From: Gammaproteobacteria bacterium
Lineage (GTDB): Bacteria > Pseudomonadota > Gammaproteobacteria > Chromatiales > Chromatiaceae
Length of the DNA: 33,761 bases
Direction: 5' to 3'
Assembly (NCBI GenBank): GCA_018812525.1
Contig: JAHJDE010000122.1
Location: forward strand, 1 to 33,761
The position numbers and the translations under genes were made by a program. Every line of letters starts with the position of its first letter. Position 1 is the stretch's first letter. The notes under the pieces are model-generated. The model did not search any database, was not told the DNA's origin, and worked only from the letters and a program-made list of their open reading frames with translations. Below, one piece after another: positions 1 through 33,761 of this stretch.

Positions 1-140
1 AAATGGCCATCCTGGCCATTTTGCAAGGCGAAAACGAAAAATGCGATTTTTCGTTTTCTTCATTTTCAATGGCTTAGGCCATTGAAAATGGCGGTTCATC
101 CCTGAACCGCAAGAGGTTCTTGCAGTTTTGCAAGAACCTC
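1..140. repeat. Five-hairpin palindrome array, modules A-E
   Basis: Five perfect hairpins lie end to end. A is at 1-21 (9-bp stem, loop TCC; it may extend left of the window). B is at 30-58 (12-bp stem GAAAACGAAAAA). C is at 61-90 (13-bp stem CATTTTCAATGGC, loop TTAG). D is at 91-110 (8-bp stem GCGGTTCA). E is at 113-140 (12-bp stem GAGGTTCTTGCA). The same modules recur at 327-447, 23115-23198 and, in reverse order, 33532-33683. No open reading frame with coding character covers the stretch. It is best read as a non-autonomous palindromic mobile element; a transcript would fold into a row of stem-loops. Confidence 0.85.
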
Positions 141-319
141 AGATTCAGGTCAGATTTGGTCGATCTGATTGAGCAAAACCGCCTATTTTCGCGGCAGAGC
201 CGCTCCCACCGCCGTGGGAGCGGCTCTGCCGCGAAACAGATCGATTGAAGATCGGCCAAAGATGGCCTGAAGAATGAGATGCGAGATGTACAAGTTATTT
301 CCGGACAGTTCCTTAGGCT
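141..319. repeat. Palindromic MITE-like element (family I), left end missing
   Basis: The element holds a 23-bp perfect stem with 4-base loop at 187-236 (arms begin TTTCGCGGCAGAGCCGCTCC), a small hairpin GGCCA-TGGCC at 254-267, and the terminal sequence CCGGACAGTTCCTTAG at 301-316. The same element is near complete at 20471-20730 in inverted orientation and partial at 8061-8184 and 33484-33761. The big hairpin is two head-to-head REP-like units (GTGGGAGCGGCTCTGCCGCG). The left terminus is missing where the preceding hairpin array abuts. Confidence 0.8.
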
Positions 320-326
320 GAAGTAT

Positions 327-447
327 CTTGCAAGGCGAAAACGAAAAATGCGATTTTTCGTTTTCTTCATTTTCAATGGCTTAGGCCATTGAAAATGGCG
401 GTTCATCCCTGAACCGCAAGAGGTTCTTGCAGCTTTGCAAGAACCTC
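327..447. repeat. Second hairpin array, modules B-E
   Basis: This is a direct repeat, nearly base for base, of about 20-140: B at 337-365, C at 368-397, D at 398-417, E at 420-447 (loop GCTT instead of GTTT). Module A is missing. Together with 1-140 it flanks the family-I remnant as a roughly 120-bp direct repeat. From 448 to 563 there is no gene; the only visible structure is a hairpin CCCTTTT-AAAAGGG at 508-525 in the leader of the VanZ-like gene. Confidence 0.85.
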
Positions 448-563
448 TTGCTAATCAGATAATTCCATACATTGACGCAACGCAGGAACATAGGCTTGAA
501 GCCATGCCCTTTTAGTCGAAAAGGGTTAGTCTACCAGGCTGACATCAAAAACCCTTTGACACC

Positions 564-1643
564 ATGGCAAACCTGGAGCGCCCGAACACCCTGCAGTTTC
601 TCCTGGCCGGCTATCTCGGCCTGATTGCCCTGGGCAGCCTCTACCCCCTGTGGGGCTGGGAACCCCTCTCGTCCTGGTCGCCGGCCTTCCTGACGCAATC
701 CTTGCCGCGCTACATCACAAGGACCGATGTCACCACCAACCTGCTGATCTACATCCCCATCGGCTATGGCCTGGCCCTGTTGCTGGGCCAACCCCGCTGG
801 CGCAACCTTGCCGTCATCCCGACGGTCCTCTTGGGCGCGGCCTTCAGTCTTACGATGGAGAGCCTGCAACTGCTGCTGCCCGCGCGTTTCGCCTCGAACC
901 TGGATATCTTCCTGAACAGCCTGGGCACCCTCATCGGCGCCCTGCTATCCCTCCACCACGGGCGCTGGCTGCGTGGCGGGAGACGGCTGGCCAAGTGGCG
1001 CCACGACTGGTTCCAGGCGGGACAGCGTGCCGACCTGGGGCTTTGGCTGCTGCTGCTCTGGGCCTTCAGCCAGCTCTCCCTGCGCCCCTTCCCCGGCATC
1101 GGCTGGCTGAAGCTCCACCTGCGGCCCATGGACGTGCCGCCAAGCAGCCTGGATCAGATCAATCCGGCCTGGCTCCTGGCGGTGTCGGTCGAGATCGCCG
1201 CCGTCGGCGCCTTCATGACCTGCCTGCTGCGACCCGGCCGCTATGCCGCGGCACTGCTGCTGCTCTTCATCTCCGCCTTCATGCTCAAACTGTTGGCGGC
1301 GACCCTGCTGTTGAAGCTGAGTCTGGTGGGGGGCATCCTCTCCCTGGAGACCATCCTCGCCTTCGTGGCCGCCTTCTGGCTCTTGCTGCTCCACCCGGTC
1401 TCCCGGCGGCGACGCGGGGTTGCCCTCTTCTTCCTGGTCGCCATCATCCTCTGCCGGCTGGTCTATGTGGAGTCGCCCTTCGTGCCGGAAAAAAGCATCC
1501 TTAACCTGGTCGGGATGGCTTCCCTCATCTCTGCCCTCTGGCCCTGGATGGCCCTGGGCCTGCTGCTCTGGCCCATGGACGAAGAAGTGGCTAAGGATGG
1601 AAAACACCAACCCCTCACCGACAGCGGCGAGCTGGAAGATTAG
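564..1643 (+). CDS. VanZ-like integral membrane protein
   Basis: The 359-residue protein is strongly hydrophobic, with about eight or nine predicted membrane segments. The first 130 residues match the VanZ-like fold: a conserved D-x-x-x-N (DVTTN, about 55-59), IPIGYGLAL, then MESLQLLLPARFAS..D and N-x-x-G-T-x-x-G. VanZ-type domains occur in teicoplanin-resistance VanZ and in many polysaccharide or spore-related membrane proteins; the biochemical role is unsettled. The rest of the protein is additional membrane helices followed by a short charged tail. The ATG at 564 is the first in frame; no clear Shine-Dalgarno is visible. The gene is convergent with the cyclic-di-GMP gene, with 9 bp between stops. 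Antibiotic resistance should not be inferred. Confidence 0.8.
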   Translation: MANLERPNTLQFLLAGYLGLIALGSLYPLWGWEPLSSWSPAFLTQSLPRYITRTDVTTNLLIYIPIGYGLALLLGQPRWRNLAVIPTVLLGAAFSLTMESLQLLLPARFASNLDIFLNSLGTLIGALLSLHHGRWLRGGRRLAKWRHDWFQAGQRADLGLWLLLLWAFSQLSLRPFPGIGWLKLHLRPMDVPPSSLDQINPAWLLAVSVEIAAVGAFMTCLLRPGRYAAALLLLFISAFMLKLLAATLLLKLSLVGGILSLETILAFVAAFWLLLLHPVSRRRRGVALFFLVAIILCRLVYVESPFVPEKSILNLVGMASLISALWPWMALGLLLWPMDEEVAKDGKHQPLTDSGELED

Positions 1644-1652
1644 GTCTGCGGC

Positions 1653-4073
1653 CTATGGCAAGGGCTCGGGCCTTGAGATGGCGAAGCCCTGCACAAAGTC
1701 GACGCCGAGTTTCTGCAGTTCATCCTTGATGGCCTCGCTCTCCACGAACTCGGCGATGGTCCGTTTCCCCAGCACCTGGGCGATATCGTTGATCGAGCGC
1801 ACCATGGCCAGGTCTATGGGGTCGTTGAACATATCGCGCACGAAGGTGCCATCGATCTTGAGGAAGTCCACCGGCAGGTTCTTGAGGTAACCGAAGGAGG
1901 CCATGCCGCTGCCGAAATCATCCAGGGCGAAGCGGTAGCCCAGGCGTTTGAGCCTGCCGATGAGCCGGCTTGCCACCTGGAGGTTGGAGACGGCCGCCGT
2001 CTCGGTGATCTCGAAGCAGATCTTCTCCGGCGGGATGGCGAATGAGTCCAGGGCACGGATCACGCAGTCACCGAAATTTTCGTCGCAGAGGGTATGGCCC
2101 GACAGGTTGATGGAGGCAAAGTCGAGCAGGCTCAACTCGTCGGGATGGGCGGCAAGCCAGGCGCAGGCGTTGCGCACCACCCAGCGGTCGATGGCGGGCA
2201 TCAGACCATAGCGCTCGGCCGGGGCCAGGAAGGCCCCAGGTGTCAGCAGATCACGGTCTTGCAGACGGACCAGGAATTCGTAGCGCAGCGGCTTGCCGGG
2301 CACCTCTTCCTTCAGGGCGACGATGGCCTGGCGGTAGAGCAGGAAGCGGTTTTCTTCCAGGCCGCGCTTGATCCGTTCGACCCAGTCCATCTCCTCGCGC
2401 CGCCGCGCCAGCTCCCGGTCATTGGGGGAGTAGATCTGGATGCGGTTGCGGCCATGCTCCTTGGCGGCATAACAGGCTGCGTCGGCGGCGCTCATGATCT
2501 CGGTAAAGGTCTCGCTGCCGCGGATCGGCACCAGGCCGATGCTGATGCCGACGGTATAGCGCCGGTCTTCCCAGAAGAAATGGAAGGATTCGACCGCCTT
2601 CAGCACGGCTTCGGCGACCCGTTGCGCCGCTCTCGGGGTGCAGTATTCCAGCAGCACACCGAACTCGTCGCCCCCCAGCCGGGCCAGGGTATCGCTGAGG
2701 CGCACCGTATTCTTCAAGACCTGGCTCAACTGCCGCAGCAGTTCGTCCCCGGCGACATGGCCCGAGGTGTCGTTGACCAGCTTGAACTGATCCAGGTCCA
2801 TGTAGAGCAGGCAGTGCTCGCCTTGCGTCTCATCCAGGAGCCGCTGCACGCGGCGCTCGAACTCGCGCCGGTTGAACAGATCAGTCAGGGCGTCGTGGCT
2901 GGCCTGGTGAGAGAGCTTCCTTTCCATCTCCTGGGCCGAGGTCAGATCCCGCAGGAAGGCGGTGAAGATCGGATCCGGGCCCAGATCGTCCTGGGTGATG
3001 AAGAGTTCCACCGGGAAACTGTGGCCGGCGGCGTGCAGCGCCGACACCTCGAAGCGCTGCCCCAGGGCGCTCAGGGCGCCCTCCTGCTGCAAGCGCCGCA
3101 TGCCCTCCCGATGCCGTTCCCGCTTGTCCTCGGGTATCAACATCTCGGCCAGGTCGCACCCCATGACCTCAGCCCGCCGGTAGCCGAAGACCCGCTCCGC
3201 CGCCGGATTGAACTCCTGGATGCGCCCGGCGCCGTCGATGGAGATGATGCAGTCGAGGGCGGCATCGAGGATGGACGCCTTGCGCGCCTCGCTACGGGTC
3301 AGCCGGGTGACGATCTGGTACTGGGCCTCCTGCTGTTTAGCCATCTGCCGGTAGCGGACAATGATCACCAGGATACCCAACAGCCAGAGGGTGGCGAAGA
3401 TTCCCAGCACCCGGCGGCTGGTCTCCTGCTGGATCGCCAGATAGCCGGCCATCGGCAAGGCCACGCCGACGGCGCCGCCGATGCCGCCGAGTATCCAGCC
3501 CTGATGCCCGTGGCAGAGGAGGCAGCCCGGCTCGACCTTCAGCGGGCGCATCAGCCGGAGGTGGGGCTTGCCCTCCATATCGCTGAACTCGAAGACCTCC
3601 TCCTCGCCCTGCTCGAAGCGGGCCAGCGCCCGGCGTTCCCAGGCATCGGGGGCGTTATCCGGACGCAGGGGATGGAGGCTGGTGATGCGGCCGGCAACCC
3701 CGTAGAGGCTGCTGAAATGCTCGTCCATCTGGCGCACCATGGTGGCCGGATTGATCAGGGTCAGCCGCAGACCGGATGGGCTGGTCAGGTCTCGCTCCGG
3801 GATATGCGCCATATAGGGGTCGGGCTGATGCATCGCCGAGACCGGCACATAGATGCGCCCGTGGCCGGTGGCCCAGAGGCGGAAGGCACTGTCCTTGAAG
3901 AAGTTGGCACGGGCCTCGGCGGTCGCCAGCGCCAGGGCGTTGCCGCGGATCTTGGCGGTTTCCCAGAATCCCAGCGCCAGAAAGCCCAGGGTCCAGATCA
4001 GCGCCAGCAGGAGAGCAGACCTGTTCAGGCTGTTCTTGCCAACCTCCCCCAAGCCAGTCTGGGTCATACGCAT
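1653..4073 (-). CDS. Membrane c-type-haem sensor with PAS, GGDEF and EAL domains
   Basis: An 806-residue cyclic-di-GMP synthase/phosphodiesterase. Order: transmembrane segment (about 20-36); periplasmic Tll0287/DUF3365-like sensor with a CxxCH haem-attachment motif (CLLCH, 184-188); second transmembrane segment (about 217-240); PAS domain (about 265-385); GGDEF (active site GGDEF at 467-471, with inhibitory-site RLSD five residues upstream); EAL (from about 550: EFLVR, INLSG, FEITET, DDFGSG, KIDG, QGF). Both catalytic domains look intact, so it may make or degrade cyclic-di-GMP depending on the signal. The haem suggests redox or gas sensing (family-level inference). ATG at 4073; a second in-frame ATG lies two codons later. 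It is divergent from cheR, and the intergenic space holds REP repeats. Confidence 0.92.
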   Translation of the reverse strand: MRMTQTGLGEVGKNSLNRSALLLALIWTLGFLALGFWETAKIRGNALALATAEARANFFKDSAFRLWATGHGRIYVPVSAMHQPDPYMAHIPERDLTSPSGLRLTLINPATMVRQMDEHFSSLYGVAGRITSLHPLRPDNAPDAWERRALARFEQGEEEVFEFSDMEGKPHLRLMRPLKVEPGCLLCHGHQGWILGGIGGAVGVALPMAGYLAIQQETSRRVLGIFATLWLLGILVIIVRYRQMAKQQEAQYQIVTRLTRSEARKASILDAALDCIISIDGAGRIQEFNPAAERVFGYRRAEVMGCDLAEMLIPEDKRERHREGMRRLQQEGALSALGQRFEVSALHAAGHSFPVELFITQDDLGPDPIFTAFLRDLTSAQEMERKLSHQASHDALTDLFNRREFERRVQRLLDETQGEHCLLYMDLDQFKLVNDTSGHVAGDELLRQLSQVLKNTVRLSDTLARLGGDEFGVLLEYCTPRAAQRVAEAVLKAVESFHFFWEDRRYTVGISIGLVPIRGSETFTEIMSAADAACYAAKEHGRNRIQIYSPNDRELARRREEMDWVERIKRGLEENRFLLYRQAIVALKEEVPGKPLRYEFLVRLQDRDLLTPGAFLAPAERYGLMPAIDRWVVRNACAWLAAHPDELSLLDFASINLSGHTLCDENFGDCVIRALDSFAIPPEKICFEITETAAVSNLQVASRLIGRLKRLGYRFALDDFGSGMASFGYLKNLPVDFLKIDGTFVRDMFNDPIDLAMVRSINDIAQVLGKRTIAEFVESEAIKDELQKLGVDFVQGFAISRPEPLP

Positions 4074-4171
4074 ATTCAGATACTCGATTCAGGAATACTG
4101 GGGCCGATGATGGCGTGGGAAACTACAAAACAAATTCTTCGGAAGAGCCAGTATCCCTTCCCCCTCCCCAA

Positions 4172-4194
4172 CCCTCCCCCCAAATGGGGGAGGG
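4172..4194. repeat. C-rich/G-rich hairpin
   Basis: A 9-bp perfect stem CCCTCCCCC with loop CAAAT lies just upstream of the minus-strand cyclic-di-GMP gene. A related C-rich palindrome lies at about 15981-16022. It may be a small dispersed repeat; it lacks a T-tract on either strand and is not a convincing terminator. Confidence 0.6.
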
Positions 4195-4292
4195 GGCAAA
4201 CGCGCGCTTCGCGACTTTCACAGTAAGAAAACACCACTAGGGTTCTTGAATACCGGAATGCTTTTCATTTGAGTCAAATTCTGCTGTAACTC

Positions 4293-4350
4293 GTAGGAGC
4301 GCCTTGCAGGCGCGATCTTCACCACCCCAATCGGGCCTGCAAGGCGCTAC
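4293..4350. repeat. Inverted pair of REP sequences
   Basis: GTAGGAGCGCCTTGCAGGCG starts at 4293 and its near-inverse (GCCTGCAAGGCGCTAC) ends at 4350. Each unit has a GCGCCT-TGC-AGGCGC-type stem with a GTAG tetranucleotide at its foot. GTAG plus hairpin is the hallmark of REP sequences mobilised by REP-associated tyrosine transposases. Related REPs are at 8015-8037 and inside the family-I elements. Confidence 0.8.
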
Positions 4351-4478
4351 TACGGTATGGCGGCGTAATTCACGTCTCGTCGGTCCGAGGTGGAGCCTCG
4401 GTCAATCATCGGATTGTTACCCACAAATTCTTCGGAAGAGCCGAAAAAGGATACATCCCGGCCCGGCGGCGGGCTCCC

Positions 4479-4511
4479 TTGACATATGGCGTGTTTGGTT
4501 CAGGATGCTAG
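4479..4511 (+). promoter_or_regulatory. Possible promoter for cheR
   Basis: A perfect -35 TTGACA lies at 4479-4484. A weak -10-like GATGCT/TGCTAG follows at about 4504-4511, which implies a long spacer of 19 bp or more. It lies 38 bp upstream of the CheR start. Only the -35 is convincing. Confidence 0.3.
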
Positions 4512-4548
4512 GGGATAGGTCCCACAATTTCGAACGGTTTAGATCCCC

Positions 4549-5409
4549 ATGTATCCCTTTACAGCCCACCCCCAACTGTTGCCGCATCAGTATCCGGAAC
4601 TCTGCGCCTTTCTCGAAAGGGTCGGCGGGATTGTCCTTGGCGAGGGCAAGGAGTCTCTGATTGCAAGCCGGATGGGCAAGGTGCTGCGGGATTATCGCCT
4701 GGACAGTTTTTCCGAATTGCTGCGGGCAATTCAATCGGACGAGAACATGCCGCTGAGAATGGCCGTCATCGACGCCGTGACCGCCAAGGAGACTGCCTGG
4801 TTCAGGGACGAGGTCCATTTCACCATGCTGCAGAACGTCATGGCCGAGAGGGCGGGCGAACTGGGGGCCTTTCGTGTCTGGTCGGCGGCCTGCTCCTCTG
4901 GGCAGGAGCCCTATTCCATCGGCATGGCCATCGACGAGTATCGCCGGGGGAGCCGATTCTTCCGGCGCCCGGTCGAGGTGGTCGCCACCGACTTCTCGGA
5001 GGGTCTCATTGCCGAGGCGAGAAAAGGGATCTATTGCAGCCTCGCCAAGGCGCAGGGAATGAACGAGGAAAGGCGCAAGCGGTATTTCATCCCCAATGGC
5101 GACTGTTCCGAGATGCGGCCGGATCTGAGGAGAATGGTCAGTTTCCGGCGTCTGAATTTGCTCGATCCCTTCGATCGGCTGGGGCGTTTCGATGTCATTT
5201 TCTGTCGCAACGCCCTGGTCTATTTCTCCCAGGCCAACCGGATCGATGTAATCCGGCGCATGGCGGCTACGCTGAAACCCTATGGCTATCTCTTCCTGGG
5301 CACGGGCGAGTCGCTGGAGGACACCGATGGGTTGTTCGAGAGGGCTGCCTGGTCGGAAGGGGTCGCTTACCGGCTCAAGTCCACCCGGCAGGTGCCCGCG
5401 CTCAAATGA
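4549..5409 (+). CDS. cheR: CheR-type protein-glutamate methyltransferase
   Basis: The 286-residue protein has the length and layout of CheR: a helical N-terminal domain, then a Rossmann S-adenosylmethionine domain. Motifs are TAKETAWFRD (about 79-88; most CheR proteins have N where this has K), VWSAACSSGQEPYSIGM (SAM binding, about 107-123), ATDFSEG, and IFCRNALVYF (about 217-226). It should transfer methyl groups to receptor glutamates in chemotaxis or a chemotaxis-like pathway. No receptor, cheB, cheA or cheW is nearby, so the partner system is unknown. No Shine-Dalgarno is visible before the ATG. Its last 8 bp overlap the 3' end of the convergent Calx-beta gene. Confidence 0.92.
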   Translation: MYPFTAHPQLLPHQYPELCAFLERVGGIVLGEGKESLIASRMGKVLRDYRLDSFSELLRAIQSDENMPLRMAVIDAVTAKETAWFRDEVHFTMLQNVMAERAGELGAFRVWSAACSSGQEPYSIGMAIDEYRRGSRFFRRPVEVVATDFSEGLIAEARKGIYCSLAKAQGMNEERRKRYFIPNGDCSEMRPDLRRMVSFRRLNLLDPFDRLGRFDVIFCRNALVYFSQANRIDVIRRMAATLKPYGYLFLGTGESLEDTDGLFERAAWSEGVAYRLKSTRQVPALK

Positions 5410-7849
5410 CGTTACCCTCAATGTCCATGTCCAGGTAAAGAGTGACGGGGTTCCCGCCGTCGGGCATGACGCCAAGGTAGAGTTCATAACCCGCGTAACT
5501 GGAGGACTCGGCCCGGCTCATGCCGCTGAGGGTTACCTGGTTGCTGCTGTCCCCCTCGATGACCAGCCGGTGGCCACCGTCCGTCAGATCGAGCACGTCG
5601 CCGATCGACAGATTCAAGCTGGCGTTGCTCTCCAATCTGAGGGTCTCGATTTCGCCGAAAACGGGGTGAACGTCGTCGCCGGCCAGATTGGAAAGGTCGA
5701 TGGTATGGTCAAAGATGTCGCCGCTGTCCTGGATGGCTGTGGTGACGCTGTTGCGCAGGGCGTCGATGTGAAGATTGCCGAAACTGTCCCTGGCCTGCGT
5801 CAGCCCCGTGATCCTGATGTTGAACCAGTCGCCGGGACTGGCGTTCCCCTCGTCAGGTAGGCCAATGCTGAACTGAGCCGAACTCTGATTGGGTCCAATG
5901 CTGACTTGCGCGGGAAGGGCGTCGGGGTTGTCGTGGGGCGGGAGGTTGGCGTAGCTCAGCTCCAGGGTGACGGAGTCCTCCGCCGGGACGGGGGCGGGGT
6001 TGCCCTGGGCATCGACCAGCCGGAGGGTGAAGCCGGCTCGGTTACCTTCCCGGATCACCGGGTCCCCTTCGATGATGGCCAGGACTGGGCTCTGCGGGTC
6101 GAAACCGCCCCTGTCGAGATCCGGGGTGTTTGGCTCGATGGCGGGAGACGCAAGGACCCTCGTGCTGTCAATGAGGATGTCTGGATAATCGACCGCAAGC
6201 TGGGCGCTGTTTGCCTTGAGTGCCAGCATCAGGGCCCCCTCGCCACCGGGGATGTAATCGTCCATGGCCGCAATATCGATGATGGAACCTATCCGGACCC
6301 CAAGCAGGATCGGTGAGCCCATGCCCCGGTAACCGGGGGAATCCAGGATGAGTTCCAGGTCCACTGTTCCGGCGTCGCTCAGGCGGGTGCCGTCGGATCC
6401 TACCAATACTACCTGGCATTGGCTGGATGGGGAGCCGGCGCTGATTTCGTTTCCCTCGCTATCCAGGCTGATCAATTTGAGGCTGATCCTGCCGGTAGCG
6501 GGCGGCGCCTCGACCGCCTGTCCGGTGCCGAGGTCCGTGGAATCAAGGGCGTCAAAATCAATGGGGTCAGACGCGATTGCAACAATAGGGGCCGCTGTTT
6601 CGCGAGCCTGTGCATCAATCGAGTCAGACCCCATTGATTCTGCCATTGATTCCGCAGGCCCAACCCCGGTCTCGGCCTGCGGGAGGACGCTGGTGGTGAG
6701 GCTGTCCGAGGTGATGATCAAGTGCGCGAAACCACCGCCTCGCGGGTTGGCGATGCTGACCCGGAAGTCCTGCCGCGTCTCGGCAAGCTCGTCATCGGCG
6801 GCAGCCAGGGTGAAAAAGGTCGAGGTCCTCCCGGCAGGAATCCTGATCTCTCCCTGGATCCTGCGGATTTCCCCGCTGCTGTCGTCGAAGCGATCGCAGT
6901 TGACATCAAGGATCAGGTCCTGGGCGGGGGGCTTGTCGAGGGTCAGGGTGTAGCTGGCATTGACGCCTTCGGCCACGGTCAGATCGCCGGAGAGACTGAG
7001 GGTGGCTTGATCGTCAAGCTCGGGGGGCGGCCCATCACCCTGAATAATCAGGGTATCGATGCTGTTTTGGGGGCCGATGGCCAGTCCTTCGATCAGATCC
7101 TGATTCGGACCCAGGCTGGCGATGCTGACCTTGAAGCTTTTGTCGCCGGTCCCATAGGCCTCATCCAGGGGACCGAGGGAAAAGGTGGTCTGGCTGTTGC
7201 CGCCGATGATGGCCACCTTGGTGGAGGAGGCGATGAAGGCGCCCGAATCGGCCGAGAGGTGGCCGTAACTCAGATCGATGGCAAGGGTCTTGCCGGGGGG
7301 CACGACGACGGGATTGCCCGCGCTGTCGATCAGTCTGATGAGGAACCCGGCGTCCTGGCCCTCCCTGATCCAAGGGTCACCGGAAAGCAGGGCAAACACC
7401 GGTCCCCTGGAATCAATAGGGTCAGACTCGGTTACAACAATAGGGGCCGCTGTTTCGTGACCCTGAGCGGATGTATTAATCGAGTCTGACCCCATTGATT
7501 CCGCCAGGGCGTCGTTTGAATGGCTGGGGTCGGTGCCCTGGAGGATGGCCAACTGAAACAGGGAGATGCTGGTGCAGTAGCAGTCGGCCTCGGCGGAGGA
7601 TAGGCCGTCGTCGAAGACCTCGGCCCCCATCTTGGCAAGGCTCCCGCCTTCCAGATCCAATCGCCCTCCCTTCACCAGTTCGATAGCGGCGGCGCCGGGG
7701 GCGGCGACGCGCACAACCTCGTCCTCAAACAGCGGCCCGGCCTGTCTCAGGGCGCGCTCGACACCCAAGGTGTCCGTAACCCTGACCTCACCCCTCACCA
7801 GGATGGCGACGCCGATAGGTTCGTTTGTGTCGAATGGGGTTGCGGCCAT
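5402..7849 (-). CDS. Calx-beta-repeat secreted/surface protein with LapA-like N-terminus
   Basis: The 815-residue acidic protein has no Sec signal peptide. Residues about 8-75 resemble the N-terminal retention module of LapA-type adhesins (GVAILVRGEVRVTDTLG...ALRQAGPLFEDEVV...IELVKGGRLDL). ILQGTDPS (near 103-110) follows but lacks the Ala-Ala-Gly cleavage site. Calx-beta-like domains contain EGD..IREG.. and AEG..ASYTLTLDKPPAQDL. The C-terminus (DLSNLAGDDV...LYLDMDIEGNVI) resembles the type I secretion tail of the large downstream-numbered paralogue, but no GGxGxDxL repeats are present. Two roughly 90-bp palindromic elements are translated in frame at about 116-147 and 403-431. ATG 7849 was chosen; an in-frame TTG at 7882 adds 11 residues. 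Probably exported adhesin-like; substrate unknown. Confidence 0.78.
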   Translation of the reverse strand: MAATPFDTNEPIGVAILVRGEVRVTDTLGVERALRQAGPLFEDEVVRVAAPGAAAIELVKGGRLDLEGGSLAKMGAEVFDDGLSSAEADCYCTSISLFQLAILQGTDPSHSNDALAESMGSDSINTSAQGHETAAPIVVTESDPIDSRGPVFALLSGDPWIREGQDAGFLIRLIDSAGNPVVVPPGKTLAIDLSYGHLSADSGAFIASSTKVAIIGGNSQTTFSLGPLDEAYGTGDKSFKVSIASLGPNQDLIEGLAIGPQNSIDTLIIQGDGPPPELDDQATLSLSGDLTVAEGVNASYTLTLDKPPAQDLILDVNCDRFDDSSGEIRRIQGEIRIPAGRTSTFFTLAAADDELAETRQDFRVSIANPRGGGFAHLIITSDSLTTSVLPQAETGVGPAESMAESMGSDSIDAQARETAAPIVAIASDPIDFDALDSTDLGTGQAVEAPPATGRISLKLISLDSEGNEISAGSPSSQCQVVLVGSDGTRLSDAGTVDLELILDSPGYRGMGSPILLGVRIGSIIDIAAMDDYIPGGEGALMLALKANSAQLAVDYPDILIDSTRVLASPAIEPNTPDLDRGGFDPQSPVLAIIEGDPVIREGNRAGFTLRLVDAQGNPAPVPAEDSVTLELSYANLPPHDNPDALPAQVSIGPNQSSAQFSIGLPDEGNASPGDWFNIRITGLTQARDSFGNLHIDALRNSVTTAIQDSGDIFDHTIDLSNLAGDDVHPVFGEIETLRLESNASLNLSIGDVLDLTDGGHRLVIEGDSSNQVTLSGMSRAESSSYAGYELYLGVMPDGGNPVTLYLDMDIEGNVI
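6556..6640. repeat. In-frame palindromic element, copy 1
   Basis: It begins with ATCAATGGGGTCAGAC and ends with the near-inverse GTCAGACCCCATTGATTC; the middle (GCAACAATAGGGGCCGCTGT) is shared with copy 2. It lies inside the Calx-beta gene without breaking the frame. The translated product reads ESMGSDSIDAQARETAAP... then SDPID. GGGGTCAGACCCC-type termini resemble repeats often seen near REP-associated tyrosine transposases (recollection of the family, not searched). Confidence 0.8.
7410..7502. repeat. In-frame palindromic element, copy 2
   Basis: It starts GAATCAATAGGGTCAGAC and ends GTCTGACCCCATTGATTCC, with the same ACAACAATAGGGGCCGCTGT core as copy 1. It is also read through in frame, as ESMGSDSINTSAQGHETAAP... 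then SDPID. It differs from copy 1 by a few codons in the centre, so the two copies have diverged without losing the frame. Confidence 0.8.
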
Positions 7850-8014
7850 ATGGAAATGCCAGCACCAATTTTCTTCAGGCAATGAAGCGATTGTAAATCA
7901 GGAGTGGCACAACCCTGTGCCACTCCTCTCATGGTTCGACAAGCTCACCATGGACTGAAAGTCTTGACTAAGGGAGAAGGAAAATACAAACGTACCAATT
8001 TATCCAGCACCACC

Positions 8015-8184
8015 GTAGGAGCGCCTTTAGCCGCGATGACTTTGAGTTTCGCGGATGAAGCCGCTCCCACCGCCGTGGGAGCGGCTCTGCCGCGAAAATA
8101 GGCGGTTTTGCTCAATCAGATCGACCAAATCCGACCTAAATCTGAGCGCGATATTGTCCAACTTATTCCCGGACAGCTCCTTAG
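8015..8184. repeat. REP cluster fused to half of a family-I element
   Basis: A REP (GTAGGAGCGCCTTTAGCCGC, 8015 onward) is followed by an inverted REP (8049-8070) and another (8075-8095). The sequence then runs into the family-I right half (ATAGGCGGTTTTGCTCAATC) and ends GGACAGCTCCTTAG at 8171-8184. The whole stretch fills the gap between the two LapA-like genes. It carries the uninterrupted version (as CTAAATCTG) of the site that is occupied by an insertion at 33528-33687. Confidence 0.8.
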
Positions 8185-8197
8185 TAATCTCCACCTC

Positions 8198-11100
8198 CTA
8201 AGGGGTCCCTCCGTTATTGTTCGGGTCCTCCACCAGCACGGTGTGGATGGAGACATCCACATAGAGCATGGCGCCATTATCGCCACTGTAGGCGTGGTAG
8301 TCGGTGTTGTCGATAGTTGTGGTGCCGTTGTCGGTCCATTCGCCCTTGTCGATGTTGACCGCGTTGCTGGTGTCGCCATTGATGAAGAGGCAGTGGTTGC
8401 TGTCGGTCATGTCGACCACATCCTGAAGCGACAGGGAGACGCTGTCCTGGCTGCCCAGCTTCAGAATCTCGATGTTATCCACCCGATTGGCGAGGACAGT
8501 GAGGTCGATGGTGTCCTCGAAGAAGCCGCCCATGTCCAGGCTGTCCTGGCCCTCGCCGCCGTCGATCTTGATGAAGTCGTCGAGGCCGGTCAGGTCGCTG
8601 TCCAGCGCGAAGCTATCGTTGCCCGCGCCACCCTGGGCCTCGTCGCCCTGGCCGACCACGAGGCTGTCGTCGCCCGCGCCGCCGTGCAGGCTGTCGCCGC
8701 CCGCCTGGCCGTCCAGGGCATCGTTGCCCGGCCCGCCGGCCAGGAGGTCGGACCCGCCGCCGCCGTGCAGGTCGTTGCCGGCGGGGGCGCCGAGGATGAT
8801 CTCGTCGTCGGCGTCCCCGGCCGGGTTGAGTTCGACAATCGGGTGCAGGCTGCCGATGTCGTAGGTGTCGGCGTCCGCGGCACGGGTGGCCGGCAGGTCG
8901 CTCGGGTCGATGGTCTGGTCGAGCATGACCAGGTCGCCCTCGCCCGGACCCATGCCGGAGAAGTTGTCGCCGGCCTTGACCGTATAGGCCACCAGTTCCT
9001 GGTCGGGGTAGTGCTGGTCGATGAACTCCTTCACCTCGACGGAGAAGACATCGTCCGGGAAGCCCTCCAGCTTCACCTTCATGAGCACGTCGTGGTCGGC
9101 GATGGCCGCCAGGTAGAGCACGATGTTGGAGATGCCATGCCGGTTCTCGATGCAGGGCATGGGTGCCGGTGGCGGCGGGGTCTGGCCCAGGGTCAGGGTG
9201 AGCTGCGACCGGACCTGATCGCCGTCGCCGTCCACGATGCAGTAGGGGATGGTCAGGGATTCGATGCCTTCCAGGGAGCCGAACTGGACCACGCTGTAAC
9301 CGCTCTCACCGCTCGTGAACTGCGGGTCGGAGAGGCTGACCTTGATCAACGGGATGCCGTCGCGGCTGCCGATGAGATCCAGTCCGTCGCCGCTCACCGT
9401 CCAGCTCAGGCCGTGGGTGTCGCTGCCAAAGGCGCCGACATGGCCGCTGTCCCAACTGAAGGGCAGGGCGCCGCCGTCCGCTCTGGGTCCGGCGCCATCG
9501 GCGGGGCCGTCGGCGCCGAAGTGATGCGAGAGGGTGGCGTCGCCGCCGATGGTCAGTTCGACCCCGGTCTGGGAGGCGGTGCCCACCAGCACATCGGCCA
9601 ACTGGGCCAGATCGACCACCTCTATCACCGGGTGGGGTGCGGTGCCCACACCGGCGATCTCCTCCAGGCTGCCCCGTTCGTTGCCGTCCACGTCCACGGC
9701 ATCGCCGATGCCGATGGCAAAGACATGGTCGAAGTTGTCCGGCGCCCAGGACTGCCAGGTGGGCAGCAGGCCGCTCTGGCCGTCGCTGCCGTCCATGTCG
9801 CCCTTGGTGGGGTTGCCGTCGGAGACGAAGTAGTAGACGTTCTGATCGGCCGTGGGCTGATTCAGGTTGCTGTGGTCCATGGTCTCTTGCAGGGCATCCT
9901 GGTAGTTGGTCCAGCCGCCCGCATGGAAGCCATCGACCTCGATCTTGGCCCCGTCGGCATCATGCCAGTCACTGGTGGTGGCATTGGCGTCTGTGGCGAA
10001 GGGCACGAAGAGGACGTTGACCGTACCCATGGCCTCATAGCTGTCGATCAGTTCCTTGACCGCGTTCTGGGCCAGCAGGAGCTTGGTGTCGTTGCCGTCC
10101 CTGTCGCCGTCGCCGTCCACATCCACGCCGGCCTGTTCGCTCATGCTGCCCGAGATGTCGAAGGCGATGACCAGGTTGGTGGCGATGCCCAGGGTCTGGG
10201 TCTGGACCGAGGCAGTCGTGGGTGCCGCGATCTCCGGGATGTCGTCGGCGATGGTGATGTTGATGACGCCAAGGGCGGTGTCATCGTCCGCATCCTGCGC
10301 CCTGACATAGAGTTGCAGGCTGGCGAGGGCATCCTCGTCGGGATTTTCCGGGTGGTCCACCACATCCTTGAGTTCGAGCCTATAGGTCTGGTCCGGGTTG
10401 AGGGTCGCGCTGAAGACGACGCGGCCATCGGCCAGGCCGTTGACCAGGGTGTCGCTGACGACTTCAAGGACCACGGGTCTGCCCTGGGAGGTCAGCCCGG
10501 TGTCGAGGCCGTGTTGGCTGCCCAGGAACACCAGGGAACCGGGGCCGTTGGCGCCGAAGTTGACATGGAGGTCGCCGGTGGTGACCTTCACCGTCGGGTA
10601 GGCGTCCAGGTCGGCGGTGCCGAGCAGGGCATCCTCGTCCACCACGGCCGCGTCGGGGGCGATGGTGGGGGCCGTATCGGGATGGCACTCGGGCACCACC
10701 TTGAAGCCGATGATGTTGCTCAGCTTGTCGCCGTCGTCCACCTGGACCTCGAAGTTGCGCAGGCTGGTGTCGGCGTCGTCGGCATCCAGGGTGATCGACT
10801 CGATGGCCTGTTCATAGACCGCCTTGGTGGCGGGGCCTTCCAGGGTGATCTTGACGATACCGGGGGTGCTGGCATCGACGGTGACGGCCAAGCCCTGGGC
10901 GTCCGCCACGGCCAGCAGGTCGCCGGTGCTCGCGTTGGTCAGGGTGATGAAGGCCCGTTCGAGATTGAAATCGTCCACGTCGGAGAGGCTGATGTCCTTG
11001 ATGACCTCGCCGTTCTCGCCCTGGGTGTGGCAGAGGTCGAACTTCATGACGAAGTCGTCGTAGTCCCGGTCGCTCTGGCCGGGGCCGTACCAGCCGCCGG

Positions 11101-14100
11101 CGCCGGTGTCGCCGTCCAGGTTGATGTCCTCGAAGCCGATGACGATGGAGCCGTCATCCTGGGCCTCGTAGCCGCTGATGACGTGTTCCTTGCCGTCCGC
11201 GTTGAACTGCTGGTGGCTGAAGAGGACGTTGTCGAGGCAGGTCCCGCCGATGCGGATATTGGGGAAGCCGTCCGCGCCCATTTCGAAGGAGAGGTCGGCG
11301 CTGGTGATGCCATTGTAGACCCCGCCGTCATTGGCGTTGGGGAGCAGGAAGAAGCCGACCTGGCCGCTGAGTCCCTGGAATACGCCCAGGAATTGATCGG
11401 GGACGTTGCCGTCCACGGCATCGGTCATGTCCGCGAAGATCAGTTGGGGGGCGGTGGGATTGCCGTCCGGGCCGATCTGATAAAGGCCGACGATGTTCTG
11501 GTAGCCCGCGTGGCCGCCCATGTAGGTGATGCCGATGTTGGCGCCGCCGGCCCCGAAGTTAAGGTCGAGTTCGCCGGGGGCGTCATCGGGGTTGTAGGTG
11601 ATACCGCCATCCCCGTCGGTCAGCATGGCGTCGCCCAGGACATTGCCCGAGGGCAGCCCGCTGTCGATGCCGATCTGGGGCGAGTAGGCCGTGACCGCAT
11701 CGATGATGGGGGCGTCGTCGGTGCCCTGGATGTTGATGGTCAGCTCGGCGCTGTCGTCCAGGCCGGAGGCGTCGTGCATGCTGTAGGTGAAGCCCTCCTG
11801 CAAGGCGCCGCCGTTGTTGAGGGCGTCCACCGTGGCGTTGCCGTCGGCCACCTGGTAGCGGAACTCCCCGTTGGCCTGGATGAAGAGGCTGCCGTAGAGG
11901 CCGGCAATGAGGGTCTCGCCGGTCGCGGCAACGGCTGTGCCGCCCACGTCTGTGACGCTCATGGCCGAGCCGCTGTCGTTGCCCAGGACGTTGCCGATGG
12001 CCCGGCTGCCCTCGGCAGGCAGATCGGTGACATGGTCCTGGTAACCGGCCGGGCGCCATTCGTGGCCTTCTTCCACCGCTACGGCGGTGTCGTTGACGGC
12101 GTCGGGCCGGTCATCGTTGTCCCAAATGGTGCCGATGACCGCATTCTCGGTGCCGTGGGGCAGGATGGCCTCGAAGGCGCCGCTGTCGAGGATGGCGCCA
12201 ACGCTGGCCTGATACTGCTCGGTGCCCTCGAAGAGACTGTCATCGACCGTGGGCACCACCACCTGGGCACTGCTGTTGCCGGCGGCGATCACCACCGTGG
12301 AGAGGGCGGCATAGTCGGCGGACTCGGCAGGACTGGCACCGTAACCGGCATAGTTCAGGGTAACGGTGATCTGCTGGCCTGCGGGGACAGTGACCGGGTT
12401 ACCGTTGACATCGACCAGTTGCACCTGGTGGCAGATGTTCCAGCCCTCGGTATTGCTGTCGTCATGGACCAGCTTGACGAAGACGCTGTCCTCGGTGCCG
12501 GGGTCGCCCTCGTCCAGGAGGGTGCCAAGCCCCTGGTTGTCGCCGAAGGTGGCGTTGCTGGGATTGAAGAGGTTGACGAAGAAGTTCTCGCTGACCTCGT
12601 GGAGATAGTCGTCGGCGACGGGGACCGCAAGGGTCAGGGTCGTCTCGCCCGGATTGAAGGTGAGGACCCCGTTGGTGTCGGTGAAATCGACCCCCTCTGT
12701 GGCGGAGCCGCTGGCGGTGTCGTAACCGACGCTGACCGGCAGTTCGCTCGGGTGGCTCAGGGTGAGGGTGAAGACCGCCACGCCGTCGTCCTCGTTGACG
12801 GTGACATCGTTGATACTGATGCAGGGCGGGCCGTCGTTGTCGAGGATGGTGCCCGTGGCCGGCCGGTCGTAGGGACGGATGTCCTCGAAACCGCCGCCGA
12901 AGGCGTCCACCAGGCTGACCTGATAGACCTCGTCGTTCTCAAAGACGTTGTCGCCGGTCGTGTTGACATTGAAGGCCAATTCACTGCTGCCGGCCGGGAT
13001 GCTGAGGGTCAGCGGGCCGCTGTAGTCGCCGGCCTCGGCATCGTCGGTGCCGGGATCGGCATCCGCGCCGTAGTTCAGGGTCAGCCTGACCTCCGATTGG
13101 GCCTGGATGGTGGCGTAGCCGGTCGGGTCGCTGGGATCGAGGACGGGATCGCCGTTGCCGTCGGTCTTTACCAAAATCACCTTATGGGTCAGGGGATCTC
13201 CCTCGAAGGCCGCGTCGTTTTCGACCACCATGGCCAGGACGCGGTCGCCGCCGGGTATGTCGTTGTCGACGATAAGGCCGGTACCCATATCGGAGTGGTC
13301 GGAGACGGCGCCGGAGACGACGGCCTCGACCCGGAGGCTCATGTTCTCGGTGACTTCGTCGAGGAGGTCGTTATGGGTATCGACCTCCACCAGGATGGCG
13401 GAGTTGCTGGCCGGGATGCTGACCCGGTCGCCGTCCGCGCCGCCGCCGGGGGTCCAAGTGAAACCGCCGTCGGTGCTGTAGCGGAAGCTGACTTGCTCGA
13501 AGTCCACCCCCTGGGCGGCGGCATCGGGACCGCTGCCGGTGGCGGCGGCAAGGTCGAGCACCACCTCGGCGCCGGGCTGTACCGGGTCGCCGGTGACCGG
13601 ATCGACCAGGGAGAGGGTGAACAGCAGAGGCTGCCCCTCGGTGGCCTTGGCGTCGCCGATCAGGACGATGGGGGGATCGCCGGGCTGGTAGCCCTCGGTG
13701 ATGACGCCGGTGCCGGTGTCGGAGGTGTCGTTGACGGAGCCGGCCACCACGGCAGCGACCTGGAGGCTCATGTTCTCGACGCTGGGCCCCGTGTCGGCGT
13801 TGGCATAGGTCTCGACGCGGACCTGGATGCCGCTGGAACCGTTGGGGATACTGACCTGGGTCCCGCTGGGGCCGCCGGCGCTGGTCCAGTTGAGGCCGCC
13901 GTCGGTGCTGTATTCAAAGCCGCCGGCCTCGAAATCATCGCCGGCTAGGGCTGAACCGGAATGGGCGGCAAGATCGAGCACGATGTCGCCGGTAGCGGGA
14001 TGGCTCAGGCTGAGATCGAAGACCAGGGCATTGCCCTCGGGCACCACGTCATCGCCGATGAAGACATCGGGGGCGCGGGGGACATTCTCGTCCAGGATGG

Positions 14101-15865
14101 TGCCGACCCCCAGGGGATCGCCGATGGTCGCGTTGGTCGCATTGCTCAGGTTGACGAAGAAATTCTCGCTGACCTCATGGAGGAAGTCGTCGGTGATGGG
14201 CACCGAAAGGGTCAGGCTGGTGACGCCGGGATCGAAGGTGAGGGTCCCCTGGAGATCGGCGAAGTCGGCCCATTCGGTGGCGGTGCCGCTCGCGGTGTCG
14301 TAATCGACCGTGACGGTCTGGCCGCTCGGGCTGCTCAGGCTGAGGGTGAAGACCGCCACGCCATCGTCCTCGTTGACGGTGACATCGTTGATGCTGATGG
14401 CGGGGTTACAGTCGTTGTCGTAGATGGTGCCGATGACGCTCTGTTCGGTGGGGTGGATATTGATTTCGCCACAGCCCTCGCTGCCGTAGACCCCAACGAT
14501 GGTTGCCTGGTACTGCTCGGTGATCTCGACGATGTTGTCGTCGATGGCCTGCACGACCACATTCGCCGTGCTGCTGCCGGCGGGGATTGTCACCACCGTC
14601 GGTGCGACATAGTCGTCCGGATTGGCCGGATCGGTGCCATGTCCGGCATAGTTGAGGATGACGGTGACCTCATGGCCCTCGGGCACGACGAAGGGGTTGC
14701 CGTCGGCGTCCACCAGTTGCACTTGGTGGCAGATGAGCCAGCCCTCGGCGTTGCTGTCGTCGTGGACCAGCTTGGCGTAGACCACGGGGCAGGGGTCTTG
14801 GATGGTACCGATGACCGTGTCGTTGCTTTGGTCAATGAAAACCGTGTTGCAGTCGCCCAAGGCGGCAACACCGGCGATGGTGATCTGATACTGCTCTATA
14901 CCTTCGAACATGCCGTCAGGGAGAGACTGGATCACGATCTGGGCGGAACTCTCGCCCGCAGGGATAACCACCGTGTATTGGGGAAGATAGTCCGCATCCA
15001 CTGTGGCGGGATTGGGTCCGTGACCGGCATAGCTCAGGGTGACTGTGACCTCATGACCCGCCGGTACGATGAAGGGATTGCCGTCGGCATCGACCAGACG
15101 CACGACGTGGCAGAGCGTATAGCCCTCTCCCGTCCACCAGTCCTGGACCAACTGGACATAGACGACGGGGCAGGGCGGGGGCGGCGGGGGTTCAGGGGTT
15201 TCCGGGGCTTCCGGTCCGGGGAATACGGGTTCCTCCGGGATATCCTGGACCACGGGTGAGGGGCCGATGGTGTCGTAGCCGGAATAGACATTGCCCAAGG
15301 CCCCGGTGCGATTGACATTGACCAGGTTTTGGGTCTCGTCGCCCACCACGCCGGGCTCACCGCCGGCGGCAGGGGCTTGGCAGAGCTGCGAGGGGTCGGC
15401 GCCGGCCAGGATGGCCTGCTGGATGGCATCGGCGCTGTTCGCCGATTGATCCGCCGGGTCGCAGGCATTGACCACGGAGTCGTCGATCTTGACCAGGCTG
15501 TCGCGCCCCAGAAAGAGGTGGCTGCCGTCGGTGAATTCGATGGCGACAGTGCCATCCTTGCCTGTCTGCACGATGTCATTGGGCTTGACGGGGTCGCCCG
15601 TTTGGAGGGCCTTTTGCAGGCCATCCGCACCGAGGATATTGACCAGACCGCTCACCACATTGGCGGTGCCCACGAAACCCTGGGCGTCAAGGGTGGCGCA
15701 GCTCGAAGCGATAGGGAAACAGACGGGCGCGGCCCCTGTCGGGGTGGCCGGTGGCGAAACGGGCGAGGGTTGCACGGGAATCGCGGTAATGTCCGGCGCC
15801 GTGGGGGTCGCCTCCGCAGGCGTGCATGCGGCGCAGACTTCGGTTTTTGTGGTTTCGGTGGTCAT
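8198..15865 (-). CDS. Giant RTX adhesin: retention module, Calx-beta repeats, VWA
   Basis: The 2555-residue acidic protein, rich in D/G, is built like LapA-class type I secreted adhesins. Residues 62-132 form a retention-type module (GLVNILGADG...VQTGKDGTVAIEFTDGS). AILAGADPS follows, then PAAG (about 165-168) where LapA has TAAG, the LapG protease site. Calx-beta-type repeats in at least three subfamilies span 231-1252; a VCBS-like domain 1252-1392; a DUF4114-like segment (GFEDINLDGD...SDRDYDDFV) to about 1610; VWA with intact MIDAS DISGS (about 1892-2095); RTX nonapeptides GGxGxD (about 2346-2441); then a type I secretion-like tail. Start ATG 15865 has AGGGG seven bases upstream. Likely a calcium-binding surface adhesin. 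No transporter, LapD or LapG is in the window. Confidence 0.9.
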   Translation of the reverse strand: MTTETTKTEVCAACTPAEATPTAPDITAIPVQPSPVSPPATPTGAAPVCFPIASSCATLDAQGFVGTANVVSGLVNILGADGLQKALQTGDPVKPNDIVQTGKDGTVAIEFTDGSHLFLGRDSLVKIDDSVVNACDPADQSANSADAIQQAILAGADPSQLCQAPAAGGEPGVVGDETQNLVNVNRTGALGNVYSGYDTIGPSPVVQDIPEEPVFPGPEAPETPEPPPPPPCPVVYVQLVQDWWTGEGYTLCHVVRLVDADGNPFIVPAGHEVTVTLSYAGHGPNPATVDADYLPQYTVVIPAGESSAQIVIQSLPDGMFEGIEQYQITIAGVAALGDCNTVFIDQSNDTVIGTIQDPCPVVYAKLVHDDSNAEGWLICHQVQLVDADGNPFVVPEGHEVTVILNYAGHGTDPANPDDYVAPTVVTIPAGSSTANVVVQAIDDNIVEITEQYQATIVGVYGSEGCGEINIHPTEQSVIGTIYDNDCNPAISINDVTVNEDDGVAVFTLSLSSPSGQTVTVDYDTASGTATEWADFADLQGTLTFDPGVTSLTLSVPITDDFLHEVSENFFVNLSNATNATIGDPLGVGTILDENVPRAPDVFIGDDVVPEGNALVFDLSLSHPATGDIVLDLAAHSGSALAGDDFEAGGFEYSTDGGLNWTSAGGPSGTQVSIPNGSSGIQVRVETYANADTGPSVENMSLQVAAVVAGSVNDTSDTGTGVITEGYQPGDPPIVLIGDAKATEGQPLLFTLSLVDPVTGDPVQPGAEVVLDLAAATGSGPDAAAQGVDFEQVSFRYSTDGGFTWTPGGGADGDRVSIPASNSAILVEVDTHNDLLDEVTENMSLRVEAVVSGAVSDHSDMGTGLIVDNDIPGGDRVLAMVVENDAAFEGDPLTHKVILVKTDGNGDPVLDPSDPTGYATIQAQSEVRLTLNYGADADPGTDDAEAGDYSGPLTLSIPAGSSELAFNVNTTGDNVFENDEVYQVSLVDAFGGGFEDIRPYDRPATGTILDNDGPPCISINDVTVNEDDGVAVFTLTLSHPSELPVSVGYDTASGSATEGVDFTDTNGVLTFNPGETTLTLAVPVADDYLHEVSENFFVNLFNPSNATFGDNQGLGTLLDEGDPGTEDSVFVKLVHDDSNTEGWNICHQVQLVDVNGNPVTVPAGQQITVTLNYAGYGASPAESADYAALSTVVIAAGNSSAQVVVPTVDDSLFEGTEQYQASVGAILDSGAFEAILPHGTENAVIGTIWDNDDRPDAVNDTAVAVEEGHEWRPAGYQDHVTDLPAEGSRAIGNVLGNDSGSAMSVTDVGGTAVAATGETLIAGLYGSLFIQANGEFRYQVADGNATVDALNNGGALQEGFTYSMHDASGLDDSAELTINIQGTDDAPIIDAVTAYSPQIGIDSGLPSGNVLGDAMLTDGDGGITYNPDDAPGELDLNFGAGGANIGITYMGGHAGYQNIVGLYQIGPDGNPTAPQLIFADMTDAVDGNVPDQFLGVFQGLSGQVGFFLLPNANDGGVYNGITSADLSFEMGADGFPNIRIGGTCLDNVLFSHQQFNADGKEHVISGYEAQDDGSIVIGFEDINLDGDTGAGGWYGPGQSDRDYDDFVMKFDLCHTQGENGEVIKDISLSDVDDFNLERAFITLTNASTGDLLAVADAQGLAVTVDASTPGIVKITLEGPATKAVYEQAIESITLDADDADTSLRNFEVQVDDGDKLSNIIGFKVVPECHPDTAPTIAPDAAVVDEDALLGTADLDAYPTVKVTTGDLHVNFGANGPGSLVFLGSQHGLDTGLTSQGRPVVLEVVSDTLVNGLADGRVVFSATLNPDQTYRLELKDVVDHPENPDEDALASLQLYVRAQDADDDTALGVINITIADDIPEIAAPTTASVQTQTLGIATNLVIAFDISGSMSEQAGVDVDGDGDRDGNDTKLLLAQNAVKELIDSYEAMGTVNVLFVPFATDANATTSDWHDADGAKIEVDGFHAGGWTNYQDALQETMDHSNLNQPTADQNVYYFVSDGNPTKGDMDGSDGQSGLLPTWQSWAPDNFDHVFAIGIGDAVDVDGNERGSLEEIAGVGTAPHPVIEVVDLAQLADVLVGTASQTGVELTIGGDATLSHHFGADGPADGAGPRADGGALPFSWDSGHVGAFGSDTHGLSWTVSGDGLDLIGSRDGIPLIKVSLSDPQFTSGESGYSVVQFGSLEGIESLTIPYCIVDGDGDQVRSQLTLTLGQTPPPPAPMPCIENRHGISNIVLYLAAIADHDVLMKVKLEGFPDDVFSVEVKEFIDQHYPDQELVAYTVKAGDNFSGMGPGEGDLVMLDQTIDPSDLPATRAADADTYDIGSLHPIVELNPAGDADDEIILGAPAGNDLHGGGGSDLLAGGPGNDALDGQAGGDSLHGGAGDDSLVVGQGDEAQGGAGNDSFALDSDLTGLDDFIKIDGGEGQDSLDMGGFFEDTIDLTVLANRVDNIEILKLGSQDSVSLSLQDVVDMTDSNHCLFINGDTSNAVNIDKGEWTDNGTTTIDNTDYHAYSGDNGAMLYVDVSIHTVLVEDPNNNGGTP

Positions 15866-15980
15866 TGTCGTTCCCCTTGAATTGCCTTGATAGACCGCTG
15901 CCTATAGCTCTCTTGCATGAAGCTTAGGTGTCAAAGGGAGGGGGCGATATTGTACTTAGGTACTATTTGGGTTCTCCTCC

Positions 15981-16022
15981 CTCTCCCCTGCCAGCTCCCC
16001 GCCGGTGCGGGGGGGAGAGGGA
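15981..16022. repeat. C/G-rich palindrome between two surface-protein genes
   Basis: CCTCTCCC pairs with GGGAGAGG around an inner CCCCGCCGGTGCGGGG hairpin. It lies just downstream of the DUF11 gene stop and upstream of the giant adhesin gene (both minus strand). It could act as a transcription terminator for the former or be a dispersed repeat; no T-run follows it. Confidence 0.5.
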
Positions 16023-16045
16023 AGCAAGCAATCTAGGCGTGACCG

Positions 16046-19000
16046 CTAATACACTGTTGTTCGCGGCGTCTGCGTCTGTGGCACAGGTGTCAGTATCTGT
16101 CCCTTGATCTGCGGGGGTTGGGGACGTATCTCCTTCAGTTCGTACTTGGGCTGAATCCGATGCAACTTGATCGGCTCCCTCGGTGCTGTTTCAATTTTTC
16201 TGCAATTAGGCGGGGTGCCGACGGTGCCGCTCGGGCAGCGCCTCTCGATGGTTCTGCAATTGGGCGGGGTGCCGACGGTGCCACGCGGACAGCGCCGCTC
16301 GATGGTTCTGCAATTGGGCGGGGTGCCGACGGTGCCGCTCGGGCAGCGCCGCTCGATGGCTCTGCAATTGGGCGGGGTGCCGACGGTGCCGCTCGGGCAG
16401 CGCCGCTCGATGGCTCTGCAATTGGGCGGGGTGCCGACGGTGCCACGCGGGCAGGGCTTCACAATTGTTTTGCATTCGGGCCAGATGCCGAGGGTACCGG
16501 GCGGGCAGGTTTGTTTCCTTTTGCAGCTGATGCCGCACGCAATCGACTGCGGTTGAGCGCCGGCCGGGCAGATACATTTGTTGTCTCTCAAGTTGCCGCC
16601 AACACACTCCATCTTGCGGACACAGGGACCGCCGGTTACCAGCCGCTGCTCGCAGGGTCCACATTGCGTATCCCGCACCGGTTTGCAGGCGATTCCGCAG
16701 CTGGTCGACAGTGCCTGAGTCCCCTTCGGGCAGTAGCACTGGTTCCCCCGCAGGGAGCCACCGAAGCAGTCGGTGTAGCGCTCGCATACCTGGGTCCTCG
16801 GGTTGCGCCGCTCGCAGGGGCCGCAGGGTTTCGGTCTGGATCGGGCGCAGAAGATGACCCGGTTGTCGCGTGTCAGTTTGGTCCACTCCCAGCCCTGGGG
16901 GATCTGTGCGGCGCTACGATATTGCGTCCATCCCGCCGGGCATTGAATGGGTGGCGGCGGTACCGGGGTGACCGGAGGCTTCTTGCCGATGGTTGTGGAG
17001 ACGCAGCTCCGGTTGTTCTTCATGTTGGGGTCAGCGAACAACCGGCTGCTGGGTTTGCGTCGCCCTTCGGTGGAGATCTGTGGTTGATTCGTATCCGTTA
17101 TGGCCCCTACGGAGGCTGCTTCGGCGCTGGTGACCAGGCCGGCCAATAACCGGTCCAGGACCCGCCAGGGCTCCAGGCTCCCCTGATTGATCTGGGGGAG
17201 GTGGGAGGTCAGCCATGAACAGTTCTCCATGGGCCTCTGGTCCTCGGGGATACCACTTGGCAGCCGCAGGCTGATCTCCAGGGTGATGGATGCGCCCGGC
17301 GCCAGATTGACGGGGCCGTTATGGGTGCAATCGTATCCGCCACCCGCGGCCGCACAGTTCCAGCCGGGCGACCAGCTTTCCAGGGTAAGCCCCCCCAGTC
17401 CCGCCGGCAGGTCGCGCACCTGAAGGGGGCCGTTGTAGGCGCCGGGGCCATGGTTGGTGATGGTCACCCGGTAGCTGCATGTCCCGCCGGGCGCACAGCT
17501 CAGGGGGCCGGTTTTCTGGAGTGAGAGATCCGGCCCGGGATCGGCGATCTGGGCAAGGGGTACGGGGAATGCGATGGGCGCGCAGTCCCGGTTGTTGCCG
17601 TTGGGGTCGCCGAGGTGCTCTGGCGCACCCAGTTCTGCGCAGTTCTCGCCCTGGGTCACATTGGGCGGTACCCAGACCCAGACATCGATCCATTGCAGGG
17701 TACCTGCTGGTATGTGCACATTGGGATGGAAGCAGTCGAAGCCGCCTCCTGCCGGTCCACACCCGATGCCGCCGAGACCAAGGCTGTTGTCGGCCAATCC
17801 CCCAAACAGGGTGCCGGGCGGCAGGTCGTCATGGATATGGAGCGGGCCGTGGTAATCGACTCCGCTGTCGTTCCTGATGTCGATGCCGAACCGGCACCAA
17901 TGCCCTCCTCCGGGCGCGAGGGTGCAGTCAAAGAGAAACTTGTCGATGGAGAGATCCGGCCCCGGTCCGGGTCCATGCCCCGGTATTCTTACCCTGGCAC
18001 AGTCACGGTCATTGGAGTCGTCGCAATCAGCGTGCAGGGCAGACGAACCGATGAACAAGGCTGCCTGGGCCGCAGCCAGGGTACCGGTTCCGGGCGGGGT
18101 GCCGAGCAGTTGATCGATGGCGTGCTGGGTTGGATCAAGGGGATTTCCCGGGAGGTAGAGACCGTCTACATGCACCCAGTCGAGCAGTCCCATGAAGGCC
18201 AGCCGTGATTCGACCCAGTAGACCTCCCAGGAAGCGCCGGGTGGGAGTACCACTCCCGGAATGGGGCCAGGGTCGTTGGGCCAGATAATGCGGATACAGT
18301 TGTCGTAGGTTCCCGGCGGGGCGCCGGGCGGCAAAATGAGTACCAGGTCAAAGCCGGTGGTGGCTCCGGGCGGGAGCGGGCCGGTGGTGCCCGGGTCGGA
18401 AACGCAGGAGATATGCCCGCCGGGTCCGCCGAACTGATGGCAGCTCCAGCCGGGGGGTGGCGGCGGCGGGGGACTGACCAGAACGGCCCCCGGCGGTGGT
18501 ATGTCAAGCAAGTGAATCGGTCCCAGGTAGGGATTGCCGCTGACATTGGTGATGCTGACGTGGAAGACGCAGGGGGCGCCGGGCAGGCACTCCTCCTGTA
18601 CCGGTGTTTTCTCGATGCGCAGGAAGTCGAGGGGGCAGGCCTCCGTCGGGGGCGGGACATACCACCCCGGCGGCCACCAGCCGGGCATAGGTATCCCCGG
18701 AGTTCCTGTACCACAGGGTTCATAGATCTCCACATCGCCAATCTTGGTGGCGTCGTTGCGGACGAGTTCCTCGGGGATGGGATTGCCCGCCGCGTCCACA
18801 TTGATATCGGCATCGATCATGTAGGAGTTACTGGGGCCATCGGCCGGCAGGGGTGCCGGGGGCGTGATATCGGCCATCCGTTCCAGGGGTGTGCCCTGTA
18901 TGCCATGCACCTGGCTGGTGTCGGTAAAGGCATTGGCGGAGGGATCGAAGCAGAGTCCATCGGGGGAGCAGAGGGAGTCGCCGGTCATCCAGAGGAATTG

Positions 19001-20341
19001 GTCGGGCCGGCCCCGGTCGATGGTCCAGGAGTCGTTGTAGGCAAAGCCGAAATCGATACCGCCCGAGGCGTTGGCGCGGATGAGGGGGGGGTCTGCACGC
19101 TCACGGAAGCCGACATCGTAGCGACCCTCCGGCTGCCAGACGCCGCTGGCATCAAGCCGGTAGCGCAGAGCCCGTGATTCGTGCGGGGTGGCGAAGGGAT
19201 TCTCGGCGTCCAGGCCCAGGTTACGCATGCCACCCCGCTCCGAGACGATCATGAGGTTTTGCTCGGTACAGTCCGGGAAGGCGATGTCGGCCACCGGGTG
19301 GCTCGGTCCGGCGCGCATGATGTCGGCGGGATCGGTGAAAAACTCGGGCAGGAAGAACTCGCGGCGGACGCTGGCGGTGTCGAAGGCGCCGCCGTCGTCG
19401 ATGCGCACCGACCAGAGCGAGTTGCGCTGCTCGTCGCCGGCCGCCGGCCATTCGGGATGGCCGAAGCCCTGTGAACCCCATACGGCATAGTAGAGCCGCA
19501 CCTCGTTCGAGGCATTGTCACGGCGAACGCCGACCCCCCAGACCCGGCGGCGGAAGTCGGCCAGGTTCCAGCAGGTGGGGGTGGCGGAGAATGGGCCGAA
19601 GGCGCAGTCATCGATGCGGGCGTGGGTGGCCGGGTTGAAGACCACGACCGGGAGGGATTGGGCGGCACCGGTGGTGGCGTCGAGGAAGTTGGCCCGGCCT
19701 TCGACGCCGTGGTCATAACGGCCCTGATCCAGGCCGTTGAGATCAAGGCGGTGGATCATGCCGGTCTCCAGATCGGTGACATAGAGCTGCCTGTGCCACC
19801 TGTCATAGGCGATGTTGCCCAGTGCCGCGCCGGTGTTGGCGCGGCCGTCCAGGGTGATATCGGCGAAACGCTCCGGCTGATAGTGAGTGGCGGCGGGGAG
19901 CTTCCAGACGGTGCCCGGCCCGGCGCCGGGTCCCCACATGCCGGGCATCCAGTCGGCATTGCCTGCCGTGCGGTGCAGGCCGAAGGCGGCGGAGGCCGTG
20001 AGGTAGACATTGGGGGGCGAGGCGCCGTCCAGGGCAACGCCGAAGACCTGCCCCACCTGGGCGGCGGTCACAGGTAATCGTTGCGGCTCGTTGATCCAGT
20101 GCTGGCCCTGGGGGGGCTGGCCCGGATTGCGGATATCGACGACAGAGCCGACGGTACCGTTGATATCGATGACCGTCTGGCCCGCATCAGTGGTGGTGCC
20201 CGCGAAGCGGGTCAGGTATGCCTCGCCGGGCTGCAGGGCGTCCTGCGCCAGCGATGTGCCGGTGGTGGCAAGAAACAATGAGAGGCTGATCAATAAACCG
20301 CTGATCAGTCTGGCCAGGGTCGATTCGAGACGTGGTTTCAT
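16046..20341 (-). CDS. Secreted DUF11-repeat protein with cysteine-rich tandem-repeat tail
   Basis: The 1431-residue protein starts with a Sec signal peptide (MKPRLES..., hydrophobic core LISGLLISLSLFLATT, likely cut after TSLA). The roughly 500-residue N-terminal region has propeller-like stretches (GNIAYDRWHRQLYVTDLETG) and is otherwise unrecognised. Three DUF11-type Ig-like domains start near 571 (LRIEKTPVQEECLPG), 794 (PDLSIDKFLFDC) and 938 (PDLSLQKTGPLSC), each with DLPPG-like motifs. From about 1128 the chain is cysteine-rich (CGPCERR..., CYCPKGTQ). It ends with five near-identical 18-residue repeats CPxGTVGTPPNCRxIERR (about 1291-1381). ATG 20341 is preceded by GGGGGATGGAAAG. An upstream in-frame ATG at 20383 would place the signal sequence internally. 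Probably surface-exposed; function unknown. Confidence 0.82.
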   Translation of the reverse strand: MKPRLESTLARLISGLLISLSLFLATTGTSLAQDALQPGEAYLTRFAGTTTDAGQTVIDINGTVGSVVDIRNPGQPPQGQHWINEPQRLPVTAAQVGQVFGVALDGASPPNVYLTASAAFGLHRTAGNADWMPGMWGPGAGPGTVWKLPAATHYQPERFADITLDGRANTGAALGNIAYDRWHRQLYVTDLETGMIHRLDLNGLDQGRYDHGVEGRANFLDATTGAAQSLPVVVFNPATHARIDDCAFGPFSATPTCWNLADFRRRVWGVGVRRDNASNEVRLYYAVWGSQGFGHPEWPAAGDEQRNSLWSVRIDDGGAFDTASVRREFFLPEFFTDPADIMRAGPSHPVADIAFPDCTEQNLMIVSERGGMRNLGLDAENPFATPHESRALRYRLDASGVWQPEGRYDVGFRERADPPLIRANASGGIDFGFAYNDSWTIDRGRPDQFLWMTGDSLCSPDGLCFDPSANAFTDTSQVHGIQGTPLERMADITPPAPLPADGPSNSYMIDADINVDAAGNPIPEELVRNDATKIGDVEIYEPCGTGTPGIPMPGWWPPGWYVPPPTEACPLDFLRIEKTPVQEECLPGAPCVFHVSITNVSGNPYLGPIHLLDIPPPGAVLVSPPPPPPPGWSCHQFGGPGGHISCVSDPGTTGPLPPGATTGFDLVLILPPGAPPGTYDNCIRIIWPNDPGPIPGVVLPPGASWEVYWVESRLAFMGLLDWVHVDGLYLPGNPLDPTQHAIDQLLGTPPGTGTLAAAQAALFIGSSALHADCDDSNDRDCARVRIPGHGPGPGPDLSIDKFLFDCTLAPGGGHWCRFGIDIRNDSGVDYHGPLHIHDDLPPGTLFGGLADNSLGLGGIGCGPAGGGFDCFHPNVHIPAGTLQWIDVWVWVPPNVTQGENCAELGAPEHLGDPNGNNRDCAPIAFPVPLAQIADPGPDLSLQKTGPLSCAPGGTCSYRVTITNHGPGAYNGPLQVRDLPAGLGGLTLESWSPGWNCAAAGGGYDCTHNGPVNLAPGASITLEISLRLPSGIPEDQRPMENCSWLTSHLPQINQGSLEPWRVLDRLLAGLVTSAEAASVGAITDTNQPQISTEGRRKPSSRLFADPNMKNNRSCVSTTIGKKPPVTPVPPPPIQCPAGWTQYRSAAQIPQGWEWTKLTRDNRVIFCARSRPKPCGPCERRNPRTQVCERYTDCFGGSLRGNQCYCPKGTQALSTSCGIACKPVRDTQCGPCEQRLVTGGPCVRKMECVGGNLRDNKCICPAGAQPQSIACGISCKRKQTCPPGTLGIWPECKTIVKPCPRGTVGTPPNCRAIERRCPSGTVGTPPNCRAIERRCPSGTVGTPPNCRTIERRCPRGTVGTPPNCRTIERRCPSGTVGTPPNCRKIETAPREPIKLHRIQPKYELKEIRPQPPQIKGQILTPVPQTQTPRTTVY
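16200..16469. repeat. Five tandem 54-bp repeats in the DUF11 gene
   Basis: Units start at 16200, 16254, 16308, 16362 and 16416, each beginning CTGCAATT(A/G)GGCGGGGTGC on the plus strand. A degenerate sixth unit follows to about 16520. On the minus strand they encode an 18-residue unit with two cysteines (CP[RS]GTVGTPPNCR[ATK]IE). The copies are almost identical at DNA level, so the number probably varies by recombination or slippage. Confidence 0.92.
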
Positions 20342-20470
20342 CTTTCCATCCCCCAAGATATTGGTCGCACGTATTGCAAACATAGTCCCGTTTTTCCCGG
20401 TCGTCCGGAATTTTTTGAGGCCTGGAAGTGCCTGAGACTGCGTCGATTGGGCGATTCGGGGGAAGAGAAT

Positions 20471-20730
20471 CTTAGGAACTGTCCGGAAATAACTTGTACA
20501 TCTCGCATCTCATCTTCAGGCCATCTTTGGCCGATCTTCAATCGATCTGTTTCGCGGCAGAGCCGCTCCCACGGCGGTGAGAGCGGCTCTGCCGCAAAAA
20601 TAGGCGGTTTTGCTCAATCAGATCGACCAAATCTGACCTAAATCCGAGCGCAATATTGTTCAAGTTATTTTTGCTCGACGCCTAAATCTGAGCGCGATAT
20701 TGTCCAACTTATTTCCGGTACAGCTCCTTA
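20471..20730. mobile_element. Family-I palindromic MITE-like element, both ends present
   Basis: About 260 bp. The left end is CTTAGGAACTGTCCGGAAAT and the right end is the near-inverse (ATTTCCGGTACAGCTCCTTA). A near-perfect long hairpin of two REP-like arms lies at about 20551-20597. The right arm contains a tandem duplication (20637-20680 and 20681-20717, each starting CCTAAATC). No coding capacity, so it would depend on a transposase elsewhere. The final TTA (20728-20730) is the stop codon of the adjacent ypjD-like gene read on the minus strand. Confidence 0.8.
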
Positions 20731-21543
20731 CCGGACCAATATCAGCTCCAGTACCACCTTGCTGCCGAAGTAGGCCAGCATCAGCAGGAGGAAGCCGATC
20801 AGGGTCCAGGTGATGGCGGTGCGGCCGCGCCAGCCGAAACGAAAGCGGCCCCAGAGCAGGACGGCGAAGCTGACCCAGGAGACGAGGGAGAGGATGGTCT
20901 TGTGGACCAGGTGCTGGGCGAAGAGGTTCTCCAGGAACAGGACGCCGCTCAAGAGCGCCAGGCTGAGCAGGAAGAAACCCGCGCCGATCATCTCGAACAG
21001 CAGGCTCTCCATGGTTTGCAGCGGGGGCAGGGCACGGATGAAGCCGCCCGGGTGGCGGTTGTGCAGGTGCCGGTCCTGGATGGCCAGCAGGGTTGCCTGG
21101 ACGGCGGCCAGGGTCAAGAGGCTGTAGGCCAGGAGGGAGATCAGGATGTGCAGGTTCAGGCCCAGGGACTCCGAATCATGGAGCAGCCGCAGATGGGGAA
21201 AGCGAACGGCCAGGATCATGGTGATCCCGGCGCCCGGCAGCAGCAGGATGCCCAGGTTCTCGACCGGCTTGGTCAGGGCGGAGAGCAGCAGCAACAGGAC
21301 CATGGTCCAGGCTACCAGTGCGGCGACGGTGAAGATGCTGAGATTGAGACCGACCGGCGTAATCAGCTCCCCATAGAGGGCCATCGCCTGGAAGAGAAGT
21401 GCGACGAACCCCAGGCCGATGCCCAGCATACGGGGTGGGGTCCGGCGGTCTGGGAGGGCGAACAGGCGCAAGGCGATGGCGAGGCCCCCGCCGAAAAAGA
21501 AGAGAATGGAGAGGATGGCGAGCAGGTTGATTTCCGTGGTCAT
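20728..21543 (-). CDS. ypjD: YpjD/CcsA-like inner membrane protein
   Basis: The 271-residue protein has about eight membrane helices. It matches the YpjD/HemX branch of the cytochrome c assembly (CcsA) family, with conserved histidines in LNLHILISLLAYSLLTLAA and QHLVHKTILSLVSW. Relatives handle haem or cytochrome c assembly, or (YpjD, also called CorE) are linked with CorB/CorC-type ion handling; the exact role is unproven. A gene of this family next to ffh is a common gammaproteobacterial arrangement. ATG 21543 (MTTEINLLAILS) is preferred; an upstream start would add 17 hydrophilic residues. The stop codon TAA coincides with the end of a palindromic element. Confidence 0.85.
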   Translation of the reverse strand: MTTEINLLAILSILFFFGGGLAIALRLFALPDRRTPPRMLGIGLGFVALLFQAMALYGELITPVGLNLSIFTVAALVAWTMVLLLLLSALTKPVENLGILLLPGAGITMILAVRFPHLRLLHDSESLGLNLHILISLLAYSLLTLAAVQATLLAIQDRHLHNRHPGGFIRALPPLQTMESLLFEMIGAGFFLLSLALLSGVLFLENLFAQHLVHKTILSLVSWVSFAVLLWGRFRFGWRGRTAITWTLIGFLLLMLAYFGSKVVLELILVR

Positions 21544-21553
21544 GTCGATCTGG

Positions 21554-21582
21554 CTGTGGAACTGGTGCGGTGCCGTTATAAT
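21554..21582 (+). promoter_or_regulatory. Candidate ffh promoter
   Basis: A perfect -10 TATAAT lies at 21577-21582. A poor -35 (around 21553-21559, CTGTGG) is 17 bp upstream. Transcription would start near 21589, giving a leader of about 110 bases before the ffh ATG. Confidence 0.45.
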
Positions 21583-21701
21583 CGCTGGTCGCAATCCCGG
21601 CTGGGCGACCAGGGAGAAGGGTACAGCATACTACGGATCCCGGGGATTTGAACCCTGCCCCAGCCTTCGGGCCGCCCTGCAACAGCTACACTGGTATCGC
21701 C

Positions 21702-23060
21702 ATGTTCGACAATCTGACGCAACGCCTCAACAAAGTGGTCGCCACCCTGCGCGGCCAGGCCCGGCTCACCGAGGACAATATTAAGGATAGCCTGCGCGAG
21801 GTGCGCATGGCCCTGCTGGAGGCCGATGTGGCCCTGCCGGTGGTCAGGGAGTTTATCGAGCGGGTGCGGGAAAAGGCCCTCGGCGCCGAGGTGCTGCAAA
21901 GCCTGACGCCGGGGCAGATGCTGATCAAGGTGGTCCATGGCGAACTGATTCACCTGATGGGCGATGCCAACGAAAGCCTGAATCTGGCCGTCCAGCCCCC
22001 CGCCGTGGTGCTGATGGCCGGCCTGCAAGGCTCCGGCAAGACCACCAGTGCCGCCAAGCTGGCGCGCCGCCTGATCCAGACCGAGAAGAAGTCGGTCATG
22101 CTGGTGAGCTGTGATGTCTACCGCCCGGCCGCCATCAAGCAGTTGCAGACCCTGGCCGGGGAGATCGAGGCCAACTTCTTCCCAAGCTCGGCGGACCAGA
22201 GCCCCATCGCCATCGCCCGCGCCGCCCTGGCCGAGGCGCGCAGGCGATTCATGGACGTGCTCATCGTCGATACTGCCGGCCGGCTCCATGTGGATGCCGC
22301 CATGATGGCGGAGATCAAGGAACTCCACACCGAGATAAGGCCGGTCGAGACCCTCTTCGTGGTCGATGCCATGACCGGCCAGGATGCCGCGAACACGGCC
22401 AAGGCCTTTGGCGATGCCCTGCCCCTGACCGGTGTTGTACTGACCAAGGCCGACGGCGATGCCCGCGGCGGGGCGGCCCTCTCCGTGCGCCAGATCACCG
22501 GCAGGCCGATCAAGTTCATCGGTGTGGGCGAAAAGACCTCCGCCCTGGAGCCCTTTCACCCCGACCGCATCGCCTCGCGCATCCTCGGCATGGGCGATGT
22601 CCTCTCCCTGATCGAGGAGGTGCAGCAGAAGGTCGATCAGGAACAGGCTGTCAAACTTGCCAAGAAGCTGCAAAAGGGCAAGGGCTTCGATCTGGAGGAT
22701 CTGCGTGACCAGTTGGGGCAGATGATGAACATGGGCGGCATGGCCAGCCTGTTGGATAAGCTCCCCGGCATGGGCAATGTCCCGGACGCAGTGAAGAATC
22801 AGGTCAACGACAAGGAGATGCGCCGCCAGATCGCCATCATCAACTCCATGACCCCGCATGAGCGCCGCTTTCCCGACATCATCAAGGGCTCCCGCAAGAA
22901 GCGTATTGCCATCGGCTGCGGGCTCCAGGTGCAGGAGGTCAACAAACTGCTCAAGCAGTTCCTGCAAATGCAGAAGATGATGAAAAAGATGAAGGGCGGC
23001 GGCCTGCAAAAGATGATGCGCGCCATGGGCGGCAAGATGCCGCCGGGGATGCCCTTTTAG
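21702..23060 (+). CDS. ffh: Signal recognition particle protein Ffh (SRP54)
   Basis: The 452-residue protein has almost the same length as E. coli Ffh. It contains the N domain (MFDNLTQRLNKVVATLRG), the GTPase G domain with P-loop GLQGSGKTT, DTAGR, TKADGDARGG, and a methionine-rich M domain (QMMNMGGMASLLDKLPGMG, IAIGCGLQVQEVNKLLKQF) ending GGKMPPGMPF. It binds 4.5S RNA and signal sequences and delivers ribosomes to FtsY at the membrane. ATG 21702 gives the canonical MFDNL start. The usual downstream rpsP-rimM-trmD-rplS cluster is absent; palindromic elements start immediately at the stop codon. Confidence 0.98.
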   Translation: MFDNLTQRLNKVVATLRGQARLTEDNIKDSLREVRMALLEADVALPVVREFIERVREKALGAEVLQSLTPGQMLIKVVHGELIHLMGDANESLNLAVQPPAVVLMAGLQGSGKTTSAAKLARRLIQTEKKSVMLVSCDVYRPAAIKQLQTLAGEIEANFFPSSADQSPIAIARAALAEARRRFMDVLIVDTAGRLHVDAAMMAEIKELHTEIRPVETLFVVDAMTGQDAANTAKAFGDALPLTGVVLTKADGDARGGAALSVRQITGRPIKFIGVGEKTSALEPFHPDRIASRILGMGDVLSLIEEVQQKVDQEQAVKLAKKLQKGKGFDLEDLRDQLGQMMNMGGMASLLDKLPGMGNVPDAVKNQVNDKEMRRQIAIINSMTPHERRFPDIIKGSRKKRIAIGCGLQVQEVNKLLKQFLQMQKMMKKMKGGGLQKMMRAMGGKMPPGMPF

Positions 23061-23200
23061 GAACCTCTTTCCGTCTCTAAAAATTCCAGGGATGGAATTT
23101 TTAGAGGTCCCCTTGAGGAACTTGCAAAATGGCCATCCTGACCATTTTGCGGTTCATCCCTGAACCGCAAGAGGTTCTTGCAGTTTTGCAAGAACCTCCT
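23061..23200. mobile_element. TTAG-flanked palindromic element(s) at the ffh stop codon
   Basis: The stretch lies between TTAG at 23057-23060 (its TAG is the ffh stop) and TTAG at 23201-23204. It contains a 14-bp perfect stem at 23075-23106 (CTCTAAAAATTCCA, loop GGGA), then a shortened hairpin array 23115-23198 made of modules A (one mismatch), D and E, lacking B and C. The first hairpin could also serve as an ffh terminator, though no T-run follows. Confidence 0.75.
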
Positions 23201-23204
23201 TTAG

Positions 23205-23364
23205 CCCGGATATTTCATAAATTGCCGTGATGATCGCGCCGGATTCTGATTCGCCAAGGAATTTTCTGAGTGAGCGCCGTATCGGGCTATACGGTCGAGC
23301 GAAGAAAATTTCTTGGCGGATCAAAGGACAAGCGAGGGCGCGGTGAATTTATGAAATATCCGGG
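23205..23364. mobile_element. 160-bp nested-palindrome element with 19-bp inverted ends
   Basis: Ends are perfect 19-bp inverted repeats, CCCGGATATTTCATAAATT (23205-23223) and its inverse (23346-23364). Inside are a 16-bp inverted repeat with one mismatch (23252-23267 and 23303-23318) and a central CCGTAT-ATACGG hairpin (23277-23294), so the whole element can fold into one long interrupted hairpin. TTAG lies immediately outside both ends (23201-23204 and 23365-23368). No reading frame. It differs in sequence from the other two families. Confidence 0.85.
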
Positions 23365-23371
23365 TTAGCAG

Positions 23372-23390
23372 TGGCGGGTTTCAAACCCGC
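23372..23390. terminator. Hairpin just after the DHOD-like gene
   Basis: A 9-bp perfect stem GGCGGGTTT with a one-base loop sits 2 bp beyond the stop of the minus-strand DHOD-like gene. Its position suits a terminator, but there is no U-run, and the flanking GTAG on the minus strand also fits a REP-like repeat. Confidence 0.4.
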
Positions 23391-23392
23391 CG

Positions 23393-24409
23393 CTACATGC
23401 CAGGCCCGCCTGCCGCATCCGGCGAATAGCCATCCAGCATCATCATGTAGTTGGCGCGGACGAATTCGCTGGGGTCGGCGACATTGTGCTGGCTCATGCG
23501 GCCTCGAACCTCGGCAATCGACCCGAACCCCTGCCTGTCCATCCACTGCTCCAATCCTTGCGCCAGCGCGCCCAGGTGGCTCGGCCCGTGCTGCAACAGC
23601 GAGGAGCAGAGATGCACCACATCGGCCCCGGCCAGCAGCAGCTTGATCACGTCCTCCGCCGTATGTACCCCGCCGGTGGCGCCCAGGGAGAGCTTGGAGC
23701 GGCCATAAAGGATTGCAATCCAGCGCACGGCGAGCAGCGTCTCGGTCGAGGTGGAAGGGTGCAGCGTGGGAACCAGCCGCAAGGTCTCGATATTGATATC
23801 CGGCTGGAAGAAGCGGTTGAAGATCGAGACGCCCGCTGCCCCGGCCGGTTCCAGCAGGCAGATCATATGGGCCGGGGAGCTGAAGAAGGGGCCGAGCTTC
23901 ATATTGATGGGAATGTTGATCTGGTCTTCCAGGAGTTCCAGCAGGTTGAGATAGCGCTCCTCCACCTCGAAGCCGGACTCCTCGGGATCGGCCGCCACAT
24001 GGTAGACGTTCAGCTCCAGGGCGTCCGCGCCCGCGTCCTGCAACTCCTTGGCGTGTTCGACCCAGCCGCCGGGGGTGACCCCGTTGAGGCTGGCGACCAC
24101 GGGGATCCCCAGGCTCGCCTTGAGGCTGGAGAGCTGTTCCAGGTAGCAGTCCAGCTTACAGGGGAAGTCTATAGGGGCGGCCAGATTGCCCCTGGCCATC
24201 GGATTGCCGGTGTCCTGGTGGTGCAGGAAGCGAGTCGCATCCTCGTCGAAGGACATCACCGCCTCCTCGTAGAGGGAATGCATGATGAGGGCGCCGGCGC
24301 CGGCGTCCTCCAGTCGCCGGGCGGTATCCAGGCACTTGGTCAGCGGCGAGGCCGAAGGCACAAAGGGGTTTCTTAGCTCAAGTCCGAGCCATTTTGTAGT
24401 CAAGTCCAT
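23393..24409 (-). CDS. Dihydroorotate dehydrogenase-like flavoprotein
   Basis: The 338-residue FMN-dependent TIM barrel matches the DHOD-like subgroup: LGLELRNPFVPSASPLT at the N-terminus, PINMKLGPFFSS (FMN lysine), and LGATGGVHTAEDVIKLLLAGADVV (phosphate-binding loops). True pyrimidine DHODs carry Ser or Cys followed by PN after ELN; here the segment reads ELNVYHVAADPEE, so orotate synthesis is doubtful and the substrate is unknown. ATG 24409 (MDLTTKW) has GGGAG eight bases upstream; the longer reading frame to 24502 lacks support. It is divergent from the hydrogenase-like operon across a 227-bp control region. Confidence 0.88.
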   Translation of the reverse strand: MDLTTKWLGLELRNPFVPSASPLTKCLDTARRLEDAGAGALIMHSLYEEAVMSFDEDATRFLHHQDTGNPMARGNLAAPIDFPCKLDCYLEQLSSLKASLGIPVVASLNGVTPGGWVEHAKELQDAGADALELNVYHVAADPEESGFEVEERYLNLLELLEDQINIPINMKLGPFFSSPAHMICLLEPAGAAGVSIFNRFFQPDINIETLRLVPTLHPSTSTETLLAVRWIAILYGRSKLSLGATGGVHTAEDVIKLLLAGADVVHLCSSLLQHGPSHLGALAQGLEQWMDRQGFGSIAEVRGRMSQHNVADPSEFVRANYMMMLDGYSPDAAGGPGM

Positions 24410-24535
24410 AAGGGGTCTCCCTGATCGATGTGGGTCGCGGAGGGCCGCGCGGTTGTTCATGATGCCGGGGCAATTGATTCGCATGGGAGAGGATGTGTCC
24501 ATAGCACGAAAGGCGCAAGCGGACTAGGCGCTTGC

Positions 24536-24549
24536 TTGACGCATGTCAA
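24536..24549 (+). promoter_or_regulatory. FNR/CRP-family operator upstream of hydrogenase-like operon
   Basis: A perfect palindrome TTGAC-GCAT-GTCAA, close to the FNR consensus TTGAT-N4-ATCAA. A -35 hexamer TTGACA follows at 24564-24569, with a weak -10 about 17 bp later, which suits a class I activator position about 60 bp before the start. It lies 88 bp upstream of the beta-subunit ATG and could also act on the divergent DHOD-like gene. Suggests oxygen-linked control. Confidence 0.55.
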
Positions 24550-24636
24550 AAGCAGCGGGTCGATTGACATCTTTGGTTGGCGAATCACCCATCCTGGTCT
24601 TTACTTTGTTACCCCACTTATTCAACCACTTGAGCC

Positions 24637-25740
24637 ATGCCGATCCCACACCGCCGCCCCTTCTTTCTTCCCCGGGAGGAACTGGAGTGTCTCTTCGACG
24701 CCCTGCGGGCGGGCGGCTATGCTTGTGTCGGCCCCCAGGCCAGGGATGGGGCCATCGTTTACGGACGGCTCGATTCCAGCGCCCAACTTCCCCACGGCTG
24801 GCGTGACCGGCAGGCACCGGGGGCGTATCGGCTGCTACAAACCGATAGCCCCCGCTGCTTCGCCTGGGCCTCGGGTCCCCAGGGGCTGAAACCCTTCAGC
24901 TTTGCCCCGGTGGAAGGGCTGTGGCGCTCATGGCGGCGCGCCGATGGGGGGCTTGGGTTCGAGGCTGTCGAAGCCGAGGCGCCCAGGCTGGCCATCATAG
25001 GCGTCAAGGCCTGCGACCTGGCTGCCCTGGCCATGCTGGACCGCCACTTTGCCGAGGATGCCCATTACCAGGCACGGCGGCGCGGGCTCTTGTTGCTGGG
25101 GGTGGATTGCCACCACCCGGCGGCCACCTGTTTCTGCCGCTCCACCGGGGACGGTCCCGCCCTGACCCAGGGCTACCAGATCGGCATGGCGGAACTGGAT
25201 GAAGGTCTTCTGTTATGGAGCAACGCTGAGCGGGGGGCCGAGACCCTGGCGCTTCTGGATCTGCCGGAGGCGACCGAGGGGCAAATGGAGCAGGCCAATC
25301 GGGCGATCGAGAATGCTGCCCAGGGGCAGACGCGGGAGCTGCCGGGACCGGACCTGAGCGGGGTCCTGTTCGAATCCCTCGATCACCCCGCCTGGGAGAA
25401 GGTGGCAGAGCGCTGCCTCTCCTGCGGCAACTGTACGGCGGTCTGTCCCACCTGTTTCTGCCACGACCAGATCAGCGAACCGGCCCTGGATGGGGGCGAG
25501 TCACTGCAAGTCCGGCGCTGGGACTCCTGTTTCAACGAGGGACAAAGCCTGCTGCGCGGCCGGGTGGTGCGCGGGAATATCCGGCTGCGCTACCGTCAAT
25601 GGCTGACCCACAAGCTGGCGGGCTGGCATGCCCGGTTCGGCCGTAGCGGCTGTGTCGGTTGTGGCCGCTGCATCACCTGGTGCCCCACCGGCATCGACTT
25701 TCACCCTGTACTGGATGCCATCCTGGAGGGGCGGCCATGA
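24637..25740 (+). CDS. hydB: Hydrogenase-like beta subunit, 4Fe-4S protein (HydB/AsrA family)
   Basis: The 367-residue protein matches the beta subunit of group 3b NiFe hydrogenases (Pyrococcus sulfhydrogenase HydB) and the related AsrA of anaerobic sulfite reductase. Visible features are [39 protein letters not shown], and two C-terminal 4Fe-4S sites, [14 protein letters not shown] and [14 protein letters not shown]. It should pass electrons between the flavin subunit and the small subunit. It is first in the operon; its TGA overlaps the next ATG (ATGA), implying coupled translation. Cysteine motifs are complete. Start ATG 24637 has no strong Shine-Dalgarno. Confidence 0.9.
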
Positions 25741-26567
25741 GCGGGACCTTGCCCAGGGAAGCCCTGGTGGTCGAGCGCCTGGAGGAGTCGCCTGACATCT
25801 TTACCCTGCGGCTTGAGTATCTCGATGAGGATCACCGCAAGGCATTCGCATTCGAGCCCGGCCAGTTCAATATGGTCTATCTGCACGGGGTGGGCGAGGT
25901 GCCCATGTCCATCGTCTCCGACCCGGCAGACGCCCACTGCTTCGATCACAGCATCCGCCCACTGGGGCGGGTGACCGAGGGGCTGGCGCGACTGAAGGCG
26001 GGGGATCGCCTGGGCATCCGGGGACCCTTCGGCCGCGGTTGGCCACTGAGGGAGGCCGAGGGCAGGGATCTGATCATAGTCACCGGCGGTCTTGGCTGCG
26101 CCCCGGTCTTGTCTCTGATCAATTACGTCATGCGGCGAAGGGACAGGTTCGGCCATGTCACCCTCTTGCAGGGGGTGCGCCAGGCCCATGACCTCATCTG
26201 GCGCGAGCGCTTCGATGCCTGGGCGGGGCAGCCCGATACCCGGGTGCTGCTGGCGGCGGACCTGGCAATGGGGGATGCCCGTTTCCACGAGGGGACGGTG
26301 GTTGAACTCTTTTCCCAGGTCAGCCTGGTGCCGGAGCGCAGTATCGCCATGATGTGCGGGCCAGAGCTGATGATGATGGCCGCCATCGCCCAATTGCGCG
26401 AGCTTGGCCTCGGCGACGGGGATCTCTGGCTGGGCCTGGAGCGCAACATGGCGTGCGGCAACGGCCTCTGCGGCCATTGCCAGATCGGCCCCCTCCGCGT
26501 CTGCAAGGAAGGTCCCGTGTTCCGCTACGCGGAGATCGCCGACTACTTCGGCGTCAGGGGGTTCTGA
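25737..26567 (+). CDS. hydG: Hydrogenase-like gamma subunit, FAD/NAD(P)H oxidoreductase
   Basis: The 276-residue protein of the ferredoxin-NADP reductase/PyrK fold resembles HydG of sulfhydrogenase and AsrB. It has an FAD-binding barrel (GQFNMVYLHGVGEVPMSIVS, GPFGRGWPL), a nucleotide-binding domain (VTGGLGCAPVLSLINYV, MMCGPELMM) and a C-terminal 2Fe-2S site with four cysteines (ACGNGLCGHCQIGPLRVC). It should exchange electrons between NAD(P)(H) and the iron-sulfur subunits. ATG 25737 overlaps the beta stop. The next operon gene (delta) is separated from it by an opposite-strand gene. Confidence 0.9.
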   Translation: MSGTLPREALVVERLEESPDIFTLRLEYLDEDHRKAFAFEPGQFNMVYLHGVGEVPMSIVSDPADAHCFDHSIRPLGRVTEGLARLKAGDRLGIRGPFGRGWPLREAEGRDLIIVTGGLGCAPVLSLINYVMRRRDRFGHVTLLQGVRQAHDLIWRERFDAWAGQPDTRVLLAADLAMGDARFHEGTVVELFSQVSLVPERSIAMMCGPELMMMAAIAQLRELGLGDGDLWLGLERNMACGNGLCGHCQIGPLRVCKEGPVFRYAEIADYFGVRGF

Positions 26568-26571
26568 GAGG

Positions 26572-26973
26572 CTATTTCTTCCGCCGCTGGTAGCTGGTGA
26601 CCCGGCCATCCGTCTCCTGCAAAACGAGCTTGCTCCGGTCGAGGGTCATGATCTTGTTTCGCTCCGACTTGCCCCGCAGGTGCTCCGGCAGGGACTGAAG
26701 GGAATCGTCATAGTGCCAGACCAGTTCCTTTCCCTCGATTTTCCAGGTCCCGCTGTAGACCCAGGAGACCTTCCCGTTCTCGCCCAGCACACCGGAAAAA
26801 TTCCCCGAGCCGTTGATGATCACCCGGGCGACGAGCGTTCCAGACCTGGCCTCCCAGTCGCCGACGATGAGGCGCGAATGGTCGCGATCCTTGGGCCTGA
26901 AAAGATCAAAGGCCTCCGCTCGGAGGGGGCTCAGGACGGCGATCAGTAAGGCGAGGAGTAATGGTTTTCTCAT
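26572..26973 (-). CDS. Small secreted protein, lipocalin-like
   Basis: The 133-residue protein has a clear signal peptide (MRKPLLLALLIAVLSPLRAEA). The mature part is beta-rich: VGDWEARSG..., GNFSGVLGENG, SGTWKIEGKELVWHYDD, LDRSKLVLQETDG. The GxW...G.W...G..L pattern resembles small lipocalin-like domains, but no ligand residues can be assigned. ATG 26973 is preferred over the longer frame to 27159, which overlaps the delta-subunit start and lacks an N-terminal signal. It lies on the opposite strand inside the hydrogenase-like operon, 4 bp from the gamma stop. Function unknown. Confidence 0.72.
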   Translation of the reverse strand: MRKPLLLALLIAVLSPLRAEAFDLFRPKDRDHSRLIVGDWEARSGTLVARVIINGSGNFSGVLGENGKVSWVYSGTWKIEGKELVWHYDDSLQSLPEHLRGKSERNKIMTLDRSKLVLQETDGRVTSYQRRKK

Positions 26974-27083
26974 CCGGCGGATTCCAGGTCTGGGTTGGCT
27001 ATTATCCCGAAAAGGCCCAGCCGGCGCCAAGGCGAAAGACATCTGAGTCCTTTGCCCGCAATTCCGCCGTTTTCCTGTCCGGG

Positions 27084-27111
27084 TTGCCTTGTGGCCGGAG
27101 GCGTCCATAAT
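27084..27111 (+). promoter_or_regulatory. Possible internal promoter for delta-alpha genes
   Basis: TTGCCT (27084-27089), a 16-bp spacer and CATAAT (27106-27111) precede the delta-subunit ATG by 35 bp. A promoter here makes sense because the opposite-strand gene breaks the operon. Hexamers match 4/6 and 5/6. Confidence 0.35.
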
Positions 27112-27146
27112 TGCACGAACAGCATCTGGAGTGGCGGGTCCCCAGG

Positions 27147-27920
27147 ATGACGAAACCAAGAATCGCAGTTCACCAATTCAACTCTTGCGGGGGCTGCCAG
27201 TTGGCCCTGCTCGATCCGGGCAGCTTGCTGGCCGAGCTCTCCCAATGCTTCGAGATCGTTCACTTCGCCATGGCCGGGTTCCTGGACGAAGGGGCCGAGG
27301 TCGATGTGGCCCTGGTGGAGGGCAGCATCTCCTCAGCTCCGGAACGAGAAAGGATCGAGCAAGTCCGGGCGCGGAGCGGATACCTGGTCGCCTACGGCGC
27401 CTGCGCCGCCTCGGGTGGCTTGCAGGCCCTGCGCAATCAAGCCGACGGCAGCCAATGGATCGCCGAGCTCTTCGATCGACCCGAACGCATCGGCCTGCTG
27501 CCGGCCGCCACCCCCATCACAGACCATGTCAAGGTCGATTGGACCCTCTGGGGCTGCCCGGTCAACGGCCGGCGCGTACGCTCTCTGTTACGCGACATCC
27601 TCTCCGGCGTCAGGCCGAAAAGGGACTCCCGCCCCCTCTGCATGGAATGTAAGGAGAGGCAACTGATCTGTACCCTGGTGACCCAGGGACAACCCTGCAT
27701 GGGGCCGGTGACCCAGGCAGGTTGCGGTGCCCTCTGCCCCGCCTTTGGGCGGGCTTGTTATGCCTGCTTCGGCCCCTCGGAGCAGGTGAACCACTCCGCC
27801 CTGGCCGGACGCCTCCAGGGGTTGGGCCTGAGCAAGGCGGAAACGGCGCGCCGGTTCCGCTTCATCCATGGCAACGCCAGCCCTTTCCGGCTGGCGGCGC
27901 ATGGGCTGGAGGAGGAATGA
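27147..27920 (+). CDS. hydD: NiFe-hydrogenase-like small (delta) subunit
   Basis: The 257-residue protein resembles the group 3b small subunit. The proximal 4Fe-4S ligands are all present: C14 and C17 (NSCGGCQLALL), GACAASGG, and WGCPVNG. Nine further cysteines in CMECKERQLIC, QPCMGP and GCGALCPAFGRACYACFGP can hold additional clusters. VDVALVEGSIS is typical of the family. There is no twin-arginine signal, so the complex is cytoplasmic. ATG 27147 is preferred to the TTG at 27111, which overlaps a likely -10 box. Its stop overlaps the alpha ATG (ATGA). Confidence 0.9.
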   Translation: MTKPRIAVHQFNSCGGCQLALLDPGSLLAELSQCFEIVHFAMAGFLDEGAEVDVALVEGSISSAPERERIEQVRARSGYLVAYGACAASGGLQALRNQADGSQWIAELFDRPERIGLLPAATPITDHVKVDWTLWGCPVNGRRVRSLLRDILSGVRPKRDSRPLCMECKERQLICTLVTQGQPCMGPVTQAGCGALCPAFGRACYACFGPSEQVNHSALAGRLQGLGLSKAETARRFRFIHGNASPFRLAAHGLEEE

Positions 27921-29179
27921 ATGCCCTGATCCAGGTGCCTCTGTTGACAAGGGTGGAGGGGCGAGGCGCCCTGCGGCTGGAGATCGGGGAGGGATCCATT
28001 CATGCCCTGGCCTTGAAGATCCTGGAGCCGCCGCGCCTGTTCGAAAAACTGGTCGAGGGACGCGGCCGGGATCAGGTGGTGGAGATGGTGGCCCGCATCG
28101 GGGGACTCTCTCCGGTCGCCCATCAATTGTGCGCGGCCCAAGCCTTCGAACGTCTCGCCGAGGTGGAGCCGGCGCCCTGGGTCAGCGCCATGCGGCGGGT
28201 GATGCTGTGCGGGGAGTGGATACAGAGCCACAGCCGCCATATCCACCTCATGGCCTTGCCCGATTTCCTCGGCGCCAACGACATCCAGGCTTTGATGGAG
28301 CGCCATGGGGAAGTCCTGCAACGGGGTTGGCGCCTTCAGCAATTGGGCCGGGAGCTTGTAGCCCTGTTCGGCGGCCGTTCGGTCCATCCGGTCGGGGTAC
28401 GCATCGGCGGCTTCTATCGGGCACCCGAGCCGCTGGCAGTGGCGGTCATGCGCCAGCGTCTGCAGGACGCCTTGCCGGCGGCGGAGGCCCTGCTGGGCTG
28501 GATCGCCAAGACCCTGCCTTTTCCCCAGGACGAACACCCCTTCACCAGCGTCGCCCTCAGTCCTGCGGCGGGCTATCCCATGGGCGGGAGCCGGATCCAG
28601 TCCGGTGACTGGCTCGATATCGATGCCAGCGAGTTCATACGCCACTTCGAACGCCACGAAGTTGACCACTCCCTGGCGCCCCACAGCGTCCTCGACAAGC
28701 GGCCCTACCTGGTAGGTCCCCTGGCGCGCCTCAATCTGGGCTTGCCGGAGCTTTCCCCGGCGGTTCGGCAGGCCCTCGCTGCGACCGGTATTTCCTTCCC
28801 GAGTCACAACATGTTCCACTCCATCCTCGCCCGCGCGGCCGAACTGCTGTTCGCCCTCCGGGAGGCGCTCGGCCTGCTGGAGGGGTATGAAAGGCCGGCC
28901 AGGTCCTTCGAGGAGGTTCCGCACCAGAATGGCATCTCCTACGGCGCCATCGAGTCCCCGTGCGGGCTGCTCTGGCACTGCTACGAGATCGACGACCACA
29001 GACGGGTAAACGCGGCCTGGATCGTCTCCCCCACCAGCCAGAACCAGGCGCGCATGGAAGAAGACATCCGCCTCAGCCTGGAACGCCTCGGCCTGGACCA
29101 GGATGAAACAAGCCTGCGCCAGCGCGCCGAACGGGTGATACGCAACTACGACCCCTGCTTCTCCTGCGCGGTGCATTGA
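27917..29179 (+). CDS. hydA: NiFe-hydrogenase-like large (alpha) subunit with altered active site
   Basis: At 420 residues this has the normal length for group 3b alpha subunits. Conserved family features include LLTRVEGRG (9-17), FGGRSVHP, RPYLVGPLARLN and the C-terminal DPCFSCAVH (C414, C417). The N-terminal ligand motif, normally RICGxCPVxH, reads RIGGLSPVAH: G62 and S65 replace both nickel/iron cysteines. The canopy arginine of the EAPRG motif is C349 (ESPCG). Extra cysteines appear at 72 and 355. The chain ends on the His of the last motif, so there is no peptide for a maturation protease to remove. ATG 27917 follows GGAGGA. Ordinary H2 catalysis is unlikely; the true reaction is unknown. 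Confidence 0.88.
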   Translation: MNALIQVPLLTRVEGRGALRLEIGEGSIHALALKILEPPRLFEKLVEGRGRDQVVEMVARIGGLSPVAHQLCAAQAFERLAEVEPAPWVSAMRRVMLCGEWIQSHSRHIHLMALPDFLGANDIQALMERHGEVLQRGWRLQQLGRELVALFGGRSVHPVGVRIGGFYRAPEPLAVAVMRQRLQDALPAAEALLGWIAKTLPFPQDEHPFTSVALSPAAGYPMGGSRIQSGDWLDIDASEFIRHFERHEVDHSLAPHSVLDKRPYLVGPLARLNLGLPELSPAVRQALAATGISFPSHNMFHSILARAAELLFALREALGLLEGYERPARSFEEVPHQNGISYGAIESPCGLLWHCYEIDDHRRVNAAWIVSPTSQNQARMEEDIRLSLERLGLDQDETSLRQRAERVIRNYDPCFSCAVH

Positions 29180-29236
29180 GAGACCGCAAGTTCCTCAGTG
29201 AGCTATGATGTTTTCCGGAACCAAATGGGTGGAACC

Positions 29237-29473
29237 ATGCACTTTCCTGAACTCGACAGAATTACCCTTGATCCGAATGTCATGGGTGGCAAACCCTGTA
29301 TCCGCGGCATCCGGGTAACCGTTGGCACCATTCTTGGTTTGTTGGCCTCCGGCTCAACCAAGGATGAGGTGCTGGACCTCTACCCCTACCTCGAAGAGCA
29401 GGATATCTATGCCGCTCTGGCCTATGCGACCTGGCGTTCGGAGGAACATGACCTTCCCCTCAAGGCGTCATGA
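29237..29473 (+). CDS. DUF433 antitoxin-like protein
   Basis: The 78-residue protein has the DUF433 pattern (ITLDPNVMGGKPCIRGIRVTV, ILGLLASGSTKDEVLDLYPYLEEQDI, AALAYA). DUF433 proteins are small helix-turn-helix antitoxins usually paired with a DUF5615 PIN-like toxin, as here. ATG 29237 is preceded by GGTGG; an ATG four codons upstream has no ribosome site. Its TGA overlaps the ATG of the next (broken) gene. Probably represses its own operon. Confidence 0.88.
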   Translation: MHFPELDRITLDPNVMGGKPCIRGIRVTVGTILGLLASGSTKDEVLDLYPYLEEQDIYAALAYATWRSEEHDLPLKAS

Positions 29474-29821
29474 ATATCCCGCTTGTGTGGGTTGGCTATC
29501 TGAAAGCGCAAGGGCAAGACCGCCCTTCACTGGAGCCAGATAGGAGATATCCGCGCGACCGATACCGAGATCATGTCATAAGCTCGGGACAACCAGCATA
29601 TCGTGATGACCCACGATCTCGATTTCGGTGCCCTGCTCCATGCCACTAATGCCGTGGGTCCAAGCGTCATCCAGATCAGGGCGGAGAACATTCTCCCCGA
29701 TGCCATGGGCGCGATCGTTTTAGAGACACTCTCCTCCGTTGCACATCAACTGGAAAGTGGCGCCCTGGTTTCCATCGATCCCAGGAAGCACCGTATCAAA
29801 CTGCTTCCCCTGGGGGCATAG
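29470..29821 (+). pseudogene. Broken DUF5615 PIN-like toxin gene
   Basis: The start ATG overlaps the antitoxin stop. The frame first reads MNIPLVWVGYLKAQGQD; removing one C in GACCGCCC (about 29518-29525) restores ALHWSQIGDIRATDTEIMS. A TAA follows where relatives have Trp, then ARDNQHIVMTHDLDFGALLHATNA... continues in frame to the TAG at 29821. So there is one frameshift and one nonsense change. The N-terminal strand with the first acidic residue also looks missing. An ATG at 29603 gives an intact 72-residue C-terminal piece, unlikely to be an active toxin. Confidence 0.82.
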
Positions 29822-29946
29822 GGGGACATTTCAGGCTTTATTGCGCTCAACGAGTGCAGGTCCATCGAGGCGGGGTATGATTGGCCCCTCGCCGCCATGA
29901 ACGAATTTGACACTGGATGAAGTTCGGCTGGCCTTGGCGGGCAATC

Positions 29947-30011
29947 GAAAATCCCCCCTTCAAAGGGGCTTTGCTTTCCCCTTTGAAAAAGGGGGATCGA
30001 GGGGGATTTTT
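29947..30011. repeat. Dispersed C/G-run palindrome
   Basis: AAAATCCCCC at the left end pairs with GGGGGATTTT at the right, and CAAAGGGG with CCCCTTTG inside. This is a common palindromic repeat type in sulfur bacteria and cyanobacteria. It lies in the 250-bp gap before the next gene; the rest of 29822-30071 shows no other feature. Confidence 0.7.
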
Positions 30012-30071
30012 CAGACATATCCACATCGACCTGAATTTCATTCACAGCCATCCAAGCGAAAGGGTTTCCGC

Positions 30072-30473
30072 ATGCTCGAATACGCCTTCTTCCATCCCAC
30101 GCCCTGCGGGCTCTTCTGCGACTTCCTCAAGGAGAAGGGCCTTGAGCCCCGCTTGGAACAGGAAGACCTCAGCACCAACGTCCTTTTGCCCGAGGAACTG
30201 GACGACGCGCTGCTGGAGGAGATCGAAGTCTATTACGACGAACTGCTAGACATGACCGAAGAGCTGACCGCAGGACAGGACGGGGACGAGTACATCCACA
30301 GCGTGGGGGTGGCGGTGAACTTAAAGGATGGCCGCTCGGTGCTGGCGGCGATCCCTCCCGCCCTGGTGAACAAGCTGCTGGCCACCATCACCCTGGAAGA
30401 GCTGTCCGATCTGGTCAACGCCGTGGTCGATGCCGTCGAGAATCCCGATCTGAGGCCGCTCTGCAAGCGATAG
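30072..30473 (+). CDS. Conserved hypothetical acidic protein
   Basis: The 133-residue acidic protein (MLEYAFFHPTPCGLFCDFLKEKG...) has no signal peptide or membrane segment. It resembles small uncharacterised proteobacterial proteins that begin with F..F..FL...GL and carry LPEELDDALLEEIEVYYDEL. The second half alternates strand and helix (VGVAVNLKDGRSVLAAIPP). ATG 30072 is preferred; the frame opens further upstream into a palindromic repeat. No function can be assigned. Confidence 0.7.
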   Translation: MLEYAFFHPTPCGLFCDFLKEKGLEPRLEQEDLSTNVLLPEELDDALLEEIEVYYDELLDMTEELTAGQDGDEYIHSVGVAVNLKDGRSVLAAIPPALVNKLLATITLEELSDLVNAVVDAVENPDLRPLCKR

Positions 30474-30668
30474 GAAGAGGGGGCTTACTTTATTGCCGGC
30501 AACAAGGTGCGGCCCTTGCGTTCTGAAATGACCTTGGTCCTTTGATTGCCAGCTTTTGCAGAAACTGTGGGATTGTTAGAACCCCAACGCCTCCCCAGCT
30601 CCACACAACTGGGTTTTGCTTCCCAGCAACCGGACGTCAGTAAGAATCGGAAAATTCCCACGGAACCC

Positions 30669-31385
30669 CTAGCCAAACAAGGCCGTCTGAAGGCTGGCCA
30701 CGCCGTTGATGTAGGCGTGCAGGGCGATGCTGAGGGGGAGGGAGCCGGTTCTTATCCTTGCCAGGCCCAGCGCCAGCCCGAAGGCGAAGACGGTGGCGAG
30801 GCCGAAGTGGTCGTATTGGAGGTGGAGGGCGGACCAGAGGAGGCTGGTCAGCAGCAGGGCGCCGGTGGTTCCCAAAAAGCTCTCCTGTAAGCCTCGCATG
30901 AGGAAGCCCCGGAACATCAGCTCCTCGAACAGGGGCGCGGCCAGGACCAGGGCCAGCCAGAAGAGCCAGCGGGGTTCCGCCGTTTCGTGGCTCCGGGACA
31001 TGAATTCGGGGATGACGGGCTGCCCGAGTCCGGCCATGAGGGCGTCGGAGAGGATCATGAGCGCCGTCAGCAGGAGGAACCAGCGGAGGGCGATGGCGGG
31101 TGGGACGCCCTGCCAGGCGAGGTAATCCCGGACGCGGCTTCCCTTTTTGAGCCGGATGATGCCCAGTATCAGCAGGGAGCAGCCGATGCCGGTGGCGAGG
31201 GTGGCGTAGGTCAGCAGGGTGCCGTTGCTGTCGGCATTCATGAGCAAGTCGGTGCTGTCCGGGTCGTCGGGCGAGGCGGCCAGGAAGAGGGCGGCGATTT
31301 GCAGCAGGGCGAAGAGGAGGGCGATGGGCAGGCACCAGAGCAGGCTGGCCCAGAATCCCCAATGCGCGGGTTTGTTCAGCGACAT
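30669..31385 (-). CDS. CPBP-family intramembrane metalloprotease
   Basis: The 238-residue membrane protein has about seven helices. The CPBP (CAAX protease/Abi) signature is clear: EELMFRGFL (EExxxR, motif 1), LLWSALHLQYD (xxxH, motif 2), and IALHAYINGVAS (HxxxN, motif 3). The family includes Rce1-type proteases and bacteriocin-immunity proteins; the substrate here is unknown. ATG 31385 is 9 bp downstream of the DUF3592 stop, so the two are probably cotranscribed. Motif residues look intact. Confidence 0.9.
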   Translation of the reverse strand: MSLNKPAHWGFWASLLWCLPIALLFALLQIAALFLAASPDDPDSTDLLMNADSNGTLLTYATLATGIGCSLLILGIIRLKKGSRVRDYLAWQGVPPAIALRWFLLLTALMILSDALMAGLGQPVIPEFMSRSHETAEPRWLFWLALVLAAPLFEELMFRGFLMRGLQESFLGTTGALLLTSLLWSALHLQYDHFGLATVFAFGLALGLARIRTGSLPLSIALHAYINGVASLQTALFG

Positions 31386-31394
31386 GGGCCTGCG

Positions 31395-31904
31395 TCAGCG
31401 CGGGGTCCGCTCGACAGCGGGCGGCTGTAAGGGTTCGTCGATCTCCCCCGGCGGTCGGCCTCCCGCCGGCCCCATCCTCCCCGGGATGTCGAGTTCGAAA
31501 CGGGGCGGAAAGCGCATGAGCAGGATGCCGATCAGGGCGAATATTCCCCCAATACCGCCCAGGATCAGGGGGCCGGCCCAGAGAGAAAAGAAGCCCTTGA
31601 TCATGGCCAGATGCGGGTCCGAGGGACGGTAGAGGACCTCCACCCCCTCCCCCTTGTCGTAGGCCGGCGGTCTGGAGCCGCTGGATGAGACGAATTCGAT
31701 GGTCTCGCCTTCGTTGGTGGTGAAGCGGACCCTGGGGTGATAGCTGTCGCTGGTACCCGATACCCTGAAGCCGATGACAGTCCCTTCCGCCAAGGCGGCC
31801 CCCGCCAGAAACGACAGGGTATGCTGCTGCCAAAGATAGGCGCCGCCCAGCAGGGTCAGGCCCACCAGGGAGAAGATGTATTTGATGAGGGTGACGGGGT
31901 TCAT
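31395..31904 (-). CDS. DUF3592 membrane protein
   Basis: The 169-residue protein has an N-terminal membrane segment (about 9-38), an extracytoplasmic DUF3592 core (AEGTVIGFRVSGTSDSYHPRVRFTTNEGETIEFVSSSGSRPP, then GEGVEVLYRPSDP) and a second membrane segment (about 107-130). A proline-rich tail follows. The V.Y.P.DP pattern is typical of the family. No biochemical role is known. It is upstream partner of the CPBP protease gene. Confidence 0.85.
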   Translation of the reverse strand: MNPVTLIKYIFSLVGLTLLGGAYLWQQHTLSFLAGAALAEGTVIGFRVSGTSDSYHPRVRFTTNEGETIEFVSSSGSRPPAYDKGEGVEVLYRPSDPHLAMIKGFFSLWAGPLILGGIGGIFALIGILLMRFPPRFELDIPGRMGPAGGRPPGEIDEPLQPPAVERTPR

Positions 31905-31945
31905 TGGTCGACAGATATTATCCCAACAGCCGCCCGAACCCCAGG

Positions 31946-32602
31946 TCAGTTGCGCAGGGAGAGGATCGGCCAGCCCCGTTCCTGGGCATGGGCCGCCAGG
32001 GCCTCGTCGGGATCGACGGCATGGGGGTGATCGACCTGCTCCAGCAGGGGGATGTCATTGCGGGAGTCGCTGTAGAAGTAACTGCCCTTGAGGCCGGTCC
32101 CGTTGGCCAGGAGCCATTGCCGCAGCCGTTCCACCTTGCCGCCCTGGAAGCAGGGGGTTCCGGCTACGCGGCCGGTATAGCGGCCGCCGTTCACTTCCGG
32201 GTCCGTGGCCAGCAGATGGGGAATGCCCAGCCGCGCGGCGATGGGGGTCGTGACGAAGGCATTGGTGGCGGTGATGATCATCAGGCTGTCCCCAGCCGCG
32301 CGGTGGGCTTCGACCAGCTTGCGGCCGGCGGGGAGGATGATGGGGTCGATCTTCTCTTGCAGGAACTCCTCGCGCCAGCGGAGCAGGTCCTCGGGGGCGT
32401 TCTCCGCCAGGGGCCGCAGGGCGAAGGCAAGAAACTCGAAGATATCCAGGATGCCCGCCTCGTATTCCCGGTAAAAACGGTCGTTTTCCTTGTCGTAATG
32501 GTCGCTGTCCACGATGCCGCGCTCCACCAGGTAGCGGCCCCAGAGATAGTCGGAGTCTCCGTTCAGCAGGGTGTTGTCCAGATCGAAGATGGCAAGTGGC
32601 AT
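31946..32602 (-). CDS. HAD-IB family phosphatase (SerB-like)
   Basis: A 218-residue HAD phosphohydrolase of subfamily IB. Motif I is FDLDNTLL (nucleophile Asp near residue 6), motif II ITATNAF, motif III lysine region near GGKVERLRQW, motif IV YSDSRNDIPLLE. Relatives act on phosphoserine, histidinol phosphate or related small phosphates; the substrate cannot be read from sequence. ATG 32602 (MPLAIFDLDNT) is the family-typical start; the open frame extends 62 codons upstream without support. It is divergent from rppH, as in Pseudomonas. Confidence 0.9.
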   Translation of the reverse strand: MPLAIFDLDNTLLNGDSDYLWGRYLVERGIVDSDHYDKENDRFYREYEAGILDIFEFLAFALRPLAENAPEDLLRWREEFLQEKIDPIILPAGRKLVEAHRAAGDSLMIITATNAFVTTPIAARLGIPHLLATDPEVNGGRYTGRVAGTPCFQGGKVERLRQWLLANGTGLKGSYFYSDSRNDIPLLEQVDHPHAVDPDEALAAHAQERGWPILSLRN

Positions 32603-32693
32603 GAAATTTTCGCGATGGCAGGTGGAAAGCGGCTGACTATACCGAATTTCTTTTGCGGGCAGTAGCTTATCAGGCTTGCTGCTGGGGATGGCC

Positions 32694-32722
32694 TTGTGAT
32701 TGAATGGGGTCAATTTCATAAT
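32694..32722 (+). promoter_or_regulatory. rppH promoter
   Basis: TTGTGA (32694-32699), a 17-bp spacer and CATAAT (32717-32722), predicting a start near 32729. This is ten bases before the GTG start of rppH and argues against the upstream in-frame TTG at 32700. Confidence 0.5.
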
Positions 32723-32738
32723 TAAACAAGATGCAACT

Positions 32739-33305
32739 GTGATCGATTCAGACGGTTTCCGGCTCAATGTCGGCATAATCCTCTGCAACGATCAGCGCAA
32801 ACTCTTTTGGGGGCGTCGCATAGGCCAAGATGCCTGGCAGTTTCCCCAGGGCGGCATAGACGATGACGAGTCCCCGGAGGATGCGCTGTTCCGCGAGCTA
32901 AAGGAGGAGGTGGGCTTGGGCCCGCACCAGGTCGAGATCCTGGGCTGCACCAGAGGCTGGCTCCGTTACCGCCTCCCCGGTCGCTATGTCAGGCGCAACT
33001 GCTTTCCGCTTTGCATCGGGCAGAAGCAACGCTGGTTCTTGTTGCGCCTGCTTTGCGACGAAAACGACTTCTGCCTGGACCAATGCGATAAGCCGGAATT
33101 CGACCACTGGCGCTGGGTCCATTACTGGCGCCCGATCCGGGATGTGGTCTATTTCAAACGAAACGTCTATTCACGCGCCCTGCGGGAATTGGCACCGCTG
33201 CTGTTTCCTGAGGATCTGTCCCAATCCGTCACCTCGAAGGAACAGGATAACGGGAGGGATCGGAGATGTCCGAGACGCCGGAGTGGTACCCGCCCAGCCC
33301 GGTAA
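32739..33305 (+). CDS. rppH: RNA pyrophosphohydrolase RppH (Nudix)
   Basis: The 188-residue protein is a clear RppH orthologue: [19 protein letters not shown] at the start, [20 protein letters not shown], the Nudix box Gx5Ex7REUxEEVG ([22 protein letters not shown], 22 residues, with REL..EEVG), [11 protein letters not shown], and [13 protein letters not shown]. It removes pyrophosphate from 5' triphosphorylated RNA and starts RNase E-dependent decay. GTG 32739 matches the family N-terminus. The tail after SKEQDN is rich in Arg and not conserved with E. coli RppH, so the 3' end may have been altered. No ptsP follows. Confidence 0.95.
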
Positions 33306-33329
33306 ACCATCCATCGCCGCGCCAGTCAA

Positions 33330-33356
33330 GGGTGGATGCGCTTCGCTTATCCACCC
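33330..33356. repeat. GGGTGGAT...ATCCACCC hairpin repeat
   Basis: An 8-bp stem GGGTGGAT / ATCCACCC with loop GCGCTTCGCTT. The form GTGGATGCGCTTCGCTTATC is a familiar dispersed repeat in proteobacterial genomes. It lies 24 bp after rppH and could double as a transcript end. Confidence 0.6.
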
Positions 33357-33483
33357 ACAACAATTTATTTTCACCTCAAGCGGTGGGTTTACAAAATATT
33401 TACCGCCAAGCAGCCGCTGTTTCTTGCCTCTGGAAGGGGTCAGGGGAGCGCGAACGTTCAGGGCCGAGGCGACCTTTCCATCC

Positions 33484-33761
33484 TTAGGAGCTGTCCGGAA
33501 ATAAGTTGGGCAATATCGCGCTCAGATTTAGGAGGTTCTTGCAAAACTGCAAGAACCTCCTGCGGTTCAGGGATGAACCGCCATTTACAATGGCCTAAGC
33601 CATTGAAAATGAAGAAAACGAAAAATCACATTTTTCGTTTTCGCCTTGCAAAATGGCCAGGATGGCCATTTTGCAAGTTCCTCTTAGGTCAGATTTGGTC
33701 GATCTGATTGAGCAAAACCGCCTATTTTCGCGGCAGAGCCGCTCCCACGGCGGTGGGAGCG
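33484..33761. mobile_element. Family-I element interrupted by hairpin-array element
   Basis: Family-I left end TTAGGAGCTGTCCGGAAATA starts at 33484 and reaches CAGATTTAG at 33531. The hairpin array follows at 33532-33683 (152 bp) in the order E-D-C-B-A, the reverse of 1-140. Family I resumes with TTAG-GTCAGATTTGG at 33684 and runs off the window inside its large REP hairpin. Array ends are imperfect inverted repeats (GAGGTTCTTGCAAAA and TTTTGCAAGTTCCTC, 13 of 15). TTAG flanks the insert on both sides. Confidence 0.85.

Follow-up and report, generated by a model that had tools for sequence, protein, structure and literature searches.

Bacterial MITEs normally lie between genes, and one of them, QMITE2, occurs mainly in 3' untranslated regions, according to a published review (PMC10969869). 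In pneumococcus, 36 BOX copies are reported to lie at the very 3' tip of a gene and to supply its stop codon, with no obvious shortening of the gene (PMC3049150); MITEAba12 is reported to carry stop codons in all frames (PMC6382973). The palindromic repeat described here, family A, resembles prokaryotic MITEs as that review (PMC10969869) presents them, namely as short, non-coding, mostly intergenic and sometimes nested sequences with inverted repeats, target duplications and stable hairpins, and differs from them in that its 3-bp TAA/TTA duplication can coincide with a stop codon. With the BOX elements (PMC3049150) it shares the tolerance of gene tips, the two being compared by placement only; unlike BOX, family A has six cases in which the target duplication itself rebuilds the stop. 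Gene-tip tolerance is already known, and the rebuilding of a stop through duplication of 3 bp illustrates it neatly; we found no description of such rebuilding in the open-licence papers searched.

The window, i.e. the whole stretch of 33,761 nucleotides that was analyzed, corresponds to contig 206 in a draft genome of 3.5 Mb, which comprises 215 contigs and has 61% G+C. The first-pass annotation had read the TTA at 20728-20730 as the stop codon (TAA) of ypjD, and this proved correct: the duplicated TAA of a family-A element is the stop codon of the gene. The features at this locus are as follows.

20472 to 20474, plus strand: left copy of the target duplication, TTA
20475 to 20727, minus strand: family-A MITE of 253 bp, with the L end at 20475 and the R end at 20727, toward ypjD
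20728 to 20730, minus strand: target duplication, whose minus-strand reading TAA is the ypjD stop codon
20728 to 21543, minus strand: ypjD-like gene (named so in the first-pass annotation), full length relative to its relatives

Read on the minus strand, ypjD ends with ...GTCCGG-TAA, the TAA occupying 20730-20728, and the element begins at 20727. The L end reads GGAACTGTCCGGAAATAA; the R end, GGAGCTGTACCGGAAATAA, carries an additional base. An internal duplication lies near the R end of this copy, the usual length in the family being about 208 bp. The predicted fold of the element is a single long hairpin (-131.9 kcal/mol, z -13 versus 200 shuffles). The closest named relative by the ypjD protein (89% protein identity) is the MAG Gammaproteobacteria bacterium RIFOXYD12_FULL_61_37 (L129); there the gene stops at the same codon, with TAG (GGCCGGTAG vs GTCCGGTAA), so the position of the ypjD stop is native.

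A 20-base end pattern with at most 3 mismatches had 79+75 matches in the genome versus 1+1 for the reversed control. The census of family A covered 1.26 Mb, or 36% of the genome, where 148 raw ends were reduced to 135 by discarding 13 that were unlike the repeat; these 135 ends belong to 100 elements, 35 of them with both ends. The element is a foldback with GGARCTGTCCGGRAATAA as terminal inverted repeats at both ends, and 25 of the 35 paired copies are 206-210 bp long. TAA or TTA precedes 116 of the 135 ends (TTA in 65, TAA in 51); the base before TAA is C in 33/51, and the following base is G in 40 of the 64 cases where it could be read. Identical 3-bp duplications flank 21 of the 35 pairs, and the other 14 are discordant, including one that has no flank on one side because it lies at a contig start. 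No transposase was seen in the long-spaced cases that we looked at.

At two sites (C8:8184 and C172:14174) the flanks, once joined, match a continuous stretch of the sister genome, that is, an empty site, which demonstrates mobility of family A. Of the 38 genomes searched, all except its own lack the family, the same-genus genome among them. A search for the end pattern across 369 genomes of the class yielded, apart from the own genome, only two with a match, one each. One of the two (in genome G181) is a lone match inside an open frame and was taken as chance. The other, in the gammaproteobacterium G240 (L222:1361-1521), is a lone MITE-like element about 160 bp long; its paired ends are similar to those of family A, and one of its TTA duplications serves as the TAA stop of a long open frame.

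By its repeats, duplications, empty sites and short length without coding sequence family A is a MITE, and it is a new sequence family within prokaryotic MITEs. REP/RAYT repeats by definition lack a target duplication; family A has such duplications and we rejected this identity. Members of the IS1031 and IS5 subgroups of the IS5 family use TNA or YTAR targets. The TAA/TTA duplication and the GG-starting inverted repeats of family A would fit a parent of the TNA type. No parent with these ends was found. A search of the draft genome with three Pfam transposase families did not reveal such a parent: DDE_Tnp_1 gave two weak matches without family-A ends, and DUF4096 and DDE_Tnp_1_2 gave none.

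These data are probably explained by a lineage-specific burst of a non-autonomous MITE of the DNA-transposase type. Direct observation covers the ends of the element, its target duplication, the sequence context and the lack of copies in the sister species; for the transposase class and the cut-and-paste chemistry we infer the most likely assignment. Insertion would take place at TAA/TTA, with C-TAA-G as the favoured context, and would duplicate these three bases. In a genome with 61% G+C, a TAA/TTA where insertion is tolerable would be either in non-coding DNA or a stop codon. After insertion at a stop, either one TAA would stay in frame or TA and the first G of the element would make TAG, and in both cases the protein would be unchanged. 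The few genes that enter an element in another frame end five codons in, at a TAA borne by the element end. Almost all insertions inside genes are missing and have presumably been lost by selection.

To count coincidences with stop codons we used gene calls from a home-made gene finder (1064 genes in the full sample). Of the 135 family-A ends, eleven touch or overlap the stop of a gene transcribed toward them: in six cases the duplicated TAA is the stop, in four cases TA and the G of the element form TAG, and in one case (C148) the flank is TAG. The latter flank is neither TAA nor TTA and the case was excluded from the test, leaving 10 of 116 ends (6/51 TAA ends and 4/65 TTA ends). At the lowest gene-call threshold, all TAA/TTA sites would predict 1.7 such cases versus the 10 observed, a sixfold rate; when only non-coding or stop-overlapping sites are allowed, the unweighted expectation is 3.4, a threefold difference (p 0.002); and when the same sites are weighted by the base before and the base after, 6.2 are expected (p 0.093). 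With stricter gene-call thresholds the context-matched null gives 10 observed versus 5.2 expected (p 0.034) and 8 versus 3.5 (p 0.023). Only five of the 135 ends lie inside predicted genes, versus 42% of the context-weighted sites. The comparison of element positions with stops proposed in the first-pass annotation thus yields an excess over all TAA/TTA sites and only a weak one over context-matched sites outside genes. Since context weighting and the avoidance of coding sequence remove most of the excess, the target sequence and the loss of gene-damaging insertions explain most of it.

Any extra attraction to stops would be about 1.6-fold, or 2.3-fold under the strictest gene calls; the p values at the stricter thresholds leave room for a real but small preference. 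Could the integration machinery be actively drawn to gene ends, for example by translation termination or by mRNA 3'-end structures, beyond the context? The 10 coincidences against 6.2 expected (p 0.023-0.093 depending on the gene-call threshold) and the eight ends found 1-20 bp downstream of a stop, versus 3.6 expected, point in this direction. However, positions 61-150 bp away on the 5' sides of genes are over-represented as well (23 vs 13.2), indicating an excess near genes in general; most of the raw excess disappears with context weighting; and family B, another palindromic family of the same genome, has none of its 115 ends at a stop. Such active attraction seems improbable to us. Probably, an element at a stop is the expected outcome of target choice and purifying selection, with no special search for gene ends.

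Fifteen gene-end pieces, i.e. the ten stop cases besides ypjD and five cases inside genes, were sought in the same-genus genome G001. Matches were obtained for ten pieces, nine on the gene side; for C154 only the far side matched, and C33, C80, C90, C149 and C179 had no match in G001. The position of the stop is kept in C172 (TAG there, TAA here), in C8 (TAA in both) and in C170 (TGA there, TA+G here), which together with ypjD makes four cases with the native stop at the same codon. In C148 the stop is one codon off the sister's stop, and in C113 and C160 the C-terminus has diverged from that of the sister. Three of the cases inside genes could be read (C127, C187 and C203): the element was inserted 0 to 4 codons ahead of the stop used in the sister, and each of these genes now terminates at the TAA within the element end (GGA RCT GTC CGG RAA TAA).

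The same comparison bears on the idea that most coincidences are secondary, the insertion having truncated a gene whose new stop is mistaken for the native one. For the TA+G class this is possible, and the coincidences at C113 and C160, with C-termini unlike the sister's, may be truncations. As an account of most cases it is nevertheless hardly likely, since an in-frame TAA that was there before the insertion can only be a stop and the four cleanly aligned cases retain the native stop position. Target choice followed by purifying selection remains the preferred reading. The matched null and the element-free sister genome together indicate that a stop-like target triplet makes gene ends safe sites without any targeting machinery, and they caution that coincidence with a stop codon should not be read as function.

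The first-pass annotation had also suggested that the elements act as transcript 3' ends. This claim is unsupported: a scan for intrinsic terminators (a stem followed by a T run) found none in 20400-20800. A scan for sigma-70 promoters found none in the element either, and a search of Rfam gave no family above the curated score and only two chance-level matches. The orientation of the elements relative to genes is not random. The R end faces 36 gene 3' ends and 14 gene 5' ends, versus 18 and 31, respectively, for the L end (Fisher p 6e-4), in counts where both ends of one element may enter; with one vote per element the ratio is 53:28 (p 0.007; 81 of the 97 directed elements, those with unambiguous neighbours). 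The bias was found during exploration, in a single sample and for family A only. It is alike in both target orientations (31:18 and 17:9), and replication-strand bias was rejected as its source, there being no link with strand skew (46 vs 51).

These observations bear on whether the elements were retained for forming or protecting transcript 3' ends, as terminators or RNA stabilisers, a role proposed for some other bacterial repeats. The very stable full-length hairpin and the bias in orientation, independent of strand skew and absent in family B, speak for retention of this kind. On the other hand, there is no T-run terminator, gene 5' ends and gene 3' ends are faced almost equally often (50 vs 55 of 105 facing ends), and a recent burst would leave little time for co-option. 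We consider such retention unlikely. Equally doubtful is a design of family A for gene ends, in which the TAA target, the G-starting end and the in-frame TAA five codons in would serve as a harmless stop, and Rho-type polarity provoked by one strand, perhaps that of the L arm, which is rich in C and poor in G, would favour retention in one direction. The bias in orientation is a concrete hint, open to testing, that it matters whether these hairpins are transcribed.

Further elements of the window, including members of families B and C, are listed below.

138 to 312, minus strand: family-A fragment with the L end only; first base 312, TTA at 313-315
8059 to 8180, minus strand: family-A fragment with the R end only, beside the adhesin gene; TTA at 8181-8183
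23057 to 23060, plus strand: TTAG holding the ffh stop TAG (23058-23060)
23061 to 23114, plus strand: hairpin segment (about 50 bp), the only full-length copy in the 1.26 Mb
about 23115 to 23198, plus strand: shortened family-B element
23205 to 23364, plus strand: family-C element with ends CCCGGATATTTCAT, flanked by TTAG at 23201-23204 and 23365-23368
33487 to 33761, plus strand: family-A element truncated by the end of the contig; a family-B element is nested in it at a TTAG
33532 to 33683, plus strand: family-B MITE of 152 bp with ends GAGGTTCTTGC/GAGGAACTTGC, here with a TTAG duplication

Two more placements pointed out in the first-pass annotation were found as described. The ffh TAG (23058-23060) is inside a TTAG (23057-23060) next to another element, although the block adjoining this stop is not family A; L129 lacks the block of about 305 bp, and its ffh stop is directly joined to the downstream sequence. 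A third element lies 14 bp past the stop of the giant adhesin gene: the family-A end is at 8180, and 14 bases separate the duplicated TTA (8181-8183) from the stop (8198-8200).

In the whole genome a first look gave 247 family-B candidates, and the 40 that were scored are 96-97% alike, except for the window's own copy; the same-genus genome contains family B as fragments only. The 4-bp duplication of this family has no fixed sequence and is concordant in 20 of 33 full-length copies. None of 115 family-B ends is at a stop codon, and the orientation relative to genes is unbiased (20:19 and 21:22). An earlier, pattern-based set of family-B ends, in which 4 of 204 putative ends were within 2 bases of a stop, was discarded, as the palindromic L end had produced false inner ends. 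Placement at stop codons is therefore no rule for all palindromic elements. The proposal that stop-like targets permit harmless landing is borne out for family A, where duplication of TAA/TTA restores the stop and leaves the protein as it was, and fails as a generality with family B.

TTAG as a shared target was ruled out for family A, which uses TAA/TTA in the context C-TAA-G, and for family B. It may be the target of family C, a palindrome with CCCGGATATTTCAT ends whose flanks, read by eye in about nine places, some of them decayed, are TTAG, TTAA and CTAG; with YTAR, this family would fit the IS5 type. One copy of family C is nested in a family-A element (C33). Families A and B are nested in each other at 33487-33761 and at 1-447 and terminate the contig on both sides, and the fragmentation of the draft into 215 contigs is probably caused by these repeats. 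An array of 54-bp repeats occupies 16145-16562, within the minus-strand open frame 16046-20383.

Follow-up and report, generated by a model that had tools for sequence, protein, structure and literature searches.

Several relatives of the [NiFe] hydrogenases are known that no longer carry a complete set of metal ligands: MBS is without two of the NiFe ligands and complex I without all four (PMC7684303), and the Ehr proteins of CPR bacteria also do without NiFe ligands (PMC7304191). Of the hydrogenases themselves, group 3b enzymes have been credited with an ability to reduce polysulfide (PMC7304191). The C-terminal tail of the large subunit is missing from regulatory hydrogenases, and a tailless R. 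eutropha MBH can be produced (PMC7294309), so that absence of a tail is by itself no proof of lost function. We found no description in the open-licence papers searched of a soluble group 3b complex lacking NiFe.

The window analysed here, a stretch of 33,761 nt, encodes a HydBGDA complex whose large (alpha) subunit is of the group-3b [NiFe] hydrogenase type by descent (Table 1). Sequence searches grouped the hydA product with group 3b sulfhydrogenase alpha subunits, the best matches being to SHI alpha, and the structure predicted for it (mean pLDDT 89) aligned with that of Pyrococcus furiosus SHI alpha over 414 residues (Z 53.6, rmsd 1.8). The likeness to P. furiosus SHI (HydBGDA, group 3b) extends from the alpha fold to the four-subunit set, with HydB, HydG and HydD encoded alongside, and to the Fe-S ligands; the L2 CxxC (C414, C417) is also present, and gene order is shared with the gammaproteobacterial 3b relatives. 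The complex differs from SHI and from a catalytic group 3b hydrogenase, however, in having neither the L1 CxxC, nor the canopy arginine of EAPRG, nor a cleavable C-terminal extension with an adjacent protease, the last being defined as in the gammaproteobacterial branch of the group. AlphaFold models of this GGLS subunit and of one canonical subunit were similar; mean pLDDT of the C-terminal block was 52 over ten residues in the former versus 72 over five in the latter.

Table 1. Features of the hydBGDA locus, with positions in the 33,761-nt window.
Feature	Position	Strand	Basis
FNR/Anr-like box TTGACGCATGTCAA (TTGAC-N4-GTCAA) upstream of hydB, kept in sister genome	24536..24549	+	
hydB-like Fe-S subunit (beta); 15/15 family-conserved cysteines kept	24637..25740	+	
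hydG-like flavin/NAD(P)H subunit (gamma)	25737..26567	+	
133-aa protein, start resembling a signal peptide; lies between hydG and hydD here and in sister genome	26572..26973	-	
hydD-like small (delta) subunit; 12/12 family-conserved cysteines kept, D15G and T88A adjoin cluster ligands	27147..27920	+	
hydA-like alpha (large) subunit of 420 aa; L1 cysteines, canopy Arg and C-terminal extension all missing	27917..29179	+	translation, homology, alignment, fold
L1 motif, codons GGG GGA CTC TCT, GGLS (G62-G63-L64-S65) in place of CGIC	28100..28111	+	
Cys72, common to sister genome and absent from canonical relatives	28130..28132	+	alignment
Cys349 (TGC) at the canopy arginine position; Gln in sister	28961..28963	+	alignment
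Cys355, common to sister genome; Arg in most relatives	28979..28981	+	alignment
C414-F-S-C417, C-terminal cysteine pair kept	29156..29167	+	translation, alignment
Stop immediately after the mature C-terminal His (H420); maturation peptide absent	29177..29179	+	

An earlier note on this DNA, made from its letters, had reported an open frame with GGLS, C349, the C414/C417 pair, RVEG and ATGA coupling, and translation of 27917–29179 bore out these features together with their codons and residue numbers. RVEG holds E14, and hydD overlaps hydA by an ATGA at 27917–27920, as it does in the sister locus described below. The note had also ruled out a standard active site; we agree, the L1 cysteines and the canopy arginine being lost in both genomes, and on its encoded residues a standard NiFe site in the GGLS subunit is not possible.

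Our comparison covered 55 relatives, 210 family genomes, 369 class genomes and a genome-contig collection. A single close homologue was found, in MAG RIFOXYD12_FULL_61_37, another species of the same genus, with a hydA 74–75% identical to that of the window; the next-best homologues stood at 58–59%, and neither the genome-contig scan nor the 210 family or 369 class genomes yielded a further member of the clade above 59% identity. The sister cluster has the same gene set (subunits 74–79% identical), and its alpha subunit reads GGHS at L1 and ESPQG in the canopy region and ends directly after CAVH. By comparison, RICGIC, DPCISC and a C-terminal extension were present in all other homologues read (~90 distinct), as was the canopy arginine, within EAPRG or, for a single row, EVPRG. 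Of 91 columns without variation across 53 canonical rows, 15 were changed in the GGLS protein and 21 in its sister, and leave-one-out analysis on the same columns gave 0–3 changes per canonical row. Changes shared by the pair were 2.5-fold enriched near the active-site motifs, which was not significant (p 0.075). In a quick tree the two sequences were monophyletic with full support and lay inside the canonical sequences (stem 0.98; tips 0.22 and 0.33), and it appears from these comparisons that NiFe chemistry was lost once, on the branch leading to the GGxS genus. Both genomes are of related groundwater bacteria from one uncultured genus, and these two are the only members known. The earlier note had named a clade sharing GxxS and C349 next to hydBGD as support for a new subgroup: a GGxS pair beside hydBGD does exist, tiny as it is (n=2), but C349 is not among its shared residues.

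A survey of the 369 class genomes for the tailless large-subunit pattern returned mostly regulatory-type subunits, ending in DPCMVCTVH; some matches were too short for L1 to be judged or were due to chance, and among the fetched loci with a readable L1 the cysteines were missing only in the hydA of the window. A tailless large-subunit-like frame near position 1501 of locus L159 has L1 RICGGGC, with one extra residue between the cysteines, and in locus L057 (G115) a second partial hydA copy at 11977–12606 follows the first in a scaffolded assembly and is possibly an assembly duplication.

Sequencing error masking a CGxC and an isolated decayed copy, the two ways out left by the earlier note, are excluded by the independent genome with GGxS and the same losses, and by a hydA dN/dS of about 0.2. 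Between the two genomes, at a dS of ~0.8, dN/dS was 0.21 for hydA, 0.21 for hydB, 0.14 for hydG and 0.26 for hydD, from which we conclude that hydA and its partner genes are under purifying selection. As dS saturates in distant canonical pairs, relative distances were used for comparison with these: the distance of hydA relative to its partners was 1.08, and canonical sequences had a median of 0.86 (5–95% range 0.64–1.09). This value close to the upper end of the canonical range, together with the long stem branch, would be expected if hydrogenase activity had been lost and both genomes held slowly decaying copies that are still open. We consider such relaxed selection unlikely given the low dN/dS at this divergence, the four intact frames, the retention of all family-conserved HydB and HydD cysteines, and the conservation of synteny and of the FNR-like site. 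The slightly fast hydA fits the loss of one constraint and not neutral drift.

Among the residues common to both alpha subunits are H69, C72, S347, C355, C414 and C417. The two extra cysteines of the earlier note, C72 and C355, are included, and with H69 and the C-terminal pair they could be taken as a site for a different metal such as Zn or a single Fe, held by C414 and C417 with C72, C355 or H69. A few cysteines kept at 74% identity count for little as evidence, however, and the old canopy position is not conserved between the two genomes; we regard a replacement metal as improbable. The Gln of the sister also excludes C349 as a conserved new ligand, and the comparison does not support a place for this residue in a repurposed site.

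A maturation protease was fused to hydA or lay downstream of it in 78 of 80 fetched loci, and the two loci without one were those of the sister MAG and of a canonical Thiorhodospira, the latter of which keeps its tail. Three protease sequences used as queries gave no significant match in the window. In six canonical loci (L083, L086, L088, L093, L097 and L126) the hydA frame runs on into a maturation-protease-like domain, an apparent fusion. The missing maturation peptide had been noted before, and the sister subunit ends in the same way. Two of the four NiFe ligands, the canopy arginine, the tail and the neighbouring protease have all gone together, a coordinated loss. That the complex is still a hydrogenase with an unusual NiFe or other site would be in keeping with its overall fold and retained C-terminal cysteine pair, but with all of these elements lost we give this almost no credence. 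HypD is present in both GGxS genomes. Each of them also has two other large subunits with intact motifs, one (RICGVC, EAPRG) with a single HycI-family protease encoded a few kilobases away and the other with RLCGIC plus EAPRG, so that these cells can still make NiFe enzymes. It seems that in both genomes only the GGxS complex has left the NiFe maturation pathway.

Absence of the C-terminal extension is shared with the H2-sensing regulatory hydrogenases (HoxC/HupV; PMC7294309), and the alpha subunit might by analogy be a redox-responsive regulatory or assembly subunit without turnover of its own. HoxC and HupV, however, keep all four cysteines and the NiFe cofactor, the tailless regulatory-type subunits in our class survey carry CGIC wherever L1 is readable, and the GGxS subunit is tailless with its L1 cysteines missing. 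As the NAD(P)H-flavin arm of the complex is also intact, a regulatory role is very improbable.

The partner subunits were changed to different extents, with 4 of 88 invariant positions altered in HydB and 13 of 73 in HydD. The 2Fe-2S cysteines of HydG are kept (C207 is Ser in the sister), and HydB and HydG resemble AsrAB by homology. The 133-aa protein encoded on the opposite strand is 76% identical between the two genomes, and its gene was not found in canonical loci. FNR-like boxes occurred within 350 bp upstream of hydB at 10 of 69 family loci, where 0.35 were expected. Each genome has two dsrA genes that pass the family cut-off (G000 C37 and C201; G001 C11 and C17).

MBS (MbsL/MbsJ) is the best analogue for the GGxS complex, as a hydrogenase-derived large subunit that has lost two of its four NiFe cysteines and kept the Fe-S chain. 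There, polysulfide is reduced at the proximal cluster (PMC7684303), and the emptied NiFe pocket of the GGxS complex could in the same way be a new active site, its cavity entered by a small acceptor such as polysulfide that HydD's proximal [4Fe-4S] cluster would reduce directly. In favour of this reading, HydD residues that are otherwise invariant are altered in both genomes in the ligand loops of this cluster (K10Q, D15G, T88A). MBS catalysis, however, needs a three-Cys cluster that arises from a three-residue shortening; in HydD the C14/C17 spacing is unaltered and C86 and C137 are retained, giving four of four ligands, which excludes an MBS-type open cluster. MBS also retains a different combination of two cysteines (C85, C385), and it is a membrane-bound ion pump from the complex I lineage; the partners identified here are the soluble HydBGD, with no co-encoded membrane ion-pumping arm. 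Because the three-Cys cluster is not reproduced in HydD, we do not class the complex as MBS-like in mechanism, and an active pocket of this kind is unlikely, if somewhat less so than decay of the genes. Ehr and complex I NuoD are alike in having a large subunit without NiFe ligands, but they are membrane-bound and of the group 4/complex I lineage, and the GGxS subunits derive from soluble group 3b, inside canonical 3b.

What the genes encode is an intact NAD(P)H-flavin-FeS chain that ends at a pocket unable to hold NiFe. The GGxS complex has almost certainly ceased to handle hydrogen and was probably repurposed for a different task in electron transfer. The reading that we favour, by a modest degree over even odds, is that a 3b HydBGDA lost its [NiFe] chemistry once and was kept as a non-hydrogenase, an NAD(P)H-flavin-FeS complex that exchanges electrons with a partner other than H2. 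On this model the alpha subunit would fold straight to its mature shape without Hyp-dependent metal insertion and dock with HydD, and at low oxygen electrons would pass between NAD(P)H, at the HydG flavin, the HydB and HydD clusters and the non-H2 partner. As a guess at this partner, we would put first a sulfur compound, for example polysulfide, or else an electron carrier; the AsrAB-like HydBG half would serve it, and HydDA would perhaps act as scaffold and cluster holder. A sulfur compound is a plausible acceptor because of the resemblance of HydBG to AsrAB, the polysulfide reduction described for 3b enzymes (PMC7304191) and the presence of dsrA in both genomes.

A more specific proposal, which we put forward tentatively and with less confidence than the loss and retention just described, is that a soluble 3b hydrogenase independently turned into a non-hydrogenase, with the emptied pocket or its surroundings now hosting a reduction linked to NAD(P)H, perhaps that of a sulfur compound. 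If true, hydrogenases would have followed a second route, in the cytosol, alongside their transition to MBS and complex I. The hydrogenase relatives lacking NiFe ligands in the literature cited here (MBS, Ehr and complex I) are of the membrane group-4 line, and the GGxS pair is a soluble group-3b case, with intact relatives close by for comparison, in which the loss of ligands, canopy arginine, tail and protease can be assigned to a single branch. Annotation by homology will mislabel both genomes as 3b H2 users, and comparison of the pair with its intact relatives would allow testing of how a hydrogenase changes function.
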